From contig NC_070569.1 of assembly GCF_026914185.1 (NCBI RefSeq), positions 5,828,001 to 5,892,000 of the forward strand: a stretch of DNA of 64,000 bases. Direction: 5' to 3'. Shown piece after piece: positions 1-64,000 of this stretch. Made by a program: the position numbers and the translations under genes. The notes below the pieces were generated by a model. That model had not been told where the DNA came from and did not search any database. It saw nothing but the letters and a program-made list of their open reading frames with translations. This DNA is from Puccinia triticina (lineage: Eukaryota; Basidiomycota; Pucciniomycetes; Pucciniales; Pucciniaceae). Every line of letters begins with the position of its first letter. Positions within the stretch are counted from its first letter, which is position 1.

Positions 1-1504
1 GCCTGCCTGTTTGCTGGCCGCCGGTGCCGCCTGTTGCGGCCCGGTTGAACGACTGCTTCCCTGGACCGGGGGGCGGTGATTTGATGCGCCAGATGATTTT
101 TCCAACATCTCATTTGCCAGCTTATCGAGGTCCATGCGTTCACTCGCGATATGTTCTGCGTGGAATTCGCCAACTTCTTGTAAATAGTTATCCCCATATG
201 CGTCGCGGGGGTAGCAATTGGGTACAGTTTGCTCGGTCCGTTCTTCAGCGGTAGGGCTTCGGGTGTCTTTGCGGTCCAACAGGCCTTTTACCAACATCTT
301 CTTTTGAGGGGTTTTGGCACGCTGCAATGCAGCACGGTCAATACAGCGAATTATGTTTTCCATTTGCGCGCTCCGCCAGTATGCTGTGATTCGTCGAGGC
401 AAGGAGTTCACATCGTCTTCTTCAAAGTCCGAGACTGCATCTGGATCACAAAGTAAATGCCCCAGAATCTTCTTTGTGGGGTAGAGGGATAGGAAGGTGT
501 CCGCGCGGAGGTTGGCAATCTGATATAATTAAAGCCACATTCTTTCAATTAATCATGTTGTTCCAAGCGGGTCATGAGGACAAACGGAATGCACCTATCT
601 TACCTTTCTCTTTGTAGATCGAACATACTGGGTGCGCTTCCTCTGTGCGACCACAACAGCTGGGGTGACCTGAGCCTTCAACCTAGTCAACCCTTGGTTG
701 CTGACCCATTCGAAAAATCGTGTTTTGATTCCGGGAATTGCTGACTCAAGAACTTCAACATTGATGCGTTTCGCCCATGGCAGCCAGTGCCAAACCGTAA
801 TGTCTGCCATAACTGTGTTCCATAAGCAATCCCGTACAAACGGTGCATTCCAGTCAAAGGTGAAGCGGGGAAACCCATGCTTGGCTAGATTGGCTTCCAT
901 CTCCCTCTTCACATGGATCGAGACAGCTGAGGTCGTGTTAACGGGAGAAGCTCGGAAAGTCACAGGTACAAGGCAAGTTTTAAGTAATTCCATCTCAGTC
1001 TTCCGGATGAGTTTGATCTCCTGTTCATTTGCTTGCGGGTGCTTCTTCGTTGCTTCTTCCAATCGCTGACTAAAGGCTTCCTTTCGGCGCTCTCTCCAGG
1101 TGTCCCAATTCGCGAGTTCCTCTACAGTTACAGAAGTCGGAAGATCTTGTGGCTTTGCGTTGGGTGGTAGCCCCATCATGGCCCGAGTGAATGTTTGAAG
1201 ACTCCGTAGAACTTTGTCCCGATGATGAGGCTTCTCATCAGCTGCCCGCGTAATGATCCTAGACAAGTCCTGATTGGTTTGTCGGTCCTGAGTGCGGGCC
1301 TTGGTGGCCCTTCGGCGACGGCTGCTGCCTTCAGCTAGGGTTTCCAGCGGGACATCTGTAAACATAATTAAAAGCAAAACTCATTAGTCATCAGATTTAG
1401 CACACATCGGTACTTAGAGAGAAACAGCGATTACCTCCAACCGCTCTTTCAGTCAAACCGGGATCCACAGCTGCCTCCGTAAAGAAGATGTCATCAATAT
1501 CCAT
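1..1504 (-). CDS. Unrecognised lineage-specific protein, 3' part outside window
   Basis: Read on the minus strand as three exons: 1435-1504, 604-1355 and 1-519, with introns 1356-1434 and 520-603. All junctions are GT..AG and phases agree (1, then 0). The ATG at 1504 opens MDIDDIFF. Exon 2 would stop at 595 if unspliced, but AAAG/GTAAGA at 604/603 is a near-perfect donor and the next exon stays open to the left edge, so at least 447 residues are encoded and the C-terminus is missing. Visible features are an Arg-rich run near residue 36 (SSRRRRATK), a basic patch ending exon 2 (STKRK), a Trp-rich stretch (VWHWLPWAKR) and an acidic segment (DFEEDD) in exon 3. There is no signal peptide or membrane segment. 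I do not recognise the family; low-complexity charge and setting suggest a rust-specific multicopy protein. No function is proposed. Confidence 0.7.
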
Positions 1505-3694
1505 GACAAAAAACCGCGACGCTTGCAATCCGGGGGCGGCGATCCAACTACTAAAGGCTAGACAGGTAACGGGTGAGAAGTTGAGATGGTGTTGAGACTA
1601 CCGGCAAGTGTACTTAGTGTACTTGATGGATACACTACAGCTAATCAAGTACCAGGTCAACAGGGGCACATGCTCATTTTTGCGGCTTGACCCGGCAATT
1701 GAAATACTCCAAATCATCACTGAAAGGGGGACGCAAAGCCCGCACAACTTCCAATGAACTTCTTGAATTCAATTGGCTGCATGGAAGTTACATTCAACCA
1801 GGGCAAACTGCCTGTCTACCATCGTTTGTGTTATCTTATGTATCTGCATTTGTTCGTGTAAGGTATTTCCCACCCCAATGGATCACACTGCCTTAGTATG
1901 TACTCAAAATCACAGGGCATCCCATGTTGGTGGCGGTGGTCGGCTCCAGGAGATATGATTCTCAATGTATAACCAGAAAGCCAACCCCAAGCACCAGGAG
2001 CTCCTTGACTGATCACCTGTTACCTTGCGAAGCCAGATATTTATTTGGCTTTTGTGTGGCTCGGATCAGCCACTTAAGACTTAGGCACATTTGTTTTGTT
2101 TGTTGAGAGGGAGCAAGAGCGGTCCCAAGTAGCTTTAAGTGCTGACCTCAGGGAAAAGCATCAATAAAGGTGTGCAGAATAAGGTATCGGCCTTCACAAT
2201 CATCACCAGCTGCATCAATCAGGCGATCCCCACAACTGTCTTGATGCAATTCATATATAGCCTGCGCCCTATTGTCTTCAGTAAGGTGTGCCCGGCCGCT
2301 TGGACTTTGGCCAATCGTCCAACACAAGCACAATCAAGAAACGATGATGGGTGCTTGAACATGCATGTTCCCATACCCTCACAAATTGATTGTTGAATGA
2401 TAAGGCCTTCCACCTCTCAAAGCGAATTGAAGTAGTAGGTAAAGGTTTCCATCGATTTGGCCCTTGCCCAATGCAAAACCCTCCAAACTGCCATCCCAAT
2501 TCCCAGACAAGGTCAGACTTGCACGATTGTCCATCTTGAATCACGATCTCGATTGATCCAGATCGTGATCTGACCTGGATGACTATCCTGCACCTGAAGA
2601 ATTGTTCAAGTTGGATGATCGTCCAAGTTGGACGATCGTCCAAGCTGGCCAATTGTCCAATCATCCGAGCGGCGTAGCTGGGATGGATATCATCATGGAC
2701 ATTTGTCTACAACTCCATTTTCCACCAGAATGATAGAGTCTCTCTATGGCAGAATTTCAGACAATGTGCGGACATCCCGCACACATACATATCTACTCCT
2801 GTTATTCACTTAGGTCGTAGCAGTTAGGTGCCCTCCACACCATTGCGGCCTATTATGTACATACATTTGCACAAGTCCAAACAATTTTGACATGGCGCAA
2901 AGTTATATGTATGCGCCTGCGTAGGCATGTATGATCATCGAACATTACATAGTGAGCCTGAAACGTGACAATGAAAATGTACATGAATCCGGACGTACAT
3001 ATAGCTGCAACCAATCACCCCACAAGTGAGCGCCCAACTTCTTTCACCTCCCCTTCACTTTCCACGCTATGTACATTCTAAGAAATATCTTATCTTGCTC
3101 TTTTGGAAAGGTTCACCCACTTACAGTTTGGGAACATCAACATCGACGCTCTGGCCCTTGTCGTTCCTCTATCCCTTCTGCTGACGTCCCATGAGCTCAT
3201 CAATTTTCAGCGCTTTTCTAGCTTCAGAATTCTATGTAAGCCTCATCTCCCTTCAAGCTTTCGCGTATGTTTGAGCTCAACGCCTTCCTTTGCTCACGGC
3301 CCTATCTCTTTGCAGACTTGAAGATTAGATCATAAACTTAATCCCTTTTGTATTTTCATAGCAGCTGCCTTCCTTTGAGCTTTCCGTCAACAATCCAAAC
3401 AATCATGAATGGCTCAGGTAGTCCGTCATCATCTGTCCGTAGGTCAGCTTTTCTACAATTTTCAAGCTTTCTTCCCACTACCTTCAACGATCGGTCCCTC
3501 CCCCAAAATAGTCTGCCATGTAAGGGTCTCAGTCTCGTCTTTGTTCCTTGGTGTTGTCTTTCCCCCCCTCTATCAATCTTCACTTGTCAAGCCGGCCAGT
3601 TTCATCCTTGTTAACTCTCAAAAAAATCTATCTATTCATTCCGTCACACTAGTGCACTCCCCTCCCACTTTTACTCTCCCCAGGCCTTATCTCT
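1505..3694. other. Divergent intergenic region, no gene seen
   Basis: This is the shared upstream region of the two flanking genes. The right third (about 3050-3690) is strongly pyrimidine-rich on the plus strand, with possible splice borders in what is probably 5' UTR of the plus-strand gene, such as a donor near 3235 and an acceptor TTTGCAG near 3315. Short ORFs here lack recognisable domains. Two palindromes at 2540-2637 are listed separately. Confidence 0.5.
2540..2637. repeat. Pair of perfect inverted repeats
   Basis: ATCACGATCT at 2540-2549 is repeated inverted at 2560-2569 with a 10-nt loop. GATCGTCCAA at 2617-2626 is inverted at 2628-2637 around a single base. Related GATCGTCCAAG-like words recur to about 2660 and near 2318. 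This could be the inside of a decayed MITE, or a cluster of dyad binding sites between two divergent genes. No terminal repeats or target duplication were found. Confidence 0.55.
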
Positions 3695-6154
3695 ATGGAT
3701 CCTGCTTCCGATGCCTCCCTGCTCCCAAATCCAGCCCTCCTACCAAACGCGCCCGCTCCGGATGTCCACAGTGATGCAGAAAATGTGGTCTTGTCTTCTG
3801 GTATGTACATCTAACACTTTCCTATCTCCTCCAAGCATTTACCAACTTCAAATTATGCTTTTGTAGCTTTAGATACGCTCAGGGGGCCGGCCCCTTCGCT
3901 CGAAGCCTACGCGAATTACAAGGCAATCTCACAACCTACTCTCCTTCGTAGTGAGAGAAGGCAAGCTGGAAAAAAGGAGTATGTGACGAGTTGTTCCAGG
4001 CTCGAGGAAATATTGGAGCAGGCTTTGGGTCTTTCAGAGTCTCTTCCTGTCCCTCCGGCCCAAATCATTTCCGGGATCAGAGACATCCAAGAGGAGTGCC
4101 AAAAGAGAAAGCAAGGTGAGTCATGTCTACGTGACTACTGGCTGCATGGTACAACACTAACTCCCCAACTTCTTTCAGACGTGAACGAAGGGAAGCCAAT
4201 CCCTCCGGAGGATTTGATAGACCTTACGAACGAGAGCGACGATGAAGATTTTGATAAATCCACGCAAGTAACCTCAGCTTCCAAATCACTCCCCAAACGT
4301 AAGCGCTTAGAGGACAACAAATTACCGTGCAAAAAAACGAGTCCCCAGCAGTCCCCTCGCCCAGAATCCCCCCATTCTTCCCCATCGGTCGGCCAACACA
4401 AGCCAGATCATCTTGGTCCCGCCGAGGATGCTCATGATGCCCCGTTACATGGAAAAATAGGTAAGTTTTTATTCGACTTCCCCTTCATTGTTCAAAGTCT
4501 AAATGTGGCTTTTTTGTAAGATCATCCAGACGCTGCATCTCGGACCGCCTCACATACCACCGGTACCCTTCCTGAAATTGCTGCCCCTGCGGCCACCACC
4601 ACACTCAACTCAACTCGGCCAGATCTTGCTAAGACTCAGACACCAGCCAACTTGACTGACGAGCAGGTGCGAGTGAATCTTTCCTCAGCAACATCGACTG
4701 GTCCGACTTCTACCAACAATCAGGCCTTACCACCCGCTACTGGGCCACAAGTCAACCCCAATTTGCCTCATGATAGCTTCCCAACTCCTTCGCCGGCCAA
4801 TCCCACCAATGCTCCTCTCCTTAAAGCACCACCTGCCCCCATGATCACTCTTCTCTCATCGGCCGCAAACACAGGCTCAGCACATCCTGCTCCTTCAGAT
4901 CAAACACACGCTCCTTCTACATCTACCAGCCAGCCAAGTCCTATCAGTTTCATCAAAGACGAATCTATCAGAAGCGAGGTGCATGTCATCCTGAAGAATT
5001 TCCAGGGAAACCTCAACCGTCAAAAGTTCACGGCTGCGCACAATTCTATCCATTCCTTCCTTGACTGTTGAGCAAAATCTATGCACAAGAGGACCCCGCC
5101 ACCGGATTTACCTCAGTTCAGCTTGGTTCAGTCTGAATCTACCCATAAATCTTGGTTGAAAGAGATTCAAAAGCATTGTAAGTCTGACCGTTTGCCGGAA
5201 TATTATTTTTCATAATAAATTGCTTTATCTCCTTCTTAATTCACCCTCTTCTTTTGTTTCAATTCAGTGGGAACGATTTTATTACCCGCAAACGATGAGC
5301 CTTGGTTCGCGCCTACATTGATTGATATCTCACAAATCCAGTCGGCAAACCTCGAAGACTTGAAGGCAAGTAGCCATGTCGAATTCAGCTTTGCCCTGTT
5401 GCTTTGGGAAATCCAAAAACCGTCAAAGCTCCAGTTGTCTCGATGGTCCAACTGCATCGCCACCTCGATCCAGTTGACTGCACAAGGATTCTCCGTTAAG
5501 CCGCCGCCATTAGCCAACTTGGAAAGCAACAACCTTGGGTCGCATTTGCGCATTCTTGACTATCTGACTAACTGCAAGACTTCTACATCGAACTTGAATG
5601 CAGACGACGGAACCGTGCGCAACGACATGGCACTTAAACCCTTGAATCAGTTGCATGACTTGATAATCGATGTTTTCATCACCTACGGAATCATCCGAGG
5701 TTCTGCTGCCGCCGATGTGGAACCCAAGGCAAATTCTGCAGATAGTCAGGAACTCGTGCTGCAAAAGAAGGACCTCGAAAAATATTGCTCAAGACATAAT
5801 TATATTCCTTTCTGCCTTTACCTTGTCGCTGGTGTTCGTGGTCTTATGTTGGCTCCTAACAACCGGCAGTTTGCCTCCGGTGCATCGACTTTGGGTTTCC
5901 TGAGCGCTGTGGAACTCCTCTTCAAAAAAAACGTTCCTCAGCGCGAGGCTTTGGAACCTGTTTGGAAAAGGCTTGGCTCCTATATTGACGGTCTTTTCAT
6001 CAAATCTTTCCTCACCCCCAACTGCCTATTCAATTTCCGCCGTCCACAAATCCTTCAACTTGCCAAAGCAATTACCGCCGACTTCCTAGTTTGCCTTCAA
6101 AACCAATTCCCGGCGACTAAATTTGAACTCCCTCGCAGCATTACTGCCAAATGA
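3695..6154 (+). CDS. Unrecognised protein with SUMO-interacting-like motif; one in-frame TGA
   Basis: Five exons: 3695-3800, 3867-4115, 4179-4460, 4521-5177, 5268-6154. All introns are 60-90 nt, GT..AG and phase 1. The model spans 727 codons, but codon 396 (TGA, 5069-5071) interrupts an otherwise open frame that continues in phase through exon 4 and the whole of exon 5. As it stands, translation would give 395 residues. The N-terminal part holds IDLTNESDDED (a hydrophobic core followed by acids, as in SUMO-interacting motifs) and a basic KRKRLEDNK patch. The middle is Pro/Ser/Thr-rich. The last 295 residues look globular and hydrophobic (for example YIPFCLYLVAGVRGLML) with no family I recognise. 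Because both sides of the TGA are intact and spliced, a recent nonsense allele or a base error is more likely than an old pseudogene. Confidence 0.72.
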
Positions 6155-7094
6155 TTTGTTTTTTCTTGCTCACCAATATGCTCTTCCAGTATAAAATTAT
6201 TTTCCTTTTTAAATTATGTTACTTTCCAAAATATAAAAATACAAAAACACCAAATGTCAAATTTATTTTTTGTCTGTTATATAATGCTCATGTCTACAGG
6301 GTGGTTTGAAATGTGGATTTTCACTAACTATCTAGAAATGTCATGGATGCCTCTTCATGCTTCTGAATTGAAACATAATTTCCTGACAAAGTACTTGTGC
6401 CTGTCAAAAATGCTTGGTTAATCAATATTAATGAATTCCTGCTGTTGCTTGTGCCAATTTTACTCATTTTTGTTGAAACATTCTCAAGTAGTATTACAAT
6501 CTTTAGCAAATCACATAGCATGTTTAAGACAACATGAGCTCTGGGGCCAGAATATAACAAAATGGACATTATGAGGCCCATGCATCTTTGTGGAGATGGA
6601 CAGCCCAAACTGAATCCAGTGACATCTGATGCCCTGCCTGCATAGTTTTCATTGAGGAACCAGGTGAGGTGATGGAGGAGGGTAAATTGAAAAAAAAATC
6701 ACGCAACATATCTACTTCCTCAAATAAAAAAAGAAGGCATTTTGACATAAATTGCACACTTTTGATGTGGTTTTTTTGTGCTACACTAGAAGTATCCATG
6801 CCACATTTCTGGGGGGGAAAGATTAGGAATACATAAGTAAAATGTAAGGATGATATAAAAATTGCATGAGAAACATGTAAGAAACATATAGGAAACATGT
6901 AAGAAACATATAGGAAACATGTAAAAAACATATAGGAAACATGTAAGAAACATATAGGAAACATGTAAGAAACATATAGGAAACATGTAAGAAACATATA
7001 CAAGGCATGTTTCAGTTTTATTTGATGAATTTACAACTATTTTTATATAAATGTTTCAGCATGGCAATGTGCACATGTTGCCTCCCTTTTTGGG
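6155..7094. other. AT-rich intergenic stretch
   Basis: This is the 3' flank of the preceding gene. It contains the 22-bp minisatellite at 6871-7000 and otherwise AT-rich sequence without a supported ORF. The minus-strand ORFs rich in Met-Phe-Cys-Leu come only from the minisatellite. Confidence 0.6.
6871..7000. repeat. 22-bp minisatellite, about six units
   Basis: The unit AAACATGTAAGAAACATATA plus GG repeats about 5.9 times with only a few substitutions (one unit has AAAAAACATATA). Each unit is itself built from two half-units, AAACATGTAAG and AAACATATAGG, so the array probably grew from an 11-bp word. Confidence 0.9.
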
Positions 7095-8607
7095 GTGGTG
7101 ACAGCAGGTCTCAAGGCGATTGACACCAACCCTGAAGAACTAACAAATTCCAAACAAAAAACACTTGGCTATGTTCCGATCCTTACCTCAATTGCTGAAG
7201 ACTCAGGGGTGCAAGACACGTCAATTGCTGAAGACTTGGGGGTTCGAGACAATGACAATCAAACAAGCAACTTTGTTTCAGATGACAAGGAGGATGGAGA
7301 AAATTCTGAAGAAGAGGGGAATTAAAATGAACATGGGAAAGACTCGGGTAGCCGCCAGACAATCTCAGATATCCTGATCAAGGTCGATTTTGTCATTCAG
7401 CGTATCATGTCCTCAGCTTCCAAACGTTCGGAGTTTGATGTATGGCACAGAAAGCTTGAAGACACTCGGCCAAATCTCATTGCTTGTTATGTAATTCGTT
7501 GGAATTTCAAATGGCAGAGCAGAGATTGTGCTTACCGGGCTCAAAATGTTGTGAACAAGCTCATTGAGAATGAGAAGGACCAACAAGAACGGGACGGTGG
7601 GAAGAATTTCTTTCAAAATAATGTGATCACACGCGAGGACTGGGATGTTGTGAAGCGTCTTAATGATATTCTGGGTGTAAGTATTTCAGATTTCTTTTCT
7701 TCTACTTTGAGCTATTGTCTGACACATCCATTGTGCATTGCACATAGGAATTTTATTTCATCACCAAAAAAATGGAAGGCGACCATTTGTCGGCAGGCCT
7801 GTTACTAGTAGAATACTACTACATCAAGGAATTTCTCCAAAAACAAATCAAATCTAGTACGGGACAAGAATTCAAGGGTATGTTGGAGAAGATGATTGAA
7901 AAAACCAAAACTTATCTAGACAAGGCATTTCTGTGATGCAATACTGCTTGTCACAATCTTGAACCCGTCCTATTGACTTTCCATTTTCCAAATCTATTTC
8001 CCTTCTTGTCATAGCTATCCCAAACAATTGATCCGACGGAAATTTGCTGAACAAAAGGCTGAACTTGCCATGGACAACCACTCAAGAGAAACCACTCCGC
8101 TACCCTCATCTCAACAACCAGCATCCAACCATTGCCGACCAATTGATGATATTGACTTATTCCCACAGCAATACCAGTCTCTTATCACTGACGAATTAGC
8201 CATATACCTTGGCGGGAAGCATAAACTTCTTCCTTCGCAAGCTGGCCATTCTCTTGAATGGTGGAAAGTAAGTGACATCCTCCCCATGATCTATATGTTT
8301 TGATTAGATTCTAATGTTGAAATTCCAATTTATTTTTATGCAGGAACACTGTGAGGACTTCCCCATTTTGGCTTCCTTGGCCAAGGATTACTTGGCTTGC
8401 TTGGCAACCTCAGCAAGTGTCAAACAATGCTTCTCAGCCGCCTCCAACATTTGCGGACATGACCGAGGTAGCTTGGTACCACAAACCATCAAGAGATCAG
8501 TGAGCTCTCATCAGTGGCTACAGCAAGGATTCCAGGCAGATGGCGACTTTAAAAATGCTCAGGAGGTCATCACACAAAGTTTTGCTGAATTGGAGGAGCA
8601 CAAATAA
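7095..8607 (+). pseudogene. Degenerate hAT (Ac-like) transposase
   Basis: Fragments of one hAT transposase lie in order on the plus strand. At 7095-7680 there is an acidic N-terminal region, then VDFVIQRI, FDVWHRKL, IRWNFKWQSR and KRLNDILG; an in-frame TAA sits at 7323-7325. After a likely intron (about 7678-7747), EFYFITKKMEGDH and LLVEYYYIKEFLQK follow. At 7936 there is another stop and a frame loss. At 8028-8607 the C-terminal dimerisation region appears: WWK, intron, then DFPILASLAKDYLACLATSA, FSAASNICGHDRGSL and LVPQTIKRSVSSHQWL, matching the conserved hAT C-terminus. The BED zinc finger is missing, and stops and shifts make this a dead copy. No terminal inverted repeats could be assigned. 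Confidence 0.88.
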
Positions 8608-8779
8608 AAAATTGTGGTTGCTTCAGGCTCCACTTAGCTGGTGTTACAGTTTATTTTTCTTTTTATTTGCTTTGGTGTCCCGTACATTTGCTCATCCTCT
8701 CACAACTTCACCACCCATGTATGTATGCTAGAACACACAAATTAGCAAGAAATGTGCCTGAAGTCTGTTTTCAAAAAAC

Positions 8780-9055
8780 ATACAACCAATACTGTATTTG
8801 TATTGTATTGGATACCTGATACAATACAAATCTTTTTTGAATTTTGTATTGGGCAGACCAATACATTGTATCTGTATTGTATTTGTGCCCCAATACAATA
8901 CAGATACATAAAAAATCATGTATCAAAGCCAGAATACACTGCACAATACGTGCCAACACAATAAATGTGACACTAAAGTACATGAGACATTAGAAAAAAT
9001 GTAACAAAAAAAATCCAATACACTGTATATGCAGATACAATACGTGTATTGGATT
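8780..9055. repeat. AT-rich region of overlapping inverted words (CCAATACA/TGTATTGG)
   Basis: TGTATTGG-type words and their complements recur many times, e.g. TATTGGATACCTGATACAATA near 8804. The right side ends with AATCCAATACACTG (about 9013) and its inverted partner GTGTATTGGATT (about 9043). This is probably a decayed foldback MITE; its limits are approximate. Confidence 0.5.
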
Positions 9056-9059
9056 TGTT

Positions 9060-9480
9060 GCAGCGTTGGTCAGACTGGTCATTGAGTAGGTTGATTCCTC
9101 TTGATGACTGGTTTGATTGGTCATCAAGAGGGTTGATTCCTCTTGATGACCTCTGACTGGTCATCAAGAGGGTTGATTCCTCTTGATGACCTCTGACTGG
9201 TCATCAAGAGGGTTGATTCCTCTTGATGACCTCTGACTGGTCATCAAGAGGTTTGATTCCTCTTGATGACCTCTTACTGGGCATCAAGAGGTTTGATTCC
9301 TCTTGTTGACCTCTGACTAGTCATCAAGAGGTTTTATTCTTCTTGATGACCTCTGACTGGGCATCAAGAGGTTTGATTCCTCTTGTTGACCTCTGACTAG
9401 TCATTGAGAGGTTTCATCAAGAGGTTTGATCCCTCTCAATGAACGGTCAGATTGGTCATCAAGAGGTTTGTTGATGACTG
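9060..9480. repeat. 40-bp tandem array of perfect hairpins
   Basis: About ten units of 40 bp. In the best-preserved units TCATCAAGAGG is followed by a 7-nt loop and CCTCTTGATGA, an 11-bp perfect stem, then a CCTCTGACTGG linker. Units diverge toward the right end, where CATTGAGAGG replaces CATCAAGAGG. The same core with small changes reappears in clusters near 10.7, 24.3, 30.2, 43.1 and 44.4 kb. Confidence 0.9.
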
Positions 9481-9489
9481 GTACAGACC

Positions 9490-9745
9490 CATGAAGAGTG
9501 TTTTTGGGCAATCTCAAAGCTCCCAGGGAGCCATGAGATTGTGATTTGGTGTTGAGATACAGCAAAATAGCTGTATCTCAGTGTAATCTGTCTTTGGTGG
9601 CTGGTGAGATTGCCAACCGGAGATTTTTGGGAATCTCACAAATTTCTCATGTTGCGAGATTCTGAATCTCGCCAGAATCTCAATTTTGCAGGGGATCGCA
9701 AGTTCAGATTGAGATTCTGCCGCATGGCTGAACAGGCCCTTAACA
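9490..9745. repeat. GAGATT/AATCTC-rich repeat, probable MITE
   Basis: About ten GAGATT or AATCTC words occur in both orientations, including CGAGATTCTGAATCTCG. The right border carries CTGAACAGGCCCTTAAC, resembling the GGGCCTGTT-type ends common in plant and fungal MITEs. I could not find the matching left end, so the borders are approximate. Confidence 0.4.
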
Positions 9746-9764
9746 TCTAGACAAAGTACCATCC

Positions 9765-10200
9765 CTTAGAGCATCCGCATTGGTGAGGGTGTAACTCAAG
9801 GAGTAACAGATCTGCTTAATCCCAGCCAGCAACCGCATTGGTGTGGGATAAAGAGAGGTGTAAGTATGTTTTATGCACCTACAGCTTATGTAAGCTATGT
9901 TTGGTGCATACTTTTGGGTGGGAATGAGTGTCTGCATGCAGCACTTACTTTCAGGATTAGCAAGGAGTAAATTTACTCCTGCTTACTCCAATTCGTACTA
10001 CTGGGAGGAGTTTAGTCTGATCAAATCGGACCCAATGCGGTTGCCAACACCAGGAAAAAACAATCATCACTTGTCTGCAAGTGACATAGCAAAGTACAAA
10101 GGCCCCTTTGTACTTTCTCATGTCACTTGTAGGCAAGTGATCATTTTCTTTTCCTGGTGCAAGGAGGATTATTTACGGGAGATGAATCTAGCCTAAGCAA
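9765..10200. mobile_element. MITE with GCATCCGCATTGG ends, split by a 112-bp insertion
   Basis: GCATCCGCATTGG at 9771-9783 pairs with the inverted CCAATGCGGTTGC at about 10033-10045 (12 of 13 match), with an extra inner copy AACCGCATTGG near 9828. The internal TATGCACC..GGTGCATA stem at about 9874-9913 supports a foldback structure. The 112-bp element at 10048-10159 sits at its right border. No coding capacity was seen. Confidence 0.5.
10048..10159. mobile_element. 112-bp foldback element with CACCAGG ends and CAA target duplication
   Basis: The whole element is one inverted repeat, CACCAGGAAAA to TTTTCCTGGTG. Inner arms ATCATCACTTG/CAAGTGAT, CAAGTGACAT/ATGTCACTTG and AAAGTACAAAGG/CCTTTGTACTTT leave almost no loop. 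It is flanked on both sides by CAA (10045-10047 and 10160-10162). Its terminal heptamer and 3-bp duplication are the same type as in the two 3-kb elements at 23987-26983 and 27249-30586, which suggests mobilisation by the same CACTA-like transposase. Confidence 0.8.
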
Positions 10201-10234
10201 TTCTGCTTTGGTAGAATCACCATGGTTACATTGC

Positions 10235-10500
10235 TGGGCCAGCTACGCTAACCGTAGCGTAGCGGAATTCCGCTAACCAAAAATTTTCCGCTAAAAGCGC
10301 TGTAGCGCAGCGTAGCGTAGCTTAGCAACTGTAGCGGCGCGCTAACTCTAACAAAGAATTGGCACACTGTTAGCGCCACTAAAAATTAGCGCAGCGTAGC
10401 GGCGCTAACAGCGAGCTAACGCTATTCAAAATTGGCGGGTGCTTTTTGCCGCTACGCTAACGCGTAGTGCTGAATAGCGTAGTGTAGCGTAGCAGCCCAC
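10235..10500. repeat. GCTAGC/GTAGCG-rich low-complexity block
   Basis: It is built from permutations of AGCGTAGC and GCTACGCTA in both orientations, including GCTAACCGTAGCGTAGCGG. It can fold into many alternative stems. Similar but unrelated-in-order blocks lie at 31225-31380 and about 50280-50660. Confidence 0.65.
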
Positions 10501-10659
10501 CGTTGATGGTTATGTACACACAGAAAAAAAGCTCAAGTATGTATGCTAACCATCTCAGGTGCCCACCCTCCCACCCAGCCACGGGTGGCTCTCATCCAGT
10601 ATGACCAATACCAATTGCCTGCGCGGGTATTGGTCATACTGAAACGGACCAGAACAGCC

Positions 10660-11015
10660 GGAACAAAATGCCCATTGAGGGGAGTAGATTGATCCCCTCT
10701 TGATGACCGGTTGGGGTTGGCCATCAAAGGCTTGGTGAGTTGTTCTTGAAGGCCAGATGGCAGGTCCCAAAGGGAGTGTGTACCTGACAATGATCAAGAG
10801 GAGATTCACACTCCCCTCAATGACCAGAATAGACGGGCCATCAATGGGAGTGTGTACCCCCTCTTGATGGCTGGCTATCAAGTAGCGTGTTGCTCTTGAT
10901 GACCTGTACAAGCGCCGGCCATTGAGAGGACTGTTCACACTCCTTTTGATGGCCGGATGTACAAGAAAGTAGAATATACACACCCAGCATCAAGAGTTCA
11001 GCCTTGATGACCGGT
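10660..11015. repeat. Diverged hairpin cluster with CATCAAGAGG-type core
   Basis: Words such as CCCCTCTTGATGACCGG, GGCCATCAA, CCCCTCAATGACC and GGCCATCAATGGGAG alternate in both orientations at roughly 40-60-bp spacing. This is a degraded version of the array at 9060-9480. No gene is present. Confidence 0.7.
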
Positions 11016-11331
11016 ACGGACCAGCTACCCGGTGTGGAACTCCGTCCGTGCCAGGCGGCGGCAGTTGTTGGAGGGGAAAAGGTTGGGAAATGCCCTCCGG
11101 GGATTGGTCGCGGGAAGAAGGGGGGATCCGGGGAGGCTACTTGGCATGTTGGTTGCTTTTTTTTGTTGCACTTTTTTTTTGCTGTTGTTGCAAATCCACA
11201 ACCAAATTTGTGGTCTTTGTTTAGGCTACATTCAGGTTTGCAATTAGTTACACTAATCCTTCCTTAATCCGCAACCAATGCAGATGCTCAGAAGAAGAAA
11301 AAATACAAGTTCACATATGCACCCTCATCAA

Positions 11332-11580
11332 CACTGCAAGAGAAAGTCAAGCAACTACTAGCAGTTGACATGCAGGTTACTGCTGTTCTAGCTCCACCCA
11401 AACACACATAAGCTTTTTCTGCACAGTCACTGTGCATGATGCACTATGCATGATGCAAAGTGACTGTGCATTGAAGCTTGGTCAACAGTAAGCCTTGACA
11501 AAGCCTTGTGTAATACCACAAGCTTGCTTGGAGTTCTCACATGTCAACTGCTTGCAGTTGCTTGACTTTTTCTTGCAGTG
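11332..11580. mobile_element. MITE, family CACTGCAA, copy 1
   Basis: Terminal inverted repeats of about 40 bp begin CACTGCAAGAGAAAGTC and end GACTTTTTCTTGCAGTG; both arms contain a CAACTGC..GCAGTTGACATG dyad. The interior holds CACAGTCACTGTGC and ACCACAAGCTTGCTTGGAGTT, shared with copies at 40331-40573 and 43977-44222. No ORF and no clear target duplication were seen. Confidence 0.82.
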
Positions 11581-11675
11581 CAACCATCTAACAACTTGAT
11601 ACCAGCTACATAATCAAATCCCTAAAGAAACATTTCTGAGATATTTATTTGCGTGTCATCTATAGAGAAAAAGTC

Positions 11676-14117
11676 CTATTTCTGAAGTTGGACTTTGAAC
11701 GCCGCCGATTTCACTTGAATCTTCCGCTTGACTCCCTGGCAGGTGAACACAAGCACTAGAACGGTAGTGATGGGCAAAGCTAGAAACCAAAAACTGGATG
11801 ATCAGACAAAAAAAGCAAGAAAACACTATCAGGAACATGGATACATCCCACCCCCCCCCCCCCAAAAAAAAAAAAAAAAAAAAGATCATACTTACAAGGC
11901 ATCTGACTTTTGGATCGCATCAAACTTCACAAAGTTCATGCCGAAGTACCCCGTAAGGAAAGTTAAGGGTAGGAAGATGATCGTGACAATACTGAGCTGG
12001 CGCATCGACTCGTTCGTCGAGAAGCTCATCGTATCTACCCCAGAAATGTTTTTAGTCGTTCTTCCATCCACTCACAGGCAAGTAACAAAACCACTGAACT
12101 GAATGTGAAATCGACCAGGTTGGATGCTAAGCCACTGAATAATTCAAGCGAGCTCAAAACACTGTCGATGTGGTCCAGGACATCAGACATATAAATCTAC
12201 AGAAACCGCCCAAAAGAGGTAATCAGCAACAAATAGAAATCAAACCGGGCAGCCATCAATCGAGTTACTTTAGCTTGGGAGGACAGAAAGCCCGTGCAGA
12301 ATGTACTCGACTGCGGCTCGAGCGAGCGGACATCTTCGCCGCCGCCTCGTTCGGATTCTGACGACCGCTGCGTGCCGCGGTAGTTCGTCGCCCGCCGTTC
12401 GCTCGGGTCGTGGTTCATGATCCCATGGACGAGAGTCGACAGAGGATTGAGGGTCCGCTTGAGGAGCAAGAGCTCGCCAGACAAAACATGCACTACAAAA
12501 TAAAGGAAACGGGAATAATGAGTCTCATTTTCGGATTGACAACAAAGTCGGAGATCGCAAATAGACAGACAGTGTCGGACGGTATCGAGGTCCGGAGAGA
12601 CGAGCACTTTGGCTTCCAGGCCGGTCAGCTTGGACCGGAAAGCCTCAACGACATCCAGGGCTTGGTCGACGACGATGTCGAGGACAGCTTGCAAGAGCAT
12701 CGAGCCATCCGCCGAGCTTCGGAGGAGGGTGTCCATCGACTTCAAGCGGGCCAGGAGTGGTAGAACACTCTTCGACCCGTCGTGCGAGAAGATCGTGATC
12801 AGAGTCCCTATTGATCGGTCATCAATCAGTCGCAACGTAAATATCTCGGTGTCAAACTCACTGACCGTCGCGCAGCAAGAAGATCGATAGCTTCTCGACA
12901 TGGATCCGCACCTTGTAGTCCTTGGTCAACTGTCTTACGACTTCACGCTCGGCATCAAACACCTCCTAAATATCTCCAATGCGCGAGCAAAAGAAACCCT
13001 CTTGAGCATGAGAAATGTAACGTTTCTGAGTGGGGAGCGGGGCCAGAGCATCTACCTTTCCTGGCACCCGGGGTCCGTTGGTGGCGGTGCGAAGGTCCAT
13101 GATGGGCTGGTCGGAAGGTTCGTGAGTGTAATCGGAGGACTTATACAAGCTGGGGGCGGACCCGACCGGGTCGATCTCGGGATCCATGGTCCCGCTCTCT
13201 AGCGGCCGATCGGAGGCGGGGCCAGGTTTAGATGGGTTCTTCTCAGCAGGCGGTGGCGAATCCGGCCACTCCGAGCGTTCTTCTAAGGTGTGCACCGCCG
13301 CATGTACGAAGAGGTGTTGCTTGTAGTACTCGCTTTTCGACCGGGCTGATGTGTGTAGGCAGTCCTCAACTGCAAGCGGATGCAGTTGGTACTGGATCGC
13401 TAGTAGCTTGATCACTTCCCAGCTGAGACCCTGGCAGTTTTTATAAATATGTACATCGAGTCAACATGCCCCTTTTGTATCCCGTCCGTTTTTTGAGTGT
13501 TATGTGACTGACATTGACATTGATCCATCGGACAGCAGCCCATGGAGGCCTGGACGTCTCCTCCTGTGGAGCAGCTTGGGCAGTGAATGGTCGAGTGTGC
13601 GCACCAACGGCGCGTTCGAGCCGGTGGAGCTCTGAAGGGAGGGCGGGTTCGAAGGACTGGAAGCGCACTTGTGCGTCCGAATAGTCCACAACGTCCACGG
13701 AGACCGGCTGGTTCGAGAGATGGGCAAATTGCGGCTGGGGGTGGTTGGGGTTGATGCCTGGCTCGAGTGGGCCCGTGTGGCTCCATTGGTAGCGGTGTTG
13801 GCTCGAATCGTTCGTCGTCGGTGAGCTGTGGAAGGTCGGGTTGGAGGGACCTGAGACGACTCTTTGGGCGGCGGTGACTGCTTGGACGCCGGCCCGAAAA
13901 CGAGACCTGACTGACGGAAGAAAAAAAGTCCATCATTCTGGGCCACATAGTCTTCATCTTGCATCCTGTAATTATCTGAGGATTGGAGTGTCGACCTACT
14001 GGTTGAAGGAGAGCTCTCCCCAGACAACAATCGATCATTGGCGCCGTTTTGCGTCCCGGGCTCAGACGGGCCGCTGCGGGGAGCGGTGGCAAGATTCAGC
14101 AGCCGATCTGTTGACAT
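11676..14117 (-). CDS. CorA-family Mg2+ transporter
   Basis: Nine exons: 14000-14117, 13513-13910, 13056-13430, 12866-12965, 12571-12807, 12269-12492, 12100-12196, 11896-12034, 11676-11793, giving 601 residues with all phases consistent. The N-terminus is Ser/Pro-rich and cytosolic. VRWINVN near 170, [10 protein letters not shown] near 190 and [11 protein letters not shown] are the typical CorA-type soluble domain. [18 protein letters not shown] and [15 protein letters not shown] form the long helices. The pore end has [20 protein letters not shown], the diagnostic GMNF near 550, and a second membrane helix [17 protein letters not shown]. The protein should form a pentameric membrane Mg2+ channel, at the plasma membrane or vacuole (Alr1/Mnr2-like in role; not assigned). 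Two donors are non-consensus (GTCTGT and GTTCAG). Intron 11794-11895 carries long C and A homopolymers. It is divergent from the OSBP gene. Confidence 0.93.
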
Positions 14118-15122
14118 CTATTTGCGATCACGGACCGGCTGAGGTGGGGTCAGTGTCCTTCCGGTGATGAGATCCTATGGGCCGAGATGGAGGTAAAACT
14201 CACCTTCACCGCTGCACTGTTCGGAGGTTGGGATTTGCAGTTTGAAGTTGCATTAGCTCATCGGGGATACGGTATGTAGCGGATACCCCGACTGCCCTCA
14301 GATTCACCCCGGGCAAATCGGGGTCATGACAGGATGACCTCAGGTATTGAATCCAGGTGTGATCTGAGTGTCAAACTCAGGACAACAACCGACAAAACAA
14401 AAGAAAATGAAAAAAAAACAAAAATATGTAGTTATGGGGTTGCGACGTTAGACGGAAACAAACAATAGAGACAGATCCCTTTGAATGAATAGTTACCTTA
14501 TTTACGAACCTCTACACAGAAACATTCATTTAGATAATCTATCTTTCTTAAAGAATTCTCTTAAATATAAACAGTCCCTTCAGATTGTAAACTTTTCTTT
14601 TTCTCAAGAGACTTACTTTGTTATTTCCCTTTATCTTTCAAAAATCACCGACAAAATTCCAAAAAAGAAAGCAATATCACTTTATATTTCGTATCTCGTA
14701 AAAATATAGTACAAAAGTACTCGTGTGTCAGAAGTCAGAAAGTAAAATTTAGTCAGAAAGTACAATAGTCAAAAGTCAAAGTGCGAAAGTAGCGGTGTTC
14801 TTTACACTGAGGTCAGGACTGGGATTTGTGTGTAACAAGTGAATCCTCCCTAACTACGGCCCATCTGTGATCCGATTGCTTCTGCGTTACATTTGTACAG
14901 CTCCGCTTTAGGGTGGTCGATGTCCAGATTGTGATCAAGTCGGGCTGATTATGTAATGTGTTTAAAGGGGTCCTGCTGGGAAACGGACTGGTTTCTGACC
15001 AGCATGTACTCCATAACCTTAACTGAATCGGTACAGCCTTATCAGTCTTCCCTCTCTTCGTCTCTCCTCCCCACGAACCACCCAAAACCAACCATCAACC
15101 AACCAAACCGAACTCACGGGCC
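14118..15122. other. Divergent intergenic region with an AT-rich island
   Basis: This is the shared upstream region of the CorA-type transporter and the OSBP gene. At about 14400-14790 the sequence is much more AT-rich than its neighbours and holds a 74-codon ATG ORF (14485) with no family resemblance, dominated by Lys, Ile, Ser and Leu; I do not call it a gene. GTCAGAAAGTA-type words repeat near 14730-14770. A CTGAG-TGTCAAA-CTCAG hairpin lies near 14365. Confidence 0.55.
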
Positions 15123-18100
15123 ATGCACTCAGTCAACTCAACCCCATCCCCATCCCGAAGAAGAGCACAATCAGTAGCCATCCCATCCAACAACTCATCA
15201 CCCGCAAAACCACCACCACTACCAGCAACCATCCCCAACCACTCTGCAGATCAAGAACATCCAAGCCCGTCATCCAGCAAGCAGCCCAAGCATACGATCA
15301 GTAAATCATCAGATAAAACATTATCCAGACCTAGCACTCTCCAGGAACTAATCCCAACCATCTCTCCACAACAGAATCCCCAGTCGACGAATCACTCCAG
15401 AGCTTCAAACTACTCCAAGCACTCAGGACTTCAGACACCGAATCCATCACCCACCTACTCTCAACCCAGTACTACCCCAAACACCAACCACATCCAGCCA
15501 CCCAACTCACCCCACTCCATCTGGCCGTCCGCTGTGCAACCTGTAACAACCTCAATCACATCTCTATAACGCTTGTTCAGCCCTTCTGACCGTCTCTCTC
15601 TCTCTCTCTCTCCCTCTATCCTCCGACGACCACAGACGAAATTGCAGAATTGGTTCTAGCCAACTCACCCGCTAATGTCCTTACCTCACAAGATTCATCT
15701 GGACAAACTCCACTTCATATCGCATGCAACCTCTCCAGAGCCGATCTCGTCACCCTCTTGCTCGCCCATCCCCAGGCAGACGACTCGATTCGCGACCACC
15801 AATCTCGTACCTGCTTAGAAGTCTGTAAGACGGCTCAAGTAGCTAAACTCATCCAAGGTCCGGCTCCATCTCTACCCCTCGTTAAGTAATCATATGCTGA
15901 CCCATCCCCACAGCCGCTCGCGATCAACTCAGTGCTAGCTTCCTAGCCCTTCTTTCAGCATACATAGCCTCCCCTCAATCATCGGTCGTCTCCTCCTCAT
16001 CCCTCACCACTACTCAATCGACTGGCAATATCTCTGACGTCATCCCTGCGTCCACCGCCATCAACAACCACGAATCGGCTGCTGATCAACTCTATAAGTT
16101 CATGAACCTACCCAGGTGCAAGTCGATCGACTTCAACTTGAGAGAAGAGCAAACTGGTACCACTCTGCTTCATGAAGGTCCGTATATATATATCTCTCTC
16201 CTGACCTGTCCAGTTGGATGCTAATTGATTCTCTTGACTTCTTACAGCCGCGAAACGCAAGGATATCCATCTGATCAACCTGGCCATCTCAAGAGGCGCA
16301 GATGTCCTGGCCAGAGACAAAAGAAACAAGATGCCGATAGATGTGGCGATTGACGAAAAAGTTAAAGTCATCTTGAGACAAGGTAGACACATGAACTTCC
16401 TCCGAAAGCCATTTTCTGTCTAACAAAGTATCTGCTCCTCAGCTGCGTCCACAGAAGGCCAGGCCTTAAAAGCAAGCTCCCACGGAAAAGCCTGGAGTCC
16501 AGATACCCACCAATCAACTTCAACTTTTCCCAACTATCCAAATGCTCCAGCCATCACTTCAAGCGGTCCCCTCACTCAGCCCACTCTCAAAGGTTATCTA
16601 AGCAAGTGGACCAACATGGCTCGTGGCTACAGTACCCGCTGGATCGTATTGGAAAAAGGTAAAGAATAAATTAGCTGATCTGTTTTACCCTGAGCTGATC
16701 GCAACACTACCCATCTAGGTTTCCTCAGTTATTACCGTGACGAAAATGACGAAGGTAAGACTTTAAGAGGTTCGATTGCGATGTCGGTGGCTATCGTGGT
16801 GGGTCCAGACGTGACCAAAGATAAACTTCGATTCGAGGTCTCCTCCAAACTAGGCAATTCGTACCCGCGATTTTATCTGAAAGGTGCCCATCCCTTAGAA
16901 GTGATGAGGTGGGTAGACGCGCTGAAACAAGCCATCGAAGTGGCAAACCAAACCTCGTCACCGTCCCACGAAAGAGGGCTCTCTCGCAAAGCATCGGCTC
17001 CTCTTGGCAACGCTGACAAACGCAATTTCGTCAGTCGCCATCTGCGCCACTCGCGGCACATTCCCAGCACTGGTTCGGGCTCAACCCGTCGCAAGGCGTC
17101 CATGGCCGACCCCTCAGGTCGCCTTCGTGGTAACACCACCGATCCCGACTCTCCTCCGCGTAGTGTCTTTGCACACTCAACCTCCGAAGATGATGATGTC
17201 TCCCGCGCCGACAAGTCTCAACCGCCGTTTGAGAACGAGCTAGACCTGCTCGTCCAAAGCCTCAAAGCTCACATCGAAATGACTGACCAACTCGTAAATT
17301 CTCTCACAATCCCCTCTGGGGCCCCAACCCCACCGCTAGAGTCTTCTGTGAACAGCGCCCCCGCCACGGCCGTCGATGAAACTGCAACCACTTTCGCAGC
17401 TGCATCTCAGCGCCAGACTGAAGTCAAGCACGCCTTGAAGCGCTCAGTGGAAGACCTTAGTGTGATGTTCGATGACTATATTACGAAGATCAACAAAAGA
17501 GAAAAGTACCACATTCGGCGCTACGAAGAAGAATTGCAAGCCAAGAGGTTGTGGGAAGAGAATATGCAGGCCCTGTTGGCCTCTCAAGCTGAGATGGAGA
17601 TGCAATTGCAATCAGTGGCACGAGATAGCAGTCGTAGGAAGAAACAGCTCAAATCACTCAGAGCCGGGATCAATGAAAGTAATGCGGCCATCAATACTAG
17701 CAATTTGGAAGTCAATGCAACTGCACACGTGTCTGAAAAATCAGAAGTCCGTTCACTTTTTTCTTACCCATGTTGATATTTGCGTGCTAACATTTATTTG
17801 TGTCCGCTCTCCGCGTAACCAGGACAGGAAGCTAAGCGGAACGCCTGCACACTCCACCAGCCGTCCAGCATCTGTAGCACCCACTCGACTCGAGGAAATC
17901 TCGGATTCCAGCTCTGAAGACGAGGACGAGGATGATGAGTTCTTCGAAGCAATCGAGACGGGCGCAATAGCTGTCGAGCCGATGTCGGTCACCAAAACCG
18001 AGGCCTCCGAACGCATCTTGCCCGAATTCGACATCGAAGCCCTCAGGGAAGGCTACGAGACCAAACGGACTACGCTGCCCATTACCGCGGATGACAGACC

Positions 18101-19744
18101 TTCGGTGTCCCTCTGGGGCATCCTGAAGAACTCGATCGGCAAAGACTTGACCAAGATCTCGTTTCCCGTTAGTTTTAACGAACCGGTTAGTATGCTTCAG
18201 AGAATGGCTGAAGACATGCAGTTTTCAGAATGCCGTTAGTCCCTGTCTTTCTTTCGAAGGAGTATTGACGTCCTAGCATAACAATTTCAAACAATTATCC
18301 TTCTACAGTCGATGCAGCTGCTGAGCAACCAGAGTCATTGGTCCGAATAGCCTATGTGGCGGGTTTCGCCATGAGTAATTACTCAAGTACCGTGGGCAGA
18401 TTAGCCAAGTACGTCCCACCCTGCTCGGACCTTTTCACGTTCTAGACCTGGTGAGACTGACGTTCTACGTCTACACCCAGGCCTTTCAACCCTCTCTTAG
18501 GTGAAACGTATGAATATATTGATCCGGATAAAGAGTTCCGCTACCTTTCGGAGCAAGTCAGCCATCATCCTGTAAGTTATATCCTACTGAGGCCCAACAA
18601 TATTTCCGCATGTAAACTGACTTGTTTATGGATTTAGCCCACAAGCGCATGTTATGCCGAGTCTCCACGATGGTCGTACTATGGGGAAACAGACGCCAAG
18701 AACAAGTTTACCGGAAAATCGTTCGAAATCAAGCCGACAGGAGTCGCCCATGCGGTCCTCAACATCCCCAAGACCTTCGAAGGCACAGAGGATTATCCCC
18801 CGTTCAAGAGGAACCCTAATCGAGTTGAGGAGCATTACAGTTGGAAGAAGGTGACGACGGTCGTCAGTAATTTTCTCATGGGGTCGCCGACGATCGATCA
18901 CTATGGAGTAAGTATCATTCCCACTTCGTAATGTGAAGCTATCAAAACTAATTGTTTTTGTTTTTGTTTATTCAGGATATGGAGATCACCAACCACCGAA
19001 CCAAAGAGAAATGTATACTGACTTTCAAGCCTCGAGGATGGAGAGGAAAAGATGCCAACGAGGTGAAAGGAAGTGTGTATGACAAGAACGGGGAATTGGT
19101 GTGGGAGTTGGCAGGTAAATGGACTACCCAACTGATTGGCCGACGCGCAGGGTCAGCGAGCGGCGATCTCGGGCCAGACGAGTCGGTGACGGCGAACCGA
19201 GGACGGGAGTATCTGCAACTGTGGAAGAACGGGGAACAGCCAGGGAACATGCCATTCAACCTGACGACGTTTGCGATGACGCTGAATGCGATGAACGGGC
19301 GACTGAAGCAGTTCCTGCCGCCAACGGACTGTCGTCTACGGCCGGATCAACACGCGTTTGAGAAGGGCCAATGGGAGAAAGCCAACGAGCTTAAAATTGC
19401 GCTCGAGGAGTTCCAGCGTGCCACAAAGAAACGCCGCGAGCTCGGCGAGCTGCCCCCGCATTCCCCTAGATGGTTCATCCAGGTCGACGATCCAGACTCC
19501 GGCGAACTCACATGGGACGCTATACGTTCCCCCGATAACGGCGTCTCGATCCTCTATTGGGAGGAACGTAAACGCGTAGGCTCGGCGCGGAAACAGAACC
19601 AAGAGGTCGAGTGGACCGATGTGACTCACGTCAGTCTTCTTCTCCCACTCCATTTTTTCCCTTCCTTCTTTGCTGACTTTTCGCTCTCCCCTCTTTCTCG
19701 ATCAGATTTTCGGAGAATTTGAATCAGTTGAAACCGACTGTTGA
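15123..19744 (+). CDS. Oxysterol-binding protein, ankyrin-PH-FFAT-ORD type (Osh1/Osh2-like)
   Basis: Thirteen exons: 15123-15300, 15345-15542, 15636-15857, 15914-16177, 16248-16382, 16443-16658, 16719-17746, 17823-18234, 18309-18408, 18481-18571, 18638-18907, 18976-19629, 19706-19744 (1268 residues). The order matches yeast Osh1/Osh2: ankyrin repeats ([27 protein letters not shown]); PH domain about 380-475 ([38 protein letters not shown]); a coiled region; acidic stretch plus FFAT motif EFFEAIE near 786-792 for binding ER VAP/Scs2; and the OSBP domain with the signature EQVSHHPP near 942. It should move sterol or PI4P at ER contact sites. The first intron (44 nt) is short, so the start is less sure than the rest. 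Three donors read GTCCG. Confidence 0.93.
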
Positions 19745-20585
19745 TTTTCACCCTTCTTCCATCAGCTGGCTACCTTTTCTCGACCTCTTACAACCAACCC
19801 CACCTAGTAATGCCGCAATGCACTCTGTTCTTTTGTTCGTGTTTCCGTCCTTTCCTTCATTTCTTTTTGTGTCCTCTTTGTCGCCGCCGTCCTTTCTAAG
19901 TGTATTCGATTGAAATGAAGCCCCCAACAGTAGAAGTAATCTAAACAGTAGACAAGAAACACGTTTTTTTTTCAGTCCCATCATCTTTCTCTTTTTAGAT
20001 GGTGAGGATGGGGGGATGAATGCATACACGAAAGACATACAATTTTTCCATCTTTCTCCGTTCAACTTCTGTCTCTTGACAGCTTCGCAGTTCAGTTGCA
20101 CTAGCCTTGTTCATCTTGCTCGAAGTTAATGCTGGTGAGTATACGTACAATCTTTCCGCTTCAAATTTCTTCCAGATGTTTTAGACACGAAGAGTGTACA
20201 TTCTCGCGGAGGACTCACGCCCTCGTGGCTTTTAAGTGGCATCTGCATGCTGCCCAGATCCTGACGGCAAATGATTCAGCGATTGTAACCCACCGGATCG
20301 AACTACACCCAAGTCCCCCTGATGCCTGGCCCAAGATCAGTCCATACTAGTGTTCGGAAAACCGATGGGCCGATGAATAACATGAAACATAAGGGAAGGG
20401 TGGGTCATACATATGCAAGAAGAATATCCATTTATGGTCGTTTCACTAGTCGTGTCCCGATGTGATCAGGGTAGATATTTTCCTGATCCTCAAAGAAGCA
20501 GTATTGCCCTTAAATACGAGCGCTCCTTGTGACATGGGCGCTGATTCCATCCACTTCGCTGATAGCCAGCAAAACAGTAAACAGC
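19745..20585. other. Intergenic region
   Basis: It holds the 3' flank of the OSBP gene and the upstream region of the secreted-protein gene. Pyrimidine-rich stretches occur at 19780-19910 and there is a CCCTTAAATACG element near 20508. No supported gene or repeat was found. Confidence 0.5.
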
Positions 20586-22570
20586 ATGAGGAGCGGCATT
20601 TCTAATCTAGGCTTTCTGCTCTTCGTAACTACCTGCATTGGCGTAAATGAATCCCCACAGCGTATTACTAGGGATGTTCTTTCTCCGTGGATCGTGGACG
20701 GTGAGTGAACTGCCTTCCTATGCGCTGCTGGTCCCCGATTTTAAAGGACTCACTTTCCAATCGATACCCAGGCAACACTGGCGATACTCCACAAGTCATG
20801 CATAGCTCGAATTGGCTCGCATGCGGTTCCGCGGGTCACGAGCAAACCAAAGAATTTCATCTCTTCTCAAAATCGGACTCTCGCCCTCCGCTATCCTCCG
20901 GCAACTGGGAGGGAATTCGTCTCCGGGACCCCCCAGGGGCTCACAGTCGAACGAAGCATGGTATGCCTCTTGAACCTCACATTCAAACGCCATCGACCAA
21001 AAGGAGGAAAGAAGACGAGATTCGCATGGAATCATACGTGGACCCCGGATCCCCAAACGCACCGCAAACAATTGATCTTTTCAAGTTAGAAATGCTTCAG
21101 TCGCCAGACCCCTCGACCAACCTCGATAAGATTCCGATACCGGTAGTGTTTGGTGCGAAACTTGTTCATAGTCCAACCCCGGATAAGCCAGCAGCCAACC
21201 GCCATGAGCCCATGATCCAGGCAGATCTTGCGCCTCATGGAGAGACGCAACCTCCTTCGACTCCTGTCCATGAAGAAAATGCTCGAAATTCTTTTCATCA
21301 AATGCCAGGAAACCCAGCCAGCATTGAAGGCAACTTGGAGGAGCCGCTACAACAATCGGAGTCTGCTCGTGGTACCACTCTTTCTCCTAATCCGACGCCA
21401 GACAAAACAGCCAGGCTTGATGAGCAAGCGATGCAGGCTGTCTCTTCGCACAGGGCGGAAAGATCTGGGTCGAGTTCCGTGCAGATCGAAGGTCAGGCAA
21501 AAAACCTTCCACTCGATCCTAGTACTCTTCCTATAAAAAAGAGGAAACTTCGTGTGCTCGAAACGATTGCAACAGATGACACTGTTGAGGGATCTTCGTT
21601 GCACTCCGATCCCAAAAACGTCGACGATTCTCTTCCAACCCCGATAATCCAAAACAGAGCGAGTTCCCGTCAAAAAAAGATGAGAAAAGCTACCAAGGAT
21701 CCTCACCGCACCGAGGCTCTCGAAAGTCAACCTTCAAGTAGTCGTGATGGTCAGTTTACTAGAGTCAAATTTACTTATGAGGTTCTTCAGGAAGAGAACC
21801 CGTTGCCCGAAGATGGAAAATTTATTAGACAACTGAAAAAACTATGTCCAGATGAGAAGAAGGAAATTGTCATTTATGAAAGCAGCCACAAAAAGGCTTT
21901 CAAGAGGTTCCAAAAGTGTGCCAACATCATGAAAGGTTCCAAGAAGGCTGTTCTCGCGGCCAGATACAAAAATACGAGACCAAGGAGAAAGTACATCACA
22001 GTGTTTCAAAAGATGCTATGGAAAAATCGGGGAATATGGACCGACTTTTGGGCTAAAAAAACTAACATCAAACTCAAAAAGGTCAATCCTCTGAACCTGG
22101 CGCAATCAACACAAATAAAAAAAGTATTTATCCTCTTCTTATTTTATGTGGAGATGATTAGCGCAATACTTCCCAACATTCGGAGAAAAGAAATGTTGCT
22201 GGATGAAGATAATGCAAAAATCCTCAAATCCGCCGTTGAATTCTTCCAATCAACGATTGAAGATACAAACCTCTATTCTGTGTTAGATCTCTCCAAAATT
22301 CAAATTCGCTTCCAAAAATCATTAGCAGATCAAGTTTATCCAGTTCAGAGAATCAATCCTAATACATTGCTTTGGAAGTACTTGGAGATTTGGATTCACC
22401 AGTCAGACAGATATAGTGCTCTGAAACAGTACTTGCAGGCAGACGCAAAGAACCCATTAGTGTTACAGGTTTTCTTCAACAAAATATTCTGTCTTTTGTT
22501 TGTCAATTTCAACACAAAACTCTCAAAATATAATCAAGTACTAGAATCTGGTCAAACTGGTCAAAAGTGA
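20586..22570 (+). CDS. Predicted secreted protein with nuclear-localisation-like motif (effector candidate)
   Basis: Two exons, 20586-20700 and 20772-22570, joined in phase 1 across a 71-nt GTGAGT..CAG intron, give 637 residues. The first exon encodes MRSGISNLGFLLFVTTCIGV, a short positive start followed by a hydrophobic core, i.e. a good signal peptide with cleavage expected near residue 20-22. No membrane segment follows. The mature part is Pro/Ser-rich and polar up to about residue 330 and contains TKRRKED near 96 and PIKKRKLRV near 292-300, an SV40-type basic cluster. The last 300 residues are Lys-rich and helical-looking (KRFQKCANIMKGSKKAV). I do not recognise a family. A signal peptide plus an NLS-like motif in a rust gene beside transposon blocks fits a candidate effector, but that role is inference. 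Without exon 1 the secretion signal is lost. Confidence 0.8.
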
Positions 22571-22834
22571 AAGAATTCAGACAACTGAGAGATTGTATTT
22601 CTTGTCAGATTTTGTGCAGTACATGATAAAAAACAATAAAATGAAACAGTAGTCTTTCCTGAGGTGATTTATCTAAGAGCAGGTGTTAGGCGGCTCTCTG
22701 CTGAGATAAGATAAAGAAAGAAGAAATGTATCCGTTTTCACAAGAATTGTCTTGCATCAATCTACGGATATGTACAATGCATTAGTTCCGTCATTTTTAT
22801 CTCTTGAGACTCTGAGATGTCTTGTCTCTGACGC

Positions 22835-22920
22835 TCTTTGAGCTCTAGGCCCTTAGGGTCCTTTTGTTTTTGCTTTGGAAAAACGGTGGAGGAGCTGCGC
22901 TACGTTATCTGAAATAGTAT
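22835..22920. repeat. Short dispersed repeat, copy 1
   Basis: ACGCTCTTTGAGC, TTAGG(G/A)TCC, AAACGG(T/C)G and GCTACGTT(A/G)TCTG occur in the same order and nearly the same spacing here and at about 45270-45350. The family is unknown. Confidence 0.6.
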
Positions 22921-22928
22921 CACACTCC

Positions 22929-22975
22929 ACCAGGGTTGATTTTCACGCACTCTCCAGAGAGTGCCATACCATACC
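22929..22975 (+). repeat. Orphan end of the CACCAGG element family
   Basis: CACCAGGGTTG is followed by GCACTCTCCAGAGAGTGCCA, the same palindrome that follows CACCAGG at 23987 and 27249. No partner end was identified, so this is a fragment. Confidence 0.6.
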
Positions 22976-23030
22976 CTTTTTCCGGAACTGTGCTGGATGC
23001 TTTTGGTGAAAGTAATGTAAGAAATAATAA

Positions 23031-23181
23031 GGGGTTTCAAAGTAGACCCGCGCATGCAACTTGCAAGGCAAGGCAAGCGGGCGTTCAACTCAAATGTTGA
23101 ACATTGACTTGCAGTCTCCCCGCAAAACTGGGTTATGCAAAGTGACCTGCATGCACGTGCGGGTCTACTTTGAAACTCCCC
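23031..23181. mobile_element. MITE, family GGGGTTTCAAAGT, copy 1
   Basis: GGGGTTTCAAAGTAGACCCG at the left pairs with the inverted CGGGTCTACTTTGAAACTCC at the right; inner arms GCATGCA/TGCATGC follow. It is 151 bp with no coding capacity. The related longer copy is at 46963-47184. Confidence 0.8.
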
Positions 23182-23986
23182 AATGAACAATGCTTGAACT
23201 CGTCCACAAATGTTCTGAAACTGATCCTGGATTCATCCATAAATCATCAAGAAGTCATGCAGAACTCAACTGGAACTCAATCAGAACACAGTTGAAACCA
23301 CTAATACACAATGACCACAATTGCATAATAACTCAATTTGACCTGTTTGTTGATTGGGATGATTTCTTGGGGTTCAATTCATGTTATTCACATGCTCATG
23401 AAGGTGTTCATTGTTTTCACTTTGTTAATTTTTCCCTCATGTGCGCGCATAAAAGGTTGTTACAAATTGCAGGCTGGGCCTCTTTCAGATCAACAACACG
23501 TACACACTGGTAAGAATGATGTGAAAGGCCTGCCTGGATTGTCATATTTCCCTAAAAAAAGGCAGGTATCATCTATAATTGAGTCAAAAAAGGATGAAAA
23601 TAGGGTGAAAGTATGTTTCAAGTCAAGCTTGGAGGTTTGTGGTACAAGATTTCAGCTAAACAACTTGGCTTCTTAACACATATAAGCTTGTGAGTCGTTT
23701 TTATGGTTTTTTGTTTTCCAATGTCTCCGTCTTCATCCACTTCCTCTTCTCCGCCCTTGTCACCCTCGGCCTGCTCCTCCTCCTACCCAAGGCCTCCCTT
23801 GGCGAACCCGGAACCTGTCCAGACACCCCCATCTCATTCTGCCAACATGCACATGCATGTGAGCTGTTTTCCATTTTGACAATTTCACCTTTGTGTACAC
23901 GCGTGCATTGGGGTGACAGATCACCAGAGGGGACTTTCACAGCTCCATGACAAGTAAAAACTGGTCAGAAAGCCATTAAAGCCCTG

Positions 23987-26983
23987 CACCAGGGGGGAAT
24001 GTGTTGCACTCTCCAGAGAGTGCCAGACCATCATTTCTCTCTAGAATTATGCCAGATATGATCTGTTGCATCATGTGTAACTGAATCACAGGTTAGTCTT
24101 ATGTATATACTCAACTCATATTTATCTGATATGTATTAAATCTTGTTAGATCTGGTGAGTCAAACTCAACTAATGGATTTCTCCACTGCGTGGCCAGTAC
24201 AAACAGGGATTCTCCACTGATTGGTTTGTACCCATCATCAAGTGGGGACATTTTCACTTTATTAATGGCTTTCATTATGGCCATCAAGTGGAGAAACCTT
24301 TGAATTGATGACTGGTTTTTACTGCCATCAAGTGGAGAAAACCTTTGATCAACTTCTGTATTGTCCATAGAGTTAAGAAATCTTCCACTTGAAGACCATG
24401 TATGCTGGCCATTGAGTGGAGACATCCTCCAACTCAATGACTGGTTTGTATTTCCATTGAGTGGATGAATTCTCATCTCAATGACTGGTGTACACCAGCC
24501 ATTGAGTGGAGACACCCTCCACTTGATTAAAGTTTACTGGTCTGTGGAAAGCCCAGTCAATGATACATACATCTTTTTCATTGAGGAGGTCCTTTCCCAG
24601 ATTGGTGAACCAGCAATTACTGTATGTACATTGGGCTGGGAACGTCCCGTCTCAGCGGCCAGTAAATGCTTGCCATCCAGCTGGGATTTTGCGAGCTGGA
24701 TGGCCAGTATATACTGCCTACCAATCTTGGGAGGGCCAGCTCAATGACCGGTATGTGCTGGTCATCGGGCTAGGGATTTTCCATTTTCATGACCAGTAGG
24801 TACTGGTCATCAGATTTGAGCTTGGTTGATGTGCACTGAACTTGTCGACCACCATGTTCGGCAAAACATGGCGGTGGACAAATGACAGGGGTCCTTGAGT
24901 TGGGGAAGCCCATCCCAATGGCTAGCACATAATGGATATTGTTCCAGCCTTTCTGAGATTGGCAGGCAGTATGTACTGTCCACCAAGCTCGGAAAAGCTC
25001 AACTGTATGGCCAGAATGTGGTCTTCATTGAGATGTGACTCTCCCAGCGTGATTAAACGCACACACTGCTCATCAATTCTGAATACATGTGCAAGCTGCT
25101 TGTAAATGTCCACCCCAATGTTTGCGCGAACATGAGGGTGGACATAACATAAGAAAAAAACACTCCCCAAGGAAACAGGGGGATGCTGAGCCAATCCATG
25201 TTTCCCCACGCGGCCATAGTTCACTTGTGCCAACCTTCAAGCCCCCACACACACATTTTTTTAATGATTACAATCACATATCTGTGTCCCGATTTTCAAT
25301 AATTCTGAGTGGTAAGGATACAGCAGGTCTGCTTTGCAGGAGTTTTAACTTATAGCCGGTTCTACTGAAGGACCATGTGATAAGAGCAATCAACACCATT
25401 TTTTGCACCATGCACATGGAAACAAAGGTGCCTGTGATGAAATAATTCTATGAAAAGGAGAAATGTAATGGGAACTGGTTGTGGAAAAGATGTGAAGATG
25501 ATGAATCTACAAGAAAAAAGGTATTGCCCACACTGGGATGTTCCTGGGAATTCAAGAATTGAATGTTCACATTGGAGTTCTCAGACCAGCTTTTGAATTA
25601 TTTCTCCAGCTGCCTCCAGGAGCAAGGGAATACTGGTGCGCCTGTTAATATCCACCAATATACTTTACCTTGAGAATCTTTATTTAGGCCTCTAGAACCT
25701 TCAATTTTCAGCCAGTTCTAGGTAAATTTACAAGAATTGTACAATTTTTATTCTTCCACTAGCCAAGAGGCATATTCACAAATGAACAGCTATTCACACT
25801 TCAAACATTAACATTGCTTTATGGTTCATACCTTGGTGAAAATGGTTGGGAAAACTCCGTTAATTGCACATTTCATATTGCTGGTTGTAAAATTGCACAT
25901 TGCACGGGTTTGCCAGGCTTTAGCAGTGGGCCCTGTTTGATACTTGAAGAATATAAATTTTGTTGAGTTTTTGACCTCAGGTTTCTTCCCTTTCTGCCTT
26001 CTACCTCATTCCCCTTCCTGCTCACTCTCAAATGAGTCCATCTGATTCAACTTCTTCACTTCTTATGTTCAATCACATCTTATGATCTGGTGTAGTTAGT
26101 GGTCATGATTGTATCCGTACTTGCCTTGTGACCTCGTTCCCTGCCGAGATTAGATTATCAATCTTTCTCAATTCCCCTTATTCTCTGATGTGTGCGTGCT
26201 CTGCTTGTGACAGTCCTGATTCATTTGTGATATCTCTCAGAGTTTGAGAATCTTCTATTCAATTTCTTTTCATATTCATTATAGCTCTCAACCACAAGTT
26301 GATATCATGTACTTAGTCTATATATACATTGCCTAGTACACTGAAATCAAATCATTGGTTCATCTCATTCTTTTTCCGCGTCACCCTTGAGCCGCATCCA
26401 GTGAGCACTCATACTCACTGTCCCCCTTCCTCAAGCCTTTTTGGCCTCTCTTGTTGTGCTCGCTTTAGACATTGCTTCCGGAGTCAAATCTCAACAAATT
26501 TGATGTTGAACAACTTTGCTCCCAATTTAATATGTGAATTGGCATGGCAGAAATGTTCCAAAAGGATTCATCTGCCAGCTTCATGATCCTCTGAAGATGC
26601 TATATCTTACAATCATGTTTCATAATGTGATGTTTTGTGTTTTTTGAATGAAAAAACTCTGTGATTCAAAACATTCCCTTGCACTTGGCTAAGTATATAT
26701 TTTGGCATAAAGATAGATAAATTCTCAAAATTATTTCTGTGAAATGAAGCTCACTTCTGAATTTGTTACCATGATTAAACAAACACAAAACTTCAGCAGA
26801 GATATGTTTGTGTGCTGGCATTGAGTGACACATCACTGCACAACAAATTGACCTACAGTTAATGTTGCATTGTGTATAAAGTGGACAAAGAGTTAAAATT
26901 AACATTTGACTCACATCAGACCCCATGACAAAAAAATTACAGCATGGCACTCTCTAGAGAGTGCAACACTTTCCTCCCTGGTG
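23987..26983 (+). mobile_element. CACTA-like non-autonomous element, copy A (2997 bp)
   Basis: The ends read CACCAGGGGGGAATGTG and CTTTCCTCCCTGGTG, each followed inward by the palindrome GCACTCTC(C/T)AGAGAGTGC. The trinucleotide CTG flanks both ends (23984-23986, 26984-26986), a 3-bp target duplication. Terminal CAC, a 3-bp duplication and dense subterminal hairpins (24160-24560, core CCATCAAGTGG/CCACTTGATGG) are hallmarks of CMC/CACTA elements, where the transposase binds subterminal repeats. Inner palindromes include ATGACCAGTAGGTACTGGTC near 24796. The interior has many stops in all frames and no recognisable transposase, so it is probably non-autonomous. Copy B lies inverted 265 bp away. 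Confidence 0.78.
24160..24560. repeat. Subterminal hairpin cluster of element A
   Basis: Units of 40-60 bp contain CCATCAAGTGGAGA, its complement, CATTGAGTGGAGAC and CTCAATGACTGGT. They match, inverted, the cluster at 30050-30400 in element B. Confidence 0.8.
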
Positions 26984-28527
26984 CTGGCTAGTCATATTTA
27001 TGTTGTGTGAAACCCCTTGCACATAGAGAAATTTATCAACATAAATTCACCATAAATGATTGATAATTGGGCATTGAGTAAGTATCATTTCATTATAGGT
27101 TGTAATTGAGTTATCCTTAAAGAATGGAACAGTTCTATACAACATTGAATGAGTTCCTGTGATACTTCCTCATAAATTATGAGAGACTTCCCATTGACTT
27201 CTGAATACAATTTTCAATGTTTACTTTGATCAATCTATGCCCAATACACACCAGGGGGGAATGTGTTGCACTCTCTAGAGAGTGCCAGGCCGTAATTTTA
27301 TACCCAATCAGGTCTGATATGAGTCCAATGTTAACTTGAACTCTTTCTTCACTTTATTCCCAACACAGGGGTAACTTTAGGTCAAGTTGTTTTGGAATAA
27401 TCTTTCACTCAATTCCATAACATGAATATCTCTCTGGTGAATTTTTGTGTTTGGTTCATCATGATCACAACTGTGGAATGAGCTTCAATGCACAAAATTT
27501 TTGCCAAGAATTTCCCTATCTTTATGCTCAAATATCTCCTTAGCCAAGTGGCAGGGACTATTTTGCATTGCAGAATTTTTTCATTCAAAACAAAAATAAC
27601 GTCACATTATGAAAAATTCTTGTAAAATATGGCAACTTCAGAGGATCAGCCAACTGGCGGATGAATCCTTGCAGAATATTTATGACATGCCAGTCCCCGT
27701 ATTCCATTGGGCAGAAAGTGGTGTGAAATCAGTTTTGTATTCTTCAAGTATTGAACAGTTCCAAAGCTAGGAATGCCTGTGTAATGTGGAATGCACTCCC
27801 AGCAACATGGAATGTGAAAATACAGGAGTCGGTTTTCCGTACCATTTCTACCAAGTTATGAACCATAAAATAATATGAAAGTTTGAATTATGAATAGCTG
27901 TTCATTTGGGAACCTGCACCTTGCCTAGTAAATGACTACAAATCATTCAATTTCTGCAAATTTAGTTACCACTGACTGGAAAATGCACGGCCTAGAGGCA
28001 AAAATAAAGCTTCTGATAGGAAAGGGGGGTATATTGGTGTATATTGACAGGTGCACCAATATTCCCTTGCGACTGGAACCAGCTGGAGAAAAAAATCAAC
28101 AGCTGGTCTGAGAACTCCAAAGTGAACAGTCTATTCTTAACTTTTTGTGCACATCTAATCGTGGGTAACACCTTTTGTCTTGTGGATTGACCATCTTCAC
28201 ATCTTTTCCCCAAAACGTTTCCATGAATTTTCTCATATTTGATGCATTTTTTCATCACAGCTACCTTTATTTCCATGTGCATGGTGCAACAAAATGGTGC
28301 TAATTGCTCTTGTCACATCGTGCTTAAGTAGCACTGGCTTTTAGTTATGACTTCGGCACTGTTGACGTGCTGTATCCAGACCACTCAAAATCGTTGGCTT
28401 TAGGACAGCAGGAGCAGCGCAAATATGTGAGGACAAGCATTAAACAAATGTGCGTCCGGGGGTTTGAAGGTTGGTGCAAATGAACTATGGTTGCGTGAGG
28501 AAACACAGTTCGGCTCAGCATCCCCCT

Positions 28528-29376
28528 TGAGAGAAAACAGGTTTTATTATTGAAACTAGGACCAGAACTAAAATAAAAGGATCAGAATACAATAAAAAGT
28601 TTAAGGATGAAAGAGTTTGAAGAGAGACAATGATCGTACCACGATAGGATTGAGTTTTTGGAGGAATCAAGACAGCCAAACAAAAGTAAATGAAGGTAAT
28701 AGACACTGCAAAAATAAGATTTGTCGAATGAGAGAGGTCAATAAGGAGATTGAATGAAGGTTTGCTGAGAGGTTTTTTAGACTGTTTTCTCACCAAATTG
28801 GAAGTATCCAATTGATGAATTCAAGGTTGAGAGTCGGAGCGATCAGAATGAGCTGAGGTGAAGCTGAAGTTGGTGCGATGTGAGATCGGAACCGATGAGA
28901 TCGAATGATGAGTGAGAATAGCGAGAGAAGGAATAGAACAAGGGAAGGAAGGAGACGAAGTCGGACTGAGAAGTTGAGGTATGGAATGTTGATTGATTTT
29001 TTAGGGTAGGAGAGTAGGTTGGGCAGCTGAGTAGAAGTCGAATGTCGCAGGGAGAGAGGCGAATGTCGAAGAGGCCGCTGACGAGAGATGGCCAGCTTTT
29101 ATAGGTTTGAGAGGGAGGCCGAGTTGTGGTTGAGGAGATTTGAGGATCGGGCCGACTTGTGGTTGAGGACCGGATTGAGAATTGATCAGTTTCGTCTCTG
29201 TTGAAGTGTTTCGAGATCGTTCTTGTTTGAGGATGATTGAGGTGTTTGAAGGAGAAAAAAGGAGAGTGCGGCGGAGTAAGCGGATGAAGAATGAACGGGG
29301 AGAGAAGCGGGGAAGACCGAGGGAACGGAGACTCCAAGCGAAGACTGGAGAGATCATTCCTGGCAGAATTCCAACA
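28528..29376 (-). mobile_element. Solo LTR (849 bp) inserted in element B
   Basis: On the minus strand it begins TGTTGGAATTCTGCC and ends TTTTCTCTCA, i.e. 5'-TG..CA-3'. AGGGG flanks both sides (29377-29381 and 28523-28527), while element A has the same site uninterrupted near 25166. A TATA-like CTATAAAAG near 29098 and AATAAA near 28542 fit U3 promoter and polyadenylation signals. No internal retrotransposon sequence remains, so it is a solo LTR from recombination. The pyrimidine-rich strand gives long spurious ORFs (28843-29337). Confidence 0.85.
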
Positions 29377-30049
29377 CCCCTGTTTCCCTGGGGAGGATTT
29401 TTTTTTAATTTTTTAATGTCCACCCTCAGGTATGGGAGAATGTCAGGGTGGACACTGGCCAGCAGCTAACACCTGTACCCAGACTCGATGAACAGTTAGT
29501 GTGGTCCTTCGCGCTGGGAAAGTCCGGCTTGTTGTCCACCACATGCTGGCCATTCAGCTGGGATTTCCCGAGCTCTTTGGACAGTATATGCTGTCTAACA
29601 ACCTCAGAAAGGCTGGCGCGATGCCCATTATCTGCCAGTCATCGGGATAGGGCTTCCCCAACTCGGGGACCCCTGTCATTCGTCCACCGCAATGTGCGGC
29701 CGAACATCGTGGTGGACCAGTGCCCTGGACATGAATCCGCTGCCTCTCCAAGCTTGAAACCAATGACCAGTACCTACTGGTCATCAAATTGGTGAAGCCC
29801 TAGCCCGATGACCAGCACATACTGGTCATCTAGATGGCATTCCGAAGCTCTGTAGGCAGTATAAACTGGCCACTCAGCTTGCAAGAGCCCAGCTGGGTGG
29901 CCAGAATGTCCTGGCCGTTTAGCTGGGACTTCCCCAGGGCGATGCACATTAATTTCTGGTTCATCAAACTGAGAAAGAGAATCCTCAATCAGCAACATGT
30001 AATGGTTGTTGAGCTGGTCCTTTCACAGCCCAGCCACCTGTAATCAAGT

Positions 30050-30400
30050 GGGGGCTTTCTCCACTCAATGGACGATATACACAAGTCATTGAGATGAGAT
30101 TCTCTCCACTCAATGTCCATACAAACTGTTCATGCAGTGGAGTGTTTCTCCACTTAATGGCTGTCATACATGGTCATCAAGCGGATGATTTCTCTGCTCC
30201 ATGGCGAATACAGACAAGCATAGAATGGAGGATTTCTCCACTTGATGGCCATCTAAACAAGTCATCAAGTGGAGGGTTTCTCCACTGGATGGCCATACAA
30301 CCCAGTAATAAATTGGAGGCTGTCTCAACTGGATGGCAGGTACACATCGGTTGGTGGAGAATCCCTTTTTGTACCGGCCACTGAGTGGAAATATACCCAT
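30050..30400. repeat. Subterminal hairpin cluster of element B
   Basis: CCACTTGATGGCC, GTCATCAAGTGGAG, CCACTCAATG and related words alternate in both orientations; this is the inverted counterpart of 24160-24560. Confidence 0.8.
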
Positions 30401-30696
30401 TAGTTCAGTTTAAATTGCAGGATACAACAAGATTAGATACAGATAAGATCAGTATGAGTTGATTATAAACATACAACCAACCCACAATTCAGTTACACAT
30501 GAGACAATGGAACATATCTGGCAGAATTCTAGATAAAAAATATGGTCTGGCACTCTCTAGTGAGTGCAACACATCCCCCCCTGGTGACAAGATTGCTTTT
30601 GCGAAGTGCTGGACAGGTAGGGAATGGGCTTTTGTCAAAGTGTGCATGCTTTGCGGTTATTACTTGCTTATCCTCCAGTTTAAATATTTTTTAGGA

Positions 30697-31160
30697 GGAT
30701 TAATTGTTTTCATAACCTACCAGAACTCCTTCCCAGGAGATTGAGTAAAATTTGTTGAGACAGTGTTGCTTGGGTTTAACCACCCAGACGCGGCAGCCAA
30801 ACAGTTTGAAGAAATTTATGTTTGGAGGAACTTTGAAGAGAAGTTTGACTGGACACTTTTTGCTCTTTGCTAGAGATGGTAGGCAGTTTGTTGTTGCTGT
30901 GGCCATTTGAACAGCCTCACCCCACCATTTGGGGGCCAGATTTGACTGCATAATCATGCATCTTGTCATCTCAATCAGAGTCTGATTTTCTTGCTCTGCT
31001 AAGCTGTTGTTCTGAGGTGCATACGGCAGAGCCACATTGTGCTGGATTCCAGCTTCCTTGAGGAGCTCACCTAAAACCTGATTACAGAACTCCCCACCTC
31101 TGTCTGTGATGAGCTTTTTCATGATGAGGTCAGTTTGCTTCTCAAAGGTTTTTCTGTAGA
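30697..31160 (-). pseudogene. Ty1/Copia integrase fragment
   Basis: The minus-strand frame reads TFEKQTDLIMKKLITDRGGE, HNVALPYAPQNN, LAEQENQTLIEMTRCM, PKWWGEAVQMATA, and LFGCRVWVV ending VGYENN. This is the C-terminal half of a Copia integrase core, including the second catalytic Asp (TDRGGEF) and the Glu (AEQEN), plus the GYxxN-type downstream box. The upstream His-Cys finger and the first Asp, and the following reverse transcriptase, are absent. Both borders abut unrelated repeats, so this is a truncated relic. Confidence 0.88.
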
Positions 31161-31177
31161 GACTGTAAAGTGAAGAT

Positions 31178-31262
31178 GTGTCTGGTGAGAGTCAAACTCA
31201 CGACCTCAGCTAAGCTGAGAAACATACTAGCAACGCTGAAACCGCTGCCCTAAATGTAGTTG
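31178..31262 (-). repeat. tRNA-like (SINE-like) sequence, class II shape
   Basis: On the minus strand, TAGGGCAGCGG resembles a pol III A box, followed by CTCAGC-TTA-GCTGAG (a perfect 6-bp variable-arm-like stem), then GTGAG-TTTGACT-CTCAC, a T-arm with a near-consensus B box (GTTTGACTC). The acceptor arms do not pair and the anticodon stem is poor, so this is not a functional tRNA. It may be a decayed Ser/Leu tRNA-derived SINE head. A shorter match to the T-arm strand occurs near 24150. Confidence 0.4.
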
Positions 31263-31303
31263 CAGCGGCCAGTAGCACATCTTAAAAAAGCACAGTTACA
31301 ATG

Positions 31304-31373
31304 CAGCGGTAGCGCATTGGCCAGCCGCTACACTGCATTGAATTTGTAGCGGCAGGCCAATGCGCTACCGCTG
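31304..31373. repeat. 70-bp near-perfect palindrome rich in GCGGTAGCGC
   Basis: CAGCGGTAGCGCATTGGCC at 31304-31322 is perfectly inverted at 31355-31373. An inner pair, CCGCTACA/TGTAGCGG, closes the stem around a short AT loop. Confidence 0.88.
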
Positions 31374-31410
31374 TTTCTGGATTGGTGTACAAAACGTGGC
31401 TTGCGGTGTT

Positions 31411-31640
31411 TTACTTCAGACCTGCCAGAAAAGACAGTCTAGGTCTAGCGGTAGCAGTACTGGTACCCGGAAGCTGGGTCCTAGCCCGGAGTTGTCGCAT
31501 CTTGACATTGGCTTTGTTCTCCGCTGATGTGACCCATTTTGCCACCAGATCAATCTGAAGTTCTAACAGGAGCTTCTGGATGCTCTTACACTCTTTGTTG
31601 ACGTGGATGTCGTGGGATACTACATATGGCCATTGTAATG
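31411..31640 (-). pseudogene. Probable LTR-retrotransposon RNase H C-terminal fragment
   Basis: The minus-strand frame has HDIHVNKECKSIQKLLLEL, IDLVAKWVTSAENKAN, then a degenerate tail. This order resembles the end of RNase H domains of fungal Gypsy-like elements, where (S/A)xxNxAD-LSRG normally follows; the expected D-LSRG is altered here. The assignment is tentative. Confidence 0.42.
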
Positions 31641-31952
31641 ACAAAAAAAAATCTCAAAAAAAGACACCACCCCCAAAGAAATCCTCCTTCCGCAAAAGGA
31701 CCATCCTGATGCCCCGGACCCTGGGGCATGACACCGGGGTCATGACCCGAACCCCGCTTTTGGGTTAACTTCACCCGTGGTGTACATGCTACCCCCCGGT
31801 AAGCGGTCACCGGTGGCCCCGACTGGTTTCGGTCGGTTTCTATGTACTTTCGTGCACTGCCTCGTTGTTCCACGAGTAAGACCACCCAGGACCAACTCCA
31901 CGACCATCAACCCTTCTCATCAAGAAGTACTCCCCAGCGAAGAATTTGCACG

Positions 31953-33168
31953 ATGTCACCAAATGGCTACCCCGTACCACCACCGTCTTACTCTGGACAA
32001 CAGCCTAAATCTCCCGACCAAGAACCACTCTTGCCAGACCACACCGATAAGCGTCGTGATGGCGCTGGCTGGGGACAAACCAATCTCAGGAACTCGTGGA
32101 GCGATCAAGCCCAGCCTGGTGACATTCCTGAAGACTTTCTGATCGGCGTCACCGTTTCTCAATCGAGTATCGAGATCAGGATGGCATTCATTCGAAAGGT
32201 CTAGTAAGGATTTCTCAACACAAAGTTTCAATATATCCCTTACGAGCCCAAGACAAGAAACCTAACTTGAGGCCGCATTCTCTCCGTTTCTTTTTATTTC
32301 TCCGACCGTAGTTCCATTCTTTTTCTCCAGATTGCAGCCACGACGATCGTTGCTAGTTTGATGCGGCTCGACAGCTGCCGAGCCTTGCTTCTGGCACACT
32401 CCTGGATCATATTCATCCCCCTCGTCGGTGCTCTGGTTAGCATGTTGGTGCTTTTTGCCAAGCGCCATTCATCGCCCGCCAATTTGATCCTTCTGGGGCT
32501 CTTCACCGTGCTGGAGGCCATGGGGCTTGGTGCCGCGGTGGCCTTTGTGAATACGGTCATCGTCCTTGAAGCACTTGTTCTGACCGGATTGGTCTTTATC
32601 GGCTTGACCATGTACACCCTACGTGAGCATCACTCATAGCATGCGTCCAATGTGATCATATTCTCATCTAATCTGTCTGCGTATTGTCTGTAGAATCGAA
32701 ACGGGACTTTAGTGGAATGGCCCCCTACTTGGGCACTGCCCTTATGGTGATGATCTTTTCGTCCTTCCTCACCCTCTTCTTCCCTCTCAGTCGGACGATG
32801 GATGCTGTTTACGCCGGGTTCGGAACGCTCGTCTTTTCGGCCTATATTGTGTACGTGCTTGCCTACCCATCAGTTCATCAATGGCTGTGATACTGAAATC
32901 TGTTTTGGATCGTTTGAACCCGGTAGGTTTGACACTCAAATGATCTGCAAACATCTGAGCCCCGATGACTGGGTCGTTGCCTGTGTATCACTTTACCTTG
33001 ATGCTGTGAACCTCTTCAGTAAGCATTTGGAGAGACGTGTTCTCTTTCTCCTTTATCACAATATGCTTTCCCCGCGGGCCTAGTTTTATGAACTAACTAC
33101 GGCTTCGCTTGATCTTCCTATAACCAGTCAACATTGTTCGCATCCTTTCTGACCTCCAAGAGCGTTAA
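31953..33168 (+). CDS. Bax inhibitor-1 / TMBIM family membrane protein
   Basis: Five exons: 31953-32203, 32312-32622, 32694-32850, 32927-33018, 33128-33168 (283 residues). A Pro/Gln-rich cytosolic N-terminus of about 55 residues leads to DFLIGVTVSQSSIEIRMAFI, the conserved entry to the fold. Seven hydrophobic segments follow, including IAATTIVASLM, SWIIFIPLVGALVSMLVLF, LGTALMVMIFSSFLTLFFPL and the family motif YIVFDTQMI..LSPDDWVVACVSLYLDAVNLF. The last exon adds INIVRILSDLQER. Members sit in ER, Golgi or vacuole membranes, leak Ca2+ and protect against stress-induced death. The TMBIM4/yeast Bxi1 branch is likely from the FD.Y and LDxxNLF motifs. Unspliced reading would end early at 32888. Confidence 0.95.
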
Positions 33169-34293
33169 GCATTTTCCCATGGCGAAATGCTTTCATTGCA
33201 TCTGACCACCCATACGTAAATATGCACGTAAAACTCGCCATGCATCCAATACCACAGCCTTCGAACCGTTACATTTCGCCAGACGAAGTCCCCCCCTCCC
33301 CGAGAAGTCTCATTCAGATGTGAATGGGCGGTCACTCAAAATCTTTGCAGGACACCTTCCTCTGGATTGTCGCTCCCAATTCATATGATCTAACTGTACA
33401 TCTCCTTAGCTCGCTTGTATTTCTTTTCTGTCATCTATGCTGCCTTATCTCGTTCGTCTCAATCCCATATGTATGTATACATGTGCACACCACATCGTTT
33501 GGCTCTCTAAAACTTATTCGAGCCTGACTGGCCAAGTTTCCAGCCCATGCTCAGTTATCATTCATATCACTCTTCTCCCCACCGTACGTGAGAATACGCA
33601 TGCAATCAGGCCCTCCACGTTACATATAACCGAGGTGTACAAATTTCGCAGTAAGATGGTCAACTCACAGCACCATCAAAATATTGTCTGCCCATAATCA
33701 TGAAATCCAGTGATTGATTGATCCAAGAACCAGATAATATAATGTGTTTGCAAGAGTGAGAGATCTGTGTGTAGATAAGGATAGGAACATCAATAAAAGT
33801 ACAAAGCTGCAGAGTTACGTTCCAGGAGAAACAGAAACACAGGGAAAGAAGCAAGGAGGAAAAAGGGAACAAGAAATAAAACAGGTGGAGAATGAATTGA
33901 AGAGAAGACATGATTTTTCATGAGATCATTTCCGTGTGAAAATATATAGTTATGTATAGCCAAATAATTGTACAAAATGAATGCTATCTATTGAGTCCTG
34001 GGCGTGCTGGTTCATGTTTGATTTGGGTGGAAGGAGACGGTTGACACTGGTGACAAAGGAAGCATGGTCTATTTTATTTTTCCCTTTTGATCTTACCAGT
34101 ACTAGAGCATATCTTCAACGATAACCTCCACTCTCCAGTAGGAGCATATTTTCAACGGGAAGTTCCACTTTCCAGTACCGTAATAACAGAAGCTTTGTCG
34201 ATTGAATCGGGACATAATTGTCAGCCATTGCTTTTCAATTTCGTCAGTGGTTTCGGACGTTTTTGGCCTGTTCGAAAGACTGGGGCTTGATCA
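33169..34293. other. Convergent intergenic region
   Basis: It lies between the 3' ends of the Bax-inhibitor (plus) and MFS (minus) genes. The short ORFs have biased hydrophobic composition from pyrimidine tracts and no recognisable domain. No repeat was noted. Confidence 0.5.
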
Positions 34294-37225
34294 TCAAGGA
34301 GAAAGCATGGGTGATGAGACAAATCTACGTCGAAGAGGGGAGAACGTTCTGGTTAGAAACGCATAGGGTTTGTGGTTCGCCAAAAAAGAAACGTTTACCA
34401 AAACCATGATGATCCAAACGAAGTTACCCCCCAGAATATTCAAAGATATGCTGAAAGCATATAAAGAGGTACCGACGACAGGAGCAACAGCCTGAGCGAA
34501 CGCGCGAACAGTCTAACAGGGGGAAGAGATCGAGTAAGAAGCGACACAAAAAAGTGAGACAGTCAGAGCTGCAGTACTTGTGTCATCCCATTCAATGTTC
34601 CTAGGGCCAGCGTGTTCGGCGACAACATCTTGGTCATCATCAGCGTACAGACTAAAGGAGAAGATCACCAGATGGAATCGAACACAAAATCATCAAACGT
34701 AATCAGCGCAAGACCAAACCCAACATATTACACCGGTCCCCCAGGCCCATATCAGTGCCCAAATCTTACCATAGCACATGGTCGTTGGGCTCCTTAGCAT
34801 CAAGACAGCCGACATATAGGCAACCGTTGACGAGACCTTGGTATTGGGTACTGAGGGCAAAGAAATCGAAACAATCAAAAACAGATCGATGAAAACCATT
34901 TTCACACAAGAAACCAAATTGGTTGTGGTGGCGGGAATATTAATGAAGGTTGGACTCACATCGAGCAAGGTAGGTGACGAGTGGAGGTAATATGGTTGAG
35001 ATCGTGAAGAGTCCTAGCGTCAACTGAAAGACTCTGAGGGCACCAAACCTCCTTTGCAGTGCTGGGAAGACCCATAGCTGGACGACAATCATGCCAAAGC
35101 CACTAGTACTGAGCATGAACCCTTCAAAAAAAAAGTATCAGCATGTTCTTGCTTATCAATTTTGCGCGCTTGCATGTAAAAAAAACTCTACGCGTACCGA
35201 TATCGTCCAAGCCTAAACCCAGTCCGCCGTTTTCGATCTCTGCGCGAAAAACAAGGAGCATTCAGATGACTGTCCGGATAAGTAGTGGAGAAAAAAAATA
35301 AGGCTGGTGGAAAAAATAGGGGAGCAAACTTGTGTAGCTGTACAGAGGTACAATAGCCCCCCAGGCAGTATTCTGGAAATGCATGAGTCCGAGGGAGAGA
35401 AGGACCATCAAGAGCGGTTGGGTACAGAGAGAGCGGATTGACGGGGGCTTTGCGTGTATTATGATGGCCGGTGACATCATCACATCCGTCGGCTCCATCG
35501 CGTCGACGTTGGTCGTTATCGTACCATAGTCCGCTCGGCAGTCGTTTGCTGAGATGGTCGTGGCAGGTCGTTTCTTCTTCGTTACTAGCGTCTGAGTGTT
35601 TGTGGTGCACACAATGTAAGAGGGAGAGAAAGAAAATTGAATGGGTAGGCAAGATTATTCGAATTTGACTAAGAAAACTTACTTCTTCCATGAAAAAAAA
35701 TCCTACGATAATTGAAGCGAAGTTCAAAAGTCCGCCCACCAAACAGGGCAAAAAGTAGGGATATTCGATCAACAATGCCGATCCTCCGAATAAGCTGGGA
35801 TATTGTTGGGCGGGTAATGACAAGTATCCACCAATGATTGGTCCGACAATGCTGCCAATTGCCTACGAGCACATAGGTCAGTAGGAGGCTGGGGTATGGT
35901 GATGATACAATGTGGACACATTTAATCTTACAAAACAAAGGGGCAAATACGAGGCGGCGCTATGTTTGTAAAAGAAAATAGATGGCATTTTTCATTTTAA
36001 GTTTCGCCAAAATACAGGGTAAAAGATAGACAAAAAGAAGAAGAACTAACTCAGCGAAATTCGTGGCATCCGTAATTTCCCCCACAATACTCTGTCATGA
36101 GCAAAAAAGGTGAAATCAGATTACAGAAGCTGAATCGAAGTGCAAACAAAAGCTGGGATTGTTTTCCTTCGAGGAAGAAGGTCAGTGCGTGTAGACGAAC
36201 CTGTAGGACGGCAACATTACCTGTAGTTGATAAGAGGATCAGCGGGGGTGAGGATGAAGAGAGTGAAGGGAGAGGAAGGACCCGTACCATTCATCATTCC
36301 GGCAAGAAATCGACAGATGATTAAGCCGCAATAGGTCTTCTGCAGTCCGAATAGGATCACACTAACAGCCATCCCTAACAGACCGGTCATCATCACCGGT
36401 TTCCGTCCAATCTTATCCGACAATCTACCCCAGAAGATCGCTTTTTGGAGTTGAGCAACATTAGCAATACTGAAAATGATGCTTATTTCCTGCTCTCTCA
36501 CATGGAATTAGAGGAACAGACTGACCGGTGAGCAGCTGGCCAATTGCAAATAAGCCTTTCATCACATGGAAGATGTGAGTACAAGGCCCCTTTTTCCGCC
36601 AGAAAAGCCTCCGGAGAGATGTTGAACATTCAATCGGTGCTTACTTTCAATCACTCCAGCATAATAGCCGATCTGTCTAGGATCTTCGGTGACTTTCATG
36701 TCTTCTAACATTTGGCTGCAGTTGATTGTTTGATTGTTTCAAATTTGAATGTATCTAGATCAGTAGGGCACGTTTGATGGAGTGGGCTAGAAGACTGAAA
36801 GTGGGTTTGCTTACTTGATGAAGGGAAATATCAAGGTGTACGATATGGGTTCTGCGTTGTAGAGATGTGGATCAGGGGGAATGATGGTCAGAGGAGGCAC
36901 CCGAGGTTTGATGAAAGAGTCCACTGACCTGATATTCTCATCATACAGAGTACTACTAGTTGCCTGACGGGTAACGGGGTACGACTGGCACGCTCTTGAG
37001 GGCGAGAATGCGAATGAGATCCCTCGGCAAGTAACGACTGAGCATGTTGCTGCTGGATAAAAAATAATTGATGCAGGGTATTATTAATCGCGTACATCTA
37101 TATGTATATGCTGATTGTTTCATCTGAAGTTGAGGAACACTCACTTCTGCATCTTCGGTTGACTCTACTGATGAGGATGCCCTTGACAGAAGCGGTTTAC
37201 GTTCGTTTGATGGGTTTGATGCCAT
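34294..37225 (-). CDS. Major facilitator superfamily transporter (multidrug-resistance/TetA-like)
   Basis: Sixteen exons: 37145-37225, 36929-37052, 36815-36851, 36645-36715, 36526-36555, 36288-36440, 36201-36220, 36051-36091, 35932-35959, 35683-35862, 35330-35591, 35198-35239, 34960-35121, 34770-34850, 34578-34651, 34294-34512. The product is 534 residues with every phase agreeing. There is a cytosolic N-terminus with a dileucine-like RKPLLSR, TM1 EPISYTLIFPFIN, then FAIGQLLTAIFWGRLSDKIG; GRLSDKIGRKPV near 119-130 is the MFS motif A. Next come NGNVAVLQSIVGEITDATN, GSIVGPIIGGYLS, and YPYFLPCLVGGLLNF with a basic central loop. The C half has FMLSTSGFGMIVVQLWVFP and VAPVVGTSLYAFS. It is probably a proton-driven exporter of small molecules; the substrate is unknown. 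A 20-nt microexon (36201-36220) is noteworthy. The last exon's 3' limit (splice near 34402 or stop at 34294) is uncertain. Confidence 0.9.
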
Positions 37226-37937
37226 TTTCCTACCTGGTCTGGTTCTTGTTGAGGATATTCAAGTGCTGGTGTTTTGTATTTTGTTGGCGCTCTTGAGGTC
37301 GTAATGCTTAGGTTTTTCTATGGAATTTTGTGTGTTTACCGTTTGGCTGTCGGGGTTTTGATTGGTATGACGGGTGTGATCTCTGTCAGATGTGTGTTTG
37401 ATGGGCAAAGTTTCCCGAGTCTGTTGCACTCTTTCAGTTTTTTTGTCTCCGCTCTGTTATGTAATCGACCACAACACTGCTGAGATCTGTATGTACATGT
37501 AGCCGCGGGCGTATTATAGTTCAATCGGCAATGTTTACATATCAAATACAAAATATACATGCATATATCGTCGGAGTTGCACACACAAATCGGCACACCT
37601 ATAAGGCTCCGTTTGGCCGGCCAGGGCCGGCCCCAAAAATGTGGGAGCGTATTGATAAGCAAATAGGCAGATTATTCGGGGGGACAGGGGAAATGACAAT
37701 ATCCCATGTCCCTGTTTGGCATCCCGCCGAGCGTCATAAACGTGACGACCGGAGTTGACGCTCCATTATTCCCCCCGCCAAAAGGGATAATTCGGTCCGA
37801 CCCAAAATTTCCCTGTAATTTTTGCTTCCCGCCCGCCTCAAAACACAGCCTCAGCGCTACATGACGGTGGCCATCCCAAACAACCAAGTAAAATAATTGA
37901 AGCCTGGTAATAATCCCAATAAGGTTCATAAACCTTA
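37226..37937. other. Upstream region of the MFS gene with MITE-like edges
   Basis: Two CTGTTTGGC/CCGTTTGGCC-type edges occur (37605 and 37708), with a GGCCGGCC..GGCCGGCC dyad at 37615-37634 and GGCCATCCCAAACA near 37870. This suggests one or two decayed elements of the GGCCCTGTTTGG type. No gene is present. Confidence 0.45.
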
Positions 37938-39710
37938 GGCCCTGTTTGGCACCGATATAATTATAGGTGATATAATTGCTGATTAATTCACTAAAAAATA
38001 GAAAATTCAACATACAGCCTCCAAATTTTTTTTGTAGGCAACCTACAGTGCTGGTCTCTTCAACATTGAAATCAGATTCAACTGATTCAGCCATCTTCAG
38101 CACCATAATACCATTATATCACTTTTGACCAATATGAAGTGATATAATGGTAGCCGCGGGGCAGCCGCCGGCGAGTTGAGAGGCAAGGGGAAGTCGTTGA
38201 GGCTTGGGCTGAGCGGGTTCCGGGCGGACTCTCGCACGGGACATGAGCCCATGAGCCGCAGCGCCCGTTCGGCAAACCGGGAGGAGATGCCGAGGCCGGT
38301 GTGCTGCCAGAACCGGAACTGGGAAACTCCCCCAAGGGGAAAATAGTATTGAATTTGATGTAAGGTATTTATAGTATTTACAAGTGTATATTTGGGTTGG
38401 TGAGATAGTAAATAAGGGAATATTCTAGAACTTGTAAGTGAATAGTATGTGAGTATGTGTTATGGCAATAAGAAATATGTAATAATCCATAAAGCCATAA
38501 TCCCGCCACAACAGAGGCGACCCGCCACGCAATAAGCAAGCGGTCGCATGTTGCGTGGCGTGCGGCCCGGCACGCTGAACTATATGTGCATGCGGCTCCC
38601 ACACGCCCATTTTGAGCGGCGTGTGGGCAAGCGTGCGGGAAACAGGGGGTGTGCGTTTATCAACGCCCAAACGCGCGAGCGTACGTTTGTGTGACACAAT
38701 GTGTTACAGAAACCCGCACAGGTTACATGGTTGTGTGACAGCTGGCCCCACAGCACCAAATTCAAACCGTAGTACCAGAGAAAAATCAGACCTCCCACTA
38801 GAGCTGACACTTTGCACCCGGGTACCCGCGGCGGGTGTGAGTACCTGCCTGAATTTTGACCCAGAATGCCCAGAGTGGACACCAGCAACCGTACCCAGAA
38901 CCCGCTGGCAGTTACCTGCCTACTTCCATGGGTACCTGTCCACAGGTACCTAGTACCCGCCAATGGGCACTAGGGGCAAGCAGAGCTGTGCAGAATGGCA
39001 ATTTGTGCACAGGTACCTGCCTGAATTTGGACCCAGACTGGACACCCGCACCGGCACCCGGCAGATAACTGCACACTTCCACGGGTACCCGCCAACAGGT
39101 ACTAGGGACCAGCTCTACCTCCCACAGTATCACTACACTCCATCCAAATTTTTCACCATGTGTAATAGAAAAAACTTAAAAAGAACTGGCGGCTTTTTGG
39201 TGTGTGCCCTGAAAATAAATAAATAAACGTTTCAGAGAAACCTACTGGGTATGGGTTTCCTAAGAGGTTGAAAATCATGATAATTGAAATATGAGGAACT
39301 TTGGTCAAGCTTGAGGATCAAGTAAAACTTATCATTAAAATGGCCTTGTTTTTGGCGTAGGTATAGCATACATTTTACACATACATTACACAATACATCA
39401 AGTATTGTTCCAGGTCATTTCAGGATATTTTGTGGCAGACATGAACCTTGCCTTCAAACCAGCATCTACGTGAGATCCAACCAAATCTATGACTGAGTTA
39501 AGAGATGGCACTTGCACGCAAGTGCTGAGGAAACTTCCATGGTGTGAGTCCAAGGTATACAAGTCCAATCCAAGTCCAATAGTCCTATGTATCCAGAGTA
39601 TCCATAGTCCAGTTTCCAATCCAAAGAGTCCAGTATCCAAAATAAGGTCCAATTATCAATGAGGGGTGATGATTATATCACCTATATTTATATCAGTGCC
39701 AAACAGGGCC
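37938..39710. mobile_element. PIF/Harbinger-like non-autonomous element (1773 bp)
   Basis: Terminal inverted repeats of about 40 bp start GGCCCTGTTTGGCACCGATA and end TATCAGTGCCAAACAGGGCC; the next 20 bp (AGGTGATATAAT) also match with few changes. TTA flanks both sides (37935-37937 and 39711-39713). A TWA duplication and GGCCCTGTTTGG-type ends are typical of PIF/Harbinger. There is no transposase. The interior is GC-rich with many dyads (for example CGCCACGCAA..TTGCGTGGCG near 38525 and CACACGCC..GGCGTGTG near 38600) and the duplication at 38840-39115. Confidence 0.8.
38840..39115. repeat. Diverged tandem duplication of about 165 bp with GGTACC words
   Basis: GTACCTGCCTGAATTT(T/G)GACCC at about 38841 recurs at about 39013. 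TTCCA(T/C)GGGTACC and CAACAGGTAC(C/T)TAG-like words follow in the same order in each half. It lies inside the Harbinger-like element. Confidence 0.7.
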
Positions 39711-41179
39711 TTACTTGGGATTATTACGCAGCAGCTTATTCCTACATATGACGCTGGGCCCTGCCAAATGGGGCCTTACATATCAGCGTGTTACTAGTTG
39801 CAACATGCCACAAAATATAATGCTTGTAGGTAGATATCATGATGTTCATAGTGTGCAATGCCAAAGGCAAAACTTACACTTTTCAAAAAAAAAAAAAAAA
39901 CATGCCACTGTAAGGGTTCTGTGAACCCTCACTGGAAGGATCAGTGGGATGGAGGGCCAAAGGCCAGAAGTCTATAACAAAGAATGTGATTCCTGAGATC
40001 GGCCGATGAAAGGAGGAGAAGGGTGAAGACCAGCTTGAGGGAGAAGAGAAGAGATGGGATGAAAACTATATAAAGCGGGAATACTATGTATAAGCATGGA
40101 TAACAATGCTTCTATCAAAACACAGCTTATGTAAGGGTGGAGCCTTGGTGAAACCCTTACAGCCACACTCAACCAAACAACTTGGGCTGCTCCAGGAATT
40201 GAGGAATTGACTTGGCTTCATGAGCACATCACTGTCAGAACAAAACTTCGCTAAGTCCAAAGGTTGTGCAAAGCGCCTCCACTGGAGGGGGTTATGCGTT
40301 ATGACCAGCCAACTTGTGGCAGCACCATGTACTGCAAAAACAAGCTGGGTCAACTACCCACAGTTGACATGCAGGATACTCCAGCCAATCTGCCATTGTA
40401 ACTCCATATGGTTACATAATGGTTTTTTTTAGCAAAATCAATGTGCAATGTGCCACGTGACTGTGCTTTGAAGCTTGGTTGATTTAAGCTTTGAAAGTTT
40501 GAAGTAACACCACAAGCTTCCTCAGAGTTCCCACATTTCAAATGCTCACAGATGACACAGTTTTGCTTGCATTGATGGAAGACCTGATCTCCAGACATAC
40601 CCTGGAGACTTGTCCTGACAGGAATGCCTGTCAAAACAACCTGTCAGATTTCTTGCCAAGGCTTGCTGGGGTTTATTGGGATCAGACCAGAAAGCTCAAG
40701 AAAAACTGATACAGATTTTTCCCCCTACTTTTGAGCTGTGTGGATGGCTTAGCCTTGATGGACAAGCACCAACAACTTGTTGGTGCTTTTCAATCAAGTT
40801 TCGAGGTCCTGCCCCTGATAAAACAACCAACAGGTGACAGAACAGTTGAGATATTAATATGCTTATATTACATATAGTGTATGCTTCAACCAAAACACTG
40901 CCAATCTTGTATTTAGTCCTCACTAGATTGTCATAGGAGCTTTTCCTCTTAGTGAATCATGACCATTTTATTCTCACTCCCAGAGTGTCAACCATGAACT
41001 TTGGTTTTCATCTTGCGTCCCCTGCAACAGGTTATGAGTCCCATCTGCTCATCCTGCTTGCAACTCGTCATTCTCAATAAACCTCAAACTCAACCTAACA
41101 CAACTTTGACATTCCCACAAACTATTGACTCCAGTCTCAGACCAATGTACCTTGACTCAGTAGAATGCCTCCAAGAATG
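39711..41179. other. Repeat-rich intergenic stretch
   Basis: It holds an A(18) run near 39883, the hairpin AGGGTTCTGTGAACCCT near 39913 and a MITE (40331-40573). From 40700 there is AT-rich sequence that may be the LTR or leader of the adjoining Copia relic. No gene is supported. Confidence 0.45.
40331..40573. mobile_element. MITE, family CACTGCAA, copy 2
   Basis: The left end is ACTGCAAAAACAAGC with CCCACAGTTGACATGCAGGA; the right end holds CACAGATGACACAGTTTTGC. The interior has GTGACTGTGC and ACCACAAGCTTCCTCAGAGTT, shared in order with copies at 11332 and 43977. This is the most diverged copy. Confidence 0.75.
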
Positions 41180-42450
41180 ATGCATAATCCCTTGGCTCTT
41201 ATTGGGAACGTTCCTGTTCTTGACGGAAACTTGTTTGGTTTCCTGGCATGGTGCACCCGACTCAAAGATTTGTTTGCTATCCAGGGTGTGCACAATATTG
41301 TGGTCAGCAATCTTCTCTGACCTGAAACTGATTGGAAGGACAGCGTAACCAAACCAGTCACTCAGGGGTCTCATTGAGTTTACTGCGCCAAAGAGTCTGG
41401 ATCAGACTGGGATACTCTCTCCAACGTAGCCCAAGCAACCTTGAAGATGACCTTGTTGGTTGATCTGGCAATAAGATATAAAGATCTCAGACCAGTTAGT
41501 GTCATTTTCAAAACAATCTGCAACACATATGAAAAGAACACTCAATCCAGATGCTTTCTGGTCTGCTCAACATGATCCCTCCAAACCAATTGCGACCTGG
41601 ATCACTTGGATTCAAAACTTGGCCTCCAACCTCAAGTTGGTTAAGTTGTCACCTGTGGATCAACAAATTTGTGATCAACTTCTTTGTGGCCTGGACCAAG
41701 GGTGAAACACTGCGCTATGCACTATTTCCTCTATCTCCAAAAATGAAAACCAAGATAAAAGAATTTTATGAATATCTTTATATTATTGCTCCTCCCACAC
41801 CCAAGAAGCAAATTCAATTTTTCAGCTTCTTGTACTGCACTTGAAAATCCTCAACTACATGAAATAAGAGATATCTTAAGCAGTAAGAAAGCTGCTCCAA
41901 AAAAAGTATTAAATCTCTGTTATTTCATGTATTTGATGATTTCTAAGTGCAGTAAACAGAAGCTGAAAAATAGCATTTGCTTCTTGGGTGTGGGAGGAGA
42001 AATAATATCAATAAATATTCATAAAATTCTTTTATCTTGGTTTTTATTTTTGGATATAGAGGAAAATAGTGCATAGCACAGTGTTTCGCCCTTGCCTGGA
42101 CAACTCTTGGAAGCCAATCTGTGACCATCTTGTGTAATCCCCAAACGAGATCTCCCAAGACAATACAATCAGTTCTCTCAAAGCACACAAAGTCTCTCTG
42201 CAGGTGTCCTTCAAAGCTAGTCCGGAAGTCTTTGCAGCTCCTGCAATTGTCAAGAAAAAGAAACTTGGTTGTTGGACCTGCGGTCAGATTGCCAATTGGT
42301 CATTATTCTTTGGCTTATCCCAATCCTCCAGCCAAGAACAAACCAAAAGCTAGGTTTTAAATTTGTGCCGGTGTGGTGTTGATGGTATATGTTGGAGACG
42401 GAGGTCCTAGTGATGAAGAAGAAGAAGAGGACAACTTTAACCCGGAAATC
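41180..42450 (+). pseudogene. Copia gag relic, split by a foldback MITE
   Basis: In order on the plus strand: NVPVLDGNLFGFLAWCTRLK (the start of Copia Gag), stops, WDTLSNVAQATLKMTLLVD, a frameshift, then DPSKPIATWITWIQNLASNL and DQQICDQLLCGLD. A 397-bp MITE interrupts here. The frame resumes with DNSWKPICDHLV, an immediate stop, SSLKAHKVSLQVSF, and KKKKLGCWTCGQI (start of a CCHC zinc knuckle), then an acidic tail GGPSDEEEEDN. Several stops and shifts make it non-functional. The integrase fragment at 30.7-31.2 kb is a separate relic. Confidence 0.8.
41697..42093. mobile_element. Foldback hAT-type MITE (397 bp) with 8-bp target duplication
   Basis: Nearly the whole element is an inverted repeat with arms of about 180 bp, from AAGGGTGAAACACTG(C) to (G)CAGTGTTTCGCCCTT, including GCTATGCACTATTT, AAGATAAAAGAATTTTATGA and CCCACACCCAAGAAGCAAAT. 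GCCTGGAC flanks both sides (41689-41696, 42094-42101), and removing one copy plus the element rejoins the Copia gag frame. An 8-bp duplication suggests hAT-type mobilisation. Confidence 0.88.
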
Positions 42451-42663
42451 AATGTTGCCTGGTGATGAACCCCAAAGTAGAAGACATTTAGATTTGTAGG
42501 AAGCGCAAATCTGGCACAACCTGATACACTTTGAAAAAAACTTGAGAAACTGCTGCCAGTTGACATGTGGCATACTTGAGTCAATACTCAATTAGAACCA
42601 GGTTCATACAAATGAATCCCAGGCTGGAACAGCCTGGAATATTTGAAAGTTGCTCAAAATCTT

Positions 42664-42687
42664 TCTAGTGCACAGCTGTGCACTAGA
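42664..42687. repeat. 24-bp perfect palindrome
   Basis: TCTAGTGCACAG is followed directly by its reverse complement. Just downstream, TGAGGCAATTGCTCAGCTGG occurs twice (about 42703 and 42740), each with an internal dyad. Confidence 0.85.
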
Positions 42688-42879
42688 CAAGACTGAGCTG
42701 ATCTGAGGCAATTGCTCAGCTGGGATCTGCATGGTCACTGAGGCAATTGCTCAGCTGGGATCCAAGTTTTGCCAACCTGGGCTTTTCAGCCAGCATCACC
42801 CCCCTCAGTGTTGACTAGGAATAGCTCCTGGTCAACAACAGGAAACCATGTCAACCAGGAGCAATCCCTCCTGTCCAAA

Positions 42880-43260
42880 AACAAACCCACTCAATGAACG
42901 GCACACACTGGTCATCAAGTGGATACTCAACCCACTTGATGACCGGCACAGTCCGGTCATTGAGTGGATGCATAACCAACTCAATGACCAGCACACAACT
43001 GTCATTGAGTGGATACAAAACCCACTCAATGACCGGCACACACTGGTCATCAAGTGGGTCTCAGCCCACTTGATGACTGGCACACACCGGTTATTGAGTG
43101 GGTCTCAGCCTGCTTGATGACCGGCACACATTGTTTATTGAGTGGATACATAACCCACTCAATGACCGGCACACACCGGTCATCAAGTGGATACTCAAGC
43201 CACTTAATGACCGGCACACACCGGTCATCAAGTGGATACTCAAGCCACTCAATGACCGAT
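42880..43260. repeat. Hairpin array with (C/A)CACTTGATGACCGG core
   Basis: About ten half-units alternate between GGTCATCAAGTGG or GGTCATTGAGTGG and their complements, separated by GCACACAC linkers, so each pair folds into a stem of 11-13 bp. Unit pairs are roughly 46-48 bp apart. It belongs to the same core family as 9060-9480 and the subterminal regions of elements A and B. Confidence 0.88.
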
Positions 43261-43976
43261 GTGGTAACCCTGTTCCCACTCATATCACCATTCTCATATC
43301 ATACATATCCCTCACATATCCATCATTATTATTCCAGATTCAGATTCTACACCTCATTTTACCCCTAGTCACTCACTCATACCACCCTGAAATTCCCTTT
43401 GGATCAGAAGTTATTAGCATATACAGTTTCATTGGTATTTTCCTGCTTCTCACATTTCATCTACATTACATATTCCAGTCATCATCACCATAGCTACATA
43501 TATTACACATTACATAGTGCTCATCATTACTTCACTTCATCATTACATTACATAGTGCTCATCATTACTTCACTTCATCATTACATTTCATCATTGCTCA
43601 TCTTCAGACCTTGTTACATTGTGCTCATCATGATTTCCCCTTGTTGTATTTCCTCACATATATACTCCCCTCTAGATGTTGTATCCCCAGACATGCACAT
43701 GCACATGCACTTTCTACCCCATACACCCTGTATGACCTTTTCACCACACCATTAGATAACATTGCCATTCACACATCTTATACACTTTCACACATACCAG
43801 AAATATATCCCCCTGCATATATCATTCACATTTGCACACCACCTTTCATCTTTTTCCCCACTACTCCTCTTCTCCTCCTCATACCCTACAGGTACAAGTA
43901 GTCAGCTCATAGTATTAGTCAGTCTAAGATCATAGTAGAAAAGCCACACCTTTCTTCTTTTTTTCTTAGTGTTACA
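43261..43976. other. CA/CT-rich stretch with a short tandem duplication
   Basis: The sequence has biased composition (few G on the plus strand). CATAGTGCTCATCATTACTT is directly repeated at about 43515 and 43552. No gene is supported. Confidence 0.5.
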
Positions 43977-44222
43977 CACTGCAAAAATAACTTGGTCAAC
44001 TGCTTGCAGTTGACATGCAGGATACTCAAGCCAAGCTGCCATTGTAACTCCACATGAATGCAGAAGTGCCTTTGTTGGCACAGTTACTGTGCAAGGTGCA
44101 CAGTGACTGTGCATTGAAGCTTGGGTTGAGTCAAACCTTGATTAAGGCTGGTGTAACACCACAAGCTTCCTCAGAGTTGCCGCATGTCAACTGCTCACAG
44201 TTGACACAGTTTTTTTTGCAGT
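43977..44222. mobile_element. MITE, family CACTGCAA, copy 3
   Basis: The best-preserved copy: CACTGCAAAAATAACTTGG at the left and ACAGTTTTTTTTGCAGT at the right, each followed inward by CAACTG..CAGTTGACATG(C). The interior has TGCACAGTGACTGTGC and ACCACAAGCTTCCTCAGAGT. It is 246 bp with no ORF. Confidence 0.85.
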
Positions 44223-44349
44223 AACACTCATCCCCAGCAGTATTAGTCAGGAAGGCAGCTCTTATATCAGCATCCTTGGCATAGCTTACATTAGTACTAG
44301 TGTAGTTATACATTTCCCTTCCCAGCTCTATTCTCCCATTTGAGTAGTT

Positions 44350-44530
44350 CCACACCGGAACACACCGGTCATTGAGTGGATACACAACCCACTCAATGAC
44401 CAGCACACACGGGTCATCGAGTGCGTGGGTTAAGTATCCACGTGATTACTGGTGTGTGCCGGTCATTGAGTGGGTCTCAAGTGGGTCTCAGCCCACTCAA
44501 TGAACGGTGGGTGCCGGTCATCAAGAGGGT
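44350..44530. repeat. Small hairpin cluster, same core as 42880-43260
   Basis: ACCGGTCATTGAGTGG, CCACTCAATGACCAG, GGTCATCGAGTGCG and CCGGTCATCAAGAGGG lie in alternating orientation. Confidence 0.8.
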
Positions 44531-44925
44531 TGTGTACAGCAATAGCGAGAAAGCTTATGGGTGGGCAAGGCTGAAAATCCAACAGAAATTTTTTTCGCTT
44601 CAGCCCCGCCCCCTGTATTCTTCCAAATCTTCCTGTCTTCCAACCTCTTTGCACTCGACCATATTGGATATGGCCCCCGACCAAATTCCCCCCACCAGAC
44701 CCACTGGTCAGATCCATTTCTATGGTTAATTAATCTATTCCTGAAGTATGCATGTACATCCTGAGGAAGAGTCTTTCCATCAGAAGAGTTAGCCTGGAAG
44801 GATAATTGTTTTATGCTTCAAAAAATTTATGATTTCAACTTTGAATGCCCTTAATAAATAGTCAATCCAGAGAGTACTTCATGAGAATCACAGTAATTCC
44901 ATACAGCTTAGATGCTGAGACCTGA

Positions 44926-44954
44926 GAAGCGGCAAAGCCGCCTTGGCCTCTAGT
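44926..44954 (+). mobile_element. Possible Helitron 3' terminus
   Basis: AAGCGGCAAAGCCGCCTT can form a 5-7-bp GC stem with an AAA loop, followed 6-8 nt later by CTAGT, matching the hairpin plus CTRRT end of Helitrons. The element would extend to the left. A similar end is found inverted at 49683-49712. No 5' TC end was assigned. Confidence 0.45.
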
Positions 44955-45000
44955 GGCAGTCTAAAATGTAATTTGACCCCCTCCCAAAAAAAAAAAAAAA

Positions 45001-46736
45001 AAAACTTCTCACTGGGGCGCCCAAAGTGCACCAAAGTTTTGAAAGAATTCAGAGGTCTAGGAATTTTGTTTCTTTTAGTCAGAATCTAAGTAACTGGACA
45101 ACAGCTTTTTTCTATCTATGTATTAATGTGGAGGAAACAGTCGAAGTATTCACCTAGGAGCAAGCGAGTGGGCCGCTCTTGACAATTGAGGATTGGATGA
45201 GAATGAAGATGAGAAAACAAAAAGAGTTCCGCGTGTGTCGTCTTTGCAATCTGTACAGTCTGTTTCTTACGCTCTTTGAGCCTGCGGGTCTTAGGATCCG
45301 TTTGATTGGTTCTCAGCAAAACGGCGAAGGAATAGTGCTACGTTGTCTGTAGCAGTTATGCAATGCTTTTTAGCACTTAGTTTCCATTGCTGGGTTGTGG
45401 ACTTATTCACTCACCGACTGTTTCCCCTTCACTTTTTTTGGGATTGGTTTGAGTGGTCTTTTTCTTTTTGACTTGGTCCACAATTAAGGATCAAGGTGTT
45501 AGCATACGACTGGTCAGTGTTAAAGCTTAATCATCATTTACTCACCTTTGGTGGGTAATGTTATTCTTGCTTTAAGGGAATGTGACTTGGGATTTACCGC
45601 AAGCTTGGTTTTGCTATGCACTGGAGCCGAGCCTGCTTGCATCAAAGTTTGATGAGTCAGTTTCACAACCCTGCGGAGCGAGTTTTTGGACTGCGGAATG
45701 TGGTTTGCTTTGCTTGCTGTTTTCCGCAGCTGATTGATTTCCCGGCCGCTTGCTCAATTTATGAGTTCGCGGCCGTTCACCTAGGCGTGTAATCTCACAA
45801 GTTTTACAGCGGGCAGAAACACCCCACAATGACAAGGGCACATGTTGAACTGCGCGTAGTCAGAGAACCCCAGTAATGGGCTCTGCACTGTGGGTATGAT
45901 TTGGAGGATTCACTACAAAGGAAATCCACCAGAACATTAGCCCCTGTGCTCCAAAGGGTCCCAGAATTTTACAGCAACAAGCAAATTACTATTAAGTCAA
46001 ATGGGTAGCTTCTAGGCAGTAACCCATGAACCAAATTGTTTGAGGTGACAGGGACTTTTAAGCTCCTATTTTGATTATCCAGAAATTTTCATAACATGCA
46101 CTGTCAGCAGTCATTTTCTTTCTAAGCCCTCTGTGCACCCCTTAGGTTTCATACTTTTATGCCTAACCATTGATAAAAATTTTGTTTCATGAAGAATATG
46201 AAATATTAAACTATTCCTGAAGTTTCTAGACTGTTGAGGTGTGTAAACAAAAGGTTACATATACAGTTGGCAGTCATTTTCCTACTAATTCCGCCGTGCA
46301 CCACTTATATCTCATGTTTTGATGTCACAATATTGCTAAAACTTTCAGGTATTTACTCTCATGCATAATTCTATTTTCTCTCAAATTTTTATCTATGTGG
46401 TACATGGGAAAAAGAAGTTATGAAAATTTCTGGATAATCAAAATAGGGGCTTAAAAGCCCCTGTCACCTCAAACAATTTGGTTCATGGGTTACTGCCTAG
46501 CAGATACCCATTTGGCTTAATAGTAATTTACTTTTTGCTTTAAAATTTTGGGACCCTTGGGAGCACCTTGGCTAATGTTCTGGTGGATTTCCTTTGTGGT
46601 CAATCCTCCAAATTATACCCACAGTGCAGAGACAATTACCGGGGTGCGCTGATGCCGCGCAGTTCACCATGTGCCTTTGAGAGGGTTTTCTGCTTGCTGT
46701 AAAACTTGTGCGCTTTGGGCGCCCCAGTGAGAAGTT
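45001..46736. mobile_element. Foldback element with an internal insertion in the left arm
   Basis: AACTTCTCACTGGGGCGCCC at 45005 is inverted at 46736. Inner arms of about 290 bp (about 45795-46100 versus 46418-46710) share CACATG(T/G)TGAACTGCGCG, TCTGCACTGTGGGTAT, CACAAAGGAAATCCACCA and AAACAATTTGGTTCATGGGT and its complements. About 760 bp (45039-45794) are present only in the left arm and include copy 2 of the short dispersed repeat (45270-45350), so another element has inserted. The loop holds two diverged copies of an 80-bp segment (GCAGTCATTTTC). Confidence 0.78.
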
Positions 46737-46962
46737 ATAATTTTTGGTATAATTACATTTTCAACTCCCATTCTAAGCAGTGGAATTACATTCTGACTCC
46801 CAAAACATATGTTTTGGGAGTTGGAATGTAATTCTTGGGAGTCAATTAGTTAAGCCCCTATTTTTATGCTGGGCATGCCTGTTGACTCTCACAGAAGGCC
46901 ATTGTCAGAAGATCAGCAAATGACTTTCACTGTGCAGGCATTTCGCAAGCCCGGTGCAATAA

Positions 46963-47184
46963 GGGGTATTCAAAGTCGGCCATGTACAACTTGCATGCAC
47001 TTTTGCAAGTTGGTGTTCAAGGCTTTTATTGAACACCAAATTTCAAAAAAACATTCAAGCAGGCTTAGGGAGTGTAGTACAGTGTGGCTTGCATGCACTT
47101 TTGCAACTCAGTGTTCAAGAATGAACTTGAACACGGGCTTGCAAAAGTGCATGCAAGTAGCATCTGGCCAACTTTGAAACCCCC
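46963..47184. mobile_element. MITE, family GGGGTTTCAAAGT, copy 2
   Basis: Terminal inverted repeats of about 60 bp: GGGGTATTCAAAGTCGGCCA against TGGCCAACTTTGAAACCCCC, continuing into ACTTGCATGCACTTTTGCAA and its perfect inverse, then GTGTTCAAG/CTTGAACAC. It is 222 bp with no ORF. It shares its outer end with 23031-23181. Confidence 0.82.
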
Positions 47185-47247
47185 TCATTTCTGTTGCGCA
47201 CAGCAAGGCCTAGTCCAGGATGTGCCGACACACTTCCGTTATCCAAG

Positions 47248-47289
47248 CCTTGCGTCAAGGATGTGCTGATGGGGGACCTTGACGCAAGG
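47248..47289. repeat. Inverted repeat CCTTGCGTCAAGG
   Basis: CCTTGCGTCAAGG at 47248-47260 is perfectly inverted at 47277-47289 around a 16-nt loop. A 22-bp direct repeat (TGCAAGTAACGCCGGCGTC) follows at 47358-47399. Confidence 0.85.
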
Positions 47290-47424
47290 CCGGCATCTAC
47301 ATATAACTAAAGAAATGGCCTCTGGGGGCCAAACAAACCAGTTCAAATACCTGTCATGCAAGTAACGCCGGCGTCTGTATGCAAGTAACGCCGGCGTCGA
47401 TAATTTTTTGTATTACATATGTAG

Positions 47425-47745
47425 CCGCGTCCGTTCAATGCATAGTCCGTTCCCTCTGAATTGACTCTGCTTGAACGGACTCCTGGTGCGAATCTCTGAA
47501 AGGATTTGGTAAGAGAGTTTGCTCTTCTGCTTGAACAGACCAGCAACTCCATTAAAACAGACTCCAGAGTCATGTTGTCAAGTCTGTTCAAGCAGACTCA
47601 TCAAGCGGACTTGGTGTGATCAAATTTCACCGAGTCCGCTCAACCATATTGCTTGAATGGACTCTTATCACACATCAATAATCAATCCCGTTCAAGCAGA
47701 TTGCTCAAACAGACTCTTACAGACACCAGTTCCATTCAAGCAATT
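47425..47745. repeat. Cluster of GCTTGAAC(G/A)GACTC words
   Basis: About ten copies of GCTTGAAC(A/G)GACTC or its complement GAGTC(C/T)GTTCAAGC occur in both orientations over 320 bp, with variable spacing. It looks like a subterminal motif region of an unidentified transposon. Confidence 0.6.
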
Positions 47746-48639
47746 TTAAACTGATAATTGATCTGCATGAATTCAGCAATCATAACACCTACATAATTCC
47801 CCTCATCATATATGCTTGACAATCCCATCATCATCAACTTTCACACTCTCTTCATTCTCAACAATCCCATTATCATCAATTATTGCCCTCCCATCATTAC
47901 CAGAAGTATTCACATTCCCATGTTCTTTTTCTCTGTGGCAGGAGCACCAACATTCTATTTATCAGCCTCAAGATTTTCCTCATACTCAACAATCAAATAA
48001 TCCAAATCATGAGTGGTCTTCATCCCCAAATTTCCATCAACATTGACAACAGACCCCTGCATACACAGTATCATCAAAATCATGAATCTCCTGAAAATTT
48101 CAATTGTCACACACAAAACCAATCTAAACACAGTATGATCTAATTGATTCTAAATCATGAATCTTCTTACAATTTCAATCCTCAACCACAAAACCAATCT
48201 GAAAACAGCTCACACAAATCTCCATCCCAGCATGGAAATAACAATCATGGCAACCACACCTCCAGGTTGTCTATTTTTAACCTGCTCAGCTCCCAGAGTG
48301 CTTCACCATAAAATATGCAGAGTCCATTTCAAACTTATGAATATTCTTCAAAACTATCCCCTGTGCATATACCCGCAAACTGGAATGACCCACCTGAAAT
48401 TGATTTGGGCCTTATTCAGGAACAAATTGATTCAAGTTTATCTCAAGAGAAGGATTTTTAAATGATCCTCCTGCTGGAAATTTGGTTGAACATGATTTCA
48501 CAGGTAACCATTCCTTTGGAAATATTCCAAGAATCATGTAAACAGACCAAATGCATGGTGTTGGACTGAGCCTCCTGGGTTCTGGCCAGAAACTTTGAGG
48601 GCAGTGAGATGTTGTGTGAAGTGTCAAGCCATAATCTTC

Positions 48640-49521
48640 ACAGGACAAACAACCTAACTTTGCTGCCGCCAAGGCAGGATCACTTTATAAAAACCACCCC
48701 CACCCCCTGAATTGCTTCAGATCTTCAAAATTACATGTCAACCCAATATACATGAGGGAAATCAACTCATTCTATCCATCCGCTTGATAAATAGCAACTT
48801 CACATTTACATCTCTTGGAGTCAATGCCTCAACCAGAGATACACTCAACAATCAAGGTGAAGGTATCCATACATTCAAGGTGAAGGGTACAATTCACCAT
48901 AACATTGGAAGTTTGCTTCCACTTTCACAGGAATTCCCCAAATTCTTACAGCTGGACATATATGACACAGAAAATGAGTTTGAAAACCACAGAGTTCATG
49001 GTCAAGATCTACTTCCAGGACTTATGCAGAGAATCTAAACAATCCTTCACCATCAATATCCTCTCATGCAACAGTTTGAATTTGTTCCATCTGAAATAAA
49101 TCCAAATCACTCAATAAGGCTTACTGATAATGCTACAAATGTGGATCAAAGAGTTTACAAACTCCCAACAGGTGACCAAATTACTTAATAAGAATGCTCA
49201 GGAACCTTGATTGGACAATGCAACTTTGTAATGGAAGCAGGTTGGGCCCAAATGTGATTTAATACACAAGAGTTGTATCAGGTAACAGAGTTAATGATTC
49301 TGTGCCCATCCCTCAGAGTCACATTCCTTTCACATCTGACCCAGATAAGTCTGGAGCTGTCTGGACTGCCTTTCAAGCTCATACACAAGAAATTTACTGT
49401 CAATCTGGCCTTCTCCCTCACAATCAATAAATCTCAAGGTCAAAAAATTGGTAATTTTGGTATTGTACTTCATGAACCTGTGTTTTGCATTGTCAAGAAG
49501 CAAGTCAAGCCAAACTACTAA
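48640..49521 (+). pseudogene. Degenerate Helitron Rep/helicase fragments
   Basis: Plus-strand pieces match a Helitron protein in order. A CC..QGRITL..PPPPPELLQI stretch (about 48660-48725) runs into FTFTSLGVNA, GIHTFKVKGTIHHNIGSLLP and LDIYDTENEFENHR (48712-49038), the conserved region just before the Rep domain. After a large deletion comes FTVNLAFSLTINKSQGQKIG and GIVLHEPVF (about 49395-49480), the C-terminal PIF1-type helicase motif. Rep HUH motifs and most helicase motifs are missing, so this is an internally deleted relic. Confidence 0.75.
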
Positions 49522-49682
49522 GGTAGTGATTCCACAGCCTGAAAGTGGCCACCCTTCATAATAAATTTCAAAAATTGTTTAAAAGGAATTTCTCTCACAT
49601 TTTCAGAGTTTTTGAGTATCTCTCATCACCATTTTCCCAAATATTTACTTTTTCAGTAACAAATTTTGTGTCTTTTCCCAAA

Positions 49683-49712
49683 ACTAGACTTTTAGGGCGG
49701 CTTCGCCGCTGC
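49683..49712 (-). mobile_element. Possible Helitron 3' terminus (minus strand)
   Basis: On the minus strand AGCGGCGAAGCCGCCC forms a GC stem and is followed 8 nt later by CTAGT. Same design as 44926-44954 but opposite orientation, so this element would extend to the right. Confidence 0.42.
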
Positions 49713-49739
49713 TTGTCTCAGACTGTGCATTAAGATCAG

Positions 49740-50660
49740 GTTTAATTCAGACACTATTGCAAAGTCTCCCTCACAGCCACTGAAGAAATATAATTTAATA
49801 AGTGAAACCATTTCATTTGGGGACATCAGATGATTTTGAAATAAACAATGAATCAGTGTTGAGGAAAAGTATACATAAAATTGTTTCACAGCCCCATGTG
49901 GCTGCTAATGCAGTGCTTGATTGTTTGGACCAAAAGAATAGACCAAACTGATGAGCACACCTTTGCTGCGCCATAGAATGTTTGTTTGACCAAAGCAGAG
50001 CTTGCAGGACAAGCAAGACAGTCACAAGCAATTGGGGTGCGCATACGGGAAGATTCTCTGCGGTTTGATTGATGTTGATCACTGGCGAGGTCGGGATTGT
50101 TTGGAGGGGTTGGTTGTCTGGGGTCTTTGTCTTTGGCAGCCATAACTAAAAAAATTGAGAAGCAAAAACTCTGATAGAACAGATGATGGGGGCGACAGAC
50201 TGAGGAAGGGGGGGTAAGTAGAGCTTGAGGTACCAAACCACAGCGGGATGTATGAATTGGAGGAGCCAAGGGGTATTTGCAAAGCCAGCGGCCACCCTCT
50301 CTGGAGTCTCTTGCAGCGCACAGCAGAGGTCTTGGGATCCATCATATCCAAGACCTCAACTGTGGGCTATGCTGCCGCCTCAAAACAAATCAGAGCTGCT
50401 GCGCTATTGCGCTTTCACAGCAGAAAAGCACATGCAGTGCAACTTTAGCGCCAAAAAGCTTTTTTCAGCTGCGCTGCACTATATTAGCTCAAAGGAGCAG
50501 CCTTTCCCGCTGTGCTTGCGCTTTTTCACCTGAGGAATAGCACAAGTGAGCTACATTTAGCCGTAGCACAGCGGTTTATGGCTGCGCTACAGCTTTTTGG
50601 GGCGGGCACGTAGCGGGCGCCCGCTGCGCTGCGCTAAATGGGGCTCTTTTTGTAGCGCAG
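49740..50660. other. Unclassified repeat region
   Basis: A minus-strand ORF (49886-50269) contains MAAKDKDPRQPTPPNNPD, a plausible but unrecognised transposon-type N-terminus. From about 50280 the sequence becomes rich in GCGCAGC/GCTGCGC words similar to 10235-10500. No gene is supported. Confidence 0.4.
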
Positions 50661-51930
50661 CGCAGCCTTCGACTGGAAGGATTGCCTTCCAGTCGAGGGG
50701 GATCTGCAGCCTCTTTGACTGGAAGGATTCATTTCCAGTCGAAGGGGCTCTACAGCCTCTTTGACTGGAAGGATTCCTTTCCAGTCGAAGGGGCTCTACA
50801 GCCTCTTTGACTGGAAGGATTCCCTTCCGGTTGAAGGGGCTCTACAGCCTCTTTGACTGGAAGGATTCCCTTCCGGTTGAAGGGGCTCTACAGCCTCTTT
50901 GACTGGAAGGATTCCCTTCCGGTTGAAGGGGCTCTACAGCCTCTTTGACTGGAAGGATTCCATTCCGGTTGAAGGGGCTCTACAGCCTCTTTGACTGGAA
51001 GGATTCCCTTCCGGTCAAAGGGGCTCTACAGCCTCTTCGACTGGAAGGATTCCCTTCCGGTCGAAGGGGCTCTACAGTCTCTTCGACTGCAAGGATTCCC
51101 TACCAGTCCAAGGTGCTCTGCAGCCTCTTCGACTGGAAGGATTCCCTTCCGGTCGAAGGGGCTCTACAGTCTCTTCGACTGGAAGGATTCCCTTCTGGTC
51201 GAAGGGGCTCTACAGCCTCTGCGACTGGAAGGATTCCCTTCCGGTCGAAGGGGCTCTGCAGCCTCTTCGACTGGAAGGATTCCCTTCCGGTCGAAGGGGC
51301 TCTACAGCCTCTTTGACTGGAAGGATTCCCTTCCGGTCGAAGGGGCTCTACAGCCTCTTTGACTGGAAGGATTCCTTTCCGTTTGAAGGGGCTCTACAGC
51401 CTCTTTGACTGAAAGGATTCCCTTCCGGTCGAAGGGCTCTACAGCCTCTACGCCTTCCAGTCGAAGGGGCTCTACAGCCTCTACGACTGGAAGGATTCCC
51501 TTCTGGTCAAAGGGGCTCTACAGCCTCTTTGACTGGAAGGATTCCCTACCAGTCCAAGGGGCTCTGCAGCCTCTTCAACTGGAAGGATTCCCTTCCGGTC
51601 AAAGGGGCTCTACAGCCTCTTTGACTGGAAGGACTCCCTTCCGGTCAAAGGAGCTCTACAGCCTCTTCGACTGGAAGGATTCCCTTCCGGTTGAAGGGGC
51701 TATACAGCCTCTTTGACTGGAAGGATTCCCTTCTGGTCAAAGGAGCTCTACAGCCTCTTCGACTGGAAGGATTCCCTTCCGGTTGAAGGGGCTCTACAGC
51801 TTCTTTGACCAGAAGTAAATCATTTCAGGCGAAGAGGCTCTACAGCCTATCTGACTGGAGGGAATCCCTTCCTGTCAAAAGGGCTGTAAACCCTACCAAC
51901 TGGAAGGAAGACCTTCCAGTAGAAAAGAAT
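50660..51930. repeat. 46-bp tandem array of hairpins, about 27 units
   Basis: The unit is built of CGACTGGAAGGATTCCCTTC plus CGGTCGAAGGGG and the linker CTCTACAGCCTCTT. CGACTGGAAGG pairs with CCTTCCGGTCG around a short loop, and many units carry compensating or near-compensating changes (TTTGACTGG/CCGGTCAAAG versus TTCGACTGG/CCGGTCGAAG). Since 46 mod 3 is 1, reading frames drift, and open frames of 100-123 codons arise from the lack of stop words, not from selection for protein. One short unit near 51435 shows a deletion. The left end abuts GC-rich sequence and the right end at about 51930 fades into degenerate units. Confidence 0.92.
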
Positions 51931-55755
<3,825 letters not shown>

Positions 55756-56563
55756 GCGGAATCGACTAGGTCGTAGAGAGACCCGATCGAAATGTTTCTT
55801 TCTTATCATCTCCCCCCCTCTCCCCCTCTCTTTTGAATCTATCCATAAAAATTCAAGGCCTGACAATCGTTGGCTTCAGACCACTGTTTCAATTTTGTAA
55901 TCAGCTGATAAAAATATGACCAATAAAATTCCGTAACACCAATGCATGCCACTCAGTGAAAATGTATGGCTCTTGAACGCAATGAGGAATCGCTGTCAGT
56001 GTAGGACATCAAGTCTTCGGGTCAGATGTCCCATCACTTCGCACACAAGAAACAGAGTCATGTTGTCCAATCACCAAGTAGAAGATTTCTAGTGAGCCCA
56101 TGTACCGATAGGAGTTTGGTTGCCACCTGGAGACTGATAGGGGTTGAACGGCTAATAGTAAAAAAATCATTGGGGTGAAGGAAATTTGTCTTTGTGTTCC
56201 CCTTGTCAACGCCAACCACCTTTTTTTTATGTATCCATCCACATCATCAAATGACAAGTTGGCCGCTCCTCTCGCTGAATGACTTGTGGTCGGGAGTCGA
56301 TCGTGACATCCCCGGGAAACAGTGTGATGACGATTCCTCAGCTGGGCCTGTGACAGCCACCACCCACCGCACAAGAAGTCAGCCAATCGGAGAGAAGCCA
56401 CGCCACCTCGCCCATTGTCTTCTGCTTTTCGCTTCTGTGGTGAACCAACGCGAACAGACAACCTAGCAAGCACAACAAAGGGACTCACGCAAGACAAGAA
56501 GCAATAGGACTCGGAGGGAATCGATTTTATCGGGCTTAAGGAATTCATTCGGTCCTTCGCATC
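55756..56563. other. Intergenic region, CDC5 to RAD23
   Basis: It contains the 3' flank of CDC5 and the upstream region of RAD23. A long minus-strand frame (56009-57025) crosses into RAD23 exons and is an antisense shadow. No gene is supported. Confidence 0.55.
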
Positions 56564-58187
56564 ATGAAACTCACATTCAGTTAGTCTGGCCTTCTTTCTT
56601 ATGAGTGATAATCCAAACCCAAACAACATTTTGCAGTTCTTTGCAAAAGTGAAATTCCAAAAAAAAAAAAAAAAATGCCGTGGAAAGTTCGTTAACCCAA
56701 TCTCGATTCGATTTGTTTTATGAAAGAAACCCTTCAGAAGCAACAGTTTGTCTTGGATGTCGAACCTTCGACAACGGTTGAGAAACTCAAGATTCTCATC
56801 AAAGAATCTCAAGGTTTCGAACCTGAACAACAAAAGCTGATCTTCAGTGGTAAGGTCTTGGCAGATGACAAAACAATCGAGCAAATCGGTGTCAAGGAGA
56901 AGGACTTCTTTGTGGTCATGCTGATCAAAGTCAGTCGTACACTCCCTCCTCCTGCCACCCCTTTGATATATATTCGATATCTGTACGGTGCACTGATACT
57001 CCCATCCAGCCCAAGACTGCTCCAACCGTCCCAGCCCCTGCTACTGCTGCTGCTTCAACCAGCGCCACCACACCTACACCGGCCGCCGCTCAACCCGCTA
57101 CGGCGGCCCCTCCGTCAACTACTGCCCCCGCCTCGATTGATGCTGATAGTTCCAGCGCGGCTCCCCCGGCTACTGAAACCCAAGATTCAGGAATTTTGGT
57201 CGGTTCCAACCTACAAAAGACGATCGACGAAATCGTTAACGGGATGGGATTCCCGAGAGATCAAGTGACGAAGGCGATGCGTGCTGCATTCAACAATCCA
57301 GATCGGGCAGTTGAATATTTGATGAATGTAGTTTACCCACTCACTCTATATGATTATGTTATTTTAATTCCTCAACCCTCGCTGAGCATCTCCTCATCTT
57401 TCTCAGGGTATTCCGGCAGGCTTAGATGCCCTTGCACCTCCAGCTACTCTGCCAACCAACGCGCCATCAACGTTGAATCCATCCGCTACGATTCCATCCG
57501 CTGCTGCTCCCCCCGCAGCGGGCTCGCGCAATCTATTTGAAGCTGCCGCAGAGCATGTGGCTCAACTAAGACAGCCAGGCGAAGCCGCCCTTCCGACTCC
57601 GGCGCCTGCTCAAGCTGGGGCTCAATCGGCATCTACAACTCGTGCGCTCGAAGCACTACGGAACAACCCTCAGATGATCCAACTTCGACAGCTGGTCCAA
57701 CAGAATCCCGCTCTCTTACAGCCGTTCTTACAGCAACTCGGACAGAGCAATCCCAACCTACTCGCCCAACTGACCTCCAACCCAACCCTGTTGATGTCTT
57801 TCTTGGCCGAGGGGGCTGAGGGGCTGGATGACGATCCGTCATTACCGCCTGGGATGTTAGGTGCAGCCGGAGAGCCGGAGGACCAAACCCAATACGTCCA
57901 AGTCAGCCAAGAAGAACGGGATGCGATCGAACGATTGGTCGGTCTAGGCTTCGACCGACAATTGGTCGTCCAGGCTTATTTTGCGTGTGATAAGAACGAA
58001 GAGATGGCCGCAAATTACTTGCTCGGTGAGTGGTTGTCCCGTTCAGTCCTCTTCGCAACCTCATCATCCTTGTCTTATGAGCGATGGGAGCTGATCGATG
58101 ATGAATGGGTTATTTTTTGGTGATCGGTCATCTTCAGAACACGGGTTTGATGATTTTGAAGACGCGGCTACTGGTGGTAATGCTTAA
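56564..58187 (+). CDS. RAD23: UV excision repair protein RAD23
   Basis: Five exons: 56564-56579, 56727-56929, 57010-57327, 57407-58025, 58138-58187 (401 residues). The first exon has only 16 nt (MKLTF), followed by a 147-nt intron holding an A(18) run. Domain order is typical. A UBL at 1-73 (KQQFVLDVEPSTTVEKLKIL, LIFSGKVLADDKTI) leads into an Ala/Pro/Thr linker, then UBA1 at about 140-179 (TIDEIVNGMGFPRDQVTKAM). The XPC/Rad4-binding STI1 domain lies at about 240-290 (NNPQMIQLRQLVQQNPALLQ), and UBA2 at about 345-390 (ERDAIERLVGLGFDRQLVVQ). The tail ends EHGFDDFEDAATGGNA. The UBL docks on the proteasome, UBAs bind ubiquitin chains, and the STI1 region binds Rad4 in nucleotide excision repair. 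Confidence 0.97.
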
Positions 58188-59451
58188 AACTCTGGTAAAG
58201 CTTATCCCGTGGTTTCTATCCCAATACTCTTCCCTACAAGTCTCTGTTAACATACCACTTAATCAGTTCCGCATGTTATACAATCCTCCTCTCCCGTTAT
58301 ACAAAAACCACAGACAAGACAGGGCAGAAATGCAGAATACAAATTTCAGCTGGCGATGTTTTCCCTTTCTCGCTTTTATCATTTGCTAGTCTTTCTGTAT
58401 ACGTCCAAGTCAAAGAAAAGGAGAGCGTAAAAACAACGAGAATAACAAGAGCCACATTTTTCCTATCTCAAATTCTATACGTCTACACGTTACCGCACAC
58501 GGGCTGATTAAGAGGAATGAAGCATGGCTCATTGGGCTAAGCATTTCTAAGGATCTACTAGTTTTTGGTTGGACTGTTGGATGGGCCTACAAACTGTAAC
58601 CTGACAAAAAAGGGAAGGATTAAAGTACCATCCATGTAGAATATGGAAACCCAGTTTGTCTGTCGAACAGCCTTGTGTTTAGCTTTTGCTCATCGGGCTT
58701 GTTCATTTTCTTCAGCTCTGGTTGTGCACGGCTGGTAGCGACTGAACTCGCGAAGCGGAGGGCTATCGGAGGCTTGCTTCGCAAGACCAGACGCCCGCAG
58801 CAGCGAGGGTCTTGGGTTAAGTTCGGGCTGGTAGTCATTATCCGTCCTCTGAAACTTCAGTGGCTGAAGTGGAGCCTGGGCTCAGTAGAAGAGCTCATCC
58901 TCCCCCCCCCCCCCCCCATCTCCCAGCAGCCATATCAAGTCAACCACCGCCATGGGTCTGATCAACATCAACCCCACCTGCCTCTACTGCAAGCTGGGGT
59001 TCCGCCATTATAGGGAAAAAAGGTGAATGATGTGTGCTTGACATTCAGAGCAGCTCCAGAGCCATGTAAGAAAATGTGTAGATGGGGAAGTGACCAGGAA
59101 ATGCAATGCTCTTGAGATTAACACCTGCATATATTTCAGATCAATGGCCTGGCATTGCTGCTGAATTCCCAAGGGTCAGGTCGTCACAATGACAAGACCA
59201 TCGTAAGCTATTGTAAGCCATGTAAGCAAACGTTGGAAAATGTGGCCTCAATTGGCCCGGTTCATGAATCTGGACACATAGAAACTTTTGGACATTTTCA
59301 CCCTGTCAAGTCGACATGCTCCTCAAGCATCTCTATATAGCACTGTTAAAGTCATCTAATTTTCATCTCGCATGATGATTGATAATTGTCGTACTAGCCA
59401 GAACTTGATCCTCGAAGACAATTTGATTTTAATGAAAGGTATCCTAGGGAG
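58188..59451. other. Intergenic region with a C(15) run and a doubtful small ORF
   Basis: A minus-strand 72-codon ATG ORF (58620-58838) begins MTTSPNLTQDPRCCGRLVLR and looks like an Arg-rich mitochondrial presequence, but I could not extend it with a convincing spliced exon and do not recognise it. A C(15) homopolymer lies at 58900-58917. Otherwise nothing is supported. Confidence 0.4.
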
Positions 59452-60172
59452 TCACAACTGTGTCAGAAAGCTCTGCAGATTATTCTTAGCGTTAGAGCCA
59501 GACTGCTGCTGCTGCTGATCGGCCTGTTTCCTGAGTTTGAGGAGGTCGTTCAAGGCCGAGCGAGACGGGCGGTTCTTTGATTTCTTCGCAGGCTTCAGCT
59601 TGTCCGTCGCTGCAGCAGACGTGGAGGATGGAGCAGGGGTGAGTCGATTCGCCGGCTCGCTCTTCGCTTTCTTGGTGTCCGTCGTCGCCGTTGGTCGGTG
59701 GATCTCAGATGTTTGTTCATAACTGGCCGAGATTCCGGATGGAGAGAGAGGGGGGGGGGGGGGGTAGTTTAGATGGGGGATGGACAGATTTCTTTGGTTA
59801 AATGCGGCCAGCGACGTACCTCCAAGTTGACAGAGGCTCGATGACGAGTTTCCGGCACGTCGGTCTTTGACAGCGGATGAGAACCTGGTGGGTGTTCATC
59901 TTGACAGTGACGGAGCAGGACGCCAGGCACTGGTCGCACCATCTCAGCCTCTCGAGGGCAAACTGTCGCCGCTGATGGTCATGATGGTCGGTGGTAGTCT
60001 GGCTGGTTGCTGGCTGCTGTTGTTGTTGGCTGATGAGGGTGAAGTAAGTCGAGAGGGATGGGAATGCGTGCTTGGTGGCTAGTTGGGATGAGTCTTGGAG
60101 ATGTTTGCGCTTGAGCTGTTGTTCGTGTGGGCTGAGCTCGGTGGTCGTCGTGGTTTGCTTGATGGCTATCAT
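59452..60172 (-). CDS. RNase P/MRP subunit with Rpr2/Snm1-type zinc ribbon
   Basis: Two exons, 59820-60172 and 59452-59722, joined in phase 2 (207 residues). There is an N-terminal basic/Gln-rich region (QLKRKHLQ, QQQQQ), then LERLRWCDQCLASC and RCQRPTCRKLV; Cys79-x2-Cys82 and Cys101-x4-Cys106 make a zinc-ribbon pair as in Rpr2/Rpp21/Snm1. Downstream is a Lys/Ser-rich segment and a Leu-rich C-terminal helix (SALNDLLKLRKQADQ, NNLQSFLTQL), which is common in these small subunits. It should act in pre-tRNA or pre-rRNA processing in the nucleus. Whether it is the P-specific or MRP-specific paralogue cannot be told here. The intron contains a G(15) run near 59750. It is divergent from the GDT1-like gene with only about 200 bp between starts. 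Confidence 0.68.
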
Positions 60173-60375
60173 CCTTTTATTCTTATCTCGAAATGTTTGA
60201 GTTTAATCTGGTTTCGTTGGAGCCCGGGCAGAAACCTCGGTCTTTTTTAATATGGACCCTGTCACACTGCGGCTGTGTCCACGCTCGGCTTCGGTATGTA
60301 CATAAATAAAATAAGTAAAATTAACTGGAGTCAACTTCTTTATGTCCTCCCTGCATTCCAGCATCGATCGTCAGC
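60173..60375. promoter_or_regulatory. Short bidirectional promoter region
   Basis: 203 bp separate the start codons of the RNase P/MRP-type gene (minus) and the GDT1-like gene (plus). CTTTTTTAATATGG near 60243 and ATAAATAAAATAAGTAAAAT near 60302 are the only AT-rich candidates for initiation signals. Confidence 0.45.
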
Positions 60376-61582
60376 ATGAGTACCACCACCACCGTACTAC
60401 CACCCCCGCCCGTCCTCTTTCCTTCACTGGCCGGTCTGGATAGAGCCATCGGTAAAGTCCTATGACTTCTCACATCCGAAGAGACCAACTGATTTATGTA
60501 AAACTCTTGTGTGTGTGTTGTGTAATGTAGTGATGATCATCGTCTCGGAGATCGGGGATAAGACGTTCCTGCTCGCAGCGCTGCTGGCCATGCAGCATCC
60601 TCGGCTGATCGTCTTCACTGGCGCCTTCCTCGCCCTGCTCGTCATGTCGGTGCTCTCAGCCGGATTGGGACACGTCTTACCGAGCCTGATCTCGCGCCGG
60701 TATACCGTCCTAGCAGCCTCGGCCCTCTTCCTGGTCTTCGGGCTCAAGATGCTCCGGGAGGGGATCGAGATGGAGGGTGGGACGGGCAAGGTGGAGTCGG
60801 AGATCGAGGAGGTGGAGCAGGAGATCAGGGAGAAGGGCGAGGATCTGGAGCCGGAACATGCGCGCTTGGAGGAGGCCCGGCCGACTGCCCGCTCGCGTCA
60901 GCTCACCGGAAACCGAGGCTCCTTTAAACGCTCTCGATCACAAGATCATCAGAAGTTGGACGGACTCAAGAACCTCGTCTATCTGCTCATCTCGCCCGTT
61001 CTCATCCAAACCTTCATCATGACCTTTCTGGCCGAATGGGGTGATCGCAGCCAAATCTCTACCATCGCTCTTGCCGCGGCTCATGTTGGTTCAACTGTTC
61101 TTCTCTAAAAAAGAAAAGTCAAAAGAATCTGATGATCCCTCTCTCTTTCTCATAGAATGTTTATATCGTCTCACTGGGAACTGCGCTTGGCCATGCACTG
61201 TGTACATTCTTCGCCGTCATGGGGGGTCGATGGTTAGCCACCAAGATATCGGTCAAATACGGTCAGTGGCCTGTTGAGAGGATGAGGCTGTTTTTTTGTT
61301 TGTTGGGGGGGGGGGGGGAAGCAAATGCATCACTAATTTTCTATTATTTTGCTGGTGGGGGCGGGGCTTTTTCTTACTGTTTCTCTCTCTCTCTCTCTCT
61401 CTCGACTGATAGTGACCTTGGGAGGAGCGATCTTATTCCTTATATTCGGGGTGCTCTATCTGTACGAAGGCTTGACATGGCAAGAGATCGTGGTGGAGGG
61501 GCTCGAGCCAAGCGGAGAGTTGCGTGAACGTGCAAGTAAGATTGCCATGGGAATCGCTCCGGTCGGCAAAGTCGAGGGATAG
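60376..61582 (+). CDS. GDT1/TMEM165-type (UPF0016) Ca2+/Mn2+ exchanger
   Basis: Four exons: 60376-60451, 60531-61084, 61156-61261, 61413-61582 (301 residues). Two copies of the family signature E-x-G-D-(K/R)-(T/S) are present: SEIGDKTFLLAALLAMQHP (about 31-49) and AEWGDRSQISTIALAAAH (about 193-210). Each starts a three-helix repeat (LIVFTGAFLALLVMSVLSAG, AASALFLVFGLKML, VYIVSLGTALGHALCTFFAV, LGGAILFLIFGVLYLYEGL). An acidic, charged loop of about 70 residues separates the halves. Relatives (yeast Gdt1, human TMEM165) move Ca2+ and Mn2+ into the Golgi and support glycosylation. There is no clear signal peptide in this model, so an extra upstream exon is possible. Intron 61262-61412 carries a G(14) run and a CT repeat. 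Confidence 0.94.
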
Positions 61583-62158
61583 ACCACACACTTCAACTGG
61601 CATCAATTCTTATTCTTCTCCGGTTTTCTCTTCCATCTTCATTGTTCGTTTTTTTCTCCCTCCTCCTGTTTCTCTCTCTCCCTTATTTATCAGTTCTTCT
61701 CTCTCTCTCTCTCTCTCTCTTTGTTGGAAGAAAAGAAAAACAGAAAGTATATAAATACACATGATGAGCAAACAGATCTGAGTTGTCTACATGATCAATT
61801 TGAGTTTGGTGAGGTTGCTCTGTGACAGCCGGGTGCCCTGTTTGTGTGACAGTTGGGTGTCCAGCGTGCTGATCTTGGATGGACAACGCGGCATGCCCAT
61901 TGTGGTCAGGTGACAGGCTCAGTGACACCTCGTCCTCCCCGCTCTCTCATAAGCCAGTGCTTGGCGAGTTTGCTGCCCAGCCCCGGCCCCCCGCTTCTTC
62001 TTCTTCTTCTCTCTCCTCTTTTCTTGCACTTTCTTTCTTTCGAAAATAAATAATCAAATAATCAAATAATCAAAAATAAAATAAACTCAAAAACCCCAAT
62101 CAATCCGCCACTTCTTCTTCTTCTTCTTGACCCTAACCCAGCCAGCCCCCGTTCCGAC
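61583..62158. other. Intergenic region with CT microsatellite
   Basis: (CT)9-type repeat at about 61700-61720 and CTT repeats at about 62000 and 62115. It contains the upstream region of DBF4. No gene is supported. Confidence 0.5.
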
Positions 62159-64000
62159 ATGAGCCTGACTCTCAACCCAAACGGAAAACGAACCAGCAAC
62201 CACCATGAACACCACCATCGCAGCCCACTAGACCCACTCATCAACAGCGCAGCCAAACGACCCAGAACATCCACCCACTTCCCCCCAGACACCATCCACA
62301 AACAACGCCCAGCGATCCGAAAATCACTCTCAGCACTCATCCCCAACCAGACCAACAACAACACCCCACTCGACCTGCTCAACCCATCCAACCAATCACC
62401 AACACTCAGAACAACAGTCCGCCAGCACCAACAACACCACCACCACCACCAGCCAACACAACCAACCCCACTCAAACCAACACCCACCAATCTCGCCCGT
62501 CCAACCCCAAGAGAGCGCACGGCGATCAAGGACAAGGATGAACTCAAACGGGAGATGGCCCAGTGGCAAGAGAAGTACAGGGTGGCCATCAAGAGCTTTG
62601 TCTTCTATCTCGATCGGCTCGACCCAACCACCTCCGCCGACCTCAAGTCCAAGATCCGAGCGTGGGGTGCTGTCAGTATACTATTAACGCCTCTCTCTGC
62701 CTCTACACTAGTACTGATCTTCATCCCTCTCTTTTTCCAGCGTGTCGACCAATTCTTCTCAAAGGAAGTCACCCACATCATCACCGACATCCCAGTCCCA
62801 GCCAACATCCCTGCCCTATCGCCCTCCCCACGCAAACGGAACACGGCTTACTGTCTACCCTCACCTACGCGTAATAATAAGGAGAACGGACAGATGTCAG
62901 TCGGCATCCGTCGGAACCTCAAACGTCTCAGCGTCCAGTGCTCCCCAGAGAAGGAGAGATCACCCGAAGCAAACATCCCCCCCTTGATCCGTAAAGCGTT
63001 GGAACTCAAGATCAAGATCTGGAAAACTGAAAGTCAGTCAACTCAACCCTCTTTCTTGGCCCTGGATCCCACTCAAGCAATTCTATCCACCTCCTCCCCT
63101 TAGAATTGCTCAACGTGCTCCATCGTCTCGGAGACCAGAGATCACCCCTCAAACAACATCAGCAGCAGCAGCAGCAGCAACAGTCGCTACTCAAACCCTC
63201 TTTGCCCTCCTTACTACTCAAGGAAGCTCAACAGGGGCATACTAACGAATTCGACCCAGTCGCCCTTCGCTCTGATTACCACTACTTCGGTCCCAAGGCC
63301 ATGTTCATCATCGTCGAGGATACCACCCAAGAGTACAAACCCATCATCGTCAAGGAGTACTCTCGGCCCAAGACCCGCGAGGCTTCCAGTTGGCCAATCA
63401 TGTGGGGAGGCACCGAGGGCAAGTCCGTCTTCTCGCGTCACACGGCCAAGCAATCCTATCTCCACGTCCGGAACCGGATCCGACTGATGTTCGAGACGCT
63501 TGCCCGGGACTCGGCACGTCAGAAGAAAATCAACAGCGCCCGCGAGCGCTCCCAATCCCTGGACTATCCTAGCCCCTCAAACAGACCGCTCATCGACCGC
63601 ACACCGCCCGCCCAGCAGCAGAACTTGCGACGCGCCGTCAGCATGAACATGATGCAACGTCGCCAGTCTGGTCGTCTGTCGCGCATCACCACGGCAACTC
63701 AGCAGAGCGAAGAGCAGACCACCGAGCATGACCCAGAGGATGATGAGTGTCGAGTGACCGACCACGTCAACCAGACCGCACCCGACCACTACCGCGGCAA
63801 CAATCGAGTCTTCCTCGCTGCCTCTGGCAATAGCATCTCCATCACCTCCAACGTCGCCTCAGCTACCTCGACCCGTTCCAGCGCGGTGCGCGTGAGCCAG
63901 GTCGGAAGACAGTTGGTCGATAAACGTCTGGCCGCGCTTGGCAAGCGTCCCACCTTCGAAATCAACCAATCCAACTCCCCCGCCGGAATCGGTAGTAGCT
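62159..64000 (+). CDS. DBF4: DBF4-type regulatory subunit of the CDC7 kinase, 3' part outside window
   Basis: Exons 62159-62671, 62741-63032 and 63104 to the right edge give 567 codons with consistent phases; the third exon is open to the edge. The N-terminus is His/Gln/Pro-rich with KRPRTS and QHQQHHHHHQ. The BRCT-like N-motif region is near 140-190 (KSFVFYLDRL, FFSKEVTHIITDIP). A polyQ run (HQQQQQQ) sits at about 290. The M-motif region YFGPKAMFIIVEDTTQEYKP near 330, with KPIIVKEYSRP, matches the D..Q.YRP..V.EY block of Dbf4/Dfp1. The C-terminal Dbf4 zinc finger would lie beyond the window. It activates Cdc7 at replication origins in S phase. The Arg/Ser-rich stretch around 430-470 is probably a phosphorylated linker. 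Confidence 0.92.

Follow-up and report, generated by a model that had tools for sequence, protein, structure and literature searches.

Among rust fungi, EnSpm families of Puccinia striiformis, with relatives in P. triticina and other species, have 5′-CAC..GTG-3′ termini, 3-bp target duplications and a Plavaka/EnSpm-like transposase (PMC12730594, Kojima 2025), and CACTA elements have been reported in the Pucciniales (PMC12210899). In plants, soybean Tgmt* comprises a 20.5-kb putative autonomous CACTA element with tnp2, a 3-bp duplication, asymmetric subterminal repeats and smaller non-autonomous relatives (PMC2613891), and rice non-autonomous DNA transposons keep terminal repeats around interiors without homology to larger elements, the CACTA target size being 3 (PMC4423477). 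The family described below resembles the rust-fungus, soybean and rice elements in the features named. The P. striiformis elements, compared by description only, carry a TET/JBP gene; the two elements in focus here are non-coding. The family also differs from Tgmt*, a plant system with 13-bp CACTA repeats whose deletion derivatives have ~1 kb in common with the large element, and from the rice elements, which are plant transposons, on average much shorter, with the TIR consensus CACT(A/G).

We analysed a 64,000-bp window of P. triticina DNA (C12:5828001-5892000) within a genome of 122.8 Mb in 18 contigs (labelled C1 etc.). A CEF1 homologue shows 91% identity to a Puccinia graminis cluster, which places the DNA in the genus Puccinia. 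The window contains two complete CACCAGG..CCTGGTG elements, E1 and E2, which are mutually inverted and separated by a 265-bp spacer (Table 1). A first-pass annotation had called them CACTA-like elements in head-on inversion, with these borders, ends and spacer and with separate CTG/CTG and ACA/ACA triplets; all of these were confirmed, and the CACTA-like identity is borne out by the ends and the 3-bp duplications. Specifically, both elements have CAC..GTG termini in imperfect terminal inverted repeats of ~50 bp, and 44-45-bp subterminal repeat arrays at one side of each element, which resemble the asymmetric subterminal repeats of soybean CACTA elements (PMC2613891). A further feature of CACTA/EnSpm elements, a Tnp2-type transposase, is absent from E1 and E2 and present in a same-ended 21-kb element, so E1 and E2 qualify only as non-autonomous members. 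The two frames of at least 150 aa in E1 and E2, which lie within or overlap the insert of E2, have no Pfam match; judged by their frames, E1 and E2 are non-coding and hold no recognised coding frame. A MITE is a short non-coding element, usually below ~1 kb, and E1 and E2 (~2.4-2.5 kb without their inserts), like most full copies of the family (2.3-2.7 kb), fall outside that class by size.

Table 1. Features in and around the element pair (positions in the window) and same-ended pairs of at least 20 kb elsewhere in the genome (contig:position)
Feature	Position	Strand	Description
E1	23987..26983	-	2,997 bp; non-autonomous CACTA/EnSpm-type; CTG at 23984-23986 and 26984-26986; based on ends, triplets, empty site
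E2	27249..30586	+	3,338 bp; non-autonomous, same family as E1, other subfamily; ACA triplet on both sides
536-bp insert in E1	25961..26496		TG..CA between two copies of AATTT; probable solo LTR
849-bp insert in E2	28528..29376		TG..CA between two copies of CCCCT; probable solo LTR
45-bp subterminal repeat array in E1	24408..24521		2.5 copies, 75% matches
44-bp subterminal repeat array in E2	30049..30338		6.6 copies, 68% matches
Left part of ~1.1-kb host element	22928..23986		CACCAGG and palindrome; collinear with three copies, 81-92%
Host continuation	26984..27225		collinear with the same three copies; last ~88 bp missing
Smaller insert in host	23029-23181 (approx.)		~153 bp
Smaller insert in host	23740-23845 (approx.)		~106 bp
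Copia-like fragment (our reading), right flank of E2	30595..31191	-	frame 30700-31191: SH3_retrovirus 3.2e-9; rve below cut-off
Pairs of at least 20 kb with a listed Tnp2 match	C1:52618, C2:1587401, C3:649086, C9:5148107, C15:598475
Pairs of at least 20 kb without a listed Tnp2 match	C1:6199371, C4:8180827, C8:2477019, C12:177963

Just inside all four ends of E1 and E2, 12 bases beyond CACCAGG, lies the palindrome GCACTCTCYAGAGAGTGC (with one mismatch in the copy at 30550). The window holds 10 two-strand matches to it with up to 3 mismatches, against 0.08 expected from shuffles, confirming that its annotated presence at all ends is not due to chance. The combined end module (CACCAGG plus palindrome) has 543 exact occurrences genome-wide (reversed control, 0), and on contig C1 CACCAGG stands at the right distance from 40 of the 53 sites that match the palindrome exactly. 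The window also has a fifth such end, absent from the first-pass annotation, at 22928; it is part of an older 1.1-kb element interrupted by E1.

Searches with parts of E1 and E2 revealed dispersed copies on nearly all contigs; the best 40 of 683 and the best 40 of 746 candidates were scored, and the family counts are lower bounds. Target duplications were checked in 50 merged stretches, which gave 25 inward-facing end pairs with both partners detected and fetched and no other detected end between them. Identical triplets flank 21 of these 25 pairs of all kinds, the remaining four reading CCA/GAT, GCT/CCT, TCC/GCC and TAT/TGT. Among full copies of the 2.3-4.2-kb family, E1 and E2 included, 16 of 18 have exact 3-bp duplications with many different triplets; together with an empty site for E1, this matches the 3-bp target duplication of variable sequence that characterises CACTA/EnSpm elements. 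A genome search for CACCAGG-ended copies with 3-bp duplications had been suggested as a check of the annotated borders, and its outcome bears them out.

The flanks of E1 are two parts of a ~1.1-kb host element, of which uninterrupted copies are found at C3:614245-615356, C1:3981358-3982457 and C3:4648165-4649275. When joined with one triplet, these flanks give a gapless 291-base alignment to all three copies, which represent the empty site of E1. In place of CTG, the three copies have CCA, CCC and CCC at this site; the empty sites thus show the length of the duplication, 3 bp, and not its letters; as to length, they support the 3-bp duplication of E1. By this alignment, E1 is nested within an older element of the same end module. 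The missing right end of the host had no convincing match in 30587-33500, where the best score, taken without a shuffle control, was 32.

The left flank of E2 is a remnant of the same 1.1-kb host, recognisable to ~27225, and its right flank is a fragment that we read as Copia-like, with 39 other genomic matches among those scored, of 612 candidates. Because the two flanks are different repeats and a search for a pre-insertion site found none, the ACA/ACA triplets of E2 are only consistent with a 3-bp duplication. A search with three 351-base pieces of relatives gave no match clearly above shuffles, and a continuation of the Copia-like sequence to the left of E2 or of 22928 was rejected on these alignments. 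Either the junction of host and Copia-like fragment predated E2, or one flank was lost after E2 inserted. Flank deletions linked to excision have been described for rice DNA transposons (PMC4423477), and by analogy a deletion of that type at E2 would be a lead only.

E1 and E2 had been described as forming a 6.6-kb near-palindrome. Their arms are indeed inverted over most of their length, but the resemblance is weaker than that term implies, with 76.7% identity across the 2,434 columns compared (a gap-rich pairwise alignment gives 78.5%) and an unshared insert in each arm. Since the arms diverge by ~23%, their collapse in the assembly is unlikely. The longest perfect runs between the arms are 25, 25 and 22 bases, and only these three reach 21. 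E2, seven further elements in the comparison and a close relative of E1 on C4 all lack the 536-bp segment of E1; this segment has 39 other scored genomic matches, many of which start at its first base and two of which run from its first to its last base. The 849-bp segment of E2 is missing from all eight elements compared; matches elsewhere begin at its first base and none extends to its last, so its right border is placed by the CCCCT repeat. Both inserts are read as LTRs, probably solo LTRs, because many genomic matches share the same first base, as LTRs would. With the inserts subtracted, E1 and E2 are each ~2.45-2.49 kb, like the dispersed single copies. A 40-column conservation profile of nine representatives is nearly flat, with a mean of 0.84 and its highest values at the right end (0.92) and at 28049-28128 (0.92); the left end reaches 0.88. 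Strong conservation at particular internal sites was therefore rejected.

The same arms bear on the long hairpin RNA that the first-pass annotation had proposed as a source of small RNAs. If one transcript spans both elements, such a hairpin is plausible in silico: the predicted RNA fold of the 6.6-kb strand reaches -3086 kcal/mol and pairs 1,973 of the 2,997 E1 bases with E2, the longest unbroken helix being 32, and it is ~1,000 kcal/mol more stable than the fold with E2 flipped (-2055 kcal/mol; a neighbouring stretch of equal length gave -1971 kcal/mol, one fold each). A transcript through E1 and E2 could form a long hairpin, but an imperfect one with short perfect runs. Small RNAs linked to DNA methylation have been reported from the stem rust fungus (PMC8444563), which would fit a locus feeding small RNAs against its own family. 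However, the pair has only three perfect runs of 21 bases or more, both arms are interrupted, and an equal fold is expected from any two opposed members of the family, and we regard such a role as improbable. No trace was seen of the instability in replication that had also been anticipated; the triplet pairs are intact, the spacer is collinear with the host copies and there is no evident gene conversion. Inversion between the arms is likewise disfavoured by the intact triplets and by the collinearity of the spacer.

To place the two elements within the family, we built a maximum-likelihood tree of 20 copies (E1, E2, 16 other full copies and 2 partial ones). In the tree, the nearest relative of E1 is C4:2412291-2414669, at 95.3% identity, with C14:338593 more distant, and E2 groups with seven copies on C17, C5, C6, C7, C14, C4 and C15 at 83-85%; the subfamily splits that separate E1 from E2 have 100% support. 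E1 is about as similar to E2 as to the other members of the E2 clade (74.9-76.4%), and this gives no sign of gene conversion or of descent of one element from the other. A local re-insertion, in which E1 and E2 would be parent and daughter and one hopped, inverted, to a site beside the other, had been offered as a possible origin, and shared family, opposite orientation and a distance of 265 bp would all suit it. It is nevertheless very improbable and was rejected, since the two elements belong to separate subfamilies with full support and the closer relatives of each lie on other contigs. On the tree, a recent hop is refuted; to mask a hop would take gene conversion or an extremely old date. 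That a single inverted duplication or a foldback element produced both arms together, as inversion over most of their length might suggest, has next to no chance of being right: instead of one shared outer duplication each element has its own triplet pair, the host is collinear across E1 and the subfamilies differ.

In contrast to E1 and E2, a same-ended element of 21,055 bp (C1:52618-73672), flanked by TTA on both sides, contains a 790-aa frame that matches Transposase_21 (E 1.5e-12), as well as parts of a SNF2 domain in two frames. A P. triticina protein matches its Tnp2 frame at 93% across 42% of the frame. The sequence that this element has in common with E1 and E2 is limited to ~50-150 outer bases, on which ground E1 and E2 were rejected as its simple internal deletions, and which weakens the case for movement in trans; with its shared ends and Tnp2 frame, it is the likely mobiliser of E1 and E2. 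A Tnp2 match (best 150 of 179 candidates scored) lies inside 3 of 24 listed inward-facing end pairs shorter than 35 kb on C1-C3, against 0.24 expected, in statistics that rest on 100 of the 543 ends (C1, C2 and C3 up to 5.69 Mb). Nine listed end pairs span at least 20 kb; read by eye, a listed Tnp2 match falls inside five of them and is missing from the other four (Table 1). Ten frames of the 21-kb element were tested for TET/JBP and gave no match, and a genome search for Tet_JBP gave none either, its controls being silent too.

We therefore hold with high confidence, as the best explanation of the whole, that two members of different subfamilies arrived in separate cut-and-paste transpositions and that their facing orientation is a coincidence. 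The two independent insertions already favoured in the first-pass annotation are borne out by the separate triplets, the empty site of E1 and the subfamily tree. In the proposed course of events, a Tnp2-type transposase from same-ended elements of ~21 kb would move E1 and E2 in trans, recognising the CACCAGG and palindrome module, perhaps aided by the 44-45-bp subterminal repeats. On this explanation each insertion made its own 3-bp target duplication, with E1 entering the older 1.1-kb element that has the same end module and E2 entering 265 bp away, where the host remnant meets the Copia-like fragment; a probable solo LTR arose later in each. No function attaches to the head-on layout itself, and E1 and E2 are ordinary nested or stacked transposons. 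A pair this close is unremarkable, because random placement of 400 elements (a rough figure scaled from the listed ends) is expected to put 0.39 pairs within 265 bp of each other, and 33.5% of simulations had one or more. The striking idea of a 6.6-kb palindrome made by local re-insertion is thus replaced by an ordinary account that has been tested, and the subfamily tree and the empty site illustrate how coincidence can be told from mechanism.

As a by-product, a single large CACTA-type family of a cereal-rust genome can be recognised by its end motif, which also leads to the probable autonomous members of the family. A broader reading, which we put forward tentatively and consider somewhat doubtful, is that CACCAGG, ~12 bases and GCACTCTCYAGAGAGTGC together define a trans-mobilised constellation of elements of 1.1, ~2.5, 6-9 and 21-30 kb with seemingly unrelated interiors. 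These would be driven by giant Tnp2 elements with SNF2 helicase frames and would tend somewhat, like E1, to insert into or close to elements of their own kind; as part of the same tentative reading, the palindrome would be the transposase recognition site. A literature search found no fungal giant CACTA element with a helicase, which is not proof of absence. Capture of a tubulin-like gene by the family was considered and discarded, as only 1 of the 8 strong matches is bracketed by ends of this type, among the ends listed. On the listed contigs, the ends cluster somewhat, with 6 close neighbours against 2.06 expected, a number reached in 3.2% of simulations.

A 21,055-bp element with ends identical in kind to those of E1 and E2, the two inverted CACTA/EnSpm-type elements of the window, is located on contig C1 and is flanked by TTA on both sides. 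It contains a 790-aa frame with a Transposase_21 domain, and two of its frames include SNF2 domain parts. On the left side of the window, some frames are similar to those of this 21-kb element (24% identity, E 2e-29; 27% identity, E 2e-15), and a Tnp2 match lies ~3.6 kb leftward of the window. The left part of the window, together with the Tnp2 match beyond it, is probably another giant element.

Two elements on C2 have E1/E2-type ends and enclose frames of other kinds. The 8.6-kb element carries the end module, TAA/TAA flanks and tubulin-like frames. The tubulin-like stretch has seven other strong matches (97–98%), none of which is seen between E1/E2-type ends among the ends listed, and the tubulin-like unit may therefore spread by other means than E1/E2-type elements. 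The 6.3-kb element is flanked by TGT/TGT; inside it lies a frame that includes a hAT dimerisation domain and may belong to a nested hAT element.

Close pairs of family members are also found away from the E1/E2 locus. Specifically, two members on C14, co-oriented and of different subfamilies, are separated by 1.8 kb, so the E1/E2 locus is not unique in close pairing. In a further member, on C1, an internal segment of ~254 bp is present in tandem, with query part 773-1019 matching several times consecutively.

E2 sits at the changeover from the remnant of the 1.1-kb element, the older host of E1, to Copia-like sequence. The host of E1 itself contains a MITE-like insert with inverted ends, which is also present within family members on C6 and C15.

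Coordinates of the features (C, genome contigs; L, stretches of genomic sequence)
Feature	Position	Size	Stretch
21-kb element	C1:52618-73672	21,055 bp	L064-L066
Element with tubulin-like frames	C2:2490071-2498688	8.6 kb	L061, 101-8718
Element with hAT-domain frame	C2:4965354-4971634	6.3 kb	L063, 101-6381
Pair of family members	C14:2782966-2790018		L030, L058, L005, L043
Member with tandem segment	C1:4467329-4469218		
Similar frames, left part of window	window 595-6154		
Tnp2 match	C12:5823828-5824412		
MITE-like insert	window 23029-23181		
Changeover at E2	window 27219-27248 / 30587-30600
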